NCBI RefSeq assembly: GCF_001444425.1
Contig: NZ_CP013189.1
Location: 558,001-622,000 of the forward strand
DNA: 64,000 nucleotides
DNA from: Pseudohongiella spirulinae
GTDB lineage: Bacteria; Pseudomonadota; Gammaproteobacteria; Pseudomonadales; Pseudohongiellaceae
Direction of reading: 5' to 3'
Shown: in pieces, positions 1-64,000 of the stretch
How positions within the stretch are numbered: the first letter of the stretch is position 1
How the letters are laid out: every line of letters starts with the position of its first letter
Notes under the pieces: model-generated
The model's input: only the letters and a program-made list of their open reading frames with translations
Databases searched by the model: none
What the model was told of the DNA's origin: nothing
Made by a program: the position numbers and the translations under genes

Positions 1-168
1 GTGCATGTATACGGAGGCACCAAACATGCGTTTACCAATCCGGCAGCCAATAATCCGGATTTTGGGACTGTTTATAACCAGACAGCCAACCGGCGTGCCG
101 AGCAGTCTCTGGCTAATTTTTTCCATGAACTGTTCGTGGATACCCCTCCACTGGATGTGGCCCCCTGA
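1..168 (+). CDS. Dienelactone-hydrolase-like protein, C-terminal fragment
   Basis: An open frame runs from base 1 to a TGA at 166-168, so only the last 55 residues are visible and the gene begins outside the window. The residues HVYGGTKHAFTNP followed by an aromatic/Asn-rich stretch and a final helix (AEQSLANFFHELF) match the end of the dienelactone hydrolase family of alpha/beta hydrolases. In that family the His of the 'HAF' motif completes the Cys/Ser-Asp-His triad. The next gene's ATG follows the stop with no gap, suggesting co-transcription. The substrate cannot be inferred from this piece. Confidence 0.75.
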   Translation: MHVYGGTKHAFTNPAANNPDFGTVYNQTANRRAEQSLANFFHELFVDTPPLDVAP

Positions 169-855
169 ATGACTGAGCCCGTGCCGCGCGACAACACTTT
201 GCAATGCCCGGTCGGAGAGCTCCAGTGTCTTTGGCTGGACGAGCTGTCGCAGCTGCGCGATAAGGTAGCTGCGCTATCTGAACTGGTCATCACAGATGAG
301 CTGACGGGACTTTTCAATTATCGATTCTTGATCCGCAGTATCAATCAGGAGCTGGAGCGGGCACATCGTGTTGGACAGGGGTTTGCGCTGGCAATTCTTG
401 ATTTCGACAACTTCAAGCGATTAAATGACACACACGGTCATGAGTTCGGCAATCAGGTCCTCAGAGCGGCTGGAACGTACATTCGCAAGTCCTTGCGTCA
501 ATTGGATGTGCCCTGCCGGTTCGGGGGCGAAGAATTTGTGATTGTGCTGCCGGGCACCAGCCTGCGTGAGGCCGTTGTCCTGGGTGAGCGGCTGCGTGAA
601 GGCATCGCCGCAATCAGGCTGGTATCCGACGGTCAGCGTGTTGACTTGAGCGTGAGTATTGGCATCGATTATTGTGGTCCTGCGGATCATCTGACAGCCG
701 ACCAGGCTATTGCGCGAGCCGATAAATATCTGCTCCAGGCCAAGGCGTCGGGTAAAAATCAGGTTTGTCATGCGCCGCTTTCTGAGCGAGCGGCGGGCAC
801 CACGAAAGATGAGCGGGATGCGCTGCTAGAGAGTTTTAGCGCCAGACGTCGTTAA
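169..855 (+). CDS. Diguanylate cyclase (GGEEF)
   Basis: A 228-residue cytoplasmic protein without membrane segments. A short N-terminal region (1-40) precedes one GGDEF domain: DELTGLFNYRFL at about 43-54, the metal-binding 'LDFDNFK' at 78-83, and the catalytic signature GGEEF at 119-123. An inhibitory I-site, RQLD at 110-113, lies exactly five residues before it, so an active, product-inhibited cyclic di-GMP synthase is predicted. No PAS, REC or other sensor is present. The ATG abuts the upstream stop (TGAATG), which implies translational coupling to the hydrolase gene. The 3' end overlaps the convergent Nudix gene by 30 bases. Confidence 0.9.
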   Translation: MTEPVPRDNTLQCPVGELQCLWLDELSQLRDKVAALSELVITDELTGLFNYRFLIRSINQELERAHRVGQGFALAILDFDNFKRLNDTHGHEFGNQVLRAAGTYIRKSLRQLDVPCRFGGEEFVIVLPGTSLREAVVLGERLREGIAAIRLVSDGQRVDLSVSIGIDYCGPADHLTADQAIARADKYLLQAKASGKNQVCHAPLSERAAGTTKDERDALLESFSARRR

Positions 856-1470
856 CTGCTCGGCCAGATGGTGCAGGATGGCTGCTGTGGCGCCCCAAAT
901 CCGATAGTGTTCATAGTACAACTCCCGAAATTTCCGCTGTCTGTTCTGGAATGTCATGCTACCTATCTGGTAGCGGGACGGGTCCAGCAGAATATCCGCA
1001 GGGACAAAAAATATTTCGGCCACTTCATTCGGGCAGGGTTCGACCTTGACCTTATCTCTGATCATTCCAACAACGGGTGTTACATGATAGGCCGTTGGCA
1101 TGATCAGTGCCGGCAGCGTGCCGGCAATAGTCACCGACTCGGGCGTCAGGCGGGTTTCTTCTTCAGCTTCCCGTAGCGCAGTATGAATAATGTCGCGGTC
1201 GCCGGGGTCGACAGAACCTCCGGGTAGACTGATTTGCCCGGCATGGCGGCGCAGATGTTCCGTTCGCCGGGTCAACATGATTCTGGCATTACGCCCGTCG
1301 GTATCGGTAAATACCGGGATAAGCACGGCCGCGCGCCGTTCTCCTTGCTTCAGGTGGTCAGGACGAATAATACGATCCTGAGGATCGGGGGGAGTGATCA
1401 GGCCGCCGGGCGAGGGCGACAGCCGGAAATACTGCTCCAGCTGTCTGACAATGCCCTCGCCCTTGCTCAT
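826..1470 (-). CDS. Nudix hydrolase, CoA-pyrophosphatase (NudL) type
   Basis: 214 residues. The Nudix box lies at about 84-106: LPGG, a Gly/Asp segment, then ALREAEEET with R100, E101 and E103-105 as the metal-binding helix. The preceding LTRRTEHLRRHAGQ segment (67-79) is the UPF0035 signature that separates CoA diphosphatases such as NudL from other Nudix enzymes. The expected reaction is hydrolysis of CoA or acyl-CoA to phosphopantetheine and 3',5'-ADP. It lies 10 bases downstream of the TonB receptor gene on the same strand, so the two are probably co-transcribed. Substrate assignment rests on the motif only. Confidence 0.85.
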   Translation of the reverse strand: MSKGEGIVRQLEQYFRLSPSPGGLITPPDPQDRIIRPDHLKQGERRAAVLIPVFTDTDGRNARIMLTRRTEHLRRHAGQISLPGGSVDPGDRDIIHTALREAEEETRLTPESVTIAGTLPALIMPTAYHVTPVVGMIRDKVKVEPCPNEVAEIFFVPADILLDPSRYQIGSMTFQNRQRKFRELYYEHYRIWGATAAILHHLAEQLTTSGAKTL

Positions 1471-1480
1471 GCAGCCTGCC

Positions 1481-3595
1481 TTAATTGAAGCGCCAGTTCA
1501 GTGCCAGAAACGCGCGCAGCGGTTCGCCCGGGAAGTAGCGATCGCCACCAAAAGTTGCCCAGTCGGCTCGTTCCGCGTACTTGCGATCGGTCAGGTTGAG
1601 GATGTTGAGCGATACCGTCAGATCCTCAGAGGCATCCCAGCGCGTGCGCAGGTTCAGGATGTTGTGGCCGTCATACTGGTTCAGGTTGTCCGGGCTGGTG
1701 TAGTACTCACCCATGGCAACCCATTGCAGCTCGGTCATCAGCGATGTGCTCGGACGCCACTGCAGTTGCAGCGTACCAAAGTTGCGCGGAGCCGATGATA
1801 CATCGTTGCCGTTCAGGTTCACCGCGCCTGAGAACTGATCGTTTTCATAGGTATGGCGAGCATGATTATAAGCACCGCTCAGTCTCAGGGTGTCACTTAT
1901 CTCGTAAGCACCGGACAATTCCATTCCCTTGTGGCGGGTGTGCATATTGTTCAGGTTGATACGATCGGCGTCCGTAATGATTTCGTTGTCTTTGTCCATG
2001 TAATAAACAACGGCTTCATAGGACAGCGCACCCTGAGCGCCCTCGAACCCCAGTTCGATACTGTCGATTTCTACTGAATCCAGATCGGCGACGTTCTGGT
2101 TGTTTTGCAGACGGTAGAGTTCGGTGGACTGAGGTGCCCGGAATCCGCGTGAAATACGGAATTGCACGTTGTGATCATCATTAAGTTGATATCTCAGGCC
2201 GAGTTTAGGTGCCCAGTTGCCGAAGGTGTCCTGGCGATTGCCGGGGCGGTTATAGCGGCATCCGCCAAAGCCGCAGGGCGTGCCGTCCTCACGGGTACGA
2301 CCATCGATCATGTTGTTGGTATAGTCGTAGCTGATGCGCTCGTAGCGGAGCCCCAGAGTCAGATCCAGGCCGTTATCCCACGCTTGCTGGTACTGCACAA
2401 ACGGAGCAATCTGCGTAGCATCAACGCTGTAGTCATAGTGTTTGCCCTGCGGAATGGTGGCTACCAGGAAGGCTGAACCACTGGTGGGCTGGGCCTGGCT
2501 TTGCACCAATGAGCCGTTGGTAAATTCCAGGTCAAGGCCGGCCGCCAGTTGGCGCTGATTGTCCAGATCCTTGTAGCTGGCAAACTGCAGACCAGCGCTG
2601 TCATGTTTGTTTTCTTCGGTCGGTGTTCCGGGCAGGAAGTGCTGGATAAAGTCCAGGTCGGCCTTGCGAAAATACGGCGTCAGCAGAACGTCCCAGCCGC
2701 TGTCCAGCGTGTAGCTGATGCGTGTCCAGGCACGCATGCTGCGGTTGTTGCGATAGGCTTCCGGATTGGGATTGCTGCGGCGCAGCACCTCGTCCTTGTA
2801 GGCGTCGGTGCCAACGACGTAACCACCGGTTTCCTGGTTCAGGTTGGCGATGGTGATGCCGCCGTCAAAGGTGGTGCCGTTGTCTGTTGTTGTTTCATAC
2901 AGCCAGGTGGCTTTTTGCTGGTCGTACCAGCTATCGGCACGGAAACCTTCTTCAGCAATGCCATTTAAAAGCAGTGTCTGACGGAAGCCGCCTTCTTCGC
3001 CGGTGCTCACCCGCGCGTTACCGCGCCAGGTGCCACGCGGTCCGTATTCAACGGTCAGATCGTTGGCGGAGCCGGCGCGTGGCAGGACCACGTTAATCAT
3101 GCCGTGCACGGCATTGGAGCCGTAAAAAGCGCTGGCCGGGCCACGCACGACTTCGATTCGCTCGGCGTTTTCCGAATGCGAATCAAACAACTCGTTCACG
3201 TTACAGAAACCTGCTGAGCGCAGCGGGATACCCTGTTCTGCCAGCAAGAATGCGCCACAGGCACCGCCGCCGCTGAGCACGGGTGAACGGATGGCCGTCA
3301 GGCTTTCCTGACCGTTGTTGCGATGCAGGTTAACGCCGGGCAGCCGGTTGGCTGATTCCTGGATGTGAGTGTGAGAAATCAGGCGGAGTTCTTCTTCGTT
3401 CAGTGTGGCGATGGCGGCGTTTACTGTACTCAGGTTCTCCGGTCGGCGCGACGAGGAGATCACCTGGATCTCTTCGATCGCCGGCGCGCTGTTCTGGGCC
3501 GAGGCCGGATTCATGGCTGTTGCGATCATGGCTGCACACGCGGTGCTCAGCAATGCATAGAATTTGGTATTGACTGGTTTTGACGTAATTCTCAC
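1481..3595 (-). CDS. TonB-dependent outer-membrane receptor
   Basis: 704 residues read from a GTG start; the first internal Met falls inside the export signal, so GTG is the best start, with GGGGAG upstream. A signal peptide ends near residue 33 (NPASA/Q). The plug domain (about 40-170) carries the typical RLPGVNL and IEVVRGPASAFYGSNAVHGMIN motifs, followed by a long strand-rich barrel ending in the aromatic terminus WRFN. Two cysteines in the plug (C113, C131) and a Cys pair in a barrel loop (CGFGGC) could form disulfides. The ligand is unknown: no siderophore or cobalamin genes are nearby and no cobalamin riboswitch was recognised upstream. Confidence 0.92.
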   Translation of the reverse strand: MRITSKPVNTKFYALLSTACAAMIATAMNPASAQNSAPAIEEIQVISSSRRPENLSTVNAAIATLNEEELRLISHTHIQESANRLPGVNLHRNNGQESLTAIRSPVLSGGGACGAFLLAEQGIPLRSAGFCNVNELFDSHSENAERIEVVRGPASAFYGSNAVHGMINVVLPRAGSANDLTVEYGPRGTWRGNARVSTGEEGGFRQTLLLNGIAEEGFRADSWYDQQKATWLYETTTDNGTTFDGGITIANLNQETGGYVVGTDAYKDEVLRRSNPNPEAYRNNRSMRAWTRISYTLDSGWDVLLTPYFRKADLDFIQHFLPGTPTEENKHDSAGLQFASYKDLDNQRQLAAGLDLEFTNGSLVQSQAQPTSGSAFLVATIPQGKHYDYSVDATQIAPFVQYQQAWDNGLDLTLGLRYERISYDYTNNMIDGRTREDGTPCGFGGCRYNRPGNRQDTFGNWAPKLGLRYQLNDDHNVQFRISRGFRAPQSTELYRLQNNQNVADLDSVEIDSIELGFEGAQGALSYEAVVYYMDKDNEIITDADRINLNNMHTRHKGMELSGAYEISDTLRLSGAYNHARHTYENDQFSGAVNLNGNDVSSAPRNFGTLQLQWRPSTSLMTELQWVAMGEYYTSPDNLNQYDGHNILNLRTRWDASEDLTVSLNILNLTDRKYAERADWATFGGDRYFPGEPLRAFLALNWRFN

Positions 3596-3657
3596 CTAAG
3601 CTCTCCCCTTCGAGTCCTACTTTTTCAGATGACCTGAATGGTGTGCACATTAGCACA

Positions 3658-3685
3658 GATCGGGCAGGTTTTCTGCTTGCCGATC
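3658..3685. other. Imperfect hairpin between divergent genes
   Basis: Arms GATCGG (3658-3663) and CCGATC (3680-3685), extended inward by GCAG/CTGC with a 3-base bulge and a GTTTT loop. It sits between the TonB receptor and the SDR gene. It has no U-tract, so it is not an obvious terminator; a regulator site or leader structure is possible. Confidence 0.3.
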
Positions 3686-3759
3686 GGTTGGCGCGCCCGA
3701 TATGCTGTTAACTGCGATAAGATAATCAGCTAATTAAGTCATCAGGCAAGGAGAAGGCA

Positions 3760-4560
3760 ATGCAGGTTAAAGACAAGGTTATTGTGGTCACAGGGGGAGC
3801 CAGTGGCATCGGGCGGGCGTTGTGTGAGCGTTTTGCACAGGAAGGTGCGGCGGCGGTAGTTGTAGCTGACATCAATCAGGCTGGTATCGACGAGTTGGTG
3901 GCACAGATCAGTGACCGGAGTAAAGCTCTGGGTGTTGTGACAGACGTCAGTCAGGAATCAGACATTCAAAAGCTGGTTGCGCTCACCAAGGAAAAATTTG
4001 GTCCGATTGACCTGTTCTGCTCCAATGCCGGTATTTTCACGGCGGGTGATGAAAATGTCAGCAATGAAGCCTGGCAGCGCATCTGGGATATTAATGTGAT
4101 GGCGCATATCTACGCCTCCCGGGCTCTGCTGCCCGATATGCTGGAGCGCGGTGAGGGCTACCTGCTGAATACCGCTTCGGCGGCAGGCCTGTTGAGCCAG
4201 GTCGGATCCGCCCCCTATGCTGTGACCAAACATGCAGCCATCGGCTTTGCTGAGTGGTTGTCGATCACCTACGGCAGCCGGGGGATCAAAGTGTCGGTGC
4301 TGTGCCCTCAGGCGGTGCGCACCAAAATGACGGAAAATACCGGGGGCGGCGGGGTTGCAGGTGTCGATGGCATGCTGGAGCCTGAGGCGCTGGCCCAGAC
4401 CGTGATAGAAACCCTGGCAGAAGAGCGCTTCCTGTGTCTGCCACACCCTCAGGTGCTGACCTACATGCAGCGCAAGACCGGTGATTATGACCGCTGGCTG
4501 GGGGGAATGCGTAAACTGCAGGATCGCTTCGCTGATCAGTATAATCGTTCTGGTGACTAG
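3760..4560 (+). CDS. Short-chain dehydrogenase/reductase
   Basis: 266 residues, classical SDR length. The cofactor motif TGGASGIG is at 11-18, NAG at 89-91, and the catalytic Ser140, Tyr153 and Lys157 (YxxxK) are all present. VADIN at the end of the second strand suggests an acidic NAD-binding position (D37), so NAD(H) is more likely than NADP(H). The start is supported by AAGGAG a short distance upstream. It is divergent from the TonB receptor and followed after 84 bases by the SlyD-type isomerase. The substrate is not predictable; the nearby ALDH and VOC genes hint at a catabolic setting. Confidence 0.9.
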
Positions 4561-4644
4561 GTTGGGGATTTTTGCCTGGACGGGACATTTGTAGTCAAAA
4601 ATGTTACGGTGCACAGAGTTATTTAAAAATACAGGAAATGAGCA

Positions 4645-5130
4645 ATGAGTTTAATGATCGGCAAAAATGCAGTAGTGGGCATCAATTACACCCTGACCAA
4701 TGACGCAGGTGAAGTAATGGATACCTCGGAAGGGCGTGGTCCTTTAAATTATCTGCATGGTGCCAATAACCTGATTCCGGGTCTTGAAAAAGAGCTGGAA
4801 GGCAAAACGACCGGCGCGACGTTCAAGACCACCATTCAGCCGGCTGACGCCTATGGTGAAAGCAATCCTGAGATGATCCAGACATTGCCGCTGGAAATGT
4901 TTAAAGGTGTTGAGAAGGTTGAGCCTGGCATGGGTTTCACTGCACAGGGGCCGCAGGGGCAGCAGCACATTGTCGTGACTGAAGTGAATGGTGATCAGGT
5001 GACTGTGGATGGTAATCACCCGATGGCTGGCAAAACTCTGCACTTTGATGTGGAAGTTGTCAGCGTGCGTGATGCCACTGAACAGGAAATCGAGCATGGT
5101 CATGTGCATGACGGTGGTCACGATCACTGA
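4645..5130 (+). CDS. slyD: FKBP-type peptidyl-prolyl isomerase, SlyD-like
   Basis: 161 residues. The FKBP core begins with NAVVGINYTLTNDAGEVMDTS. The flap region is replaced by the large 'insert-in-flap' chaperone module (AYGESNPEMIQ through HPMAGKTLHFDVEV) that defines SlyD. The C-terminus is histidine-rich (EHGHVHDGGHDH), as in SlyD metal-binding tails, though much shorter than in E. coli. Predicted role: cytoplasmic prolyl isomerase/chaperone, possibly binding nickel through the tail. A bidirectional terminator follows at 5188-5211. Confidence 0.88.
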   Translation: MSLMIGKNAVVGINYTLTNDAGEVMDTSEGRGPLNYLHGANNLIPGLEKELEGKTTGATFKTTIQPADAYGESNPEMIQTLPLEMFKGVEKVEPGMGFTAQGPQGQQHIVVTEVNGDQVTVDGNHPMAGKTLHFDVEVVSVRDATEQEIEHGHVHDGGHDH

Positions 5131-5187
5131 TCAATTCAAGTGGCTGGTAAAACCAGCCTCTTGCAAGCAGCTACACAATACAAAAAA

Positions 5188-5211
5188 GGGAGCCATCTGA
5201 TCGAGGCTCCC
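5188..5211. terminator. Bidirectional rho-independent terminator
   Basis: Perfect 7-bp stem GGGAGCC/GGCTCCC (5188-5194 and 5205-5211) with a 10-base loop. It is flanked by AAAAAA on the left and a T-rich run on the right, so it can end both the isomerase transcript (+) and the VOC/ALDH transcript (-). Confidence 0.85.
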
Positions 5212-5250
5212 TTCTTTGTTGGTTTTTGTTTGTTGCAGCAAAATGCTCTT

Positions 5251-5655
5251 CTATCCGTTCTGCAACAGTTCCACCCAGTTACCATCCGGGTCCTCGATCA
5301 TGGCAATGGCCACGCCCGGCCGGATTACTTTGGGCGGCACGGCAACTTTGTAACCGGCTTCGCTGCAAATCTGCACACTTTTCTCCAGATCTGCTACGGT
5401 CAGTGTCCAGTAACGACAACCTGTGGCGGCAGGAATGCCGCCGGGCGCGGCATCGGCCTGCGGAGCCCGGCTGAGCTGAACGATCTTCAATACGCTGCCG
5501 CCAACCTTCAGCCGGTGCATGTCCCCACCGCCGGGCATGGGAATGGTGCCTTCAAATTCCAGGCCCAGCGTGTCGCGGTAAAACGCCAGCATGGCTTTGG
5601 CATCACGGGTGATGATGCCGATGTCGATAGACGGTTTAGTCAGCGCGATGCTCAT
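5251..5655 (-). CDS. VOC-superfamily (glyoxalase/dioxygenase-like) protein
   Basis: 134 residues comprising two beta-alpha-beta-beta-beta modules: PSIDIGIITRDAKAMLAFYRDTLGLEFEG and YWTLTVADLEKSVQICSEAGYKV, ending in the characteristic DPDGNWVELLQ. The last Glu (VEL) is the usual metal ligand of vicinal-oxygen-chelate enzymes. Its ATG overlaps the stop of the upstream aldehyde dehydrogenase gene by four bases, so the two are translationally coupled. Lactoylglutathione lyase, isomerase or dioxygenase activity cannot be distinguished here. Confidence 0.85.
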   Translation of the reverse strand: MSIALTKPSIDIGIITRDAKAMLAFYRDTLGLEFEGTIPMPGGGDMHRLKVGGSVLKIVQLSRAPQADAAPGGIPAATGCRYWTLTVADLEKSVQICSEAGYKVAVPPKVIRPGVAIAMIEDPDGNWVELLQNG

Positions 5656-7079
5656 GCGTTGTAACCCATGACGGCCTTGATTTCCAGGTAATCGTGGAAG
5701 CCTTCAACCCCCCATTCGCGGCCATTGCCGGACTGCTTGTAGCCACCAAAAGGTGCCGCAAAGTCAGGACCGGCGCCGTTCATGTGGACCATGCCGGTGC
5801 GCATCCGTCGGGCGATGGCGCGAGCGTGGTCTGGTTCGCCGGACACATAACCTGACAGACCATAAACGGTGTCATTGGCAATGCGTACGGCCTCTTCATC
5901 GTCTTTGTAGCCGATTATGGACAGCACCGGGCCAAAGATTTCCTCGCGGGCAATGGTCATGTCATTGGTGACGTTGGCAAACACGGTGGGTTTAACAAAA
6001 TAGCCGGTCTCCAGGCCTTCCGGTTTACCGGTGCCGCCAATGACCAGCGTGGCACCTTCGTCGATACCGGCCTGAATCAGCCCCTGAATCTTGTCGAACT
6101 GCGCCTGATTGACGACCGGGCCGATGCGTGAGCTTTCATCAGATGGATTGCCGGGCATGGCTTTGGCGGCGACCGCCCTGGCAATCTCGATAGCTTCTGC
6201 CATGCGTGACTGGGGCACCAGCATACGGGTTGGCGCGTTACAGGACTGGCCGCAGTTGCCAAAACAGCCCATCACGCCGCCCTTGATGGCAGTCGCCAGG
6301 TCGGCGCTGTCCAGAATGATATTGGCGGATTTGCCGCCCAGCTCCAGACAAACGCGTTTAATGGTGTCGGCGGCGGCTTTGCTGACTTCTCGACCGGCGC
6401 GGGTAGAACCGGTGAATGACACCATGTCGACTTCCGGATGAGCGGAAATCGCAGCACCTACGCTTGGCCCGTCACCGTTTACCAGGTTGAACACGCCCGC
6501 AGGCACGCCGGCCTCGTGGATGATTTCTGCCAGAATCATGGCGCTGATGGGCGCCACTTCACTGGGCTTCAACACCATGGTACAGCCCGTGGCCAAAGCC
6601 GGTGCTACCTTGCAGGTTAGCTGGTTGAGCGGCCAGTTCCAGGGTGTGATCATGCCACACACACCGATGGGCTCTTTAATAATTTGCGTTGTGCCGCGGG
6701 CTTCTTCGAATTCATAGCTGGCCAGGATCTGTCGTGCGGTGGCGAAGTGGGCCAGCCCTGTGCCCACCTGGGCCGTGCGGGCAAAACTGATGGGTGCGCC
6801 CATTTCCTGCGAAATCGCCTGAGCCAGATCCTCTGAGCGTGCTTTGATGCCGGCCAGAATTTTGTCAAGAATGGCCAGGCGCTCTTCAACACTGGTCTGC
6901 GACCAGCTTTCGAAAGCCGCGCGCGCCGCATTGGCGGCAGCATCCACATCGGCCGCTGAGCCCAGAGAAATTTGTGTGAAGGCCGTTTCAGTGGCCGGAT
7001 TGATCACATCCAGTGTCGAACCCGAGATGGGTTTGACCCATTGGCCATTGATATAGAAAGACAAATAATCCTTGCTCAT
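5652..7079 (-). CDS. NAD(P)-dependent aldehyde dehydrogenase
   Basis: 475 residues, full length for the family. Catalytic features: N148 in PWNWP, the general base E246 in LELGGKS, nucleophile C280 in GNCGQSC, and the Rossmann SFTGSTRAG motif. The reaction is oxidation of an aldehyde to its acid. It heads a two-gene transcript with the VOC gene. The combination with VOC and SDR genes suggests catabolism of a carbonyl compound, but the specific aldehyde is unknown. Confidence 0.93.
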   Translation of the reverse strand: MSKDYLSFYINGQWVKPISGSTLDVINPATETAFTQISLGSAADVDAAANAARAAFESWSQTSVEERLAILDKILAGIKARSEDLAQAISQEMGAPISFARTAQVGTGLAHFATARQILASYEFEEARGTTQIIKEPIGVCGMITPWNWPLNQLTCKVAPALATGCTMVLKPSEVAPISAMILAEIIHEAGVPAGVFNLVNGDGPSVGAAISAHPEVDMVSFTGSTRAGREVSKAAADTIKRVCLELGGKSANIILDSADLATAIKGGVMGCFGNCGQSCNAPTRMLVPQSRMAEAIEIARAVAAKAMPGNPSDESSRIGPVVNQAQFDKIQGLIQAGIDEGATLVIGGTGKPEGLETGYFVKPTVFANVTNDMTIAREEIFGPVLSIIGYKDDEEAVRIANDTVYGLSGYVSGEPDHARAIARRMRTGMVHMNGAGPDFAAPFGGYKQSGNGREWGVEGFHDYLEIKAVMGYNA

Positions 7080-7254
7080 TAATGCTCCCCCGTGGGCGAA
7101 AGAAATTCAGTGCCCGATTATGGGATAAATTGCCACAGACTGCCAGCCAACAGCGGTGTCGACTCTAAATGGCGTATACTGAGGCACGTTGAACTGAGTC
7201 GGTCGCCGCGGCGGTCTTAGAACCTATGATTATTCGCGTTTGCAGAGTTTTGTG

Positions 7255-8406
7255 ATGAACCTTGAACCTGGGTCAGCTGTCCGGGGCGCGTTGCGCCGGG
7301 TGGTCTGCTGCCTGATGATTTGCGCAGGGCCAGTCACGGGGCAGGAACTCGCGATTCCGCAAATGACAACAGGTCAGGAAGTGCCTTCAGCGTACGAGGA
7401 ACCATCAGCGGACCAAGAGCCTTCAGCGCACCAAGCGCCCTCGGTGCAAGAGGGGTCTTCTGACCAGCAGCAAGCACTCACCCCGCAACAGATTGAGCAG
7501 CGCCAGCAATTGCAGCGCGATGCCGATGCGCTCAGTGCGCAACTTCAGACGCATATCAATCAATTGGGGCCTTATGATCCGGGCCTTGCAGAGCTGCAGC
7601 TAGATCTGGGGCAGACTCTGTTGTCACTCGAGCGATATGAAGAGGCGGCTGACATGTATATGCAGGCGCTGCAGATTTCCCGCATCAACGACGGGCTGTA
7701 CGACGATCGGCAAATCGCCATTCTCCAGGGATTGATTGATGCACATGCTGCCTTGCAGCAATGGACGCGTGTGGATGATTTTGTGCATCTGCGTTTTAAT
7801 CTGCAATCGCGTCGGCATTCACCCGGCTCTACTGAGTATGTGGATGCGCTGCTTGAACATGCCGACTGGCAACTGCAGGCGTCCCGCTACAGCCTGTTGG
7901 ATCGACCCGGTTCAGATGCGCTGATCCGTCGGCTCTATGATATGCAGGATACCTATCGTCAGCTTCTGGCAGCAGCGCAGGAGCGCGGCAATGTATCGCA
8001 ACAATGGTCTATACTTCAGGTGCTGGCCGCAACTGATACTGAAATTGCCCGTCATGTCAGTTACCAGAGTGCCATGTCATTTGATTCTGCCGTGCCGCGT
8101 TACGTGATGCAGACAGTCTGTCGCATGGTATCGGATGGTAATGGCGGCAGCCAGCGCGTATGCTGGCGCGAGCGGGTCAGCAACCCGGATTATTATCATT
8201 CGGCGGTGAATCAGCGTCGTAATCAACTGGAGCGGGTGCGTATCAGTTTGCGTGATACGCAGCGTGACATGCAGCAGTTGCTGGCGGCCAACCCGGGGTT
8301 TGCGGTTGAGAATGCTGAACAGACGAATGATCAACTACAGTTTATTGAGCGTACACAGCAGGAGTTGCAGCGCGAACTGCGTCGTTCAAGCCTGCGTGAC
8401 TGGTAA
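7255..8406 (+). CDS. Exported TPR-containing protein with hexapeptide repeats
   Basis: 383 residues from ATG 7255; a TTG at 7240 in the same frame would add five residues. The N-terminus (RRVVCCLMICAGPVTG) looks like a signal peptide. It is followed by a low-complexity Pro/Ser/Gln region made of five degenerate six-residue units, then Gln-rich helices. Residues near 100-160 (LAELQLDLGQTLLSLERYEEAADMYMQALQ) fit tetratricopeptide helices, so a periplasmic protein-interaction role is likely. The second half is helical with a CRMVSDGNGG loop and Cys pair of unknown meaning. No enzyme motif is visible. The peroxiredoxin gene follows after 19 bases. Confidence 0.75.
   Translation: MNLEPGSAVRGALRRVVCCLMICAGPVTGQELAIPQMTTGQEVPSAYEEPSADQEPSAHQAPSVQEGSSDQQQALTPQQIEQRQQLQRDADALSAQLQTHINQLGPYDPGLAELQLDLGQTLLSLERYEEAADMYMQALQISRINDGLYDDRQIAILQGLIDAHAALQQWTRVDDFVHLRFNLQSRRHSPGSTEYVDALLEHADWQLQASRYSLLDRPGSDALIRRLYDMQDTYRQLLAAAQERGNVSQQWSILQVLAATDTEIARHVSYQSAMSFDSAVPRYVMQTVCRMVSDGNGGSQRVCWRERVSNPDYYHSAVNQRRNQLERVRISLRDTQRDMQQLLAANPGFAVENAEQTNDQLQFIERTQQELQRELRRSSLRDW
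7381..7470 (+). repeat. Five degenerate 18-bp in-frame repeats
   Basis: Consecutive 18-base units encode VPSAYE, EPSADQ, EPSAHQ, APSVQE and GSSDQQ just after the signal peptide of the TPR protein. Divergence between units indicates an old tandem expansion that forms a flexible linker. Confidence 0.7.
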
Positions 8407-8425
8407 TGGTACAGGAGATCTGAAG

Positions 8426-8986
8426 ATGAAAACGTTAATGAAAAAAACGATCGGTGGGTTGCTGACAGCGATGGCCCTGGTTGCCAGCTCGCTGAGTCTG
8501 GCGCTGGAAGTGGGTGACAAGGCGCCTGATTTTACTTTGCAGGCTTCTGACGGCAACACCTATTCGCTGTCGCAGTTTGTTGGCAAGCAGCCTGTGGTGC
8601 TGGCCTTCTTCCCGGCGGCCTTTACGGGCGGCTGCACCATCCAGTGTAAAGCCATTCGCGACAGCAGCGATGAGATCAAAAGTTTTGATGTCGCCTATTT
8701 CATGGCCAGTGTTGATACCGTGGAAAAGAACACCGAATTTGCCAAAGAGTATGAGCTGGATTTTCCGGTGCTGGCTGACCCTGAAAAAACCATGACCCAG
8801 GCTTACGGTGTGTTAGGCGAGCGTGGTTTTGCCAATCGCTGGACTTATTACGTTGATGTTAATGGTGTGGTGGTGCAGATTGATAAGCAGACCAACCCGA
8901 GCACGGCGGGCAAAGATCTGGCTAACAGCATGGCTGAGCTGGGTTTTAACCGTCTTGCTCCTGTCATCAGCCTTGTGACAGAATAA
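8426..8986 (+). CDS. Exported peroxiredoxin (AhpC/TSA, BCP-like)
   Basis: 186 residues from ATG 8426, preceded by CAGGAGA. Residues 1-26 form a signal peptide (KKTIGGLLTAMALVASSLSLA), so the enzyme acts in the periplasm. The thioredoxin-like core has KAPDFTLQASDG and the active-site stretch FFPAAFTGGC with peroxidatic C70. A second Cys, C74, follows with three residues between (CTIQC); BCP/PrxQ proteins usually have four. Predicted role: reduction of H2O2 or organic peroxides. The frame stays open well upstream, but this Met has both the ribosome site and the signal peptide. Confidence 0.88.
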   Translation: MKTLMKKTIGGLLTAMALVASSLSLALEVGDKAPDFTLQASDGNTYSLSQFVGKQPVVLAFFPAAFTGGCTIQCKAIRDSSDEIKSFDVAYFMASVDTVEKNTEFAKEYELDFPVLADPEKTMTQAYGVLGERGFANRWTYYVDVNGVVVQIDKQTNPSTAGKDLANSMAELGFNRLAPVISLVTE

Positions 8987-8994
8987 CCGGCATT

Positions 8995-9846
8995 ATGGCG
9001 CATAAAACTCTGGCAATTTTTGCAGTACTGTCCCTGATCGGGGTGGTTTTCCTGGTGTATCTGGCGATGACGTTTGAGCCGCCGGAAGCCACCCGCACGG
9101 TTGAGCTGGAGGCGCCCATCCCGCGTCCGGTCACACCGACTTTTACGCCTGCGCCAACTATTACCGAACCGGCACCCGCTATTGAGCTGACAGAGGTTCA
9201 GGCTCCAGAGCCTGAACCTGAAGCAGTGGTTGAGACTCAATCAGCTCCGGCCGAACCGCTGCCCTCCCTGAACCAGAGTGACGCGGCGCTGTTTGCGCGG
9301 CTGGCAGAGATTGAGCTGGGTGCCAGCCTGATGCGTCTGTTGGCGCCGGACGATCTGATTCGCAAGTTTGTGGTATTCGCGCACAATGCATCGACGGGTG
9401 AGCTGCCCCAGCTCGAATATCCGCTGCGCTCGTTGCCCTCATCATTTGTGGTCAGTGACATCGACGATAATCTCTACGAGATGGATCCGGCCAACTACCG
9501 CCGCTACGACACCCTGATTGATACGCTGACCGGCATTGATCCACAGCAGGCCATGCCCATCTATCGTGCCCTGAAACCATTAATTCAGGAGGCTTATGCC
9601 GAAATTGGCTTTCAGGACGATTTTGATCAGGTGCTCATGCGAGCGATTGACCAGATCATGAATGCGCCCCAGCCGGAAGGCCCCTTCCAGCTAATCAAAC
9701 CCTCGGTGATGTATCTGTATGCAGATACAGACATCGAAGACATGAGCCCGGTGCACAAGCAATTGCTGCGCATCGGGCCGGACAACGCCGCTAAACTCCG
9801 GGCCCGATTACCGGCCTACCGGGAGCGTCTCCAGGCCGGGCGTTGA
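8995..9846 (+). CDS. DUF3014 membrane-anchored protein
   Basis: 283 residues. An N-terminal membrane anchor ([21 protein letters not shown], about 4-23) is followed by a Pro/Glu-rich linker (about 25-90). The conserved DUF3014 domain follows: [46 protein letters not shown] and a final [14 protein letters not shown]. It is probably an inner-membrane protein with its domain in the periplasm. Function is unknown for the family. It overlaps the start region of recQ. Confidence 0.85.
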
Positions 9847-9848
9847 GC

Positions 9849-11669
9849 ATGCCCGATTTGCAGCAGGCGCAAAGGGTGTTGCGCGAGGTCTTCGGCTACG
9901 AGCAATTCCGTGGTGCCCAGGCGGATATTGTCGATACCGTGGTCAGTGGCCAGAATGCGCTGGTGCTGATGCCCACCGGCGGCGGTAAATCCCTGTGTTA
10001 CCAGATTCCTTCCATTGTGCGGCCCGGCGTGGGCATTGTGATTTCCCCCCTGATCGCCCTGATGCAGGATCAGGTGGATGCTCTGCGCGAGCTGGGCGTG
10101 CGGGCCGGATTTATCAACTCCTCACTGTCTTCGGCGGAATACGGGCAGATGATGACGGAGCTGCGCGCTGGCAGGCTGGACCTGCTGTATATCGCGCCAG
10201 AACGCTTTAGTCAGGCGGCGACGCTGGAGCTGTTTGATACCCTGCCAATTGCTCTGTTTGCCATTGATGAAGCGCACTGTGTATCGCAGTGGGGGCATGA
10301 CTTTCGGGCCGATTACCTGAGTTTGTCCATTTTACAGCAACGCTATCCGCATGTGCCGCGCATTGCCCTGACCGCTACGGCTGATGCCGCCACCCGTGAT
10401 GAAATTGTCGAACGTCTGGCATTGCATGACGCGGAGCACTTTGTCACCGGTTTCGATCGCCCTAATATTCAGTACCGCATCACTCAGAAACGTAGTCCCC
10501 GCCAACAATTGCTGGACTTTCTGCGTCGCGAGCACAGTGGCGACGCCGGCATTATTTATTGTCTGTCGAGGCGCAAAACGGAAGAAACCGCCGATTGGCT
10601 GCAGCAGCAGGGTTTTGATGCCTTGCCCTATCATGCGGGGCTCAGTGCCGAACAACGCCTGCGTCATCAGCAGCGCTTTCTGCGCGAAGACGGCGTCATT
10701 GTGGTGGCCACCATTGCCTTTGGCATGGGCATCGACAAGCCGGATGTGCGTTTTATTGTGCATCTGGATCTGCCGCGCAGTCTTGAATCTTATTATCAGG
10801 AAACCGGTCGCGCCGGTCGTGATGGGGAACCTGCGACGGCCTGGATGGTCTATGGTCTGCAGGATGTAATAAAGCTGCGGCAGATGATGGATGGCTCGCA
10901 GGGCAATGAGCAGTTTAAACGCCTGGAGCGCATCCGCCTGGATGCCATGCTGGGCTTGTGTGAAATCACCAGTTGCCGCCGTCAGGCACTGCGGGCGTAT
11001 TTTGGTGAGCAGGCGCCGGATCAATGTGGTAATTGCGATACCTGCCTGAATCCGCCGCCCACCTGGGATGGCACGCAAGCGGCGCAGAAGGCCTTGTCAT
11101 GTGTGTACCGCACCGGTCAGCGCTTCGGTGTGGCCTATCTGATTGAGGTGCTGAGCGGGCTGGAAAGTGAGCGCATACTGTCAAACGGGCACCAGCGAGT
11201 CAGCACCTTTGGCATAGGCCGGGAGCTGGACAAGAGCCAGTGGCAGTCGGTGTTCCGGCAGTTGGTGGCACGCGGTTATCTGGGGGTGGATCATGCCAGT
11301 TTTGGTGGTTTGTATCTGACCGAGAAAGCCAGGCCGGTACTGCGCGGCGAGGAAACGGTGCAGCTTCGCGAAGACATCAAAGAAGTGTCTGCCCGGTCAC
11401 GCCGCGGCAGCGATCGCGGACATGCCATGCTGCCGGAAGACCGGCGGCTGTGGGAGGCTTTACGTCAATGCCGCAAGCAACTGGCAGAAGAGCATGATGT
11501 GCCGCCTTACGTGATTTTTCACGATGCTACCCTGCAGGATATGGTGGAGCTTCGGCCCCTGAATGAGCAGCAACTGCTGGCCATTAATGGGGTGGGGCAG
11601 GGCAAACTGAGCAAGTACGGACAGGAATTCTTGCGCATAATCAATGAGCATGAGCTGGAAGTGTTATAG
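9849..11669 (+). CDS. recQ: ATP-dependent DNA helicase RecQ
   Basis: 606 residues from ATG 9849; a TTG six bases earlier overlaps the upstream stop and is less likely. Walker A is PTGGGKS (42-48) and motif II is DEAHC followed by SQWGHDF. The second RecA-like domain contains [11 protein letters not shown]. The zinc site ([12 protein letters not shown] then CGNCDTC), winged-helix RQC region and C-terminal HRDC domain (from about 530) are all present, giving full RecQ architecture. It unwinds DNA 3'-5' in recombinational repair and fork restart. Confidence 0.96.
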
Positions 11670-11736
11670 AATGCGCGCGATTTTTTGGTTCCGCGCCGGA
11701 TTTACGTTCCGGTGAGCAGACAGGAGAAGGACACAG

Positions 11737-12720
11737 ATGACAGGCTCTATAGTCGTAGCGGCCATGTACCGCTTTGCAACATTGGATGATTTTCAGGCGC
11801 TGCGCGCACCATTACACCGTTGTATGCTGGATAATCAGGTGAAGGGCACGCTGTTGCTGGCGCGTGAAGGCATCAACGGCACGATAGCCGGTACCCGCGA
11901 AGGCGTCGATGCTGTGCTGGATTGGATCCGCTCAGATGAGCGGCTCGCCGGTGTTGATGTGAAAGAATCCTATACCGAAGACAATCCCTTTTACCGCACC
12001 AAGGTCAAACTCAAAAAAGAGATTGTTACCATGGGCGTAGAGGATATTGATCCGCGACATATCGTTGGCACTTATGTGAAACCCCGGGACTGGAATACCC
12101 TGATCTCCGATCCGGATGTGGTGGTTATCGATACGCGCAACGATTACGAATATCGCATTGGCTCATTCGAGCGCGCCATCAATCCAGAGACCGATGCCTT
12201 TCGTGAATTCCCTGAATACGTGGAGCAAAACCTCAATCCACGGCAGCACAAAAAAGTCGCCATGTTCTGCACAGGCGGTATTCGCTGCGAAAAATCAACC
12301 GCTTACCTGAAGCAACAGGGTTTTGATGAGGTATACCATCTGGAAGGTGGCATCCTGAAATACCTGGAGGAAGTACCACAGGAACAGTCCTTGTGGCGTG
12401 GCGAGTGCTTTGTGTTTGATAACCGCGTGACTGTGAATCATCAGCTTGAGCGCGGATCTTATGACCAGTGCCACGCCTGCCGGATGCCGATCACGGAAGA
12501 AGAAAAGCAGTCAACGCATTTCCGGCCGGGCATCAGTTGTCCGCATTGTTATGACAGTCACAGCCAGGAACAGATCCGTCGCTACGCCGAGCGCGAGCGG
12601 CAGATTCAGTTGGCCCGCGAGCGCGGCGAGACGCATATCGGCGAGCCCATGTCGTCCATCATCCGGCGGCGCCGACAGGAAAAGATTGCTGCCAAAGAAG
12701 CTCAGCGCAAGGTTGGCTGA
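11737..12720 (+). CDS. trhO: tRNA uridine(34) hydroxylase TrhO
   Basis: 327 residues. An N-terminal ferredoxin-like region contains [13 protein letters not shown], a central rhodanese domain carries the active loop CTGGIR (catalytic C178), and a C-terminal Cys-rich segment (CHACRMPI...CPHC) is typical of the YceA/TrhO family. The enzyme makes 5-hydroxyuridine at tRNA position 34 using O2, extending wobble decoding. An AGGAG ribosome site lies upstream. It is separated from recQ by 67 bases. Confidence 0.94.
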
Positions 12721-12779
12721 GCCATCAGTGATGTGGCTAGCGGGGTTGCGCCAGCAATGGCTCTGAGAGGCGGCGGGTT

Positions 12780-13001
12780 TTATTGCCCGTCGTCAATCCG
12801 CGCAAAACGCGGCACCTGCCTGCCATCGACCGTGACCTGCTCAGTGAACATGCTGAGGGGGCGCACCCACAGACCACGCTCGCCGTATTGCGGTCGATAC
12901 ACCACCAGTAGCTCTTCGGTCTCGCTATGGCGAGCCACGCCAATTACATCATAAAGCGGGCCCTTATAGTGGCGGTAAGTGCCTGTTGTCAGTGTCTGCA
13001 T
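12780..13001 (-). CDS. DUF1653 domain protein
   Basis: 73 residues, essentially one DUF1653 domain: GTYRHYKGPLYDVIGVARHSE, then VVYRPQYGERGLWVRPLSMF and VPRFARI. These fit the family consensus closely. It is a small cytoplasmic beta-rich protein of unknown function. It is convergent with trhO. Confidence 0.85.
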   Translation of the reverse strand: MQTLTTGTYRHYKGPLYDVIGVARHSETEELLVVYRPQYGERGLWVRPLSMFTEQVTVDGRQVPRFARIDDGQ

Positions 13002-13118
13002 AAGAGTCTATTCCTGAAATATATCCGGAATGCGATTGAAACGCGTTTGCGGCATGGTGAAAAGTGCCATAGTTTATTACACTCTGCGCCAAGAACAATC
13101 ATTAAGGGAGAGTAACCG

Positions 13119-13445
13119 ATGACAGGCCGTTCAAGCCTTACTGTTGCGGCACTGTGTCTGCTGCTCGGCGCCTGTGCCTCACAGGCCCCTCTATCCAATC
13201 AGGTGCTGATTCAGGGTGCCTGGCGCGCTGAATTCGAAGGGCAGGCCATGACGCTGGTCTACAGTGTGAGTGATGTGACCGTACGTGAGTTCGGCATCAG
13301 CTTTCCCTATGAGTGGATCGATGACAACCATATTCAGCTTAATGCCATGGGCCAACAGGTTGTGAGTCAGGTAGAGTTTGAGACTCCCGATCTTATGCGT
13401 CAGGTCACTGATGGGGACGTGCAGGTACTGGAGCGGGTCAGGTAA
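13119..13445 (+). CDS. Small outer-membrane lipoprotein, unknown function
   Basis: 108 residues. The signal peptide ends in lipobox LLGAC, predicting lipidation at Cys 19. The remaining ~90 residues are beta-rich (GAWRAEFEGQAMTLVYSVSDVTVREFGISFPYEW), consistent with a small lipocalin-like or DUF sandwich, but no named family is recognised. An AAGGGAG ribosome site lies upstream. A 42-bp palindromic terminator follows. Confidence 0.7.
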   Translation: MTGRSSLTVAALCLLLGACASQAPLSNQVLIQGAWRAEFEGQAMTLVYSVSDVTVREFGISFPYEWIDDNHIQLNAMGQQVVSQVEFETPDLMRQVTDGDVQVLERVR

Positions 13446-13470
13446 AGCTGCGCTATTCAAAAAAATTGCT

Positions 13471-13512
13471 CCAACCAAAAAAGCCGCCTGATCAGGCGGC
13501 TTTTTTGGTTGG
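13471..13512. terminator. 42-bp perfect palindrome, bidirectional terminator
   Basis: The whole segment is its own reverse complement. The GC core GCCGCCTGATCAGGCGGC is flanked by A6 and T6 runs and outer CCAACC/GGTTGG arms. It lies between the convergent lipoprotein gene (+) and the repeat protein gene (-), serving both. Confidence 0.92.
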
Positions 13513-13528
13513 CAATCCGGGTAAAGGA

Positions 13529-14785
13529 TTACTCAGGGATACCGTCATACTCGACGTCAGATTCGCAGATCAACGCTTCTGCGACCAGCTCGTTGGATTC
13601 CCCGGCTGTATAAGCGGCGAATCCTTCAAGAACCGATTGGGCTTCTATTCCATTCCCGCTGAACCAGGTTGCGACCGGCTCGGCTGACGCCACTGGAGAT
13701 CCTGCATAAATCATGATGTTTCGCAGAGTATATCCGCTCGTAGCGGTAACAGACCACAGCATTCCGCCGCCACCATCGAAGAAATCAACAGTGCCATAGG
13801 CTGAATTGACGTCGTTGATATCTAGGGCAGGCACACCGATCAGGCCAAAACCCGCAGACGCGCTGGCCACATAGGCCTCAGTGGCATAGCAGCCTTGCGG
13901 GAGTGCGTCTGGTGGCGTGGTGTCGTCATCGCCACTGCCGTCGTCTCCCCCGTCGCCGCCGCCGCAATCGGGAGCCACGCCAAAGTAGGTTGCCCAGTTG
14001 CCGCGCTTGGTAAAGCGAGTCTCGCCTGCCCAGGCTGACTCATTCTGACTGCCATTGGTGACAGATCCGTGAGCCGCGACCAGCAGGGCAGCACTGTCGG
14101 AACAGAAATCATCCGCATTGACGTGCAATTCCGTGACTGGAATGGAGAAAGTATGCTGACTCACTCCAGATACATCGGCGCTATACGGGAACTGGCCGGG
14201 TATCGGATTGCCCTTTCTTGTGCGAGGCGCACTGGCCAGCGTGTCGCCTACCCAGAGGTGGGGCTCAGACAGCGTCCAGCCATCCTCCATGAAGTAGTCA
14301 ACCAGCAGTTGCCCATCTTCCAATGTGACGCAGATACTGCCAACGATGATGGTTTGGCCGGCATAGTAAACGGCACAATTGCCTTCGATGAGAGTTACCG
14401 GTTCGTCATTGTAACCCGGGTGTCCTTTACCGCTCTTGCCGGACTTGTCGCTCTTGCCGGACTTGTCACTCTTGCCGGACTTGTCACTCTTGCCGGACTT
14501 GTCACTCTTGCCGGACTTGTCGCTCTTGCCGGACTTGTCGCTCTTGCCGGACTTGTCACTCTTGCCGGACTTGTCGCTCTTGCCGGACTTGTCGCTCTTG
14601 CCGGACTTGTCACTCTTGCCAGATTTGTCGCTCTTGCCAGACTTGCCTCTGACCTGGCTGGATTTGCTGCTCTTGTCAGCACCCTTGCCTTTGCCGCCTT
14701 TGGCCAGAGCATCAGACACTGAAAACAAAGTCAGGCTGACAACTGTCAGCAGCACCGTCAGTGCAGAAACTATTCGAATGCGCAT
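13529..14785 (-). CDS. Exported SDKSGK-repeat protein, unknown function
   Basis: A 418-residue protein. A signal peptide (VSALTVLLTVVSLTLFSVSDALA) is followed by a Lys/Gly/Ser-rich region and eleven perfect SDKSGK units, then KSGKGHPGYN. Downstream is a Cys-containing beta-rich domain with GWTLSEPHLWVGD, a motif of secreted proteins of unknown function. Next come an Asp/Gly-rich linker (GGGDGGDDGSGDDD) that may bind calcium and a C-terminal beta domain. The repeat tract is highly basic overall with alternating acidic residues, so surface, polyanion or matrix attachment is a reasonable inference. No catalytic motif is visible. It is transcribed toward the palindromic terminator. Confidence 0.8.
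   Translation of the reverse strand: MRIRIVSALTVLLTVVSLTLFSVSDALAKGGKGKGADKSSKSSQVRGKSGKSDKSGKSDKSGKSDKSGKSDKSGKSDKSGKSDKSGKSDKSGKSDKSGKSDKSGKSDKSGKSDKSGKSGKGHPGYNDEPVTLIEGNCAVYYAGQTIIVGSICVTLEDGQLLVDYFMEDGWTLSEPHLWVGDTLASAPRTRKGNPIPGQFPYSADVSGVSQHTFSIPVTELHVNADDFCSDSAALLVAAHGSVTNGSQNESAWAGETRFTKRGNWATYFGVAPDCGGGDGGDDGSGDDDTTPPDALPQGCYATEAYVASASAGFGLIGVPALDINDVNSAYGTVDFFDGGGGMLWSVTATSGYTLRNIMIYAGSPVASAEPVATWFSGNGIEAQSVLEGFAAYTAGESNELVAEALICESDVEYDGIPE
14442..14639 (-). repeat. 11 x 18-bp tandem repeat encoding SDKSGK
   Basis: Eleven consecutive 18-base units (plus-strand form GACTTGTCRCTCTTGCCG). Most differ only at one synonymous position (Ser codon AGC or AGT); the last units carry one or two further silent changes. 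Near identity indicates recent slippage or gene conversion. Partial units flank both ends. Confidence 0.95.
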
Positions 14786-14939
14786 GGTTTTTGTCCCTTT
14801 AACAACAGGAGTGATGTCGCCGCCTTGCCACGAGATCAGTCCTGAGAAGTATTTCAGTGTCTATTGTACGCTTGTCTGGCCTAAACTCCAGCCGCCAGCC
14901 GTCGAACTGGGGACAAAAGAGGGAAGCTTTTGTTTCAGG

Positions 14940-15785
14940 TCAATCTTTCCCGGACGGAGTGCCGACGCTATTGCTTATGCGAACATCGCGCTGAGGGAAG
15001 GGGATTTCAATGCCCGCCTCGGCCAGCGCCCGGTGAATCGCCAAGTTGGTGCTGTAGCGACTCTCATACAGGCGCTCGGTCAGCGCCCACAGGCGGATGC
15101 CAATATCGATGCTGCTGTCGCCAAACTGATGAATGCCAATCAGTGGCTGGCGTACGTGGCTGATGCCGGGCACTGAGGACAGTGCTTTGCGAATGACTTC
15201 AATCGCCTGCTCGGGCTGGCAGTGATAGGCGATGCCCACCGTCAGTTCCACCAGGCTGTCGGCCTGAGAGTTGTGGATGATTTCGCCGACGATATGACGG
15301 TTGGGTACCAGAATCTGCACGTTGTCCTCGTCAGCCAGCAGGGTGTAGGCCAGGTGGATCTCGCGGACCACACCTTTAACGCCATTCACCTCGATGGTAT
15401 CGCCCAGCACAAAGGGGCGCGCAAGAATGATATTGAGCCCGGCGCCATAGTTGGACAGCAGGCCTTGCACGGCGAGGCCGGCGCCCAGACCCAGGGCACC
15501 GATGGCGGCGACCATGGGGGTCACGCTGATGCCCAGCTGGCCCAGGGCGATCACGGCCACCATCACGATGATGAGAATCTTGACAGTATTGGCTGCAAAT
15601 CGGCTGAGAGTGATGTCCAGTTTCTTTCTCTCACACAACTTCAGCACAAAGTTGCTGACCTTGCGGGCGATAAGGATGCCGATCAGCAGGACAATGACGG
15701 CGCCGATAATCTGAAAGCTGTAAGTAACGAGATATGTCACGATCATCTCGTAAATAGCAGTCATTTGCTGAATTTCGTCTTCCAC
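14940..15785 (-). CDS. MscS-family small-conductance mechanosensitive channel
   Basis: 281 residues with three N-terminal membrane segments, then the pore-lining helix with the Gly/Ala pattern AAIGALGLGAGLAVQGLLSNYGAGL. The MscS beta domain follows (FVLGDTIEVNGVKGVVREI, LVPNRHIVGEIIHN) and then an alpha/beta C-terminal domain. This length equals E. coli MscS. Predicted role: emergency osmolyte release under hypo-osmotic shock. Translation probably begins at GTG 15785, with AGAGGA upstream; an in-frame ATG at 15764 is an alternative. Confidence 0.93.
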   Translation of the reverse strand: MEDEIQQMTAIYEMIVTYLVTYSFQIIGAVIVLLIGILIARKVSNFVLKLCERKKLDITLSRFAANTVKILIIVMVAVIALGQLGISVTPMVAAIGALGLGAGLAVQGLLSNYGAGLNIILARPFVLGDTIEVNGVKGVVREIHLAYTLLADEDNVQILVPNRHIVGEIIHNSQADSLVELTVGIAYHCQPEQAIEVIRKALSSVPGISHVRQPLIGIHQFGDSSIDIGIRLWALTERLYESRYSTNLAIHRALAEAGIEIPFPQRDVRISNSVGTPSGKD

Positions 15786-15809
15786 AGTCTGTCGTCCTCT
15801 TGTGAATTC

Positions 15810-15821
15810 TGAACCGGTTCA
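15810..15821. promoter_or_regulatory. 12-bp palindrome in divergent mscS/oppA interval
   Basis: TGAACCGGTTCA is a perfect palindrome 25 bases upstream of the mscS start, and ACCGGT recurs immediately after. It could be an operator; no regulator is assigned. Confidence 0.3.
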
Positions 15822-15868
15822 ATTACCGGTCGATTACTATCGACTCATCTTGGCTGCCTGGGGTATGC

Positions 15869-15896
15869 TTGCCCTTTGACGTTGATCGAGTATAAA
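15869..15896 (+). promoter_or_regulatory. Candidate sigma-70 promoter for peptide-importer genes
   Basis: TTGCCC (15869-15874), 16-base spacer, TATAAA (15891-15896). It lies 20 bases before the ATG of the first binding-protein gene and is the only reasonable -10/-35 pair seen there. Confidence 0.45.
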
Positions 15897-15916
15897 TCAG
15901 GAATGCAGATCATACT

Positions 15917-17638
15917 ATGAAGCACAAAGATCCCTCAGGATTTACGCAGGCTGTGGGCGACAATATGACCCGTGCAGCCGGCCGACAGCTCGCGCTGTAT
16001 GCGGTTGTCGTGGTGGCGGGATTGGTGCTAGTGATGTTCCTGTTGAACGCGATCGCCGGACTGACCAGCAGTGCAGCCGGTATGTCACGACAGGCGGTGG
16101 ACGTTGAGAGCAACATCATCACTTCTTATCTGCGTGATGAGCCGCCGCAGATGAACAGCATGCTGGCCACCGATGCCATCAGTGGCATGGTGCTGGCACA
16201 TGTCAATGAAGGTCTGCTGCGCTACGATGAATACGGTGAGCTGGTAGGCGGCGTGGCCGAACGCTGGCAACTGGATGGCAACACCATGACCTTCTGGCTG
16301 CGCGATAACGCGCGCTGGAACAACGGCGAGACGGTCACCGCTCACGATTTTGAATTCGCCTGGAAGAATCTTCTTTCCCCTGATCTCGGTTCGCAATACG
16401 CTTTTATTCTCTATCCCATTCTGAATGCCGAAAAGGCTAACAACGGCGAGGTGCCGTTGGATGAGGTGGGTGTGGAGGCCCTGGACGATCACACGCTGGT
16501 GGTGACGCTGGAAACACCGATAGCCTATTTTGACCGCATGGTGGCTTTTGTGACCTACCTGCCGGTCAATGAGGAGTTTTACCGCCAGACCAACGGTCGC
16601 TACGGCGCTGATGCCGATCAGATGTTGTACAACGGTCCCTTCATGATGACCAGTTGGGTGCACGGTGCCAGCCTGCAGATTCGCAAGAACCCCTATTACT
16701 GGGATGCTGACCGCATCAAGCTGAATGGGGTTGACTTTGCACACATGACCTCTGATGCCAATACGCTGCTCAACCTGTTTAAGGATGGGCAGATTGTGAT
16801 GGCCGACCTGAATTCGGAGATGCTGGAGGAGGCCTTGTTTCAGGGTTGGCAGCTTGAGCGCTTTATGGAGGGCACTGTCTTTTATATCGAGTTTAATCAC
16901 CGTGATGGCCGTCTGACCCGGAATCGTAATTTGCGCATGGCTTTGCAACTGGCGCAGGATTCCGGGGAGTTGGTCAATCGTGTGATCAAGTTGCCCGGCT
17001 ACCTGCCGGGTGAAAGCCTGTTTCCGACCTGGCTGCAGGGGGTTGAAGATACCCTTCGAGAGGAGTTTCCGGCGCCGGTGTATTCAAGGGATGTGGCACT
17101 GGCGCGCGAGTACCTGCAAAAGGCCATGGATGAGCTGGGATTGAGCGAGCCGCCAACCTTGACTTTACTGACTGGAGATACACCCACTGCGCGTATGCAG
17201 GCTGAATACTATCAGGAGGTCTTTGGGCGCAACCTGGGCATCAATATAGTGATCGACGCGCAAATCTTCAGGCAGCGTCTGGACAAGATGACCCAGGGCG
17301 AATTTGACATGGTGATGGCGGGCTGGGGTCCGGATTACAACGACCCGCTGACCTTTGGCGACCTGTTTGCCTCCTGGAACCTCAATAACCGTGGACGCTA
17401 CGCCAACGATGAGCTCGATGCCAGTGTGCGTATTGCCCAGAGTTCATTGGATACCCGCGAACGTATGCAGGCCTTTGCCAATATCCAGCGCGTCATGCAT
17501 GAAGATGTGGTCATTATCCCCAATTACGAGCGTGGATATGTGTATGTGAAAAACCCGCAAGTGCAGGGTGTGCTGCGCCGGGTGATCGGGGCGGAAACCG
17601 ACTTTACCTACGCCTGGATAGAGCCGGAGAGGGAGTAA
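15917..17638 (+). CDS. Peptide ABC importer substrate-binding protein (OppA-type), membrane-anchored
   Basis: 573 residues of the SBP_bac_5 family (LVGGVAERWQLDGNTMTFWLRDNARWNNGETVTAHDFEFAWK; later MTQGEFDMVMAGWGPDYNDPLTF). The N-terminus is unusual. About 23 mostly hydrophilic residues precede one hydrophobic helix (24-46, LALYAVVVVAGLVLVMFLLNAIA) with no clear cleavage site or lipobox, so it looks tethered to the inner membrane by a signal anchor. It heads the ten-gene importer run, with oppB six bases after. The likely substrate is oligopeptides. Confidence 0.9.
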   Translation: MKHKDPSGFTQAVGDNMTRAAGRQLALYAVVVVAGLVLVMFLLNAIAGLTSSAAGMSRQAVDVESNIITSYLRDEPPQMNSMLATDAISGMVLAHVNEGLLRYDEYGELVGGVAERWQLDGNTMTFWLRDNARWNNGETVTAHDFEFAWKNLLSPDLGSQYAFILYPILNAEKANNGEVPLDEVGVEALDDHTLVVTLETPIAYFDRMVAFVTYLPVNEEFYRQTNGRYGADADQMLYNGPFMMTSWVHGASLQIRKNPYYWDADRIKLNGVDFAHMTSDANTLLNLFKDGQIVMADLNSEMLEEALFQGWQLERFMEGTVFYIEFNHRDGRLTRNRNLRMALQLAQDSGELVNRVIKLPGYLPGESLFPTWLQGVEDTLREEFPAPVYSRDVALAREYLQKAMDELGLSEPPTLTLLTGDTPTARMQAEYYQEVFGRNLGINIVIDAQIFRQRLDKMTQGEFDMVMAGWGPDYNDPLTFGDLFASWNLNNRGRYANDELDASVRIAQSSLDTRERMQAFANIQRVMHEDVVIIPNYERGYVYVKNPQVQGVLRRVIGAETDFTYAWIEPERE

Positions 17639-17644
17639 GCCAGT

Positions 17645-18577
17645 ATGTGGATGTATACCTTCAAACGGCTTATTCAGGGCGTTATCACTGTCTGGTTTAT
17701 CGCCACGGCAACGTTTTTCGGCATGCACAATGTGCCGGGCGATCCGCTGTCGGGCGAGCGGGCAGCCAATGAAACCATCCGCGCCAATCTGGAAGCACGC
17801 TACGGTCTGGACCGGCCCTTGATAGAACAGTACGGCATCTTTATGCGTAACATGTTGCGCGGCGATTTCGGTATTTCTTACACGCAGCAAAACCGTGAGG
17901 TCAACGATATTATCCGGGAGCACTTTCCGGTATCTGCCACACTGGGCGTGCTGGCGGTTCTGTTTGCAGCGCTGGGCGGCATTTTGTGGGGCGCGCTGAC
18001 GGCGCTGTACCGCAACCGCCTGCCGGATTACATCATCATGTTTCTGGTCATTCTGGGTATTTCGGTACCCAGTTTTGTATTCGCCGGTATTGGGCAGCTC
18101 ACATTGGTTAATCTGAATGATGCCCTGGGTTTCTCGGTGCTGCCGGTGGCCGGCTGGGGCACAGTGGCGCATATGCTGCTGCCGGCACTGGTGCTGGGTC
18201 TGGGCACCATGGCCTATATGACCCGCCTGATGCGCTCCTCCATGCTGGAGGTCATGAGCTCCGATTATATCCGCACCGCCAAGGCCAAAGGCCTGTCACC
18301 CACCCGAATCTTTACCCGCCATCAGCTCCGCAATGCGGTATTGCCAGTTATCACCGTATTGGGGCCGGCGATTGCCGCCATCACTACCGGCGGCTTTGTG
18401 GTTGAGCTGGTGTTTGCCATCCCGGGGCTGGGACGCTATTTCGTGCAGGCCGTGCAGCAACTGGATTACACCGTGATCATGGGAACCACCGTGTTTTATG
18501 GCTCATTTCTGGTGTTTATGGTGATTGTGGTAGATCTGGTGTACGGCTGGATTGATCCGCGTGTGCGCTTGCAGTGA
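17645..18577 (+). CDS. oppB: Oligopeptide ABC permease OppB-type
   Basis: 310 residues, standard for OppB. TM1 is followed by NVPGDPLSGE, a periplasmic loop (ARYGLDRPLIEQY), then the five-helix permease core with the ATPase-contact EAA loop (DYIRTAKAKGLSPTRIFTRHQLRNAVLPV) and the C-terminal DLVYGWIDPRVRL. It pairs with the next permease to form the membrane channel. A GAGGGAG ribosome site lies upstream. Confidence 0.93.
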   Translation: MWMYTFKRLIQGVITVWFIATATFFGMHNVPGDPLSGERAANETIRANLEARYGLDRPLIEQYGIFMRNMLRGDFGISYTQQNREVNDIIREHFPVSATLGVLAVLFAALGGILWGALTALYRNRLPDYIIMFLVILGISVPSFVFAGIGQLTLVNLNDALGFSVLPVAGWGTVAHMLLPALVLGLGTMAYMTRLMRSSMLEVMSSDYIRTAKAKGLSPTRIFTRHQLRNAVLPVITVLGPAIAAITTGGFVVELVFAIPGLGRYFVQAVQQLDYTVIMGTTVFYGSFLVFMVIVVDLVYGWIDPRVRLQ

Positions 18578-18603
18578 GGTTCGATTGAGGAACAACAGCT
18601 TGT

Positions 18604-19986
18604 ATGGCAACCAATAAGACAATCAGGACCTTGCGTCCGGCCGATTTCGAACCTCTGGGCGATCAGTCATCGGCCCCGTTGCTGGTGCGCCCGTCGCGCT
18701 CTTACTGGCAGGATGCCTGGGGGCGGCTGAAGGCCAACAAGCGTGCTCTGGTTTCGCTCTATATTATCATCGCGCTGATGATATTTACCTTTATCGGTCC
18801 GCTGGTCTGGCGGGTGGATCCTGCTTTACAGGATATTGATCAGATCAGTATCGCCCCCGGTGCTGATCGTCGTGCCATCGTGGTCGAACCTTTTGAGGCC
18901 TGGGACGGATTAAGCGGGGCTGAGGGCAGCGGTTTTCGGCTGGTCGGTGAGCCCACCACGCAGAGCGTGCGCCTGAAGTGGGATGTGATGCCCGCCGCCG
19001 AGGCCTACCGCTTGTACCGCAATATCTATCCGCCGCAAAGTCTGTTTGCCCTGGGTCTGCCGCTGTTGGAGACCAACAATAATCAACAGACGGCCTATGA
19101 AGATCGTCTGGACCTGAGTCCCAAAACTTACTATTACTCGATCGCCGCGTTGGATGAGCTGGGGCAATTGACAGGCGACTACGACACACTGACGGCGGAT
19201 GTTACGCGGGTGATTACGGTCAACGAAGTCCGTAGCCGCGGGCTGGTGGAAAATCCCGATGCCCTGCAGCCAGGCGATCAGGTGATGCTCAAATGGCATC
19301 CGCTGGGTACCGATTACCTGGGTCGCGATATGCTGGCGCGGCTGATGGCCGGGGCGCGCGTGTCGCTATTCATCGGTTTGCTGGCACCGCTGATGTTTGT
19401 CACTTTTGGCGTGTTGTATGGTGCGACCGCCGGTTTTCTGAGTGGTCGTGTCGATTCGGTGATGATGCGCTTTGCTGATTTTGTGGTGGCGCTGCCCTTC
19501 CTGCTGTTCATGATTCTGTTTCAGGTGGTATTCGGCATTGGTCCGGGTGAAAGTGGCATTATTCCCATGCTCATTGCGCTGGTGATTCTGTCCTGGCCGG
19601 CCACAGCGCGCCTGGTTCGCGGGCAGATTCTGCAGATCCGTGAAGAAGCCTATGTCAGTGCTGCACGGCTGCTGGGCGCCTCGCATAATTACCTGATTCT
19701 GCGACATATGATCCCCAATACCCTGGGCGTGATTCTGGTGACTCTGACCTTTGCGGTGCCCACTGCCATCTTTACCGAAGCTTTTCTGTCCTTTATTGGC
19801 ATGGGTGTAGCGCCACCCACCGCGTCCTGGGGCAGCATGAGCAATGAAGGCCTGAAGACCATGTTGACGCACCCGCATGAACTGATTTTTCCGGCACTGA
19901 TGATCAGCATCACGGTGCTGGCCTTTAATCTGCTGGGTGATGGTCTGCGTGACGCGCTGGATGCCAAGATGAGGAGTAGCGAATGA
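18604..19986 (+). CDS. oppC: OppC-type permease with fibronectin-III-like periplasmic insert
   Basis: 460 residues, against about 300 for usual OppC. TM1 (47-68) is normal, and the standard HPLGTDYLGRDMLARLMAG motif appears only at 232-250. Between them, residues about 110-205 read as a fibronectin-III-like beta sandwich (SVRLKWDVMPAAEAYRLYRN... YYYSIAALDELGQLTGDY), with the Trp/Tyr core positions of Fn3. The permease core then has the EAA loop (YVSAARLLGASHNYLILRHMIPN). The insert lies in the periplasm, where it could contact the binding protein. Its 3' end overlaps oppD (ATGA). Confidence 0.9.
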   Translation: MATNKTIRTLRPADFEPLGDQSSAPLLVRPSRSYWQDAWGRLKANKRALVSLYIIIALMIFTFIGPLVWRVDPALQDIDQISIAPGADRRAIVVEPFEAWDGLSGAEGSGFRLVGEPTTQSVRLKWDVMPAAEAYRLYRNIYPPQSLFALGLPLLETNNNQQTAYEDRLDLSPKTYYYSIAALDELGQLTGDYDTLTADVTRVITVNEVRSRGLVENPDALQPGDQVMLKWHPLGTDYLGRDMLARLMAGARVSLFIGLLAPLMFVTFGVLYGATAGFLSGRVDSVMMRFADFVVALPFLLFMILFQVVFGIGPGESGIIPMLIALVILSWPATARLVRGQILQIREEAYVSAARLLGASHNYLILRHMIPNTLGVILVTLTFAVPTAIFTEAFLSFIGMGVAPPTASWGSMSNEGLKTMLTHPHELIFPALMISITVLAFNLLGDGLRDALDAKMRSSE

Positions 19987-21014
19987 GCGCCCTGTTAAGT
20001 GTGGAGAACCTGCGGGTTGAGTTTGCCACCTACGGGGGCACTGTGCATGCCGTGCGTGGGGTCAGCTTCAGCGTGGATGCGGGCGAGACCCTGGCCATTG
20101 TGGGCGAATCGGGCTGCGGCAAATCAGTCACCATGCAGGCAGTGATGGGCCTGATCCCCATGCCCCCGGGACGCATCACCTCCGGTTCCGCCAAGCTGCG
20201 AGGCAAGGATTTCCTGGGTCTCTCCAAGCTTGATGGCAAGGCTATTTGCGGCGATGAGATTGGTATGATCTTTCAGGACCCAATGTCATCTTTAAACCCG
20301 ACCATGCCCATCGGTGATCAGATTGCTGAAACGCTGGAAGTGCATCGTGGCTATTCGCGCGCAGAGGCATTTAAACAGGCCATTCAACTGCTGGAGCTGG
20401 TTAAAATTCCGGAGGCCGCCAAGCGCGCGAAGCAATATCCCTTTGAGTTTTCCGGCGGCATGTTGCAGCGCGCCATGATTGCGGTGGCTATCGCCTGTAA
20501 GCCCGCCGTGCTGATTGCTGATGAACCCACCACGGCGCTGGATGTGACCATTCAGGCGCAGATCCTGGATCTGATGAAGGAGATTCAGCAGGAAACCGGT
20601 ATGGCCATTATCCTGATCACGCATGATCTGGCGGTGGTTGCCCGCATGGCCGACAAAGTGTCAGTGATGTATGCCGGGCAGGTGGTGGAATCTGCCAGCG
20701 TGGACGATCTCTTCTACAAGTCAGGTCATCCGTATACCCTGGGCCTGAAACAGGCCATGCCCAGTAAAGAATCAGATGCTGAGCATCAGCTACAACCAAT
20801 TCCCGGCAGTCCGCCCGACCTGTTTTCGCCGCCAGCCGGTTGCGCCTATTGCGCCCGCTGCCAGTTTGCCATGCAGGTCTGCCAGCGTGATGATCCGCCG
20901 AAATTTGCACTGAGTGACAGCCATTTTGCCCGTTGCTGGTTGCAGCATCCGCAGTTCAGTGGTTCCCCGCAGGGTCTTTATCGGGCGCCGCAAGAGCAGG
21001 GAGCAGATGTATGA
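19983..21014 (+). CDS. oppD: Oligopeptide ABC ATPase OppD-type
   Basis: 343 residues. Walker A is GESGCGKSV, the ABC signature is the variant FSGGM (normally LSGGM/Q), Walker B is [11 protein letters not shown], and the switch His lies in ITHDL. The C-terminal oligo_HPY region has the Cys cluster CAYCARC...C...C typical of OppD/DppD, which in some homologues binds an Fe-S cluster. It is coupled to both neighbours by four-base overlaps. Confidence 0.93.
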   Translation: MSALLSVENLRVEFATYGGTVHAVRGVSFSVDAGETLAIVGESGCGKSVTMQAVMGLIPMPPGRITSGSAKLRGKDFLGLSKLDGKAICGDEIGMIFQDPMSSLNPTMPIGDQIAETLEVHRGYSRAEAFKQAIQLLELVKIPEAAKRAKQYPFEFSGGMLQRAMIAVAIACKPAVLIADEPTTALDVTIQAQILDLMKEIQQETGMAIILITHDLAVVARMADKVSVMYAGQVVESASVDDLFYKSGHPYTLGLKQAMPSKESDAEHQLQPIPGSPPDLFSPPAGCAYCARCQFAMQVCQRDDPPKFALSDSHFARCWLQHPQFSGSPQGLYRAPQEQGADV

Positions 21015-21988
21015 GTGAGACAGGCATGCAAGAGGCATTGATCACCCTCGACAAGCTCACCAAATATTTTGAGATCGGTCGTGGTCAGCGCGTACATGCC
21101 GTCGACGACATCAGCTTCAGCATCAAGGAAGGTGAAACGCTGGGGCTGGTGGGTGAAAGCGGCTCCGGCAAGTCTTCGCTGGGTAAAACCCTGATGGGAC
21201 TGCACGACAAAACATCCGGCACAGTGACCTACCGCGGAGAAACGCTGCCCGCTCATTACAAGGCGGCAGATTTCAAGCGCATGGCCAGCCGCATGCAGAT
21301 GATTTTTCAGGATCCCTATTCCTCGCTGAATCCGCGAATGACAGTCGGCGAAATCATTGCCGAGGGGCTGCGCAGCAGGAACCTGGACAAAGCTGATACC
21401 CAGCAACTGGTGGGCGAATGGCTGGAACGAGTGGGGCTGAATGCCGCGCATGCCTCACGCTATCCGCATGAGTTCTCCGGGGGGCAACGCCAGCGCATCG
21501 GCATCGCCAGAGCCCTGATTCTGGAGCCGGAGTTTGTGGTCTGCGACGAGCCGATTTCGGCGCTGGATGTATCCGTGCAGGCGCAGGTAGTAAATCTATT
21601 GAATGACCTGAAAACATCCATGGGATTGACCATGCTGTTTATCGCCCACGATCTGTCCATGGTGCGTTATATCAGCGATCGTATGGCAGTGATGTATCTG
21701 GGGTCTCTGGTAGAATTGGGACCGGCGGCAGATGTCTACTTTAGCCCGCGCCACCCTTACACCGAAGTGCTGATTGCTTCTAATCCGGAGCCGGATCCTG
21801 CGACTGAGCGCGAGCGACCCTCGACCGCGATTCAGGGCGAAATTCCCAGCCCTGTTAATGTGCCCGCCGGCTGCCGGTTTGCCGGGCGTTGTCCGAAAGT
21901 GATGCAGGTCTGTCGTGAACAAACGCCGGAACTGATACCCTTGGTGAACGAAGACCGGCTGGTGGCCTGTCACTTATATCAACAGTAG
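21011..21988 (+). CDS. oppF: Oligopeptide ABC ATPase OppF-type
   Basis: 325 residues from ATG 21011, which overlaps the oppD stop; the frame is open earlier, but this coupled start fits the family. Walker A is GESGSGKSS, signature FSGGQRQR, Walker B VVCDEPISALD, and H-loop AHDL. The C-terminal extension has CRFAGRCPKVMQVC. It is the second ATPase of the first importer. Confidence 0.93.
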   Translation: MSETGMQEALITLDKLTKYFEIGRGQRVHAVDDISFSIKEGETLGLVGESGSGKSSLGKTLMGLHDKTSGTVTYRGETLPAHYKAADFKRMASRMQMIFQDPYSSLNPRMTVGEIIAEGLRSRNLDKADTQQLVGEWLERVGLNAAHASRYPHEFSGGQRQRIGIARALILEPEFVVCDEPISALDVSVQAQVVNLLNDLKTSMGLTMLFIAHDLSMVRYISDRMAVMYLGSLVELGPAADVYFSPRHPYTEVLIASNPEPDPATERERPSTAIQGEIPSPVNVPAGCRFAGRCPKVMQVCREQTPELIPLVNEDRLVACHLYQQ

Positions 21989-22009
21989 TTTCAGAACCAA
22001 TAACATCCG

Positions 22010-23029
22010 ATGCGCGATTATTTTTTACGCCGATTACTGCTGATCCCTCCGACACTGATAGGTGTCACCATTATCGTATTTGTGATTACCCGTCTGGTAC
22101 CTGGTGGTCCACTGGAGCGTGCCATTATGGAGACCCAGCAGATGTCGGCTATGGGCGGCAGTTCCATGCAGGCGGGTCAGGGCATGGCTTTGTCGCAGGC
22201 GCAGATCGACCGGCTCAGGGAATATTACGGCTTTGATAAGCCGGTGCTGGTCAGTTATGTGGACTGGATGCGCAAGGTGCTGACCGGCGATCTCGGCATG
22301 TCGTATCGCTATAATCAGCCGGTAACCGAGGTGATCGCGAGTCGTTTTCCGGTTTCTCTTTATTATGGTCTGATAACGCTGGTGATCACCTACCTGGTGT
22401 GTATACCGCTGGGAGTGCTGAAGGCCATCAAACACCGCACGGTGGTGGATAACGTCACCTCCATTCTCATTTTTATTGGTTATGCCATTCCCGGTTATGC
22501 GCTGGGTTCTTTGCTGTTGCTATACTTTTCTGTGCAACTGGAATGGTTCCCGATGGGCGGGTTTACCAGCATGCAATTCAGTGAACTGTCCTTCTGGGGC
22601 AAGGTGGGCGACCTGGTGCAGCACTCGGTGTTGCCATTGATCTGCTATCTGGTGGGCAGTTTTGCGCTGGTGACCCTGCTGCTGAAGAATCATCTGATGG
22701 ATAACCTGGCGGCTGACTATATCCGCACAGCGATAGCCAAGGGTGTGTCCTTCCGTAAGGCAGTCACCGGCCACGCCATGCGCAATTCCATGATTCCGAT
22801 TGCCACCACTTTTGGTCAGAATATTACGCTGCTGGTATCCGGCTCATTTCTCATCGAGACTATTTTTGATATCGACGGATTTGGTCTGCTGGGTCTGAAT
22901 GCCATTCTGGATCGTGATTACCCGGTGGTGATGGGCGTGGTTCTGCTGGCCAGTCTGTTGTTGTTGATCGGCAATATTCTGTCTGACATTCTGGTTGCGC
23001 TGGTGGACCCGCGCATTCGATTCAATTAG
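22010..23029 (+). CDS. yejB: Peptide ABC permease, YejB-like
   Basis: 339 residues. It matches the YejB branch rather than OppB: an extended first loop (RLVPGGPLERAIMETQQ, then a Gly/Met-rich stretch before LREYYGFDKPVLVSYVDWM), GYAIPGYALG, AKGVSFRKAVTGHAMRNSMIPI, FLIETIFDIDGFGLLG and RDYPVVMGV. YejABEF homologues import peptides and microcin-C-type conjugates. It begins the second importer set 21 bases after the first set ends. Confidence 0.88.
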   Translation: MRDYFLRRLLLIPPTLIGVTIIVFVITRLVPGGPLERAIMETQQMSAMGGSSMQAGQGMALSQAQIDRLREYYGFDKPVLVSYVDWMRKVLTGDLGMSYRYNQPVTEVIASRFPVSLYYGLITLVITYLVCIPLGVLKAIKHRTVVDNVTSILIFIGYAIPGYALGSLLLLYFSVQLEWFPMGGFTSMQFSELSFWGKVGDLVQHSVLPLICYLVGSFALVTLLLKNHLMDNLAADYIRTAIAKGVSFRKAVTGHAMRNSMIPIATTFGQNITLLVSGSFLIETIFDIDGFGLLGLNAILDRDYPVVMGVVLLASLLLLIGNILSDILVALVDPRIRFN

Positions 23030-23037
23030 GTCCATTC

Positions 23038-24105
23038 ATGTTCAAACTCAATCCGGAAACTCAGAAAAAACTGCGCCGCTTCCGCGAGATCAAGCGGGGT
23101 TATTACAGCTTTCTGATTTTGATGTTTCTTGTCTTTCTGTTCATGATTGGTGAGCTGCTGATCAATAACCGGGCGCTGATCGTCAAATATGAGGGTGAGT
23201 ATTACTTTCCAACCTACACGGCCTTTCACCCGGGCACTGATTTCGGACTGAATTACACCTATGAAACCAACTACCGGGAGCTGAAACAGATCTTTGAAGA
23301 GCAGGGCGGCGACAACTGGGTGTTGCTGCCGCTGGTTCCCTACAGTGCCAATGAAAATCATTCTACAACCGGGATCTTCAGACCGGAGGCACCGTCTGCC
23401 GAGTATCAGCATTATCTGGGTACCGATACCACCAGCCGCGACATTCTGGCGCGACTGTTTTATGGCACCCGCACAGCCATATTTTTTGCCATCGCATTTA
23501 CGCTTTCTGTCTATTTCATTGGCATAGCGGTGGGTGCTGCCATGGGCTATTTCGGTGGTATGTTTGATTTGCTGTTCCAGCGCGCCATCGAGATCTGGAG
23601 CAACATCCCTTTTCTGTACATGGTCATCATCATTTTCTCGGTGATACCGGCAACGTTCTCGGTCCTGACGCGCATCATCATACTGCTGGTTGTCATGGTG
23701 ATGTTCTCCTGGACATCCATGACCTATTACATGCGCACGGAAACCTACAAACAGAAAGCGCGAGACTATGTGGCGTCAGCGCGTATTATCGGCGCGTCCA
23801 ATACGCGCATTATCTTCAAACACATATTGCCGAATGTGCTGGCGACCCTGGTTACATTTATGCCATTCACGGTGATTTCTGCGATAACGGCGATTACCGC
23901 TCTTGATTTTCTGGGCTTCGGTCTGCCGCCGCCCACCCCGAGTCTGGGCGAGCTGTTGAAGCAGGGCACCAGTAACCTGCGCACGGCGCCGTGGATTGTC
24001 ACCTCAGCGTTCAGTACGCTGGTGATTCTGTTGACTCTGGTAACTTTTATTGGCGAGGCTATCCGTGAGTCATTCGATCCCAAGAAATTCACCGTATACA
24101 AATAA
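23038..24105 (+). CDS. yejE: Peptide ABC permease, YejE-like
   Basis: 355 residues with the YejE pattern: a basic N-terminus (LRRFREIKRGYYSF), a large first periplasmic loop with VKYEGEYYFPTYTAF, the LGTDTTSRDILARLFYGTRTAIFF motif, a short EAA loop and ALDFLGFGLPPPTPSLGELLKQG. The ending GEAIRESFDPKKF is also YejE-like. It pairs with the preceding YejB-like permease. Confidence 0.88.
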   Translation: MFKLNPETQKKLRRFREIKRGYYSFLILMFLVFLFMIGELLINNRALIVKYEGEYYFPTYTAFHPGTDFGLNYTYETNYRELKQIFEEQGGDNWVLLPLVPYSANENHSTTGIFRPEAPSAEYQHYLGTDTTSRDILARLFYGTRTAIFFAIAFTLSVYFIGIAVGAAMGYFGGMFDLLFQRAIEIWSNIPFLYMVIIIFSVIPATFSVLTRIIILLVVMVMFSWTSMTYYMRTETYKQKARDYVASARIIGASNTRIIFKHILPNVLATLVTFMPFTVISAITAITALDFLGFGLPPPTPSLGELLKQGTSNLRTAPWIVTSAFSTLVILLTLVTFIGEAIRESFDPKKFTVYK

Positions 24106-24128
24106 AATTGCTACCGGAGGTTGTTGAG

Positions 24129-26081
24129 ATGATCAGGCAGTTTCGAACCGGTTTGTTAATGCTGGTGGCCAGTGTGCTGGTTGCCTGTGGGGGCGGCACG
24201 GAAGAGACCGTGACGCGGGATAATACTCAGGAAGTGCTGGACTACTATGCCGCATACCCGGACTTCTTCCGTTTCCGCACAGTTGCGGATCTGCCGGCAG
24301 ACCTGGAGTGGGAAGATGGCATGGATCTACCTGATCTGGGGTCGCCAGACGCCGTTAAAGGAGGCACGCAATTCGGTTCTGTGCAGGACTTCCCCCGTAC
24401 GCTGCGACATGTCGGGCCTGACTCAAATGGCAGCTTTCGCCCCTGGATTCTTGATGACGTAACGCTTGGTCTTGCGCATGGGCATCCGGACGTCGAGTTC
24501 GCTCACTATCCGGCGCTGGCCAGCTCCTGGGCCATCGATGCTGATACCAGCACTGTTTATGCGCGTCTGGATCCGGATGCAAGATGGTCAACAGGTGAGC
24601 CAGTAACTGTAGACGACTTCTTTTTCATGTTTTTCTTCTTCCAGAGTGATTACATTGTCGCGCCCTGGTACAACAACTATTACGGTGTCGGTCAGGTCTA
24701 CAATAACATCACCAGGTATGATGACCTGACACTGTCAATTACATTGAATGAAGCCAAGCCTGATCTGGCAGATCGGGTGCTGGCATTGCGCCCCGTTCCC
24801 CAGCATTTTTACAAAGAACTGGGGGATGACTTTGTTGAACGTTATCAATGGCGCTTTGTGCCGACCACCGGTCCTTACGTTATTCGTGACGAAGATATCA
24901 TTCGTGGTCGTTCAATTACCGTCACCCGATTGCAGGACTGGTGGGCAAAAGACAAGAAATTCTTCCGCAATCGATTCAATATCGATCGTACGGTCATGAA
25001 TGTGATACGTGATACGAATAATGTATTCGAAGCCTTCAAGCGCGGCGATATCGATCAGTTTGGTCTGAATCTGGCAGAGCACTGGTATGAAAAATTGCCT
25101 GACAGTGACCCGGATGTGGCTGGCGGGTATATTCACAAGTCCGTTTTCTACAATGAGCGACCGCGACCGACGTATGGCTTGTGGATGAATACCTCCAGAC
25201 CCTTGCTGGATAACCAGAATGTCCGTCTTGGGATTCAGTATGCAACCAACTGGGACCTGGTCATCGAGAGTTTCTTCCGCGGTGATTATGCCCGTATGCA
25301 GACTTCGTCAGACGGCTATGGTGAATTTTCACACCCGACACTTCAGGCGCGTCCTTTTGATATCGACAGGGCACTTGAGCATTTCGCCAGGGCCGGATTT
25401 ACAGAGCGGGGACGGGACGGCATTCTGGTAAATGATCAGGGGCAACGTCTGGCATTTACTCTGACCACGGGTTATGAAAGTTTGAGTGACATACTGACTA
25501 TTTTGCGGGAGGAGGCGGCGCGTGCCGGCCTGGAGTTCCGCATTGAAGTGCTTGATCAAACAGCCGGTTGGCAGAAAGTTCAGGAAAAGCAGCATGATAT
25601 TGCCTTTACTGCCTTTGGTGTGTCGGTAGAAATGTATCCGCGCTTCTGGGAAACCTATCACTCTGCCAATGCCTACGATAACGCCTTTCTGTCTGACGGT
25701 ACGGTCAATCCGGAGCGTGAAGTCAAAGTACAGACCAATAATCTGGAAATGTTGGCCGACTACGAGTTCGATCAGATGATTGAGCAGTATGACCGCTCCA
25801 GTGATCGGGATGAAATGTTGGACCTGGCGCACCGCATGACGGCTTATCATCATGATTACGCTTCATTTGTGCCGGGATTTGTGCAGGATTTTTATCGGGT
25901 CGGTCACTGGCGCTGGGTTCGTTATCCTGACTTCTTCAACCATCGTCAGTCCGGCAATGCCACTGAGCTTCACGTTCACTGGATTGATACGCAAATGAAG
26001 GAGCAGACACTGGCCGCTCGCAGTTCGGGCCAGACGTTCGAACCACAATTGCGTGTGCATGATCAGTGGCGCCCTGAATAA
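24129..26081 (+). CDS. Peptide-binding lipoprotein, YejA-like
   Basis: 650 residues from ATG 24129 with GGAGG eight bases ahead; a TTG further upstream is open but lacks a ribosome site. The signal peptide ends in a lipobox (VLVACGGG), so it is a lipoprotein, unlike the first binding protein. It is an SBP_bac_5 protein with YARLDPDARWSTGEPVTVDDFFFMF and the long YejA-type layout. Its position between the permeases and the ATPases differs from the usual YejA-first order. Confidence 0.9.
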   Translation: MIRQFRTGLLMLVASVLVACGGGTEETVTRDNTQEVLDYYAAYPDFFRFRTVADLPADLEWEDGMDLPDLGSPDAVKGGTQFGSVQDFPRTLRHVGPDSNGSFRPWILDDVTLGLAHGHPDVEFAHYPALASSWAIDADTSTVYARLDPDARWSTGEPVTVDDFFFMFFFFQSDYIVAPWYNNYYGVGQVYNNITRYDDLTLSITLNEAKPDLADRVLALRPVPQHFYKELGDDFVERYQWRFVPTTGPYVIRDEDIIRGRSITVTRLQDWWAKDKKFFRNRFNIDRTVMNVIRDTNNVFEAFKRGDIDQFGLNLAEHWYEKLPDSDPDVAGGYIHKSVFYNERPRPTYGLWMNTSRPLLDNQNVRLGIQYATNWDLVIESFFRGDYARMQTSSDGYGEFSHPTLQARPFDIDRALEHFARAGFTERGRDGILVNDQGQRLAFTLTTGYESLSDILTILREEAARAGLEFRIEVLDQTAGWQKVQEKQHDIAFTAFGVSVEMYPRFWETYHSANAYDNAFLSDGTVNPEREVKVQTNNLEMLADYEFDQMIEQYDRSSDRDEMLDLAHRMTAYHHDYASFVPGFVQDFYRVGHWRWVRYPDFFNHRQSGNATELHVHWIDTQMKEQTLAARSSGQTFEPQLRVHDQWRPE

Positions 26082-26090
26082 GGACCGTTG

Positions 26091-27092
26091 ATGAGCGCTC
26101 CGATTTTACAGATCAAAAACCTGGTCACCGAGTTCGACACTGACGAAGGGCGTGTGCGCGCGATTGATGACGTCAGTTTCAACGTGAATGCAGGTGAAAC
26201 ACTGGGTATTGTTGGTGAGTCGGGTTGTGGCAAGAGTGTCACTGCGCAGTCAATCATGCGTCTTTTGCCACAGCCCATGGGGCAGATCGTATCAGGTGAA
26301 ATACTTTTTCAGGGACTGGATCTGGCCAAATTGCCTCTGGAAAAAATGCAAGGTATTCGCGGTGCCAAAATTGGCATGGTGTTCCAGGAGCCCATGACAG
26401 CGCTGAATCCGGTGCACACAATTGGCAGGCAGTTGTCCGAAGTCATTTTGCTGCATAAAAAGGTCAGCCATCAGGAGGCAATCCGTCAGTCCGTGGAGAT
26501 CCTGGATAAGGTGGGCATACCGTCGCCGGATATCCGCATGACGGAATACCCGCATCAGTTGTCCGGCGGTATGCGGCAGCGCGTCGTTATTGCGATTGCG
26601 CTGGCCTGCCAGCCCGATCTGTTGATTGCCGATGAGCCGACAACGGCGCTGGATGTGACCATTCAGGCACAGATACTTGAATTGATCAGCGAACTGCAGC
26701 GGGATATGGGTATGGCAGTCATGCTGATTACGCATGATCTGGGTGTGATTGCCGAGACCTGCAAAGACGTCGTGGTGATGTATGCAGGCAAAGTGGCAGA
26801 GCAGGGTTCGGTATTCGACATTTTTGATCGTCCCACACACCCCTATACGCAAGGTCTGCTGGCATCTATCCCACGTCTTGATACCGAGCCAAAATCAAAA
26901 CTCACGATTATTCCCGGCATGGTGCCCGGACTGCTGGACCTGCCCCCCGGCTGTCGTTTTGAAAACCGCTGTCCGCATGGCGCAGAACAGTGCAAGCAGC
27001 AAGTGCCACAGGCGGAACTAGTCGCCGAAGGTCACCGGGTCAGTTGTCTGCGCTGGCGCGAGATCACAACGCCAGCGGAGGTTTTTTCGTGA
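26091..27092 (+). CDS. Peptide ABC ATPase, OppD-type (second importer)
   Basis: 333 residues. Walker A is GESGCGKSV, signature LSGGMRQR, Walker [12 protein letters not shown], and H-loop ITHDL. The C-terminal oligopeptide region has [17 protein letters not shown] 26091 is preferred over TTG 26088. In E. coli the Yej ATPase is one double-length protein; here the two halves are separate genes. Confidence 0.92.
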
Positions 27093-28078
27093 GTTCGCCT
27101 ATGGACAATCAAGAGTGGCTGCTGGAAGTCAAAGATCTGAAAATGCACTTTCCGGTAAAGGAAGGTGTATTTATGCGCACGGGCAAGTACAACCGTGCCG
27201 TCGATGGAGTGAGCTTTAATATTGCGCCGGGCGAGACACTGGGTCTGGTGGGCGAGTCGGGTTGCGGCAAGTCCACTCTGGGTCGCTGTATAACACGGCT
27301 GTACCAGCCAACCGATGGACAGATTCAGTTCCGTGGTACTGACATCAGCCGGCTGTCGCGCCGTGAACTGATGCCGTTCAGGAAAGACATTCAGATGATT
27401 TTCCAGGACCCCATGGAATCACTCAACTCACGCCATACCGTGGGTGACATCCTGGAAGAGCCGTTGATAGTGCAGAACATGGGCGATAGCGCCTGGCGCC
27501 AGCAGCGTGTTCTGGCGCTGCTTGACCTGGTGGGATTGCCGGCCCGTTCAGTCACTCGCTACCCCTTTGAGTTTTCGGGTGGTCAGCGTCAGCGTATCGG
27601 CATCGCCCGCTCCATTGCACTGAATCCGCAGTTGATAGTCTGTGACGAGCCTGTCTCGGCGCTGGACGTGTCGATTCAGAGTCAGATTCTCAATCTGCTC
27701 ATAGATTTGCAGCAAGAGCTGAAACTGGCCTATTTGTTTATTGCCCACGATCTGGCAGTGGTCAAACATATCTCCGACCGCATCGCTATCATGTACCTTG
27801 GCAAAATTGTGGAAAGTGGTCCCGGAGAGCTCATCTATCGCGAACCGCAGCACCCCTACACACAGTCGTTGATTTCCGCTATTCCGGTGCCCGATCCTCA
27901 CAGACGGGCGCAGCGCGTGGTGCTGCAGGGCGATGTGCCTTCACCGATTAATCCGCCCTCAGGCTGCAGTTTTCATACCCGCTGTCCCAAAGTGACGGAA
28001 CAATGCCGACAGCAGGCGCCGCAACTCAAGGCGCATGGTTCGGATGGCAGTGTGATGGTGGCCTGCCACAACCTGTAA
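27089..28078 (+). CDS. Peptide ABC ATPase, OppF-type (second importer)
   Basis: 329 residues from GTG 27089, which overlaps the previous stop (GTGA) and has GGAGG seven bases ahead; ATG 27101 is too far from it. Walker A is GESGCGKST, signature FSGGQRQR, Walker B IVCDEPVSALD, H-loop AHDL, and C-terminal CSFHTRCPKVTEQC. It closes the ten-gene importer run. Confidence 0.92.
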   Translation: MSSPMDNQEWLLEVKDLKMHFPVKEGVFMRTGKYNRAVDGVSFNIAPGETLGLVGESGCGKSTLGRCITRLYQPTDGQIQFRGTDISRLSRRELMPFRKDIQMIFQDPMESLNSRHTVGDILEEPLIVQNMGDSAWRQQRVLALLDLVGLPARSVTRYPFEFSGGQRQRIGIARSIALNPQLIVCDEPVSALDVSIQSQILNLLIDLQQELKLAYLFIAHDLAVVKHISDRIAIMYLGKIVESGPGELIYREPQHPYTQSLISAIPVPDPHRRAQRVVLQGDVPSPINPPSGCSFHTRCPKVTEQCRQQAPQLKAHGSDGSVMVACHNL

Positions 28079-28166
28079 AATCGATGACATGTCTGTCACA
28101 CACGATGGGTTGTTTTCCCCACGGAATCTGATTTAAGATGGGGGTCTCCAACGAGGAACAATAATT

Positions 28167-28880
28167 ATGAAGTCCCTGCAACACTTTTCCAGATCCGCTT
28201 TGTTTGGATCTGTCGCCGCAGCAGCGATCAGTTTTGCTGCAATCAGCACCCCTGCCATGGCCCAGTCTGTGCAGGAGCAGTTTAATCAGGCTAATGCCCA
28301 GCTTGAAGCGTTGACCGTCATGAACGATCAACTGCGTCAACGGATCGCCCGGCAGGAGCAGTTAATTGTCGAGATGGCAGAATCCATTGAGCATGCTGCG
28401 CTGCTTTCAGACGAGGAAAACTCGCCGCTGAACGATCTGGTTGAACGCATGATGAGTGGCATCGAGCAGTTTGTAGAAGCAGATCTGCCTTTCGAGCTGG
28501 ATGAGCGTCGTGAGCAGGTCGCGCGTATCCGTGGCCTGGTTGATAACCCGCAAGCACCGTTGGCGCAGAAGCTCAATTTACTGATCGCGCTCTATCAGGC
28601 AGAGGGCGGATACGGCCGGACTCTGCAAACCTATGAATCCACCATGGAAGTGAATGGTGTAGAGCAGGAAGTCACCATTACTCGTGTTGGCCGCATTATG
28701 CTGGCTTACCAGAACTCTGACCGCACTGTAACTGCTGTCTGGGACAAGGCGCAGGATGGATGGGTAGAGTTGCCGCCGGGTGAGTACCGCACAGCCGTGA
28801 CCCGTGCCATGAACGTGGCCAGCGGCACACTGGCACCGGAGCTGATCAACATTCCTGTTCACGCACCTGGCGTTGAGTGA
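28167..28880 (+). CDS. DUF3450 periplasmic coiled-coil protein
   Basis: 237 residues. A signal peptide ends at PAMAQ. A coiled coil (about 34-75, QFNQANAQLEALTVMNDQLRQ and following) precedes the DUF3450 core (FVEADLPFELDERREQVARIRGLVDNPQAP, ALYQAEGGYGRTLQTYE, RVGRIMLAYQNSD). Elsewhere the family usually accompanies ExbB/ExbD/TonB-like genes; none are here. Its 3' end overlaps the start of the cation ATPase gene. Confidence 0.85.
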   Translation: MKSLQHFSRSALFGSVAAAAISFAAISTPAMAQSVQEQFNQANAQLEALTVMNDQLRQRIARQEQLIVEMAESIEHAALLSDEENSPLNDLVERMMSGIEQFVEADLPFELDERREQVARIRGLVDNPQAPLAQKLNLLIALYQAEGGYGRTLQTYESTMEVNGVEQEVTITRVGRIMLAYQNSDRTVTAVWDKAQDGWVELPPGEYRTAVTRAMNVASGTLAPELINIPVHAPGVE

Positions 28881-31575
28881 TCATTCCTTACTAAAGCATC
28901 CTCATACGGGCTCTCCGGAAGCCATTACTGAGCTTCTGGAGAGTTCTGCCGATGGCCTGACTTCTGCGCAGGCTAAACAAAGACTGGCCAGCCATGGCCC
29001 CAATCAATTGCCTGAACCCCCCGTGCCATCCGCCTTCAGGCGTTTTCTGGCGCAATTTAACAATCTGCTGATTATGGTCCTGGTGGCTGCTGCACTGATT
29101 ACGGCGTTACTGGGTCACTGGCTGGATACCGCTGTCATTCTTGCAGTGGTGGTTGTGAATACGGTGCTGGGTTTTGTTCAAGAGGGTAAGGCCGAAAAAG
29201 CCATCGCCTCTATTCGTAATATGCTGGCCCCGCAGGCCAATGTGCTGCGTGACGGGCAGCGGGAAAAGCTTCCCGCCGAGCAATTGGTGCCCGGTGATCT
29301 GGTGTTGCTGGAGGCCGGTGACAAGGTACCTGCTGATCTGCGGTTGCTGCAGGTCAGCAGTCTGGAGATTCAGGAATCTCTGCTGACCGGTGAATCCGTC
29401 CCGGTCAGCAAGCAGACGAAGGCCGTGGCGATTGACGCGCCACTTGGTGACAGAAGTGGCATGGCCTTCAGTGGGACGTTGGTTACCAGTGGTCAGGGGC
29501 GCGGCATTGTGGTCAGCACCGGCGCAGCCACTGAACTGGGGCGCATCGGCCACCTGCTGACAGATGTGCAGCAGATCAGCACGCCATTGCTAAGGCAGAT
29601 CAGTCAGCTTTCAAAATGGCTCACCGGCTTTATATTTGCCATGGCACTCTCTGTTCTGGCTTTCGGTTACCTGCTGCGTGGCATGCCGTTTGATGAATTG
29701 TTTGTCATCGTTGTTGGTTTGTCAGTCGCTGCCATTCCAGAGGGGTTGCCAGCTGTATTGACGGTTACCCTGGCAATTGGAGTACAGGCCATGGCCCGGC
29801 GGAATGCTGTGGTGCGCCGATTGCCTGCCATAGAAACCCTGGGAGCCCTGTCGGTAATTTGCACCGACAAAACTGGCACACTGACCCGTAATGAGATGAT
29901 GGTAGCGTCTGTGGTATTTGCGGATCAGAACCTGAAAGTTTCTGGCGAAGGTTATGAGCCGGCAGGAGAGATCACTGCACAGGGCCATCCGGTTGCCCCG
30001 GACAGGCGGCTGCAGTGGCTGGCAAAGGCCGCGGCGCTCTGCAATGACTCTGAACTGGTCATGCAGGAAGGTCAGTGGCAGGTGCTGGGAGATCCCATGG
30101 AGGGTGCTCTGTTGCGGTTTTCCGGCAAGGCCGGTATCGATCTGGCGAAATTACAGCAGTCGCTTCCGAGACAGGCACAGATCCCTTTTGATGCCCGCCA
30201 TCGCTATATGGTCACCGCTCATTCGGGCGAAGTCGACGTGCTGCTGGTCAAAGGAGCGCCTGAAAGCCTGCTGGAGATGTGCAGCACGCAGATGCTGGCC
30301 GATGGTGGTACGGCGCCGATTGAACTGGATTACTGGCACCGGGAAGCGCAAGAGATAGCGGCCCAGGGCCAGCGGGTGTTGGCGTTTGCAATACGAACGA
30401 GCAGTACCCCGATTACAGAGCTGGATCACCAGGACGTGGCTTCGGAGTTGGTGTTTATTGGCTTCACCGGACTGATCGACCCGCCGCGCAGTGAAGCCAT
30501 AGAGGCTGTTCAGGAATGTCAGCGGGCAGGTATTGAAGTCAAAATGATTACTGGCGATCATGCGGGTACGGCTGCTGCCATTGGCCGTCAGATTGGTCTG
30601 CGCCTGACGGAAACTGCGCTGACCGGGCAGCAGATAGATGAGATGAGCGACGAACAGTTATCCCAGGCCGTATTGAGTACAGATGTCTTTGCCCGCACTA
30701 GTCCGGAGCACAAACTACGTCTGGTTACCGCCCTGCAGGCGCAGAATAAAGTGGTGGCCATGACTGGTGACGGAGTGAATGACTCCCCGGCTCTCAAGCG
30801 CGCCGATGTTGGCATTGCCATGGGCAGAAATGGCAGCGAGGCGGCCAAAGAGGCAGCAGAACTGGTCCTGCTGGATGACAATTTCGCGTCAATCGCTGTG
30901 GCAATCCGCAAGGGTCGAACGGTTTACGATAATCTGCGCAAAGTTATTTCCTTTCTGTTGCCAATCAATGGCGGTGAATCACTCAGTCTGATCATTGCGA
31001 TTCTTTTTGCGCTGACGCTACCAATTACCGCAGCTCAGATTCTGTGGGTCAACATGGTCAGCTCGGTGGCGCTTGCGCTTGCCCTTGCGTTCGAGAAAAG
31101 CGAATCAGCGGTCATGCAGCGTCCGCCGAGACCAGCAGCGCAGGCATTGTTGTCTGCGGAATTGCTGTGGCGGATTTTATTGGTGACAACGCTTTTCACT
31201 CTGGGTGTATTCGGGCAGTTTATATTGACACAGCAGCAGGGCTCAAGTCTGGAGGTTTCCCGCACCATGGCCGTCAATACCCTGGTCGCCATGGAGGTTT
31301 TTTATCTGTTCAGCGTTCGCTACAGTTATGGAACATCGATCACCTTGCGAGGTGTGATGGGTACACCAGCCGTATTATGGTCGATTGGTGCCGTGACGGT
31401 ATTCCAGTTGCTGTTCACCTATGTGCCGTGGATGAACCTGGCGTTTGGTACGGCTGCCTTGTCGGCTCCTCAGCTACTGCAGGTGGCTGTGTTCGGGGTT
31501 CTTGTCATGCTGCTGATAGAGTTGGAAAAATGGCTGCGAAGCGGACTGATCAGCCCTTCCCGCGCATCTTGTTAG
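28873..31575 (+). CDS. P-type (IIA-like) cation-transporting ATPase
   Basis: 900 residues. Actuator TGES at 172-175, PEGLP in TM4 at 289-293 (the Ca2+-site motif of type II pumps), phosphorylated D332 in DKTGT, and hinge [12 protein letters not shown]. Six C-terminal helices complete the fold. Calcium export (PacL/PMR1-like) is the best guess; Mn2+ is possible. No ATG lies near the expected N-terminus, so TTG 28873 inside the end of the DUF3450 gene is the likely coupled start. The 3' end overlaps rimK by 26 bases. Confidence 0.9.
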
Positions 31576-32464
31576 GGCCCTTCAGGGAGTCCTTTTCGAT
31601 ATATTCAATGATGGCACCGGCGATATCCTTGCCGGTTGCTTTCTCGATGCCTTCCAGGCCAGGTGATGAGTTCACTTCCAGCACCAGAGGGCCGTGATTG
31701 GAGCGGATTATATCAACACCTGCTACATCCAGCCCCATCACTTGGGCCGCCTTGGTAGCAAGTTTGCGTTCATCGGGGCGCAGCTTGATAACTTCAGCCA
31801 CTCCGCCCCGGTGTAGGTTGGAACGGTATTCACCGGGTGCTGCGGTGCGCTGCATGGCAGCGACTACTTTATCCCCGACGACAAAACAGCGAATGTCCGA
31901 GCCGCTCGCTTCCTTGACAAACTCCTGCACCAGAAAGTCGGCCTCCAGTCCCCGGAATGCATTGATCAGGCTTTCGGCAGCCTTGCGGGTTTCGGCAAGC
32001 ACTACGCCATTGCCCTGGGTGCTCTTCAGCACCTTGACCAGCAGAGGCGCTCCGCCCACTGAATTGATCAGATCGGCCGTTGCATCGGCTGAATGTGCGT
32101 AGCTGGTGACCGGTTGGCCAATACCACGTCGTGCCAGCAGTTGATGAGCTCGCAGCTTGTCGCGCGAGCGGGTGATGGCAATAGATTCATTAACTGAATA
32201 GGTACCACCCACTTCAAACTGGCGCAGCACGGCTGCTCCATAAAGCGTTACACTGGCGCCGATACGCGGGATTACAGCATCAAACTCCAGTGCTTCAGGG
32301 TCGCCGATGCCCTTGAAGAATACCGTCGGGTTGTTGGCGGTAATATTCATGTAGCACTTCAATACATCAATGACTCGCGCTTCGTGCCCGCGTTGACGGG
32401 CCGCTTCGACCAGACGACGAGTGGAGTAGAGTTTGGCATTACGGGATAAAACGCCGATTTTCAT
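31550..32464 (-). CDS. rimK: RimK-type alpha-L-glutamate ligase
   Basis: 304 residues from ATG 32464 ([18 protein letters not shown], the normal RimK start); the frame is open 19 codons further but without family similarity. The ATP-grasp fold shows [41 protein letters not shown] and the metal-binding [12 protein letters not shown]. RimK adds glutamates to the C-terminus of ribosomal protein S6 and can make poly-glutamate. It is convergent with the P-type ATPase. Confidence 0.93.
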
Positions 32465-32603
32465 GATGTGGAACCTGTGCGGAAATTTGGGGGCGCAGCA
32501 AAAAGGCGCATAAAGTACCACAATTTAATGCTTATACAAGCCAGTGTCGACAGCTCCTTGCTCATCGTGCGAAGATTCACCGGAAACTCAAAAGGATAGT
32601 GGA

Positions 32604-34244
32604 ATGTCCAGAACTTTGCGCATGATGTTGGCGGCTTTGGCTCTGGCCGGGCTGACACTGGTGGTCAACTTCGGAGTATTGTCCGGCAGTTGGCGCTGGG
32701 ATGACCCTCAGGTGTTATTGCATGCTCACCAATTCAGTTGGCTGCAGGATCTGACCCGGCCTGATATCTGGCAACAATTCTCTCCTGCCAATCTCACACC
32801 TTTGCTGATTCTCAGTTTTGAGGTGGACCTGATTCTTTTCGGCCTGCAGCCTGCCCTGTTTTATGTCCACCAACTGCTGGCGCTGGCGGCGGGTGCAGGC
32901 ATGCTGGCCCTTTGTTTACACCTCTGGTGCAGGCCGGGCGCCGCACTGGCAGGTGGTGTGCTGTTTCTCACGGGCCTGCCAGTGATGCTGGTATCGGAAC
33001 AATTAATGACACGTCACTATGCTGAAGGTCTGGTGCTGGCGCTATTGGCGCTCTACGGCTATGTGCGTTACCTGCGCACTGAGCAGCTTTGGGTGTTGAT
33101 GCTGGCCAGCGCTGCTTATCTGCTGGCCTGCATGGCCAAGGAAGTGTACGTACCGTTACCTCTGTTGTTGTTGTGCGTGCCTGACGCTAACGTACGTCAG
33201 AGGCTAGTGGCCAGCGCACCGTTTTTTGTAATTCTGCTGGTCTACGCGCTTTGGCGTTCTTATATGTTACCCAGTGTCGGTGGTGGTTACGCTGACAGCA
33301 GCACATATCTGGATGTTGCTTATCTTGCTCAAGTGCTAGTCAGTTATGCGAGTTTTCCACACTTGTTGACCGGGTCGTTGTGGCTGTTAGCCGTGATTGT
33401 TTTTTCGGCACTGACCGTAGTCTATCTGCTCCGCACGCGCCGGTTTCCCTGGCGTGCGTTGGTCGTTGCAGCACTGGTGCTGGGGCCGCTGGCGCCATTG
33501 GTCGGTTGGCCTGGCATTCAGCTGGCCGATCGATACCTGTTTGTGGTGTGGGCCGCTTTGTCTTTTGCTGTGGCTTTTATGGCGGATCGTTCGGGACAAA
33601 AAACTGCCCTGGCTGCTGTGCCATTGCTGGCCATTGTCAGTGTACTTCACGCGCTGCCGGTTCGCTCCGAAGTGGCAGCCAAGGCTGAAGAGTTTGAAGT
33701 TCAGGGGCAATTTATCTGGGTTCAGGACGCCTCGGCAGCATTTGTGCCGACACCGGATGTGGCAGCAACACTGTGGTTTGTGAATGGGCTGCGCGATTTT
33801 AAAGCCGGTCTTGGGCTGGGCAGCTCACCTGTGGCTGTTGTCGACAATTTGTACCTGGCCCGGTCTGAGGCGCGACAGCTTTGGGAATGGCAGGCCGATT
33901 GTAACTGCATGGTCGATATCTCGGCGCAGATTCCCCAGCGCCGGAGTCTGTTTATCGAGGGTTTGCGACCAACTGAGGCGCTTAGTGTGACTTACGCCTA
34001 CCAGAATGGCTATTTCAGTTGGGAGTTTGGACCGTGGCAGCAGGGTGGATGGCATCTGGTGTCTGATGAGATTGGTGTGATTCCGGCGCCGGCGAGCGGA
34101 CAGTTACGCGCAGTGCTTGCTGATAATGCGCTGTTTTACATTCGTTACACATCGCCCGAAGGTTGGTTTACCTACTCGGATCAATTGCAGGTAGTGCGCG
34201 ATGGGCCGCAGATCTCATGGAGCAGAGGATCCGGTAATGACTGA
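32604..34244 (+). CDS. Putative GT-C membrane glycosyltransferase
   Basis: 546 residues from ATG 32604 after AAAGGATAG. About ten membrane helices are followed by a ~150-residue periplasmic C-terminal domain (from about 370). An acidic pair in the first periplasmic loop (RWDDPQ, D33-D34) is where polyprenyl-phosphate-sugar-dependent GT-C enzymes carry their catalytic Asp. Overlap with the GT2 gene downstream supports a role in transferring a lipid-linked sugar on the periplasmic side. No named family is certain. Confidence 0.65.
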   Translation: MSRTLRMMLAALALAGLTLVVNFGVLSGSWRWDDPQVLLHAHQFSWLQDLTRPDIWQQFSPANLTPLLILSFEVDLILFGLQPALFYVHQLLALAAGAGMLALCLHLWCRPGAALAGGVLFLTGLPVMLVSEQLMTRHYAEGLVLALLALYGYVRYLRTEQLWVLMLASAAYLLACMAKEVYVPLPLLLLCVPDANVRQRLVASAPFFVILLVYALWRSYMLPSVGGGYADSSTYLDVAYLAQVLVSYASFPHLLTGSLWLLAVIVFSALTVVYLLRTRRFPWRALVVAALVLGPLAPLVGWPGIQLADRYLFVVWAALSFAVAFMADRSGQKTALAAVPLLAIVSVLHALPVRSEVAAKAEEFEVQGQFIWVQDASAAFVPTPDVAATLWFVNGLRDFKAGLGLGSSPVAVVDNLYLARSEARQLWEWQADCNCMVDISAQIPQRRSLFIEGLRPTEALSVTYAYQNGYFSWEFGPWQQGGWHLVSDEIGVIPAPASGQLRAVLADNALFYIRYTSPEGWFTYSDQLQVVRDGPQISWSRGSGND

Positions 34245-35184
34245 AATTGCCATCATCATCCCCGCTTTTAACGAGGCAGAAAGCATCAGCAACAGTCTGG
34301 AAGTTATCGCGTCACATGTTGACAGGATTCCAGGTATCACATTTAACCTGATGGTTATTGATGATGGCTCGGTGGATGCCACGGCTGATATTGTCAGGGA
34401 TTATGCAGCGAATAAAGACAATGTGCTGCTGCTGAGTCTGAGTCGGCATTTTGGCAAAGAATCAGCCATCAATGCCGGACTTAACGCAGCCAGGGATTTT
34501 GATGCGGCTATTGTTATGGACAGTGACCTGCAGCATCCGCCAGCCATGATTGAGTCGATGATTGAATGTTGGCAGCAGGGCATCAAAGTTGTTGAAGCCG
34601 TCAAAGAGTCGCGTGGCAATGAGACACGGACCAAAGGCGTGCTGGTGAAAATCTACTACGGCCTGTTCAATTATCTGACGCGCCTGAATATCTCCGGTGA
34701 TACTGATTTTAAATTGCTGGATCGAGCGGTGGTGCAGGCGTATTGTGCATTGCCCGAGCATGGACGATTTTTCCGTGGTCTGGTCAAGTGGATGAATTTT
34801 CCTTCACAGCAATTGAGTTTTGATGTACCCCCCTCCAGCCGTAAACGCTCCGCCTGGGGCAGCGGCGCGTTATTCCGCTATGCGGTGGCTTCCATCACCT
34901 CCTTTACAGCCTTTCCGCTGCAAATAGTTACCCTGCTGGGCGGACTTACTTTTTTGCTCAGCCTGGTCATAGGCGGTATGGCGCTGGCGGACAAGCTGGC
35001 CGGCCGCGCCGTGGATGGATTCACGACCGTCATTTTGCTGATATTGCTGATTGGCAGCGTGCTGATGTTCAGTGTGGGTCTGATAGGCATCTACATTGGC
35101 CGCATCTATGATGAAGTGAAAAGACGGCCCAGTTACCTGATTGATGAGCAGCGCAGCTTGCTTACAAGGCGCGATAAACATTGA
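34237..35184 (+). CDS. GT2 polyprenyl-phosphate glycosyltransferase (GtrB/DPM1-like)
   Basis: 315 residues from ATG 34237. The family-2 core reads IIIPAFNEAESI, VIDDGSVDAT, LSRHFGKESAINAGL, and DXD-like MDSDLQHPP, followed by two C-terminal membrane helices (FPLQIVTLLGGLTFLLSL and TVILLILLIGSVLMFSVGLIGIYIG). This is the layout of enzymes that load a sugar onto undecaprenyl phosphate. It overlaps the GT-C gene by eight bases. Confidence 0.9.
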   Translation: MTEIAIIIPAFNEAESISNSLEVIASHVDRIPGITFNLMVIDDGSVDATADIVRDYAANKDNVLLLSLSRHFGKESAINAGLNAARDFDAAIVMDSDLQHPPAMIESMIECWQQGIKVVEAVKESRGNETRTKGVLVKIYYGLFNYLTRLNISGDTDFKLLDRAVVQAYCALPEHGRFFRGLVKWMNFPSQQLSFDVPPSSRKRSAWGSGALFRYAVASITSFTAFPLQIVTLLGGLTFLLSLVIGGMALADKLAGRAVDGFTTVILLILLIGSVLMFSVGLIGIYIGRIYDEVKRRPSYLIDEQRSLLTRRDKH

Positions 35185-35200
35185 CGGAAGCGATGGACTG

Positions 35201-35563
35201 ATGATGAGCAAATACTCGATTGTACTGATGCATGCTTTCCTGCTGGCATCGCTGCTGGCCTTTTCGCATGGCATTCTGAAATGGGTTTCCGTACAGGCAC
35301 ATGATGACTATTGGCAATTGATGTTGACACAGTGGAAAGGCGTGCTGGCAGCGCTGGCTATCTACGGCTTTATATTTTTTTATTACATTCTTGTGCTGCG
35401 CTCCAGTCCGGTGTCTATACTCTATCCTGTATACACCGGATTATCGGTGTTGTTTGTGCTGGTGGCAGGCCGTTTGGTATTTCAGGAGCCGGTGGGTATA
35501 CCCCAGGTGGCTGGCGCGGTCTGCATTCTGGCAGGCATTGTATTAATGGGGGGAGGACGATGA
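35201..35563 (+). CDS. EmrE/EamA-like four-helix membrane protein, possible lipid-sugar flippase subunit
   Basis: 120 residues, four predicted helices. The third and fourth read SPVSILYPVYTGLSVLFVLVAG and VAGAVCILAGIVLMG, typical of the SMR/ArnE-ArnF type. Situated directly after GT-C and GT2 genes, it would suit the flipping of an undecaprenyl-phosphate sugar, as ArnE/F do for aminoarabinose. Its stop overlaps the next ATG. Whether the start is ATG 35201 or 35204 is undecided. Confidence 0.7.
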   Translation: MMSKYSIVLMHAFLLASLLAFSHGILKWVSVQAHDDYWQLMLTQWKGVLAALAIYGFIFFYYILVLRSSPVSILYPVYTGLSVLFVLVAGRLVFQEPVGIPQVAGAVCILAGIVLMGGGR

Positions 35564-37080
35564 AGCAGAGAATACACAGGGTGCAATCCATGTTTGCCGG
35601 TATTGCCTTGCTGGCGATAATGGCCCTGGGAGCAATGGCGAATGCGCAGGATATTGACGCGCTGGCCGAGCGGGTTACAGAATTTACCCTTGATAATGGC
35701 CTGCATGTCATTGTCATAGAAAGGCCGGTAGCACCCATTGCTACTTTCGTGACCTTCGTAAACGTCGGTGGTGCCGATGAGCCGGTTAATAATACCGGTG
35801 TCGCCCATATCTTTGAGCACATGGCATTCAAGGGGTCGCGTACGATTGGTACCAGTGACTGGCAGGCCGAACTGGCCGCGCTGGACAAAATGGATGCCGC
35901 TTACACGGCCTGGCTGGAAGCGGGTTATAATGATGCCCCAGCTGCAGAATTGAATGCTTTGTGGCAGGAGTTCGAGCACTGGCAAGAGCAGGCCGGTCTT
36001 CATATTCAGAGCGAGGAGTTTTCCCAGATCATTGAGCGTGAGGGCGGCGTTGGCCTGAATGCATTCACCAGTGCTGATGGCACCGGTTATTTTTACTCCT
36101 TGCCGCAGAACAAGGCTGAGTTGTGGTTCTATCTGGAGTCAGAGCGTTTTCGTGATCCGGTGTTTCGGGAGTTCTATGTCGAAAAAGATGTGATCATGGA
36201 AGAGCGGCGCATGCGCACCGATTCCAATCCCCAGGGGCGGCTGCTGGAAGAATTCCTGAGTGTGGCCTATTCGGCGCATCCCTACCGCAATCCGGTGGTT
36301 GGCTGGGCTTCGGATATTCAGGCGACTACAATTGCTGATACCCGACGCTTTTTTGAAACTTACTACGTTCCCAGTAATATGACGGTTGCGATTGCCGGCG
36401 ATGTGGATCCCGATGAAATGCGTCGTCTGGCTGAACAGTATTTTGGCGATATGCCGGCGGCGTCGCATCCGCCCAGTGTCAAAACCGTGGAACCGCCGCA
36501 GCGCGGTGAGCGGCGATTTGTTATTGAAGACCAGAGCCAGCCTTTGTTTATCGCTGGATATAAAACGGTGGCAGCCGATCACCCGGATGCAGCCGCCCTG
36601 GAAATGCTCAGTCAGATCCTGTCGGCGGGACGCACGTCCAGACTGTACCGACGTATGGTGCAGGATGAGCCACTGGCACTGGGTGTTCAGGCATTGACCG
36701 GTTTTCCCGGTTCGCGATTCCCCTCATTATTTGTGACATTCGCCGTGCCCAATATGGGTGTGCCGCTGGTGGAAATCGAGCGGGTGCTGGAAGAGGAAAT
36801 TGACAAAGCGAAGGCCGGGGATATTACACAGCAGGAACTGGACAGAGCCGTCACCAATGCCCGCGCGGGTGTGGTCAGGGGGCTGAACTCTAACATGGGC
36901 CTGGCTCTCAATCTGGCCCAGGCGCATGCCCAGCACGGTAGTTGGCGCGAAGCCTTTACCTACCTGGATGATCTGGAAGAAGTGACCCTGTCTGATCTGC
37001 AACGTGTAGCCAGGGACTACCTGATCAAAAGCAATCGGACCGTTGGTGTGGTCACCAATGTCGCGGCGACAGGGAGCTGA
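35560..37080 (+). CDS. M16 zinc metalloprotease, catalytic subunit
   Basis: 506 residues from ATG 35560 (GGGGGAGG ahead). A signal peptide ends near ANAQ. The inverted zinc motif HIFEH is intact (H83, E86, H87), with the downstream acidic ligand region EKDVIMEERRM. Residues 110-150 hold an extra helical insertion. Pitrilysin-like periplasmic peptidases of this kind degrade peptides. It pairs with the next gene. Confidence 0.92.
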   Translation: MKQRIHRVQSMFAGIALLAIMALGAMANAQDIDALAERVTEFTLDNGLHVIVIERPVAPIATFVTFVNVGGADEPVNNTGVAHIFEHMAFKGSRTIGTSDWQAELAALDKMDAAYTAWLEAGYNDAPAAELNALWQEFEHWQEQAGLHIQSEEFSQIIEREGGVGLNAFTSADGTGYFYSLPQNKAELWFYLESERFRDPVFREFYVEKDVIMEERRMRTDSNPQGRLLEEFLSVAYSAHPYRNPVVGWASDIQATTIADTRRFFETYYVPSNMTVAIAGDVDPDEMRRLAEQYFGDMPAASHPPSVKTVEPPQRGERRFVIEDQSQPLFIAGYKTVAADHPDAAALEMLSQILSAGRTSRLYRRMVQDEPLALGVQALTGFPGSRFPSLFVTFAVPNMGVPLVEIERVLEEEIDKAKAGDITQQELDRAVTNARAGVVRGLNSNMGLALNLAQAHAQHGSWREAFTYLDDLEEVTLSDLQRVARDYLIKSNRTVGVVTNVAATGS

Positions 37081-37085
37081 GCACT

Positions 37086-38513
37086 ATGCAATTGAAAAAT
37101 ATTTTGTCCTTGCTGTGTTTGTTGGCACTGTTGTCATCGGGGATGCTGAGCGCGCAGCAGAAACCGTGGGAGGAGTTTGACTACCCGCCCATCAATAGTT
37201 TTGACATGCCAGCCCTTGAGATTTTTGAGCTGGGCAATGGCATCCGTTTTTATCTGGTGCAGGACAGTGAGCTTCCCTTGATTAACCTGACAGCACTGAT
37301 TCGTTCCGGGGGTGTCATCGTACCGGATGACAAGGTGGGACTGCACTCGATAGTCGGAACTGTTATGCGCAGTGGTGGGAGTCTGCAGTACCCCGGCGAC
37401 GTTCTTAATGAGTTGCTGGAAGATCAGGCAGCGATTATTGAGGCCGGTTTTGGTTTTACATCTGGCACGGCCAGTATGAATGTGCTCAGTGATGATTTCG
37501 CAGAGTTGCTGCCAGTCTTCGTTGATGTGTTGACTCAGCCGGTATTCCCGGAGGATCGTTTGCAGTTGGCGCTCACACAGCAGCGCTCGTCGATAGCCAG
37601 GCGTAATGATGATCAGGCCGGAGTTGCCGGGCGTGAGTTTCAGCGGGTGATTTATGGGCAGGGCAGCCCTTACTCTCGCCGTGTCGAGTATGCCACGCTG
37701 AACAACATCAGTCGTCAGGATCTGATTGATTTCCACCGGCAGGCGGTTGTTGGCGAAAACCTGATGATTGGTGTCAGTGGCGATTTTGAGCTGGATGTCA
37801 TGAAGGACATGCTGAGAGAGGCATTTGCAGATATTCCCGCCGGTCAACAGACTGATCTGCAGTTCCCACCGGTCGACTATGACTTTGAATCTGGTGTTTA
37901 CTTTGTCGATAAATCCGATGTTAATCAGAGTTATGTGTTACTGGGGCATATTGGCGGCATGCGGGACAATCCGGATTACGCTGCCCTGCAGGTTATGAAT
38001 CGCGTGCTCAGTGGAGGTTTCTCCAGCCGTCTGATGCAGGTGGTTCGCAGCGAACTGGGGCTGGCTTACTCGGTATCCGGCAGCTATGGCAGCGGTGTTT
38101 ATTTCCCCGGCACATTTACGGCCGCGGTGATGACGCAGAGCTCGACAACTGCGCAGGCGATTGAGGCCATAATCGGCCAGATCGAGCGGTTGCAGGACGA
38201 GCCCATTAGCACGGAAGAGCTGGCCCAGACCAAGGATCAGTTCCTTAATACGCTGGTATTTCAGTACCCCAGTGTCAGCTCTGTGCTGCAGGAGCGCATG
38301 AGTAATGACTATGCTGGCTTGCCAGTTGATACTTTTGAAAGACTGGTGGACGATATCCGCCAGGTGACCATTGAAGATGTGCAGGACGTTGCGCGTCGTT
38401 ATCTGCGTCCGGATGCTGTTCGTATTCTGGTTGTTGGAAACGGCAGCGAGCTGGGTGATCAGCTTGACTCATTTGGTCATGTACAGTCCATAGATATAAC
38501 AATACCGCAATAA
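37086..38513 (+). CDS. M16 family protein, non-catalytic partner
   Basis: 475 residues with a signal peptide (LSLLCLLALLSSGMLSAQ). The M16 fold is evident (FELGNGIRFYLVQDSELPLINLTALIRSGG; VMNRVLSGGFSSRLMQVVRSELGLAYSV). At the position of HxxEH it reads LHSIVGTVMRSGG, so zinc binding is lost. Such inactive halves pair with an active subunit, here the gene five bases upstream, and line the closed chamber. Confidence 0.9.
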   Translation: MQLKNILSLLCLLALLSSGMLSAQQKPWEEFDYPPINSFDMPALEIFELGNGIRFYLVQDSELPLINLTALIRSGGVIVPDDKVGLHSIVGTVMRSGGSLQYPGDVLNELLEDQAAIIEAGFGFTSGTASMNVLSDDFAELLPVFVDVLTQPVFPEDRLQLALTQQRSSIARRNDDQAGVAGREFQRVIYGQGSPYSRRVEYATLNNISRQDLIDFHRQAVVGENLMIGVSGDFELDVMKDMLREAFADIPAGQQTDLQFPPVDYDFESGVYFVDKSDVNQSYVLLGHIGGMRDNPDYAALQVMNRVLSGGFSSRLMQVVRSELGLAYSVSGSYGSGVYFPGTFTAAVMTQSSTTAQAIEAIIGQIERLQDEPISTEELAQTKDQFLNTLVFQYPSVSSVLQERMSNDYAGLPVDTFERLVDDIRQVTIEDVQDVARRYLRPDAVRILVVGNGSELGDQLDSFGHVQSIDITIPQ

Positions 38514-38525
38514 GCGCAGACGCCT

Positions 38526-39275
38526 ATGTTACTGAAGCTTGGTCAGCTACAAATAAAAATAAACTGGCTGGTTCTTTTGTGTTTGCTGTCCAGTCTGGGC
38601 ATGTTTATCAGTCTGGGGTTCTGGCAACTGGATCGTGCAGCCGAAAAACGCGGTGTGGCCAATGCATTGGAGCGCAGGGCGCAGGCGACGGCTCTGCCTT
38701 TGGCGCAGGCTGAAAATTCACCGGATTTTGGCGATACCAGTCCGGTTCGGCTTGAAGGCTTTTATGAAAACGAGATACCGTTTCTGATCAGTTTTCAGTT
38801 CTGGCGCGGACAGGCTGGTTTTGAGTTGATCACACCTTTCCGTTCCCGGGATGGCAATCTGGTGCTGCTCAGTCGCGGTTGGATCGCGCCGGCTCAGGAC
38901 GGCGAATTTCCAGAGATCCCTGCAGTGCCTGGTGAGCAGGTTGTTGTTGCACGTGTTCATGCGCCTGACATCGACGTGCCTGCGGCTGAAGTGACTTCCC
39001 GGAGCTGGCCAGTACTTCTGTCGCGATTAAACGTTGAGCAGGCAGGACGGTTGCTGGGTGAAAACGTCTACCCTTACGTGCTGCGCCTGGACGCTGACCA
39101 GCCTGGCGTTCAGGCTCGTCACTGGCAGCCGCCGAGTATTTCTACAAGAACGCATATTGCCTATGCCGTACAGTGGTTTGGTATTGCCGCCGTTGTCATG
39201 ATTGCGTCCTTTCTGTATTCAAGTAATTTTTTAAATCTGTGGCGTCAACGACGTCGTGCGGAGACTGAACACTGA
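38526..39275 (+). CDS. SURF1-family cytochrome oxidase assembly protein
   Basis: 249 residues with two membrane helices at the ends (INWLVLLCLLSSLGMFISLGFWQLDRA and IAYAVQWFGIAAVVMIASFLYSS) and the periplasmic SURF1 motifs LEGFYEN, LISRGW-like LLSRGWIAP and HIAYAVQWF. SURF1 helps insert haem a into aa3-type oxidases. No oxidase or haem A synthase genes are visible in this window. Stop and next start overlap (TGATG). Confidence 0.9.
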   Translation: MLLKLGQLQIKINWLVLLCLLSSLGMFISLGFWQLDRAAEKRGVANALERRAQATALPLAQAENSPDFGDTSPVRLEGFYENEIPFLISFQFWRGQAGFELITPFRSRDGNLVLLSRGWIAPAQDGEFPEIPAVPGEQVVVARVHAPDIDVPAAEVTSRSWPVLLSRLNVEQAGRLLGENVYPYVLRLDADQPGVQARHWQPPSISTRTHIAYAVQWFGIAAVVMIASFLYSSNFLNLWRQRRRAETEH

Positions 39276-40741
39276 TGTCCCAGCTATATCTGGTAGTTGA
39301 TGATCTTGCACAATGGCAGCATGAGATCCAGGGGCAGGCTGTCATCAGTTTTGACAGTTATCTTAGTGAGCACCCGATCAAGGGACAAAAGAAAACCCGC
39401 ATTATCAATCTGTGTAATACCGATCGATATCTGAGTAAAGGGTATTATTGCTCCTTGCTCGCTGAGGCCAGGGGACACAAAGTGTTGCCACCGGTTAACA
39501 CCTTGACTGACCTGGCAAGCCAGCAGTTGACACTGGTCATTGCCAGCGAAGTGTTGGCAGATATCAAAAAAAGTGATCTGACCCGAACGGAAGAGGGGCA
39601 CAGTTTTCGAGTGTATTTCGGACGCAGCTCTTTACCGCAGTTAAAGCAGTTGTCACGGCGATTGTTCGAACGTTTTCCCTGTCCGATTCTGGAGGTTGTG
39701 CTCGCACACAATGAAGACGGCTGGCAGGTGCGTTCTGTTAAAGCTATAGCCTATGCTGAACTGGGTGAGACGGAAATACCTTTTTTTCTGGAGGCATTGT
39801 CAGTATTCACACAGAGCCAGTGGCTGCGTAAGCGCAGCAGCAGGGCCGGGCGCTGGGATATGGCAATTCTGGTCAATCCCGCCGAACAATTGCCGCCGAG
39901 CGACAGCAGCGCCATAAAACGCATGAAGCGTGCGGCAGAAAAAATAGGCTTTGAAGTGGAAATCATCGGTCCCCAGGATTATGCGCGTCTCAATGAGTTT
40001 GATGCCCTGTTCATTCGGGAAACCACCGCCATTGACCATCATACCTACCGCTTCGCTCGCAAGGCAGAGATTGAGGGACTGGTAGTGATTGATGACCCGA
40101 CATCCATCCTGCGCTGCTGCAATAAAGTATTCCTTCAGGATGCATTCAGCTACAGTGGAGTGCCTACGCCACTGACACGAATTGTGTCTGCCTGCGATGA
40201 TGCGGCCCTGGATGAGCTGGAGCAGGTTTTTACTTATCCTGTCGTGCTGAAAATACCAAACAGTGCGTTTTCGGTGGGTGTGATGAAAGCAGAGAACCGT
40301 CAGATGTTGCACGATATGCTGCAGGATCTGTTGACCCGCTCAGCGTTAATCCTGGCACAGGAATACCTTTACACTGAATACGACTGGCGAATAGGTGTGC
40401 TGAATAACCGGCCGTTATTTGCCTGCCGGTACTTTATGGCCAAAGGGCATTGGCAGATCTACAAACATGGTGAAGGGCGCATTGGCAGTGGGGGCTGGGA
40501 AACATTGCCGACCTATGAGGTGCCCAAATCAGTGCTGGATGCGGCTCTCAAATCCGCACGACTGATTGGCGATGGATTGTATGGTATTGATATCAAGCAG
40601 CAGGGTAATAAAGTGTACGTCATCGAGGTCAATGATAATCCCAGTCTGGAGCATGGAGTAGAGGACCAGTTCATAGGCGACGAGCTATACATGCAGATCA
40701 TGGCGGAGTTTGCCCGGCGACTGGAAAACAGGGGGCGTTGA
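39275..40741 (+). CDS. RLAN-domain RimK-like ATP-grasp ligase
   Basis: 488 residues. The N-terminal ~200 residues form the RimK-like ATP-grasp N-terminal domain (RIINLCNTDRYLSKGYYCSLLAEARGHKVLP). The C-terminal ATP-grasp (from about 205) has FIRETTAIDHHTYRFARKAE, VVLKIPNSAFSVGV, LAQEYLYTEYDWRIGVLN and VIEVNDNPSLEHGVED for ATP and Mg2+. Predicted chemistry is ATP-dependent amide-bond formation on an unknown acceptor. It meets the GNAT-C39 gene tail to tail with one base between; this pairing is recurrent for the family. Confidence 0.88.
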   Translation: MSQLYLVVDDLAQWQHEIQGQAVISFDSYLSEHPIKGQKKTRIINLCNTDRYLSKGYYCSLLAEARGHKVLPPVNTLTDLASQQLTLVIASEVLADIKKSDLTRTEEGHSFRVYFGRSSLPQLKQLSRRLFERFPCPILEVVLAHNEDGWQVRSVKAIAYAELGETEIPFFLEALSVFTQSQWLRKRSSRAGRWDMAILVNPAEQLPPSDSSAIKRMKRAAEKIGFEVEIIGPQDYARLNEFDALFIRETTAIDHHTYRFARKAEIEGLVVIDDPTSILRCCNKVFLQDAFSYSGVPTPLTRIVSACDDAALDELEQVFTYPVVLKIPNSAFSVGVMKAENRQMLHDMLQDLLTRSALILAQEYLYTEYDWRIGVLNNRPLFACRYFMAKGHWQIYKHGEGRIGSGGWETLPTYEVPKSVLDAALKSARLIGDGLYGIDIKQQGNKVYVIEVNDNPSLEHGVEDQFIGDELYMQIMAEFARRLENRGR

Positions 40742-40742
40742 T

Positions 40743-41882
40743 TCAGACGGGAAAACGCAAGGGCTTTCTTGAGATGATGACAGCCGAGCGCAGTTTGTCC
40801 TTTCCAAACTGCGACATGCTGGCAAAGTCGCCCCTTGCAATTGGCAGATCCTCGCAGTCAAGTCCGGTTTGCTCCTCCAGCGACGGGTCAGGGTCGTTGA
40901 TATAGAAGCAGGCCTCATCGTAGGCAGTGATAGTGACCCAGTGGGGTGCTTTCTTCCTGTCCAGTCTGTAGCTGCTGATCAGCGCCAGGACAATGGCATC
41001 TTTTTTGATGGCATGTTCAATATCAAGTTGTGTTACATCGCGGTGCATAATGCGGATATGTTGCTCATGGGTTTGGCGCTCAAATTGAGAGTGCACCAGT
41101 GCCATGATGCGCTTCTTTTCCGGATCTCGTACACCTTCAAGAAACAGGGGGCCCGACTGGTTGACAAAAACCTGTGTATGAAAACCGCGTTTTTTTCCTG
41201 CCAGCGCCAGACCTAAGGGGTGGCAACCCCCGTGACCGGAGGTCATAAATATTGTGGTGGCTTCCCGCCAGATATCCAGCTCTGTGGTCTGCGATAGTTC
41301 AGTCGTGTTATCCAGCGCGGCCATGGCCATCAGCAATGAGGCCGGCCCACAGGTGAAGCCGGTTGTCTGTTGGTACCAGGGCACCTTGTTACCACGCCGG
41401 CGTTTGGGTGCATAGCGAATAATTTTCTGCATCCGCAGTGCCGTGCGGTGATCTTCGTAGTAATCTTCGATCTCGTCGAAGGCGCCATAACCTTCGCTTT
41501 CGTAAAGCCGGATAGCAGCGGTATTATCCTTGGCCACTTCAAGCCGCATAAAGAAGCGATCGCGAGCTGCAGATGCCGCCTCCAGTGCTCGTAGCAAGGA
41601 GCGACCAATGCCAAGCCCCCTTGCACTGTCTGCCACGGCAATTGAGTAAAGTCGCGCAAGGTGTGTGGAGCCGTGAAACAGGACCAGCCCATAAGCCAGA
41701 ATTTCATCGTTGCGCACCGCCACCATAAATTCCCGATTATCCGCCATAATCCAGTGACGCAAGCGGCGTCGAGACAATCGATCCGTCTCAAAACTGGCAA
41801 TCTCCAGGGCCTGTAAAGCATTCAGGTCGGCCAGAGTGACTGGCCGAACACGAATCATCTGTCTGGATTTGGGTGATGGCAT
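40743..41882 (-). CDS. GNAT acetyltransferase fused to C39-like cysteine peptidase
   Basis: 379 residues. The N-terminal GNAT domain (10-155) contains the acetyl-CoA loop ARGLGIGRSLL (88-97) and RLYESEGY. The C-terminal domain (about 165-375) is papain-like, C39-type (DUF3335): TGFTCGPASLLMAM with nucleophile C178, then PHWVTITAYD supplying His and INDPDP. Known as a partner of RLAN ATP-grasp ligases; a role in making or trimming modified peptides is inferred. Its 5' end overlaps the FAD oxidoreductase gene by 28 bases. Confidence 0.88.
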   Translation of the reverse strand: MPSPKSRQMIRVRPVTLADLNALQALEIASFETDRLSRRRLRHWIMADNREFMVAVRNDEILAYGLVLFHGSTHLARLYSIAVADSARGLGIGRSLLRALEAASAARDRFFMRLEVAKDNTAAIRLYESEGYGAFDEIEDYYEDHRTALRMQKIIRYAPKRRRGNKVPWYQQTTGFTCGPASLLMAMAALDNTTELSQTTELDIWREATTIFMTSGHGGCHPLGLALAGKKRGFHTQVFVNQSGPLFLEGVRDPEKKRIMALVHSQFERQTHEQHIRIMHRDVTQLDIEHAIKKDAIVLALISSYRLDRKKAPHWVTITAYDEACFYINDPDPSLEEQTGLDCEDLPIARGDFASMSQFGKDKLRSAVIISRKPLRFPV

Positions 41883-42886
41883 GTCGCGCAGTTTAATATG
41901 CTTTGTGCAAGATGCCTACCGCTTTGCCAGGCGCCTTCGACGCGTCCGCCGTTCAGCCAGTCACCGCAAATGCCGAGCTTCAGGCCGGATTCAAGGCGGC
42001 TGACCGGCGCATCAGGCGCATCGCCATTGCGAGCATAACGCCAGCGATGGGCACTGGTCTGTGTCACATTGAAAGCGTTTAATTCAATGCCCGTTAAGCG
42101 GGCAAACTCGGCAAGCAGATTCGTCGTGGCCTGTTCTGCGGTTAGCTCAAGATTATCCAGACTCCATTGCTCTGATGCATGCAGTAACCAGCATTCCGCT
42201 CCTTTGCGCGAAGGCTTGCTGGTATCGCGTGCGATCCAGCTTAAGGCACCCTCATTGACAAAGGCAGCATCGAAGGACGCTTCCAGGGGGTTATCGCAAG
42301 CCAGCATCACGGCCCAGCAGGGTTGCATGCCAAAGCGTTGGATCGCCGCACTCACGTCAGGCGCGGAAGATGACAGTAATTCCGAGGACTGAGGGGCGGG
42401 CATCGCACAGACAACCCAATCGAATTGAGCCGTCTCGGTAGCGCCGTTGGCCGACTGATAACCAAGCAGCCAGCCGCCACCGCGACGTTGCAAGGTCTGC
42501 ACACGACACTGACTCTTGATGTTCAGCCCCTGAGCCATAAAGCGAGCTGGAGCACTCATACCGGGTGTGCCCACAAATCGACGGGTCTCTGATTTTCTGG
42601 CGTCTGGCAGATCGGCCGGGCGCTCACCGATAGAAATGATTGTTGCCTGCCATTCGGCCGCCGCTCCTGCCCGTATCCAGCTATCGACTTCGTCCCTGAA
42701 TTGCGCTGATCGGGCTGTGAAATACTGTGCGCCATGATCGCACTGCCAGGACTCTGTCCGTCGGGTGCTCATGCGCCCACCCAGGCCGCGGGACTTTTCG
42801 AATACGGTGATCTCCAGTCCGGCCTGCTGAAGTATTTTCGCGCAGCCAAGGCCAGACAGCCCGGCTCCAATAACAGCAACTTTCAT
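41855..42886 (-). CDS. FAD-dependent oxidoreductase, renalase/amine-oxidase-like
   Basis: 343 residues. The dinucleotide motif GAGLSGLG (7-14), FEKSRGLGGRMSTRR, and CDHGAQYFTARS are hallmarks of the renalase-like NAD/FAD oxidoreductases often annotated beside photolyases. The C-terminal GICGDWLNGGRVEGAWQSG closes the FAD site. Substrate unknown. It lies nine bases after the photolyase-like gene. Confidence 0.88.
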   Translation of the reverse strand: MKVAVIGAGLSGLGCAKILQQAGLEITVFEKSRGLGGRMSTRRTESWQCDHGAQYFTARSAQFRDEVDSWIRAGAAAEWQATIISIGERPADLPDARKSETRRFVGTPGMSAPARFMAQGLNIKSQCRVQTLQRRGGGWLLGYQSANGATETAQFDWVVCAMPAPQSSELLSSSAPDVSAAIQRFGMQPCWAVMLACDNPLEASFDAAFVNEGALSWIARDTSKPSRKGAECWLLHASEQWSLDNLELTAEQATTNLLAEFARLTGIELNAFNVTQTSAHRWRYARNGDAPDAPVSRLESGLKLGICGDWLNGGRVEGAWQSGRHLAQSILNCATCHHPNPDR

Positions 42887-42895
42887 GCGTATATC

Positions 42896-44425
42896 CTAAA
42901 GCATCTCAATGTTTTTGATCACGATGTCGGCGCGCGTCAGGATAGCCTGTTTTTTCCCGGCATCCATGCGCTTCCAATTACGGTAAACCATGCCCATGCG
43001 GGGATTGTGCTCCAGCTTTGCCTGGTGGCGGTTGATAAAATGCCAATACAGGGAGTTAAATGGACAACTGTCTGTCTCGGTGCTGGTTTTCACCTTGTAG
43101 CGGCACGATCTGCAGTAGTCAGACATACGGTTAATATAACTGCCAGAGGCGGCATAGGGTTTGCTGGCCATCACACCGCCGTCTGCATAGAGGGCCATGC
43201 CCAGTGTATTTGGCAGCTCTACCCATTCGTAGGCATCCGCATAAATGGCCAGATACCAGTCGCAAACCTGCTGAGGATCGAGGCCTGCCAGTAGCGCGAA
43301 ATTGCCAGTAAGCATCAGACGCTGAATATGATGTGCATAGGCATTATTCAATGTATTGTGCAGGCTTTGTTGCATGCATAACATGTCAGTTTTGCCCGTC
43401 CAGTAGTAGTGCGGCAGTGGCGTTGATTGCTGTAGATAATTGTGATTTTTATACGTGGGCATTAGCAGCCAATAAAGGCCACGCACATATTCTCGCCAGC
43501 CGATAATTTGCCGGATGAAACCCTCGGCGGCATTAAGCGGCACTGCACCATCCAGATAAGCTCTTTCAGCAGCCCTGCACACTTCAATAGGGTCAAGTAG
43601 CCCACAATTCAGACTGGTTGACAACAGGCTATGAAACATGAAATGTTGATGCTGGTTCATGGCATCCTGAAACTGCCCGAAGTGTGGCAGGAGTTGACAG
43701 ATAAAACAGTCAAGCGCTGTCAGCGCCTGCTCTCGGGAAGTCGGCCAAATGAAGCCTGACAGCTCGCCCGGATGTGTGGCGAAGTGTTCTTCAACCAGGC
43801 TTAGTACCTCAATGTCGATGGCATCGCGCTGAAATATCAGACGTTCAGGTAATGCCGGACGGCCTTTGTAGGCCTGCCGGTTGTCGGCATCAAAATTCCA
43901 CTGACCGCCCAGTGGATTGTTGCCGTCCATCAGCAGTCCGGTCTTGCGGCGCACCTCGCGGTAAAAATACTCCATGCGCAACTGCTTCCGGCCCCTGGCC
44001 CAGTGGCTGAATTCATCTTTGCTGGTAATAAACCGCGAATCTGGCAGTACCGTAACCCGGCATTGCAGCGCTGTTGGCCAGGCTTCCGTTATCTGTGACT
44101 GCAAGCGGTATTCACCACATTCGGTGATGACCAGTTCGGTGGTTTCCGATTGTCTCAGAAACGCGCTGAGTACATCGAGCAGGCTCCAGGCGGTGCTCTG
44201 TGGCTGGTATGAGTGATAGCGCAATTGCCAGCCCTGCTGCTGAAGCTCCCTTGCAAAGTGGCGCATGGCGCTGAATAGCAGAGCAATTTTCTGTTTGTGA
44301 TGTTTGACATAGGTGGCTTCTTCCGCAACTTCGGCCATCACGATCATGTCGCATTCGCGATCAAGTTTTTGTAGCGTTGGCAGGTTGTGGCTGAGCTGAT
44401 CGCCCAGTATCAGGCCGACTTTCAT
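42896..44425 (-). CDS. FeS-containing (6-4) photolyase/cryptochrome (FeS-BCP/CryPro, PhrB-like)
   Basis: 509 residues from ATG 44425, which overlaps the DCC stop by four bases; a TTG four codons upstream is less plausible. The N-terminus (MKVGLILGDQLSHNLPTL) and whole layout are of the DPRP family. Four cysteines, C350, C438, C441 and C454, fall at the same numbers recalled for the [4Fe-4S] ligands of Agrobacterium PhrB. FAD-binding helices (MLTGNFALL and WYLAIYADAYEWVELPNT) are present. Expected function: light-dependent repair of (6-4) photoproducts or light sensing. Confidence 0.92.
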   Translation of the reverse strand: MKVGLILGDQLSHNLPTLQKLDRECDMIVMAEVAEEATYVKHHKQKIALLFSAMRHFARELQQQGWQLRYHSYQPQSTAWSLLDVLSAFLRQSETTELVITECGEYRLQSQITEAWPTALQCRVTVLPDSRFITSKDEFSHWARGRKQLRMEYFYREVRRKTGLLMDGNNPLGGQWNFDADNRQAYKGRPALPERLIFQRDAIDIEVLSLVEEHFATHPGELSGFIWPTSREQALTALDCFICQLLPHFGQFQDAMNQHQHFMFHSLLSTSLNCGLLDPIEVCRAAERAYLDGAVPLNAAEGFIRQIIGWREYVRGLYWLLMPTYKNHNYLQQSTPLPHYYWTGKTDMLCMQQSLHNTLNNAYAHHIQRLMLTGNFALLAGLDPQQVCDWYLAIYADAYEWVELPNTLGMALYADGGVMASKPYAASGSYINRMSDYCRSCRYKVKTSTETDSCPFNSLYWHFINRHQAKLEHNPRMGMVYRNWKRMDAGKKQAILTRADIVIKNIEML

Positions 44426-44814
44426 CGGCGCGGGCAACGATCATCGCAACGCGGCTGGCGGGTGATCCATGCTGAGATACGGTGACGATGTCTGGCAAAA
44501 ATTCGATAGCAAAAATCAGCCACAGGCTTGATCAGCGGCCAGCGCAGGAAGGCAAACCAGTGCCCCTTGCCAACGGCATGCCAGGCTGCGCAGGTCGCGT
44601 CTACGCCATAGACCACAGTGCCATCAGCATATTCGGCGTGCAGGGTCGCGTTAGCAGCTTGCGGGTCGATATGCGGAAACCGCTCACTGAAATCCTGTGC
44701 ATTGATATCCTGCAATTCGAGTTTGCCTGCGCTGTTAAGTTTGCGCAGGTGCTCGATTTCCATGCAACACAGCGGGCATTGTCCGTCATAGAACAGTCTC
44801 ACGTTATCCTGCAT
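44422..44814 (-). CDS. DCC-family (DUF393) thiol-disulfide oxidoreductase-like protein
   Basis: 130 residues. The family motif YDGQCPLC is at 9-16 with an additional C17, followed by LQDINAQDF and a conserved GVDATCAAWHAVG. Tail rich in Arg/His/Cys (RQPRCDDRCPRR). DCC proteins look thioredoxin-like; function unproven. The gene is five bases after the chemoreceptor stop and overlaps the photolyase start. Confidence 0.87.
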   Translation of the reverse strand: MQDNVRLFYDGQCPLCCMEIEHLRKLNSAGKLELQDINAQDFSERFPHIDPQAANATLHAEYADGTVVYGVDATCAAWHAVGKGHWFAFLRWPLIKPVADFCYRIFARHRHRISAWITRQPRCDDRCPRR

Positions 44815-44819
44815 TGAAA

Positions 44820-46400
44820 CTACCTGTTTGCTGATGAACGAAAGCGGCGGATCTGAAGATCCAGCTCTTTGCTGATGGATTGCAGGTCAGCGCTGAGTCC
44901 AGCCAGATCAACGGCCTGAGCCGCGTTGCTGCGGGCGATACCGTCTACTTCAGATAAATGGCGGGCGACGTCATCGCCCACGGCTGACTGCTCTTGAGAC
45001 GCGGAGGCGATCATATCATTCATTCTTGAGATATTAGCGATCTCGGTGGCCATGCCAGACAGGGTCTGTGTTCCGCCATCGGCGGCCTGCAGACATCGCT
45101 GCACCGATTCTTCACTTCGTCCCATGGCGTCTCTTGCCGACTCCGAGGCGCGTTGCAGTTGCTCAATGATGCTCTGGATTTCCTCAGTGGACTGTGCAGT
45201 GCGCTGTGACAGGTTCCGCACCTCGTCAGCCACAACGGCGAATCCGCGACCCTGATCACCAGCCCTGGCGGCCTCAATGGCGGCGTTCAGTGCCAGCAGG
45301 TTGGTCTGCTCGGCAACGCCTTTGATGACATCAACCACCGAATCAATCTGGTTGGCCAACTGAGCGGTGCCAGTGACCGCTTCGCCCGTCAGGCTGATGT
45401 TGTGATTCAATGAGCTGATTTCATCTTTAATGTTTTGCATGGCCTGATTGCCTTTACTCGCATGGCTGTCAGCATTTCTGGCAGCCGCTGCAGCGTTCTC
45501 TGCGTTACGCGCCACTTCTGCCGTTGCCGTGCTCATCTCCTGCATGGCCTGTACCATGTACTCGCTCTCGCTGGCCTGGCGTTCAGCGCTGGCACTGACG
45601 TTATTGGATTTGTCGGTCAGTGCATCGCCCATTTCCTTGAGCGCACCAAGCCGCGTCTGAACATCGCCGACCAGAGTTTCCAGCTGCGCGACAAATCCGT
45701 TAAAAGCCTGCGTTACCGGGGTGTCGAGTTTGACTCGGTAGGACAGGTCAATGGTTTCTGCATCGCGGGTAATCATCTGACTGGCATCGGCCATTGCCTG
45801 TCCTTCTGCAGCATCCTGCGCGGACAGCCTGGCCAGATAAACCAGAACACCAGCCTCTGCTATGACATAGCCGGCATGAATAAAAATCATATGCAAATGA
45901 GCGTGTTCAGTGACCCACACACCAAAACCGTTTACCTGCAGGTAGAAAAACAGGAAATGATGCACGGCAATGACCGCAGCCGCCGCAATAATAGGCAGCC
46001 AGTCGCGATACACAATCAGCAAAGCCAGCAGCACGAAAATCGAAAAATGCATTTCGATCGTGCCATGGCTCTGATGAATATGCAGCGCTGACATGACCAT
46101 AAAAGCCGTGGCCATCAGGCAGCGATACAGAACGGTACCTTGCTGGCTGGGCAAAAGTGCCGCCAGCAGGGCGAGCGTGCCGCCCCCGACAACAATGGAC
46201 GTCAGCCATGTACCGTGCCAGGGAGAGAGTGCCAGTGAGTAAAGCTGGCAGATTAACAGGACACCCAGCATGACCCGGTCTGCCCGTCGGTAATAGCTGG
46301 TGTTGGCGTTGCTGTGACTGTCACTGCTGATGGAAATCATGTCTTGAATCTCGGGAAGAAGGTGCTCTGGAAGAAGGTCTGCATGCAACCGTTCATTCAT
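44820..46400 (-). CDS. Methyl-accepting chemotaxis protein with His-rich multi-helix membrane sensor
   Basis: 526 residues from ATG 46400. In place of a periplasmic domain there are about six helices (44-195) carrying many histidines ([37 protein letters not shown]), suggesting haem, metal or other membrane-embedded sensing. The cytoplasmic signalling hairpin is standard ([33 protein letters not shown]). The sigma-28-like promoter just upstream would start RNA near 46396, after this ATG. ATG 46340 (506 residues) could therefore be the real start, although its ribosome site is weak. First gene of a five-gene reverse run. Confidence 0.88.
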
Positions 46401-46402
46401 CT

Positions 46403-46429
46403 ATATCGGCGTGAAAATCGTTCGCTTTA
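46403..46429 (-). promoter_or_regulatory. Candidate sigma-28 (FliA) promoter of chemoreceptor run
   Basis: On the minus strand: TAAAGCGA, exact 11-base spacer, GCCGATAT. This agrees with TAAAGTTT-N11-GCCGATAA at 5 of 8 and 7 of 8 positions. FliA commonly transcribes chemoreceptor genes. Confidence 0.6.
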
Positions 46430-46484
46430 TACGGTCAGTAAATAAAACTGGTTCAGATTGGTTTGTGACAAAGCGGTAATGGAT

Positions 46485-46518
46485 TTGTCATTTTAGTGTC
46501 ATTCGGTCCTGCTAAAGT
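46485..46518 (+). promoter_or_regulatory. PHO box (PhoB site) and -10 of phoX-like gene
   Basis: Direct repeats TTGTCAT (46485-46491) and GTGTCAT (46496-46502) are separated by four T/A-rich bases, giving the 11-base period of PhoB sites (consensus CTGTCAT, 6 of 7 each). A -10-like TAAAGT begins ten bases after the second repeat. This is the usual activator-dependent layout, lacking a -35. Confidence 0.75.
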
Positions 46519-46562
46519 CTGTTGCAATACAACTGATAAGTGATAATTCCTGGAAGTAATTT

Positions 46563-48038
46563 ATGCCTGATCAAACACAGCAAGCCAACTCTCGACGCTC
46601 CTTCATCAAGGGAAGTCTGACGGGCAGCGCCATGGCGGCCGCTTTGTCATCAGCGCCGTTTGTTAAAGCACTGCAGTCGGCCTCGACACCCGGTCTAAGC
46701 TCTCGTCGTACCGAAAGCCCCTATGGTCCCTTGCGTCCGGTTAAGGATGAGGTAACAGGTCTTGAGCTGCTGCAACTGCCAGCGGGTTTCAGCTACGCCA
46801 CGTTGTCGTGGACGGGCGACTTGATGAGTAACGGTGACGCAGTGCCGCCGGGTCATGACGGCATGGGTGTGATTACTGTTGATGGTGACAATATTGTTCT
46901 GGTGCGAAATCATGAACTGGGTGCCGGCCGAATGCTGCCGGCCAGCGCTGTCTATGACGGCGTCAGGTTGGCAACCGGTAATCAGGCGGCGGGTGGAAAC
47001 ACAACGCTGCATTTCTCGCGCGCAACGCGTCGCGAAGTGGCGACAATTCCCAGTCTGGGTGGCACTCTGGCCAATTGCGCCGGCGGTGTGACGCCGTGGG
47101 GGACATGGTTGTCCTGCGAGGAAACTGTTAATGACATGACGGCCGACGGTGGTCGTCGCCACGGCTATGTGTTTGAGGTCCGGGCAGACGCTGAGCAGAC
47201 CACGGCGGTACCGATCGTTGGCATGGGGCGTTATAAACACGAGGCCGCTGCTGTTGATCCGGTGACCAGCTTTGTCTACCTGACGGAGGACAATCGCAAT
47301 CGCTCGCCTCTCTACCGCTACCTGCCTGATGATACCAGTCAGCAAGCCGGGTCGCTGGAGCAGGGAGGGCGCCTCCAGGCCGCCAGAGTCAAGGGTGTGC
47401 ATGCTGCCGACTTGCTGACACCAGCACTGGGTGAGGAGTATGACCTGGAATGGATTGATGTGGCGGACCCTGATGCTGATCCTGTCGGCGATAGCAGCGG
47501 CCCATGTGTGCAGGCGCGGGCTGGCGGGGCGCTGACCATCAGTCGTGGCGAAGGCATCTGGTACGCCGACGGGCTGGTTTATATCGTCGATACCAGCGCC
47601 GGGTATGATGACGAAGGCCGGCCAGGACATGGCAATGGCGCGGTCTGGATGCTGGATCCGCAGCAGAATCGCCTGCGCTGTATTTTCGCCTCAAGCGATG
47701 AGGTGATGGCCAATAATCCTGACAACGTCACCATCAGCCCAAGAGGTGGCATCGTTATGTGTGAAGATGGTGGCGGCGTGCAAGATGAGTTTGGTTTCGG
47801 CGAACGTGTCATGGGGTTGACGCCGACCGGTGACAGCTACATATTCGCAAAAAACAACATTGTGCTCTCGGATACCGACATCGCTGTCAGCGGCAAAGTG
47901 GCTGAACCGGGAGACTATCGGAATCGCGAAATCGCAGGCGCCTGTTTTGACCCGTCAGGTGAGTTTCTGTTTATCAATATCCAGACTCCCGGTATAACGT
48001 TTGCGATCTGGGGGCCCTGGGACCGCGGACCGATTTAA
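46563..48038 (+). CDS. PhoX-family (DUF839) Tat-exported phosphatase
   Basis: 491 residues. A twin-arginine signal (SRRSFIKGS, 10-18) marks Tat export. The propeller-like DUF839 body includes NHELGAGRMLPAS, GGVTPWGTWLSCEETVND, GRYKHEAAAVDP, YLTEDN and GGIVMCEDGG, all typical of PhoX, a Ca/Fe-dependent alkaline phosphatase that frees phosphate from organic esters in the periplasm. The PHO box upstream supports this. Its 3' end overlaps the convergent gene by four bases. Confidence 0.9.
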   Translation: MPDQTQQANSRRSFIKGSLTGSAMAAALSSAPFVKALQSASTPGLSSRRTESPYGPLRPVKDEVTGLELLQLPAGFSYATLSWTGDLMSNGDAVPPGHDGMGVITVDGDNIVLVRNHELGAGRMLPASAVYDGVRLATGNQAAGGNTTLHFSRATRREVATIPSLGGTLANCAGGVTPWGTWLSCEETVNDMTADGGRRHGYVFEVRADAEQTTAVPIVGMGRYKHEAAAVDPVTSFVYLTEDNRNRSPLYRYLPDDTSQQAGSLEQGGRLQAARVKGVHAADLLTPALGEEYDLEWIDVADPDADPVGDSSGPCVQARAGGALTISRGEGIWYADGLVYIVDTSAGYDDEGRPGHGNGAVWMLDPQQNRLRCIFASSDEVMANNPDNVTISPRGGIVMCEDGGGVQDEFGFGERVMGLTPTGDSYIFAKNNIVLSDTDIAVSGKVAEPGDYRNREIAGACFDPSGEFLFINIQTPGITFAIWGPWDRGPI

Positions 48039-49039
48039 GGCGGGTCAGTCTGCTCCTGGCGGCGAGTGCCGGCCAGGATGCCCGGCAGGGCATAGTTACC
48101 CTCGTGGCAGGCGTATTCGTAGATACGGTCGCCAGGCGGGCGGGCATACAAGACCATTTCCGCCGTCCACGTCTGTGTGTACGCCACCGGGTCGTCCATG
48201 GTGAAGCTGTAAACAATCTCCTGCGGTGACACCATGCGCAAACGTTCGGTGACAGTCAGCCCCGGGCCGGAGCCATAGTGCGACTGCTGTGGATGCATAT
48301 TGCGGGTGGTCACAACCAGAGTGTCACCTTCCCAGCGTCCGACGGAATCCCCCATCCACTTGATCATCTCAGCTGGCTGATGTTCTCCGTCTATCCGTAT
48401 GATGCGTGCATCGTGCATCATTTCCGCGATAATCACGACATAGTCCGGGGTCTGCACAATCTGGTAATTGTTGTTATAGATGATCGGCATCATCGGCGGC
48501 CCGGCGCTGGAGTTTGACGTGCGGAAATCGTAAAACAACAGACAGCGTTCGCCTATGGTGGCCATTTCCGGTCCCAGGAAGGCGTCGTCACCATGCTCAT
48601 CCCGCCAGCGCTCCATCAGGTTCTGTTCCGGTGCATTTTCCCGAAAGGGAATCTGGCCGTCCGGCGGATCGATAATCATTGACGTGCGATACTCCCCGTC
48701 GATCTGTACCACCTGAGAGCCACGGTCCAGCCAGAAAGTGTTATAGGCTGCCGCCGTATTGCCATCAGTGGGCGGCGGGCGATCAGGGTCGCTGGGTGCA
48801 TTGGCGCGTTCTTCGCGCAAAAGCGCCTGACTCTGCATCTCCTGTGCCTCCTCCTGGCTCATGTTCTGGCGCAGACCGAATCGCTGCGGACGCTGCAGCG
48901 GCGTCTGGGTCGCGTTAGTCCAGATGCCTTGCAGGTCCGGCTGTCCCGAAGCTGTGCGAGGCAGTTCTGCTGCATGCAGCAGCCCGGCCAGGGAGACCGT
49001 CAGGGCGAGGGCTGGTCGCAATAAACTGATCTTCCTCAT
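48035..49039 (-). CDS. Exported protein of the GxPDLxGIW type, unknown function
   Basis: 334 residues from ATG 49039 (MRKISLLRPALALTVSLAGLLHA signal peptide); an earlier Met is in frame but gives no signal peptide. Mature N-terminus has GQPDLQGIWTNATQTPLQRP. It contains two later conserved blocks: CLLFYDFRTSNSSAGPPMMP... YNNNYQIVQTPDYVVI and MGDSVGRWEGDTLVVTTRN. These recur in a large bacterial secreted family without assigned activity. It is divergent from bfd. Confidence 0.75.
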   Translation of the reverse strand: MRKISLLRPALALTVSLAGLLHAAELPRTASGQPDLQGIWTNATQTPLQRPQRFGLRQNMSQEEAQEMQSQALLREERANAPSDPDRPPPTDGNTAAAYNTFWLDRGSQVVQIDGEYRTSMIIDPPDGQIPFRENAPEQNLMERWRDEHGDDAFLGPEMATIGERCLLFYDFRTSNSSAGPPMMPIIYNNNYQIVQTPDYVVIIAEMMHDARIIRIDGEHQPAEMIKWMGDSVGRWEGDTLVVTTRNMHPQQSHYGSGPGLTVTERLRMVSPQEIVYSFTMDDPVAYTQTWTAEMVLYARPPGDRIYEYACHEGNYALPGILAGTRRQEQTDPP

Positions 49040-49121
49040 ATCGTTATCCTGCTGGTGGGAGGTACCAGGGTAACGTACCGCGCTTGGGCTTTTCGGGCAA
49101 ATAATTAATTGTGATGCATTT

Positions 49122-49155
49122 GGTATTGACAATCATTCTTATTAGCATTTAAGAT
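49122..49155 (+). promoter_or_regulatory. Fur-box-like site over the bfd promoter
   Basis: Bases 49122-49140 match 14 of 19 positions of GATAATGATAATCATTATC. A perfect -35 TTGACA (49126-49131) lies inside it, followed after 18 bases by TAAGAT (49150-49155). Iron-Fur binding would block this promoter, as expected for a ferredoxin that frees stored iron. Confidence 0.75.
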
Positions 49156-49197
49156 TGCTTGGCAATCGGGAAAACCCCTAAGTTGGAGCACCAGTCG

Positions 49198-49395
49198 ATG
49201 TACGTTTGTATCTGCCAGCAAATTACTGATAAACAGATCCGTGAGTTCTGCGAGGGTCGCCAGGTATCCATGGCGCAGGCCCGTGCTGAGCTTGGAATTG
49301 CATCGGATTGTGGTCGTTGTGGTAAGTTTGCGAAGCAGATCATAGCTGAGTCGGCACTGACGACCGGTGTTTCTTCCATCGCTTACGCTGCCTGA
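49198..49395 (+). CDS. bfd: Bacterioferritin-associated ferredoxin
   Basis: 65 residues from ATG 49198. Cys4, Cys6, Cys38 and Cys41 match the canonical [2Fe-2S] ligands of Bfd (MYVCICQQIT; SDCGRCGK). It donates electrons to bacterioferritin so that stored Fe3+ is released. The Fur-like site upstream and bfr 156 bases downstream agree. Confidence 0.95.
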   Translation: MYVCICQQITDKQIREFCEGRQVSMAQARAELGIASDCGRCGKFAKQIIAESALTTGVSSIAYAA

Positions 49396-49551
49396 ATCAC
49401 CCTGATTCTCATTCTCCTTATTCTTTGCAATCTATCTTTTTTTCCAATCTATCAATGACTTATTGGTGAGTCCCGCTTGACTTGTACTGTGTATACGGGC
49501 AGGCTTGCAGCATAATTTGCTGTGTGATTTTCTGACAATAAGGAGTGCACC

Positions 49552-50016
49552 ATGAAGTCTGACAAAACCATGATCAAACATCTGAATAAAGCGCTGGGCA
49601 ATGAGCTGGTGGCGATTAATCAGTATTTTTTGCACTCACGTATGTTCAAGGATCGCGGCCTGAGCAAATTGGCTGACAAAGAGTACGAAGAGTCTATCGA
49701 TGAAATGAAGCATGCAGATCAATTGATCGAGCGCATTCTGTTTCTGGAAGGGCTGCCCAATTTGCAAAGCCTGGGCAAATTGCTTATCGGTGAGCATACC
49801 AAAGAGATGTTGAGCTGCGATCTGCAGCTGGAGCAGCAGGCTATTCCGGATCTGCGTGACGGTATTGAGTATGCTGAATCGATTCGTGACTACGTGAGTC
49901 GTGATTTGCTGGCCTCGATTCTGGCGAGCGAAGAGGAGCACGTCGATTGGCTGGAGACGCAACTTGGCCTGATCGACTCGGTGGGCCTGGAGAACTACCA
50001 ACAATCGATGATGTGA
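49552..50016 (+). CDS. bfr: Bacterioferritin
   Basis: 154 residues, typical size. Ferroxidase ligands E18, E51, H54, E94, E127 and H130 are all present, and the haem-axial Met52 is retained (DEMKH), so it is a haem-binding, catalytically competent subunit of the 24-mer iron store. AAGGAG precedes the ATG. A weak Fur-like match (about 12 of 19) lies at 49398-49416 but is not convincing. Confidence 0.96.
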
Positions 50017-50017
50017 A

Positions 50018-52588
50018 TCAACTGCCAGTCCGGGTGCCGGTAATCAGGCGCTCATCATCCTCATCTCGAATAGTCTGGCTGTTCTGTAGCAGGCGGGTAC
50101 ACTCTGCAGCGGGCAGGGCCGGGTTCATTAGCCAGCCCTGCATGCTGTCACAACGACAGCTGAGCAGGATCTGATACTGTTCGGTGGTTTCCACGCCTTC
50201 GGCCAACACTTCCAGGTCCAGACTGTCAGCCAGATTCACAAGGCCTGCGATAATGGCTGACTTTTTGGCATCGATGGCCAGGTCACGCATAAAACTACGG
50301 TCGATTTTCAGGGTCTGCAGCGGAAAAAGCTGCAGAGACGCCAGCGATGAGTAGCCGGTACCGAAATCATCAATCGACACATGCAGCCCCAGTGCAACCA
50401 GGTGACGCAAGGTTTCCGCAACAACGTCGGTGTTGTCCATCAGGGCCGTTTCAGTCAGCTCTATGCCCAGCAAAGTCGGATCAACTCCGGTGGCGCCAAG
50501 CTGTTCTTCAATGAATGTAATCAGCGCATTTTTTTGCCGGAAATGCAGCGCTGAAATGTTGACCGAGATACGAATTGGCTTGCCCATATCAGACCATTGT
50601 CTGATCTGACGACAGGCGGTGCTGAGTACCATCTCCGTGATGGGTATTATCAATCCATTGGCCTCAGCAACCGGTATAAATACTTCCGGCGAAATGCTGC
50701 CGTCTGGCGGCGACCAGCGCAGCAAGGCCTCAAATCCGCATATGCGCTGATCCGATACGCGGTATTGTGGCTGATAAAATACGTGCAGGGCGCCTTCGTC
50801 GAGTGCGTCGATGAGGCGAGTTTTCAGGATCTGTGTCTCTTGCTGATCCTGGCTCATGCCTGCGTTAAAAAAGCAGGCAGTGCGCCGACCCATGGCCTTG
50901 GCACGGTACATGGCAATGTCGGCATGGCTGAGCAGGGTTTCGGCGTCATCGGCGTGCTCTGGATACAGAGCAACTCCAATGCTGGCGCTGACATGGAACT
51001 GATGCTCGCCCAGCACAAACACATTGCGCATGGCATCGGTGATTTTCTCAACCACGGCTCGCGCACCTTCCAGATCATTGGCATCTGTGGCCAGGATAAC
51101 AAATTCGTCACCACCAAACCGGGCTACCGTGTCGCCCTGACGTAATGCCCGATTCAGTCGGCGGGCGACAGTAATCAATAGTTGGTCACCGAGTGTATGA
51201 CCCCAGCCGTCGTTGATGTCCTTGAAGTTATCCAGGTCGACCATGATCAGACAGAACATCATGTTGTGGCGACGCGAATGCACAATGGCCCGATCCAGGC
51301 GGTCATTCATGAGCTGGCGATTAGGAAGACCAGTCAGAATATCGTGTGTTGCGCGATGCTGCATATCCCGTTCGAGCTTCTGGCGCTCTGAGACATCGCG
51401 GATGAACGCGGTGATCTGCACGCCGCCTGAACTCTTGTGGGTGCCCAGGGCAATATCAACCGGAATTTCATGACCGTCTTTGCAGCGACCTACCAGGCCG
51501 CGCTGGGATGCCATCGGCCGTCCGGTAGGAGCGGCCAGGTAGCTATCGCGCAATTGGCTGTGCCGATTGCGCAGAGAAATCGGCAGCAGAATCTCTACAG
51601 GCTCGCCCAGTAACTCCCGCTCCGAATAACCGAACAGACGCTGCAGGGCCGGATTAACAAAGCGGATGCGACCGTTTTGGTCAATGCCAAGTATACCGTC
51701 AGGAGCATTGCTGAGCAGTTCATCGAGCTGATCCGAGTAAGTTTGCAGCTTGGCATGAGCCTGCTGCAGTCGCTCCATTGGTGTGCGGATGGTGTCCAGA
51801 AACATCGCCCGGTAGAGATAGGCGTAGGCCAGGACTTTATAGATATGTCCAATAAACACACTCAGGGTTTGTGATTGCCCCGGAATCAGAAAAAAAATTT
51901 CACTGGTGGTCATCAGTAAAACAGCCATCACCAGGGCTGCCGGGCTGAGCAGGCCAATGCGTTTGTGCTGCCACCAAATGACCGCCAGAGTTATCAGGTG
52001 CACGGCAACCACAAGAATCTGACCCTGAGTATAAATACGCAGAGACTCTGCATTGTTCAGCCATCCCGGGGTGCTGGTGATGAGCAGCAAGATGAGCGCG
52101 GTAAGCGCCAGAGTTGAGACAAGATAGGCGTAGCGAGCCGGTGCGAATGGAGTGCCGGTCGATGTGCTGGCCGCCAGCAGGTAGACCAGCAGGCTGACAG
52201 CTGCAATGCAACGGGCAACCAGCCAGAACAGTTCAGTCTTGGCCGGGATGTTCGCAGTTATGAAGTCTGGCATGCCGGGGTAGGAGAGCAGGTGTGCTGT
52301 GTCAAACATGGCGACAGACAAAAATGCGCAGGCCAGTAACAAAGAGCCCCGGGGCCTTTTGTCATCAAGAACGTTCCAGCCAACAAAAAAGATACAGGCA
52401 GCGATGATGACGGCCAGTAACTCCAGAAGCGCATGTGACCAGAGGAATAAATCAGAGCTGATGAGGGTGGCGGTGTTGTTCAGCGCCAGCCAAACCAGCA
52501 GTGGCAATGCCAGAGCAATCAGGGAAATACCCGATATTCTCAACAGGCTTAACAATGGAGTCATAGTGTCTTGACGATCTATTGGCAT
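50018..52588 (-). CDS. MASE3-PAS-GGDEF-EAL cyclic-di-GMP signalling protein
   Basis: 856 residues. A MASE3 seven-helix membrane sensor (about 15-265; HALLELLAV, FDTAHLLSYPGMPDF) is followed by a PAS domain (about 290-410; GILGIDQNGRIRFVNPALQRLFGYSERELLG). Next is GGDEF with intact GGDEF and I-site RQGD five residues before it, then EAL (FEALLRW, NISALHFRQ, IDDFGTGYSSL). Both catalytic domains look intact, so it could make or break c-di-GMP. Start ATG 52588 has GGGGGAGG nine bases ahead. It lies two bases from the convergent bfr stop. Confidence 0.94.
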   Translation of the reverse strand: MPIDRQDTMTPLLSLLRISGISLIALALPLLVWLALNNTATLISSDLFLWSHALLELLAVIIAACIFFVGWNVLDDKRPRGSLLLACAFLSVAMFDTAHLLSYPGMPDFITANIPAKTELFWLVARCIAAVSLLVYLLAASTSTGTPFAPARYAYLVSTLALTALILLLITSTPGWLNNAESLRIYTQGQILVVAVHLITLAVIWWQHKRIGLLSPAALVMAVLLMTTSEIFFLIPGQSQTLSVFIGHIYKVLAYAYLYRAMFLDTIRTPMERLQQAHAKLQTYSDQLDELLSNAPDGILGIDQNGRIRFVNPALQRLFGYSERELLGEPVEILLPISLRNRHSQLRDSYLAAPTGRPMASQRGLVGRCKDGHEIPVDIALGTHKSSGGVQITAFIRDVSERQKLERDMQHRATHDILTGLPNRQLMNDRLDRAIVHSRRHNMMFCLIMVDLDNFKDINDGWGHTLGDQLLITVARRLNRALRQGDTVARFGGDEFVILATDANDLEGARAVVEKITDAMRNVFVLGEHQFHVSASIGVALYPEHADDAETLLSHADIAMYRAKAMGRRTACFFNAGMSQDQQETQILKTRLIDALDEGALHVFYQPQYRVSDQRICGFEALLRWSPPDGSISPEVFIPVAEANGLIIPITEMVLSTACRQIRQWSDMGKPIRISVNISALHFRQKNALITFIEEQLGATGVDPTLLGIELTETALMDNTDVVAETLRHLVALGLHVSIDDFGTGYSSLASLQLFPLQTLKIDRSFMRDLAIDAKKSAIIAGLVNLADSLDLEVLAEGVETTEQYQILLSCRCDSMQGWLMNPALPAAECTRLLQNSQTIRDEDDERLITGTRTGS

Positions 52589-52738
52589 GCCGCTGATCCT
52601 CCCCCCTCTGATTTTTATGCTTGCTCCATCAGCAATATTGATAATCGGGCAAGAGGGGGATTAAAAAAATCAGCCAGCCATGCAGCGTGTTGTCATCCTT
52701 TATTGGTTTTGCGAGTCGGGTGGTATTTCATGGGCGGG

Positions 52739-53374
52739 TCAGGCCTCGATTACGCGATGGCGTATGGCATACCGGACCAGTTCTGATGTGTTTGATAAGG
52801 CCAGTTTCTGCATGATTCTGAATTTGTGGGTGCTGACCGTCTTTGGAGAAATATGCAACTTTTCACTGATTTGGTTGATGCTCATGCCATTGGCAATCAG
52901 CAAAAAAATCTGTTTTTCGCGACTGGATAAGGTTTTGTGGGGTGCCTCTCTGTGTTGCTGACCGGCTGCCTGAATCATCCTGGCGCCCAGTTCTGGCTGG
53001 ATGTAGCCGTTGCCTTCCAGGCACTGTCGGATCGCCTGAACAATCATCAGGCTGTCGCTGTTTTTGGTCAGGTAACCAAGGGCGCCAGCCTTGAGTGCCG
53101 CCGAGGCAACCTGAACATCGTCAACCATACTGAGAACAAGAACAGGAACATCTGGCGCACGTTTATGCATATCCGCAATCAGATCGATACTTTCCGGTCC
53201 TGGCATATTCATATCCATGACCAGCAGGTTGGCGCCAGAGTCTAATACTTTTTCCACCAGGTTCCAGCCATCAGCGGCTTGTCCCGCCAACTCAAAGTCT
53301 GGGGTGCACTCCAGCATTCTGCAGATGCCCTGCCTGACAATCTCGTGATCATCTACTACAAAAACTTTAATCAT
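52739..53374 (-). CDS. NarL/FixJ-type response regulator (UvrY/GacA-like)
   Basis: 211 residues from ATG 53374 (MIKVFVVDDHEIVRQG). The receiver domain has acidic VDD, phospho-acceptor D54 in MDMNMPG, a Ser switch (LSM) and K104 region (LTKN). The LuxR-type HTH reads LSSREKQIFLLIANGMSINQISEKLHISPKTVSTHKFRIMQKL. It is orphan here: no histidine kinase gene is adjacent. GacA-like motility or secondary metabolism control is possible but unproven. Confidence 0.9.
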   Translation of the reverse strand: MIKVFVVDDHEIVRQGICRMLECTPDFELAGQAADGWNLVEKVLDSGANLLVMDMNMPGPESIDLIADMHKRAPDVPVLVLSMVDDVQVASAALKAGALGYLTKNSDSLMIVQAIRQCLEGNGYIQPELGARMIQAAGQQHREAPHKTLSSREKQIFLLIANGMSINQISEKLHISPKTVSTHKFRIMQKLALSNTSELVRYAIRHRVIEA

Positions 53375-53468
53375 TGTCACTAACCTGTGCTGCAATATGG
53401 TGCCCGACCAGAGACCCGACACCCTACTTTATTTTATTCATCTGTTTCATGATCTACATCATCTTTCT

Positions 53469-53547
53469 TTAAGCAAGCGTGTAGGGATCGGATTAAAAAA
53501 AGTGAGCCGGTATTGATTTTTCGTCATTGTCGGTGGTGCTTGCTTAA
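53469..53547. repeat. 10-bp inverted repeat overlapping sigma-28 promoter
   Basis: TTAAGCAAGC (53469-53478) and GCTTGCTTAA (53538-53547) are perfect inverted copies 59 bases apart. The right arm covers half of the -35 of the chemoreceptor promoter, so a looping or operator role is conceivable. Confidence 0.4.
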
Positions 53548-53570
53548 CTTTTCCTGTGGCCGGGCGATAA
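53544..53570 (+). promoter_or_regulatory. Sigma-28 (FliA) promoter of second chemoreceptor
   Basis: TTAACTTT (53544-53551), exact 11-base spacer, GGCGATAA (53563-53570): 6 of 8 and 7 of 8 matches to TAAAGTTT-N11-GCCGATAA. Predicted RNA start near 53577. Confidence 0.75.
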
Positions 53571-53603
53571 GAAGAAGCAGGATTCATGACAGGAGCAGCA
53601 GTA

Positions 53604-55646
53604 ATGAGAGCATTATTTGCACCGGCAACCTACATACTTAACCGTTTCGGCTTCAAAATTAAGTTTTTGATTATCTTTTGCTGTGTTCTCCTGCCTTTGC
53701 TGGTACTGGGCGCTCTGGTGGTGGGCAGTATTAATGAAGATATTGCCACGCTGGAAAATGAGCGGCGCGGTGTCGAGTTTTTGCAGTCTCTGCGCACTCC
53801 GGTAGATAGGGTGCAGCAGCATCGAGGTCTGATGGCTACTGCCTTGAGTGGCTCGGATGCCTCTGCGCAAAGCCGCGTTACGCAATTAAGACCACAAATT
53901 GACAGTGCCCTGACTACTTTGCTGCAACAGGCTGATCTGGCTGAAGATAATGCAGGTTTGCAAAGTCGAATCCGCGATGCGCAACAGCAATGGGACGCTA
54001 TCAAATCCCAGTCCTCAATCAGTGCTGATCGCAGCTTTGAATTACACACCAATCTGGTCACGGCGTTGATTCAGTTGGGTGAGTATGCCTCTGATGTTTT
54101 TGAGATCTCTTTGTCGGCCAGCCTGGATACTTTTTATCTTGGTGACGCATTAGTTAATCGTTTGCCTGCGCTGACCGAGAATATGGGCCAGGCGCGTGCC
54201 GTGGCTTCAGCAGCGGCTGCTCAGGGCATTGTTAATAATGATGTGCGTATGCAGCTGGAGCTTCTGCTGTACAACATGAATGCCTACAGTAGTGCCCTGC
54301 AGCGTGGTTTAGATAGTGCGTTTGCAGAAAACCCGTCATTGCGCCCAGCGTTGGGTGCGACTATGCAGGCCAACAATGAGGCTGGCGCGCGACTTCGAGA
54401 ACTGATTCGCAATGATTTTCTGGATGCTGAGTTCATCTCGATTACGAGTAACCAGGTCTTTGATGCGGCCAGTCGTTCGATACAGCAAGCCTATGCGCTA
54501 TTCGACAGCATTGCGCCTCAATTAGACAGGGTTCTGGCTGAAGATCTCGCCGCCGCTCAAAGCGTTAAACTGCTGGATACGGTCATTGTAGCTGTCGTTT
54601 TGCTGCTGCTGATATACCTGTTCATGGCACTATTTATGTCAGTGAATGACAACGTTGAGCAAATAGCCCGTGTCGCCAATGAAATGTCTGCCGGTAATCT
54701 GGCCAGCCGGGTCAGGCTCAGCACCAACGATGAGATCAGCGTTATAGCGGGGCACTTTAACAAAATAGCGGATCAGTTTGAAAACGTCATTCTGACTGTC
54801 AGCAGCGCGTCGACGCAGCTCGCGTCAGCGGCCGAGGAGCTTTCAAGTGTGTCCCGGCACAGTGCTGAAAACGTCCTGAGGCAACGCTCAGAGACCGATA
54901 TGGTGGCGGTGTCTATCAACGAGATGAACGCCACAGTTCAGGAAGTTTCCCGCAGCACCTCACGAGCCTCGGAAGCCGCGACCGATACCGATGAACAGGC
55001 CGCCAGCGGTGCCGAAGTGGCAGCAACAACCGCCCAAAGCATTGCGAATCTGGCTGAAGATATCCATCAGTCAGCCGGCAGTATGCAGCGAGTGGCTGCG
55101 GACAGCGCCTCCATTAGCAGCGTGCTGGATGTCATTATGGGTGTCGCTGAGCAGACCAATCTGCTGGCGCTGAATGCCGCCATTGAGGCTGCGCGTGCCG
55201 GTGAGCATGGCCGCGGATTTGCCGTGGTGGCTGATGAAGTCCGTACCCTGGCAAATCGTACCAAAGATTCAGCCAGCGAGATCGAAAATATGATTAATCA
55301 CCTGCAGTCAGGTGTGAAGGAAGCTGTGCAGTTAATGGAGCGTAGTCGCGAGCGTGCCACAGATGGTGTGACCAAAGCTAACGAGGCGGCGCAGGCGCTT
55401 GATGCCATCACCCGGGCGGTTGCGACTATCCGTGACATGAATTTGCAGATCGCCAGTGCTTCTGAGCAACAGAGTGCGACAACCGATGAATTGAACCGCA
55501 ATGTCACCAGTATCCGCGAACTGGCGGAGCAGTCTGCTGCAGGTGCTGACCAGACTACGGCGGCCAGTGATGAACTGGCGCGGCTGGCCAGCGACCTGCA
55601 GCAATCGGTAGCCTGGTTTACGCTGTCCGAAAAGCGCGCTTCATAA
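53604..55646 (+). CDS. Methyl-accepting chemotaxis protein, large helical periplasmic domain
   Basis: 680 residues from ATG 53604. This start has AGGAG eight bases ahead and fits the promoter; ATG 53586 would leave almost no leader. TM1 is at about 20-42. A ~290-residue helical periplasmic domain follows, beginning [15 protein letters not shown], as in nitrate-sensing-like NIT helices. TM2 is at about 331-352, then HAMP ([20 protein letters not shown]) and the signalling hairpin ([38 protein letters not shown]). The ligand is unknown. The 3' end overlaps the convergent hydrolase by six bases. Confidence 0.93.
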
Positions 55647-56726
55647 ATCGTTCAAGAAGTTGAGTACGGCGGCGTTGGTCTGCTCCGGCAGTTCCTGCTG
55701 AATCCAGTGGCCAGCGTCCGGTAACAGAATCACCCCGCGCAGGTCGTCCACGACCCGCCGCATGGCGCCTTCCAGCCGGGGCTGGCTGGCGCCGGCGATC
55801 ACCACATCATTCTCTCCGGCGATGAAAAGCGTTGGCACTGTGACCCTGGCATCCGCCAGATGCGGAGTAATCTCCCAATTGCGGTGGAAGTTGCGGTAGT
55901 AGTTCACGCCGCCCCGAAACCCGGCAGCCTCAAACTGACTGACAAAATAATCCAGGTCATCACGTGTCAGCCAGTCGGGCAGTCCTACCGGTGCGCCCAT
56001 ACGGGGAATCCAGCCGCCGGCTGAACGATGCCGGTCGGTCACCTGTGGTGGATGTCGGGGTGAGTCAGGTGACAGATAAAGACGACTCAGCAGACCTTCG
56101 GGATCCGCGTCATACTCCGCCTCTGCGACGCCAGGCTCCTGGTGGTAGAGGATATAGTAGAAGTTATCGCCGTAGGCATTCTGCCAGCTCACCAGCGGTG
56201 ATTCAGGGGCGCGGCCGCTGTAAGGCACGCTCATGGCCACCAATGCTGAAAAGCGATCCGGGTGCAGCAGTACCGTGTTCCAGGCCACAATTGAGCCCCA
56301 ATCGTGGCCCATGATAATGGCAGTGTCTTCGCCGTAGGCATCAACAATGCCGACCATATCAGCGGCCAGAGTGACAATATCATAGTCCTGTACATTGGGC
56401 GGCGCATCGGTCGCGCCATATCCGCGCATGTCTGGGGCGACGACTCGGTAACCCGCTTCAGCCACGGCTTTAATCTGATGGCGCCAGGAATACCATGACT
56501 CGGGCCAGCCATGGGCCATAATGACCAGCGGGCCGGAATCGCCCATGGTGGCCAGACGCATGCGAATGCCATTGGTTTCAATATACCGGAAGCTGATCCC
56601 GGGAACAGGGGATGTTTCATTCATAAGTGAGTTCTCACTAGCGTTGGATTGAGCCAATAGCGCAGACGGCATCATCAAGGTGAGCCATAACGCGATGAGC
56701 GGCCTGAGGAAACGGGACATGATCAT
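55641..56726 (-). CDS. Exported alpha/beta hydrolase, epoxide-hydrolase-like
   Basis: 361 residues with a signal peptide ([19 protein letters not shown]). The fold has oxyanion motif [10 protein letters not shown] (72-81), nucleophile D142 in MGHDWGS, and catalytic His in DAGHWIQQE near the end. Asp as nucleophile plus HGWPES points to an epoxide hydrolase or dehalogenase; two Tyr residues in the lid (FYYILY) favour the former. Periplasmic location is uncommon for this group. Confidence 0.88.
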
Positions 56727-56773
56727 GTTTACTCCGAATTTGCTATCATGGAACAGAGCTTACCGTATTCAGG

Positions 56774-57112
56774 ATGCAAGACACACCACCGATGCTGACA
56801 TTAATGGATCTGGTCTGGATGGCCGCACTGGTGCTGCTGGTTAATCACTGGTGGCGCTCTCGCGACGCCAAGGCATTCGCCTTGCAATATGCCGCACGAC
56901 GTTGTGCTGAACTGGACCTGCAGTTGCTTGACCAGAGTATGGTGCTGAAAAAAATTCGTTTGCGCCGGGGCAGCGACGGCTTTCTGCACTGGTTCAGACG
57001 CTACGATTTCGAATTCTCTTCGACTGGCACTGAGCGCTATCCTGGCTCAGTCGAACTGGCCGGCAACCGCCTGCTGAGCATCGAGCTGGCGGCGCACATC
57101 ACCACTCATTAA
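56774..57112 (+). CDS. DUF3301 small membrane protein
   Basis: 112 residues. One N-terminal membrane helix (LMDLVWMAALVLLVNHWW) is followed by the DUF3301 core: AARRCAELDLQLLDQSMVLKKIRLRRG and FHWFRRYDFEFSSTGTERYPGSVELAG. Function unknown. It is convergent with the alkylsulfatase, ten bases apart. Confidence 0.85.
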   Translation: MQDTPPMLTLMDLVWMAALVLLVNHWWRSRDAKAFALQYAARRCAELDLQLLDQSMVLKKIRLRRGSDGFLHWFRRYDFEFSSTGTERYPGSVELAGNRLLSIELAAHITTH

Positions 57113-57122
57113 TGTCGGCTAT

Positions 57123-59636
57123 TTAATGTTTTGTGCCCGGCATAATCTCAAAGGTCGGATCAAACTCGACCAGTACGGAGGCCAGTTGCTGCAGCACGGC
57201 CACATTGCCTTCCACCTGGCCGCGTCCGGCACCAAGCTGGGTTGCCAGCGTCGCCTGCCCCATGATCACAGTATCCAGGTCGCTGCGGTTCATTCGAATA
57301 GTGGCGTCAGCCTGCTCTGACTGATAACCGCTGATATTCGTCAGTGTGCCACCACGCATTTCAATCACAAACTGCTCGCCGGTATCCGGCGTCACGAAGT
57401 TGATGATAAAGGCCATGCCGTCAGCTGCCCGGCTGTCCACGCGAGTAGCAACGGCGTCCCACCATTGGGAAGTGGTCATGGCGCGCGCCAGATCGGGGCT
57501 TGTGCCACGCGCCGGACCGGCTGGTGCGATCCCGTAGCGCAGCTCCTGAGCCGCGGTAAGAAATACATTACGCATGCTGGTGCTCTCGTATTGATAGCCG
57601 AGCTGCTCAAAGACATCAGCCAGTCGACTCTTGGCCGCCTGATTGCCAGGCTCGCCATAAACCAGTTTATTAAGCAGCTCCATCGCCAGACGGTAATTGC
57701 CCTGTGCTACCAGTTCGTCAGAGCGCTTCATAATGGCGTTGGCACCGCCCATCATGGATACAAATTCTGGTGCGGACTCTTCCGGTGATAATGGTGCCAG
57801 GGTGGCCGGGTTACCGTCCCAGTAACCCAGGTAGCGGTTGATCACAGCGCGCGAATTGTGAAACTCAGAGCCGTGATACTGGCGCACCGCCCAGCTTTGC
57901 TGCAGTGACTGCGGAACCTGATATTCATTGTGCATCTGATTAATGGTGACGCCACGATTGGCCAGGTTCAGCACCTGATTGTTCAGGTTGGCGTATGCAT
58001 CGCGCTGGTCGCGCATCACTTCCTGGATGCGTTCGTTGCCCCAGCGCGGCCAGTTGTGTGAAGAGACCATGACTTCCGCATCGCGGCCGAAGCGATAAAG
58101 TGCTTCATTTATCTGTCGGGACCAGGATAGAGCATCGCGAACCAGAGCGCCGCGTAATGTGTAGATATTATGGATGGTGGCGGTAATATTCTCTGCTGCC
58201 CAGAACACCTTGCTGTCCGGAAACCAGGCATTCATCTCGGCGGGAGCTTCCGTGCCGGGTGTGTTCTGAAAGACAACTCTGACGCCATCAATCATGTGCT
58301 CTTCAAAGTCATCTGTGACCACAACAGTCGGCGCGATAAGACCGCTGCTGCCGCGCGCCAGGCCCTTGCCGATGGCCGAGTCAACCTGGCCGAAGGGGCT
58401 GGCAGGCAGGGGGTTGCCATATTGATAAGAGGCGCGACGGGTCATGGCATTGCCGGCGTAGACATTTTCAGAAATTGCTTCTTCCATAAAACCCACTGGT
58501 GCGTATATCTGCACACGGCCCGCGCTCACATCTGCTTCGTCCACAACGCCTCTGACGCCGCCAAAGTGATCGATATGTGAGTGCGAATATACGATAGCTG
58601 TGACGGGCAGTTCCCCGAGCTGCTCGTTGGCAAAGGCCAGCGCCGCTGCCGCCGTTTCGCTGGTCAGCAGCACGTCAAACAGAATCCAGCCAGTCTCACC
58701 ACGTATCAGCGTCATGTTGGCCAGATCGTAGCCCCGGATCTGGTATATAAAATCCGGCACTACTTCATACAGGCCGTAGTTCATATTGAGTGTGGCCTGA
58801 CGCTGCAAAGAAGGGTGGATACTGTCGTAGTCCTGCCCATTCAGCAGAAACTCATAACGGCCCATATCCCATACTACGTTGCCGGCGGCGCCCATAATGC
58901 GGTCGTAAGGTGGTGCGGCAATAAAGCCGCGTTGAGATTCCGCAAAATCACGGTCATCCTCGAATGGCAGGGAGGCGCGCAGCGCTGTATGCTGGCGAGT
59001 GGTAGCGTCACTGGCCGTATTGGGTCGGCCCCAGGGCGGCGGGGGTGCCGAAACTGGCTGACCGAGATCAAACTCGACCCGGAACAAGCGGTCAGAATCG
59101 CGTCTTGCCAGCTCATAATAAAAGTGACGACCCGGATGGATCTCCATAGCCCAGACATTAGTCAGCGATACCATCAGGCCTTCATGGGTAAACATGTCGA
59201 TAGAAAACTGATCGACCGGAAATTCCTGGCGCATGGCCGTTCCGACGTCCTCGGTGTCTCCGCCGTACATGGTCACCGCGTCATCGCTGCCGTCCTCATG
59301 GCGGTGGTCATGTTTCAGCCGCAGGCCGTCATCAGTGCGGGTCAGAATCCAGGTACGGCTGTGATCGTTGCCAACATGAAAGGGGATACGGATTTCGTTG
59401 GCGGTGCACTCCCGGACCTGCATGACCAGGCTCTGGCCTTCAAAAGGATCATCGTCCACCGGGGGATTATTGGCGACAATTCTGCCGCTGAATGATTGAC
59501 CACAGTATTGAGCAATGTTGGCCATAAACGCGTCGGCAGGCGTCGGGGCGACGTTAGTGACGGGGTTGGCATTGGTGGTGCAATAGCTCAGTACCAGGGC
59601 GGAAGTCAGACACAACACTGCGGGCAGCCGTTTCAT
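57123..59636 (-). CDS. Alkylsulfatase (SdsA1-type) fused to an N-terminal export module
   Basis: 837 residues, about 180 longer than SdsA1. An export signal with Cys19 (a poor lipobox, LSYC) is followed by a separate module at 35-195 (CGQSFSGRIVANNPP, MQVRECTANEIRIPFHVG, RTWILTRTDDGLRLKHDHRHED, FYYELARRDSDRLFRVEFD). The alkylsulfatase follows: zinc-site SHSHIDHFGG (H352, H354, D356, H357), dimerisation region, and a C-terminal SCP2-like domain (FIINFVTPDTGEQFVIEMRGG). It should hydrolyse sulfate esters such as alkyl sulfates outside the cytoplasm. The first module's function is unknown. Confidence 0.92.
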   Translation of the reverse strand: MKRLPAVLCLTSALVLSYCTTNANPVTNVAPTPADAFMANIAQYCGQSFSGRIVANNPPVDDDPFEGQSLVMQVRECTANEIRIPFHVGNDHSRTWILTRTDDGLRLKHDHRHEDGSDDAVTMYGGDTEDVGTAMRQEFPVDQFSIDMFTHEGLMVSLTNVWAMEIHPGRHFYYELARRDSDRLFRVEFDLGQPVSAPPPPWGRPNTASDATTRQHTALRASLPFEDDRDFAESQRGFIAAPPYDRIMGAAGNVVWDMGRYEFLLNGQDYDSIHPSLQRQATLNMNYGLYEVVPDFIYQIRGYDLANMTLIRGETGWILFDVLLTSETAAAALAFANEQLGELPVTAIVYSHSHIDHFGGVRGVVDEADVSAGRVQIYAPVGFMEEAISENVYAGNAMTRRASYQYGNPLPASPFGQVDSAIGKGLARGSSGLIAPTVVVTDDFEEHMIDGVRVVFQNTPGTEAPAEMNAWFPDSKVFWAAENITATIHNIYTLRGALVRDALSWSRQINEALYRFGRDAEVMVSSHNWPRWGNERIQEVMRDQRDAYANLNNQVLNLANRGVTINQMHNEYQVPQSLQQSWAVRQYHGSEFHNSRAVINRYLGYWDGNPATLAPLSPEESAPEFVSMMGGANAIMKRSDELVAQGNYRLAMELLNKLVYGEPGNQAAKSRLADVFEQLGYQYESTSMRNVFLTAAQELRYGIAPAGPARGTSPDLARAMTTSQWWDAVATRVDSRAADGMAFIINFVTPDTGEQFVIEMRGGTLTNISGYQSEQADATIRMNRSDLDTVIMGQATLATQLGAGRGQVEGNVAVLQQLASVLVEFDPTFEIMPGTKH

Positions 59637-59718
59637 GGTTATCTCTCAACAGATTGAACGGATTCAGTTTTGTGCACAAGACTAGCGTTTTTGAACGGGC
59701 CAGGCAATGCGCAAGGTT

Positions 59719-59747
59719 TTGACAAGGCATTGTTCGGACTCTATTCT
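59719..59747 (+). promoter_or_regulatory. Sigma-70 promoter of acylase gene
   Basis: Perfect -35 TTGACA (59719-59724), 17-base spacer, -10 TATTCT (59742-59747). The start codon is 33 bases downstream. Confidence 0.75.
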
Positions 59748-59780
59748 GAAAGCCCTTTCCCTTGCAACCGGAGAATAACG

Positions 59781-62096
59781 ATGCGCCCGTCACTGCTTCC
59801 TGCTGGTCTGCTGTTTGCTTCTTCCGCGCTGTTGCTGGCAGCCTGTTCTGAGTCCTCGCCACCACCGGCGAGCAACCCCGTCGCAGAAACAGCGCATCAG
59901 TATGACACGGAAATACGCTGGACCAGTTACGGCATCCCTCATGTAAAAGCGGATGACTGGGGCAGCCTGGGGTATGGTTTTGCTTACGCAACGGCCAATG
60001 ATGCGATCTGCACCATTGCCCGTGATGTGCTGATGGTCAATGGTGAGCTGTCCGCGACCTTCGGCGAGGAAAACGGCAACTACGAAAGCGATGTGTTTCA
60101 TAGGGCGGTACTCGATGAGGCCATGATCGAGCGTTTCCGCAGTGGGCAGGAAGAGCGAACACTTGAGTTCTCTGCGGGTTATGTGGCGGGTTATAACCGC
60201 TACCTTGCCGACAATGCCGATGATTTGCCAACGGCCTGTGCAGGTGCTGACTGGGTGCGCACACTGACTGAGCGTGATGTCGACAAGTTGACGGTCGGGG
60301 TTGGTATTCGCTATGGGCTGGGGCTGTTTCAGCGGGAGATGGCTAACGCCGCGCCCCCCGGCAATCCGGTGGCCAGGCTGCAGTCTGACTTTGACATCGA
60401 GACAGGTATCGGTAGCAATGCGGTGGCCATGGGGCGCGATGTGACGGAAACGGGCAGTGGCATTTTGCTGGGCAATCCGCACTATCCCTGGCAGGGCTCC
60501 TCGCGCTTCCACATGATTCATACCACCATTCCCGGCGAAGTGGATGTCATGGGTGTAAGTCTGTACACCACCAACCGCATAGCAATTGGGTTTAACCATG
60601 ATGTCGCCTGGTCGCACACCGTGTCCACGGGGATGCGTTCAACCGTCTATGCGCTGGAACTGGATCCGGAAAATCCCACGCGTTATCGATACGGCGATGA
60701 CTTCAGGGATATGGAGCGTGTCAGTATCGAGGTGCCGGTGCGTAATATTGAAGGTGGTATTTCACAACGCAGCCACGATGTTTATATGACGCATTTTGGT
60801 CCGGTGCTGGTGTCTGACCAGCTTCCCTGGACCAATGAAAGTGCTTATGCGATTCGCGATGTCAATTTGTATAACGATCGCATGGCGGCCACGTATGATG
60901 CCTTGAACAAGGCGCGCAATATCGATGAGGTAGAGGCTGCCCTGAGCCTGCAAGGTGTATCCTGGGTCAATACAATCGCCGCTGACCGTGACGGCACCGC
61001 GTTTTACGCCGATATCAGCGTAGTCCCCAATGTTGATGCCGACCTGATCGGGCGCTGCCGCGTCACGACTGAAGGTGTGCCGGCCCGTGTTGTGATTCTT
61101 GACGGCAGTGATCCGGACTGTGAGTGGTATGATGCGGCTGAATCCGAGGTGCCCGGCGCAATGCCCGCAGGCAACATGCCACGCATTCGCCGTGATGATT
61201 ACGTGCATAATGCCAATGACAGCTACTGGCTGAGCACACCGCGTGAGCCGCTTGAAGGTTATTCGCCGATCATTGGCAGTGAGCGCTCGCAGGTCTCACT
61301 GAGGACGCGTGCCGGGCTGGTGTTTATCGAGCAGGCGCTGGCCAGCGGAGAAAAAATGCGACCCGACCATATTCAGGATATGCTGTTCAGTCACCGACAT
61401 TTTGGAGCTGAGCTGTTCCTGGATGAGGTGCTGGCGCTGTGCAGCTCAAACAACGAAACTGTGACCTTCGAAAATGAGGAGATTGATGTAACGCCAGCCT
61501 GTTCTGCGCTGGCCGACTGGGATCGTCGCGAAGATATCGACAGCCGCGGCGCTCATGTCTGGCGAGAATTCTGGCGACAGGCAGCACGTATCAGCGATCG
61601 CTATGTGGTTCCCTTTGATGTAGAGGATCCGGTAAATACGCCACGGCAGTTGGCGACCGACAACCCTGAGGTTCGCGAGGGCTTGTTGCAGGCGTTGGCC
61701 CATTCGCAGACCTTCTGGCAGCAACAGGGCATAGCTCTGGACGCTGAGCTCGGGACGCTGCAGTATGAACCGCGCAATGATGAACGGATTCCGATTCCGG
61801 GCGGTGACGGCGGTGCCGGCATGTGGAGTGTGATCACCTCTCAGTTCAATGCTGAGCAGCAGGCCTATTCGCCTATCCTGCACGGCAACAGCTACATGCA
61901 GGTTATCAGCTGGGATCAGGATGGTCGGGTTGATCCGCGAGCCATACTGAGTTATTCGCAGTCGGAAGATCCGCGTTCGCCGCATTTTGCTGATCAAACC
62001 CGGTTGTATTCACAAAGTCAGTGGCTGGAGCTGCCGTTTTATGAAGAAGACATTCTGGCAGATCCGAATCTGCTTAGTTTACGTTTACAGGAATAA
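59781..62096 (+). CDS. Penicillin-acylase-family Ntn hydrolase lipoprotein
   Basis: 771 residues from ATG 59781 (GGAG upstream). The signal ends in a lipobox (LLAAC, Cys22). An alpha-chain-like region (DTEIRWTSYGIPHVKADDWGSLGYGFAYATANDA) is followed by the autoproteolysis site GIGSNAVAMG with nucleophile Ser212, then HYPWQGSSRFH and the beta chain. Relatives cleave amides, including acyl-homoserine lactones (PvdQ, HacB) and beta-lactam side chains; the substrate here is open. Lipid attachment of the alpha chain would hold the enzyme at the membrane. Confidence 0.92.
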   Translation: MRPSLLPAGLLFASSALLLAACSESSPPPASNPVAETAHQYDTEIRWTSYGIPHVKADDWGSLGYGFAYATANDAICTIARDVLMVNGELSATFGEENGNYESDVFHRAVLDEAMIERFRSGQEERTLEFSAGYVAGYNRYLADNADDLPTACAGADWVRTLTERDVDKLTVGVGIRYGLGLFQREMANAAPPGNPVARLQSDFDIETGIGSNAVAMGRDVTETGSGILLGNPHYPWQGSSRFHMIHTTIPGEVDVMGVSLYTTNRIAIGFNHDVAWSHTVSTGMRSTVYALELDPENPTRYRYGDDFRDMERVSIEVPVRNIEGGISQRSHDVYMTHFGPVLVSDQLPWTNESAYAIRDVNLYNDRMAATYDALNKARNIDEVEAALSLQGVSWVNTIAADRDGTAFYADISVVPNVDADLIGRCRVTTEGVPARVVILDGSDPDCEWYDAAESEVPGAMPAGNMPRIRRDDYVHNANDSYWLSTPREPLEGYSPIIGSERSQVSLRTRAGLVFIEQALASGEKMRPDHIQDMLFSHRHFGAELFLDEVLALCSSNNETVTFENEEIDVTPACSALADWDRREDIDSRGAHVWREFWRQAARISDRYVVPFDVEDPVNTPRQLATDNPEVREGLLQALAHSQTFWQQQGIALDAELGTLQYEPRNDERIPIPGGDGGAGMWSVITSQFNAEQQAYSPILHGNSYMQVISWDQDGRVDPRAILSYSQSEDPRSPHFADQTRLYSQSQWLELPFYEEDILADPNLLSLRLQE

Positions 62097-62151
62097 CCGG
62101 CTCTTTTTAGCGCCACAGAAGTTTTAACAGGACAGAAGGAAGACATCATCA

Positions 62152-62694
62152 ATGCAGTGGATGTTAGGACGTTTATCGGCTCTGGCACTGTTGACAGGTT
62201 TGCTCAGCGCCTGTGTAAATCATCAGATATTGGATCAGTGGCCAGAGACAGTGCCGGACCAGCGCTATTTCATCGAAGCTTATCATCAGGATGAGTTGAA
62301 TCAACAGCGTCAGAGTGACGTGGAGTACCTGAATTGGGTTGTGCGCTTTTATCAGGGTTCAGAGTTGATGGTGACGGGCTGGAATGACATCACGCCTGCG
62401 GTATTGCTGGATCTTGAAGGTGACGTGCTGCAGCAGGCGCAACAGAAAAGCCATCGACTTGGCTTGTTGATCTCGGCTGAATGGGCCAAGGATAACGATG
62501 TGCGCGACATCGATTCGGCCATGCTGAGTCTGTGGGGCAGTATCATGGTGGCAGTGCAGGAGCCCGAGATGCGACTGGCTGCAATGGATCTGATCAGCAA
62601 TGACGTTGAAGCCCTGTTGTCAAATCAATTGCACGCCAGTGATATCTCCGAGCAGCGCTACATCAATCGCCTGGGGCTGGATCCTGATTTCTGA
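62152..62694 (+). CDS. Lipoprotein of unknown function
   Basis: 180 residues. Lipobox LLSAC predicts lipidation at Cys 21. The mature part is helical with no recognised domain (DQRYFIEAYHQDELNQQRQSDVEYLNWVVRFYQG; later LLISAEWAKDNDVRDIDSAM). AGAAGGAAG precedes the ATG. It lies 55 bases after the acylase gene without a clear terminator between, so co-transcription is possible. Confidence 0.65.
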   Translation: MQWMLGRLSALALLTGLLSACVNHQILDQWPETVPDQRYFIEAYHQDELNQQRQSDVEYLNWVVRFYQGSELMVTGWNDITPAVLLDLEGDVLQQAQQKSHRLGLLISAEWAKDNDVRDIDSAMLSLWGSIMVAVQEPEMRLAAMDLISNDVEALLSNQLHASDISEQRYINRLGLDPDF

Positions 62695-62700
62695 TCCGGC

Positions 62701-63237
62701 TCAGTCGGGGCGGTTGCAGCGCGGGTCATTTTGCTGAATGCCAACCAGCATTTCGCGGCTCAGCGGAATGGGAGCGCAGCCGTGATTCTGCTCGCAGATC
62801 ATGTCCCACTGCGGCTCTGCCAGTTTATGACAGTCCAGGCAGTTGCCGCCGAAGCGGTTAACAACATCGGTGAAGCCGCGTGTGACGATGCTGGAACCTT
62901 CGGCGCTCACCTCCAGTTCAAAAAATTCCCAGTCATTGGTTTCCGGGCTGGTACCTGCGGGTTGTTTGATCATGACCTCAGTCGGTACCAGTTGTACCAG
63001 AGAACCGGTTGGCCAGGTGCCACCGGTTTCCGAGTTGGCAACCGCCAGTGTTGCCTCAAGATCTCCGAGCAGGTTGTCAACAAAGAAGCCGCGCACTGGT
63101 GTCATATCAGTGATGCAGTCGAAGGTTGATTCGTCCACTTCAATCAGTGCTTGCGCCGCCTTGAGCTGAGTGACTCCCGCCAGAGTGGCTGCTGTTGCCA
63201 GAACAGCAGACAATCCCAAAATTTTGACTCGATTCAT
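62701..63237 (-). CDS. Exported mono-haem c-type protein
   Basis: 178 residues with a signal peptide (ILGLSAVLATAATLAGVTQLKAA). One CxxCH haem site, CLDCH, is at 133-137. It is followed by CEQNHGCAPIPLS and a terminal DPRC, so extra Cys pairs may form disulfides. The preceding ~90 residues are beta-rich and may be a cytochrome P460-like domain, but this is uncertain. No partner enzyme is adjacent. Transcription probably starts from the operator-bearing promoter at 63273-63301. Confidence 0.75.
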   Translation of the reverse strand: MNRVKILGLSAVLATAATLAGVTQLKAAQALIEVDESTFDCITDMTPVRGFFVDNLLGDLEATLAVANSETGGTWPTGSLVQLVPTEVMIKQPAGTSPETNDWEFFELEVSAEGSSIVTRGFTDVVNRFGGNCLDCHKLAEPQWDMICEQNHGCAPIPLSREMLVGIQQNDPRCNRPD

Positions 63238-63272
63238 CGTGTGTATTCCTGAATGTTATTAGATTGCTGGCG

Positions 63273-63301
63273 ATAATATCGTGCACGATACAAATCGGCA
63301 A
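63273..63301 (-). promoter_or_regulatory. Promoter of haem protein gene with palindromic operator
   Basis: On the minus strand: TTGCCG (63301-63296), 17-base spacer, TATTAT (63278-63273). The perfect 14-bp palindrome TATCGTGCACGATA (63277-63290) fills the spacer and touches the -10, an ideal repressor position. The MarR-type gene directly upstream is the obvious candidate regulator. Confidence 0.6.
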
Positions 63302-63772
63302 TTAGTCAGAAGTCATTCTTTGAAGGTGAGCCAGAAAACTGTCGAGCTGACGCTTCAGGGCAATGGCTTCTTCTATCGGGTAATCAACCTGGGAGACCAG
63401 GCTGGCCGGGATGCAATCACATTTTTTACGCAGGGCTTTCCCGGAGCGGGTCAGATGGATATTGACCACCCGCTCATCGCTGTCACTGCGGCGACGCTCC
63501 ACCAGATCCATCAACTCCAGCCGTTTTAACAGCGGTGTCAGCGTATTGGTCGCCAACTGCGCTCGCTTGCCGATGTAACCAACAGTACAGGGGCTGTTCT
63601 CCCACAGAATCAACAGCACAATATACTGCGGATAGGTCAGCCCGAGTGGTTCCAGAAAAGGCTGATACAGGCGGGTGACCAGACGCGAGGCGGCATACAG
63701 GGGAAAACAGATCTGATTATCGAGTGCCAGCGGATCAAAGTCTTCCGGTAAGGTTGCTGCCGTTTTTCTCAT
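63302..63772 (-). CDS. MarR/OhrR-family transcriptional regulator
   Basis: 156 residues, winged helix-turn-helix (LTYPQYIVLLILWE, IGKRAQLATNTLTPLLKRLELMDLVERRRSDSDERVVNIHLT). The N-terminal DNQICFPLYAASR places Cys22 where OhrR proteins carry the peroxide-sensing cysteine, so oxidant-responsive repression is likely. No ohr gene is next to it. The gene ends at the -35 of the haem protein promoter. Confidence 0.88.
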   Translation of the reverse strand: MRKTAATLPEDFDPLALDNQICFPLYAASRLVTRLYQPFLEPLGLTYPQYIVLLILWENSPCTVGYIGKRAQLATNTLTPLLKRLELMDLVERRRSDSDERVVNIHLTRSGKALRKKCDCIPASLVSQVDYPIEEAIALKRQLDSFLAHLQRMTSD

Positions 63773-63795
63773 CGGTCATTCAGTCCAGTCTGTTG

Positions 63796-64000
63796 TCATG
63801 AAGCTTTCAGTTCCTTGTGACGGACAATTATCTTGTCCATGTCGTGCCGACAGGAACCGGCTTTTTTGATCAGCTTATCCTCACAGATGTCGCAGCGCAC
63901 GCATTCTTTGAAGTCTATTTTCTCGCGCTTGATGGCGCCGGTTGGACAGGCATGCTCACAGACGGTACAGACGCCACATTGAGGCACGCGTTTAATACGG
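63796..64000 (-). CDS. 4Fe-4S protein, C-terminal fragment (NosR/NirI-like)
   Basis: The frame is open to the window edge, so the gene starts outside. The visible end has two clusters: CGVCTVCEHACP and CVRCDICEDK, followed by a CRHDM motif. This arrangement resembles C-terminal ferredoxin-like domains of NosR/NirI-type membrane electron-transfer proteins, but the membrane part cannot be seen. A GTG at 63987 is in frame but is more likely internal. Confidence 0.65.
   Translation of the reverse strand, partial: RIKRVPQCGVCTVCEHACPTGAIKREKIDFKECVRCDICEDKLIKKAGSCRHDMDKIIVRHKELKAS

What the first reader, a model, noticed from the sequence alone, without database searches (positions are those of the whole stretch)
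40743..46429. Chemoreceptor, FeS photolyase, FAD oxidoreductase and protease genes in one tight run
Five reverse-strand genes (chemoreceptor, DCC, PhrB-like photolyase, renalase-like oxidoreductase, GNAT-C39) are spaced by +5, -4, +9 and -28 bases, behind one sigma-28-like promoter. Co-expressing a receptor with a flavin/FeS light protein under a motility sigma factor suggests light- or redox-linked behaviour rather than only DNA repair. The spacing and motifs are seen; the shared function is inferred.
Basis: partly seen in the sequence, partly recalled or inferred. Interest (0 to 1): 0.75.

Follow-up and report, generated by a model that had tools for sequence, protein, structure and literature searches.

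The report
Chemoreceptor inside a light-stress repair operon
In this bacterial genus a gene for a swimming-behaviour sensor usually sits at the head of a sunlight-damage repair operon, behind what look like a stress promoter and a swimming promoter, which suggests that cells link repairing light damage to changing how they swim.

Summary
In detail: five same-strand genes (chemoreceptor, DCC thiol protein, photolyase of the FeS PhrB/CryB family, FAD oxidoreductase, GNAT-C39) run tightly together. The order chemoreceptor-(DCC)-photolyase is conserved in 10 of 15 genomes of the genus; two others keep the operon without the receptor. It precedes the operon in 9 of 10 receptor-bearing and both receptor-less operons read, occurs near chrR in all 15 genomes, and precedes photolyases of other genera. 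The sigma-28-like site recurs in 7 of 10 receptor operons. The receptor is best read as a dual-controlled member of the photo-oxidative stress operon, probably steering cells by redox or photo-oxidative state. The photolyase most likely repairs DNA; a signalling role like that of its relative CryB is not excluded by sequence. The receptor's His-rich membrane domain matches no Pfam family or PDB sequence; in other families it often sits beside a CxC protein (DUF6436). GNAT-C39 travels with the convergent RimK gene at this locus. Regulation is well supported by sequence; the stimulus is inferred.

The parts
46428..46455 (-). ECF11 (RpoE-ChrR)-type promoter-like site TGAACC-N16-CGTATA
   Evidence: published consensus TGATC-N16-18-CGTAW (PMC5241685, figure-legend passage)
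46403..46429 (-). Sigma-28 (FliA)-type promoter-like site TAAA-N15-GCCGATAT; its -35 overlaps the ECF -10 by 2 nt
   Evidence: the same 15-nt spacer in flagellin promoters of the genus
44820..46400 (-). Methyl-accepting chemotaxis protein with a His-rich N-terminal membrane domain (about six helices) of no known family; likely start ATG 46340
44422..44814 (-). DCC1-like thiol-disulfide oxidoreductase-type protein (YDGQCPLC)
42896..44425 (-). Photolyase of the FeS PhrB/CryB family (DPRP), probable (6-4) photolyase
41855..42886 (-). FAD-dependent amine-oxidase-like oxidoreductase
40743..41882 (-). GNAT acetyltransferase fused to C39-like peptidase (DUF3335); probable start 41858; likely belongs with RimK
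39275..40741 (+). RimK-like ATP-grasp ligase (RLAN + RimK), convergent with and 1 nt from GNAT-C39; neighbour, not part of the photolyase unit

Best explanation
This is a photo-oxidative-stress repair operon of the RpoE-ChrR (ECF11) type with a chemoreceptor gene between its stress promoter and the DCC-photolyase genes, and with a FliA promoter for that receptor. Shown by sequence: gene order, overlaps, conservation in the genus, ECF11-type and FliA-type sites, and ChrR and FliA above family cut-off in every genome of the genus sample. Inferred: singlet oxygen or blue-light stress releases sigma-E from ChrR, and one transcript then yields receptor, DCC protein and photolyase (with SDR, lipocalin and FAD enzyme in relatives). 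The FliA promoter separately keeps the receptor, and by read-through some repair enzymes, available in swimming cells. The receptor shows no known periplasmic ligand domain; its His-rich membrane domain would sense membrane redox or photo-oxidative state, perhaps through a thiol partner, and bias the flagellar motor through CheA/CheY so that cells leave damaging light or redox conditions. The photolyase most likely repairs DNA and is not needed as the receptor's light sensor.
For: MCP-(DCC)-DPRP in 10 of 15 genus genomes; the 10 full-length receptor orthologues found in the genus (66-72% identity for the 9 besides the window) are the ones at the photolyase. DCC-DPRP, DPRP-SDR and lipocalin-FAD junctions are mostly short overlaps, several of 4 nt, counted from longest-ORF starts. 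ECF site in 9 of 10 receptor operons against a shuffle mean of 0.007, and FliA-type site in 7 of 10 against 0.0075 (patterns written after viewing the sequences). The ECF site is also in both receptor-less operons read (G010, G014). ChrR above cut-off in 15 of 15 and FliA in 15 of 15 genomes. In 4-9 kb stretches around chrR the N16 site occurs in 15 of 15: 32 hits at N16 against 4 at six other spacers together. In 80 named photolyase loci there are 23 hits at N16 and none at N15 or N17; 15 of the 23 lie within 250 nt upstream of the photolyase, 12 of these 15 in Marinobacter. In Shewanella the DPRP-SDR pair SO_4169-SO_4170 is listed with this promoter type (PMC4336711, passages).
Against: No expression data. 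The window's -35 is TGAACC, not TGATCC. The G001 ECF site is degenerate; G007, G008 and G009 lack a recognisable FliA site; the loose FliA pattern is hardly enriched genome-wide and was not found at the other receptors or in the 80 kb flagellar region. In a 390-genome order sample the receptor domain mostly lies away from photolyases (outside the genus 1 of 43 resolved genomes has them close). The stimulus is not shown and the structure model failed (pLDDT 51.6). In Vibrio cholerae blue light lowers chemotaxis genes, and in Pseudomonas syringae loss of chrR lowers swimming (PMC5241685, PMC11813219, passages), so stress could as well suppress swimming. CryB, an equally close relative of the photolyase, is reported to affect gene expression and to lack significant photorepair in vitro (PMC3320616, passages).
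Confidence: 0.5

Rival explanations
1. The receptor and the repair genes share transcription only by position: an ordinary aerotaxis or energy-taxis receptor happens to sit upstream of a stress operon, with no functional link.
For: The receptor type is widespread without photolyase linkage: of 71 regions outside the genus operon only 2 matched a photolyase or LitR-like query within about 5.5 kb. The receptor is missing from the operons of two genus members.
Against: Linkage in 10 of 10 genus genomes with a full-length orthologue at only 60-72% protein identity, tight spacing, the ECF-type site kept in 9 of 10 and the FliA-type in 7 of 10. Two further light-gene associations: DPRP and LitR-like gene near the MCP in Saccharospirillum and G361 (L059, L254), and DUF523-MerR-class I photolyase-MCP in G349 (L257).
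Confidence: 0.28
2. One reading: the FeS photolyase is the photoreceptor that signals to the receptor, making a phototaxis module.
For: Adjacent and probably co-transcribed. CryB of Rhodobacter sphaeroides (PDB 3zxs, E 3.3e-169, as close as PhrB and with the same cysteines and His pair) affects gene expression and had no significant photorepair in vitro, though its loss reduces photoreactivation (PMC3320616, passages).
Against: The photolyase occurs behind the same promoter type in other genera without a receptor of this type within the flanks read, and persists without the receptor in G010 and G014. No chromophore domain was found in the receptor. Photolyases are not known to me to act on MCPs (recalled).
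Confidence: 0.12
3. The receptor is controlled by FliA alone in practice; the ECF-type site serves only the repair genes through a long leader across the receptor gene.
For: FliA-type site in 7 of 10 receptor operons; in the window a FliA transcript could start at the receptor ORF.
Against: The ECF-type site is upstream of the receptor, so such a transcript includes it, and three receptor operons have the ECF site without a FliA match (G007, G008, G009).
Confidence: 0.08

Closest known systems
RpoE2-ChrR (ECF11) photolyase operon of Shewanella oneidensis (SO_4169 DPRP photolyase - SO_4170 SDR)
   Same: DPRP photolyase followed by an SDR (kept in relatives of the window) behind a TGATCC-N16-CGTA promoter; same sigma/anti-sigma pair (PMC4336711, passages)
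   Different: In the genus a chemoreceptor and usually a DCC gene stand between promoter and photolyase, with an added FliA-type site; the window itself has no SDR or lipocalin at this place
PhrB of Agrobacterium, prokaryotic (6-4) photolyase (PDB 4dja)
   Same: Match over residues 4-502, E 1.3e-169; FeS cysteines and His pair aligned
   Different: Gene context there not examined; activity of the window protein untested
CryB of Rhodobacter sphaeroides (PDB 3zxs)
   Same: Equally close by sequence (E 3.3e-169), same cysteines and His pair; reported to affect gene expression (PMC3320616, passages)
   Different: No link to a chemoreceptor seen in the passages read; whether the window protein signals is unknown
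Membrane chemoreceptors of the aerotaxis/energy-taxis kind
   Same: Standard MCP signalling domain; sensing part within the membrane or cytoplasm
   Different: No PAS, FAD or haem domain of a known family; N-terminal domain without Pfam or PDB match

Membership tests
Prokaryotic FeS photolyase/cryptochrome family (PhrB, FeS-BCP) | DPRP domain and near full-length similarity to PhrB | tested here: met
   PF04244 E 2e-79; 4dja E 1.3e-169 over residues 4-502
Prokaryotic FeS photolyase/cryptochrome family (PhrB, FeS-BCP) | Four cysteines of the 4Fe-4S cluster and the His-His pair (identity of residues recalled) | tested here: met
   LCMQQ, DYCRSC, SCPFN and AYAHHIQRLM align with PhrB
(6-4) photolyase as opposed to a signalling cryptochrome | Residues or similarity that separate repair enzymes from CryB | tested here: inconclusive
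   CryB scores 567 bits against 568 for PhrB and has the same cysteines and His pair
(6-4) photolyase as opposed to a signalling cryptochrome | Light-driven repair of (6-4) photoproducts | not testable with these tools
   needs enzyme assay
RpoE-ChrR (ECF11) regulon | Promoter TGATC-N16-18-CGTAW | tested here: met
   TGAACC-N16-CGTATA; one mismatch (A for T at the fourth -35 base), a variant also found before Marinobacter photolyases
RpoE-ChrR (ECF11) regulon | RpoE-ChrR pair in the genome with the same site near its own operon | tested here: met
   TIGR02451 above cut-off in 15 of 15; N16 site in the chrR stretch in 15 of 15. Gene coordinates were checked only for the window's genome, where the single N16 site faces the divergent gene, not rpoE
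RpoE-ChrR (ECF11) regulon | Induction by singlet oxygen | not testable with these tools
   needs RNA data
FliA (sigma-28) regulon | TAAA-N15-GCCGATAA promoter and a FliA sigma factor | tested here: met
   11 of 12 positions; FliA in 15 of 15. Site conserved in 7 of 10 receptor operons, not 10 of 10; function untested
Methyl-accepting chemotaxis protein | MCP signalling domain and membrane anchoring | tested here: met
   PF00015 E 4.2e-42; hydrophobic segments at 43-189 compatible with six helices
Photoreceptor-coupled phototaxis transducer | Recognisable chromophore domain in the receptor | tested here: not met
   No such domain by Pfam
Photoreceptor-coupled phototaxis transducer | Dedicated photoreceptor partner acting on the receptor | not testable with these tools
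   A flavoprotein of the PhrB/CryB family is co-encoded; interaction needs experiment

The most novel reading that the evidence does not exclude
A dedicated photo-oxidative-stress chemoreceptor family: the unassigned His-rich membrane domain, working with a thiol-active partner (DUF6436 in many other genomes, DCC here), senses singlet oxygen or membrane thiol redox directly. By being placed in the sigma-E-ChrR regulon it couples DNA repair with an escape response.
Probability: 0.25. Interest if true: 0.7.

Novelty: new variant of a known kind. Interest (0 to 1): 0.5.

Why it matters
The singlet-oxygen (RpoE-ChrR) response is described for repair, membrane and redox functions; a chemoreceptor built into it would add behaviour to that response and offer a testable case of stress-induced taxis in a bacterium. 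It also points to an unassigned sensory membrane domain found in 81 of 390 sampled genomes of the order, often beside a CxC protein of unknown function.

Tried and rejected
Rejected: GNAT-C39 as part of the photolyase function. GNAT-C39 and RimK occur together at this locus in G000, G003, G007, G008, G009, G011 and G013, and both are absent from the stretches read for G001, G002, G010 and G014; these stretches do not exclude copies elsewhere.

Tried without clear result: TGAWCY-N16-CGTAWA across the window's genome gave 12 hits against 2 in the control, but at most of the other sites I saw no clear link to light stress; gene identities there were read by eye, without family searches. The strict FliA pattern at the other chemoreceptor loci and in the 80 kb flagellar region gave no hit; flagellin promoters instead read TAAAG-N14-GTCGTTAA. 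A structure model of the receptor domain from two sequences had pLDDT 51.6 and pTM 0.30, so no fold search was made. DCC and DUF6436 profiles align only around the cysteine motif (hhalign probability 7%), so the idea that DCC replaces DUF6436 is speculation. A Pho-box-like repeat for the divergent PhoX gene was found in 5 of 12 genus regions. Paper searches (listings, capped at 12-15 rows of 24, 1, 84 and 109 papers) listed no title or abstract start on a chemoreceptor gene in an RpoE-ChrR or photolyase operon; only passages of nine papers were read, and the primary ECF11 regulon paper (Dufour 2008) was not. on DUF3335/RimK gave nothing used. The organism name is not established (recall suggests Pseudohongiella; one search did not settle it).
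Full report
WHAT IS THERE. The window lies in a single-contig genome of 3,345,119 bases, at 558001-622000. The photolyase is the only match to itself in that genome at E <= 0.001, and the receptor is one of seven MCPsignal matches.

CONSERVATION IN THE GENUS. The genus sample has 15 genomes, the window's included. The photolyase was found in 13 of 15, not in G006 or G012. The receptor with this N-terminal domain lies directly at the photolyase in 10 of 15: G000, G001, G002, G003, G005, G007, G008, G009, G011, G013. DCC stands between them in 8 of these 10; G008 and G009 lack it. G010 and G014 have DCC-photolyase without the receptor, and no receptor match in the genome. In G004 (85% complete) the contig ends inside DCC and no receptor was found in the genome. 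In G006 (72% complete) a 45-residue receptor remnant lies beside PhoX, followed by pieces that appear by eye to come from SDR and FAD genes. G012 has only a divergent receptor (34% identity). In relatives the operon is often longer and varies: G011 and G013 read MCP-DCC-photolyase-SDR-lipocalin-FAD-OmpA-GNAT-C39; G008 and G009 lack DCC, SDR and FAD; G001, G002 and G005 showed no lipocalin by the pattern used. The window shows no SDR, lipocalin or OmpA gene here. A photolyase tree places receptor-less G014 and G010 among receptor-bearing members, which suggests loss of the receptor. That tree is weak evidence: it is rooted at the midpoint on a long outgroup branch, and the outgroup rows L008, L009 and L100 fall inside the genus rows, so it need not follow the species (two of six intended outgroup rows, L014 and L101, failed to extract).

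PROMOTERS. Upstream of the receptor a TGAAC[CT]-N16-CGTA site occurs in 9 of 10 receptor operons (degenerate in G001) and in both receptor-less operons read. A T[AC]AA-N15-GCCG[AC][TC]A site occurs in 7 of 10 and in neither receptor-less operon. Dinucleotide shuffles give means of 0.007 and 0.0075 operons, with a maximum of 1 in 2000 rounds. Both patterns were written after looking at the sequences, and the genomes are related, so these are not clean probabilities. Independent support for the first site: the published sigma-E motif in Vibrio cholerae is TGATC-N16-18-CGTAW (PMC5241685, figure-legend passage). In Shewanella it precedes rpoE2, with a mapped start, and the photolyase-SDR pair SO_4169-SO_4170, the latter by promoter recognition (PMC4336711, passages). 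In 80 named photolyase loci (the best 80 of 534 relatives) a TGA[AT]CC-CGTA[AT] search gave 23 hits at N16 and none at N15 or N17, with 6 hits in the reversed control, all at N15. Of the 23, 15 lie within 250 nt upstream of the photolyase match on its strand, 12 of them in Marinobacter. ChrR is above cut-off in all 15 genus genomes. In the 4-9 kb stretches taken around chrR the N16 site occurs in 15 of 15, 32 hits against 4 at six other spacers. I checked gene coordinates there only for the window's genome, whose single N16 site faces the divergent gene; some hits in other genomes lie elsewhere in the stretch. For the FliA-type site, FliA is above cut-off in 15 of 15. Flagellin promoters of the genus show TAAAG-N14-GTCGTTAA, the same 15-nt spacer, in 10 of 17 flagellin loci scanned; in 4 of the other 7 the script had picked another ORF's start. 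Against it, a genome-wide loose pattern gives 29 hits to 21 in the control, and no match was found at the other receptors or in the 80 kb flagellar region.

OUTSIDE THE GENUS. Of the 80 named photolyase loci, 1 (L059, Saccharospirillum) has a receptor with the same N-domain, 2.4 kb downstream and after a MerR/LitR-like gene. Another 16 of the 80, 15 of them Marinobacter, have a different chemoreceptor (signalling domain only in common) upstream of the photolyase within 6 kb; in the two read, an opposite-strand gene lies between. In 390 genomes of the order, 81 have the receptor domain and 212 the photolyase. By hand count 45 outside the genus have both. For 39 the photolyase place was printed (one), and only G361 has the two within 5 kb, with the L059 layout. 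For 4 more the receptor region was read and held no photolyase; G183 and G436 are unresolved. So 1 of 43 resolved. I read 71 of the 77 receptor regions of that sample that lie outside the genus operon. In 24 of 71 (24 of the 48 closer ones, 0 of the 23 divergent ones) tblastn found a same-strand CxC protein next to the receptor; seven of the 24 supplied the queries. The four tested are DUF6436, PF20029. Photolyase or LitR-like matches occur in 2 of 71: L254, and L257 with a class I photolyase; only one class I, one DPRP and two LitR-like queries were used. An exact ECF or FliA pattern upstream of this receptor type was otherwise rare: of 23 receptor loci that a script could place (7 of 30 failed), 2 had the FliA pattern, both in the genus, and 5 the ECF pattern, 3 in the genus and 2 farther upstream elsewhere.

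THE PHOTOLYASE. It matches PhrB (4dja) at E 1.3e-169 and CryB (3zxs) at E 3.3e-169, with the same cysteines and His pair in both. Sequence alone therefore does not say whether it repairs or signals. CryB is reported to affect gene expression and to have no significant photorepair in vitro, while its loss reduces photoreactivation (PMC3320616, passages).

THE RECEPTOR DOMAIN. Fourteen N-domains share, among 30 invariant positions, E96, H98, H127, H128 and H155, numbered from M21. Hydropathy fits six membrane helices. No Pfam family reached its cut-off and no PDB sequence matched. The domain may bind a metal, haem or other cofactor; nothing here shows it.

HOW IT MOST LIKELY WORKS. The anatomy fits a repair operon of the RpoE-ChrR response that also carries a chemoreceptor with its own motility promoter. 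Stress would raise receptor, thiol protein and photolyase together; swimming cells would hold a basal level. The signalling step to the flagellum is standard for MCPs and is assumed. The stimulus (light-made oxidants, membrane redox or thiol state) is inferred from the company the gene keeps. Published findings that blue light lowers chemotaxis genes in V. cholerae (PMC5241685, passages), and that loss of chrR lowers swimming in P. syringae (PMC11813219, passages), show that the sigma-E-ChrR or blue-light response touches motility elsewhere, but in the direction of less swimming.

VERDICT. The gene run is real, conserved in the genus and more than chance. The regulatory coupling is the robust part and the sensory function the open part.

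Noticed in passing
window 46563-48038 (+): Divergent PhoX alkaline phosphatase gene (PF05787) shares the intergenic region with the receptor; a Pho-box-like repeat is present by a simple pattern in 5 of 12 genus regions, the window's included.
   Followed up: partly
window 39275-41882: GNAT-C39 (DUF3335) and a RimK/RLAN ATP-grasp gene converge with a 1-nt gap and are present or absent together at this locus in the genus genomes read, suggesting a peptide-ligase/protease pair of unknown product.
   Followed up: partly
window 53586-55646 (+) and 50018-52588 (-): A second chemoreceptor (HAMP + MCPsignal) and a MASE3-PAS-GGDEF-EAL protein lie nearby.
   Followed up: no
L257 1806-6934: DUF523-like gene, MerR/B12-binding (LitR-like) gene, class I photolyase and a receptor with the same N-domain, all on one strand in a genome of another family.
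   Followed up: partly
L254-L301 (24 of 48 regions): Receptors with this N-domain sit beside a CxC DUF6436 protein, before or after it. One paper in the library mentions DUF6436; it was not read.
   Followed up: partly
L014, L018, L020 and other Marinobacter loci: A different chemoreceptor gene lies about 2-5 kb upstream of the photolyase in 15 Marinobacter loci and one Thalassolituus locus, in the two read with an opposite-strand gene between.
   Followed up: no
L149 1500-2020: In G006 the operon appears decayed: a receptor remnant is followed by what look like SDR and FAD fragments where the photolyase would be (read by eye).
   Followed up: no
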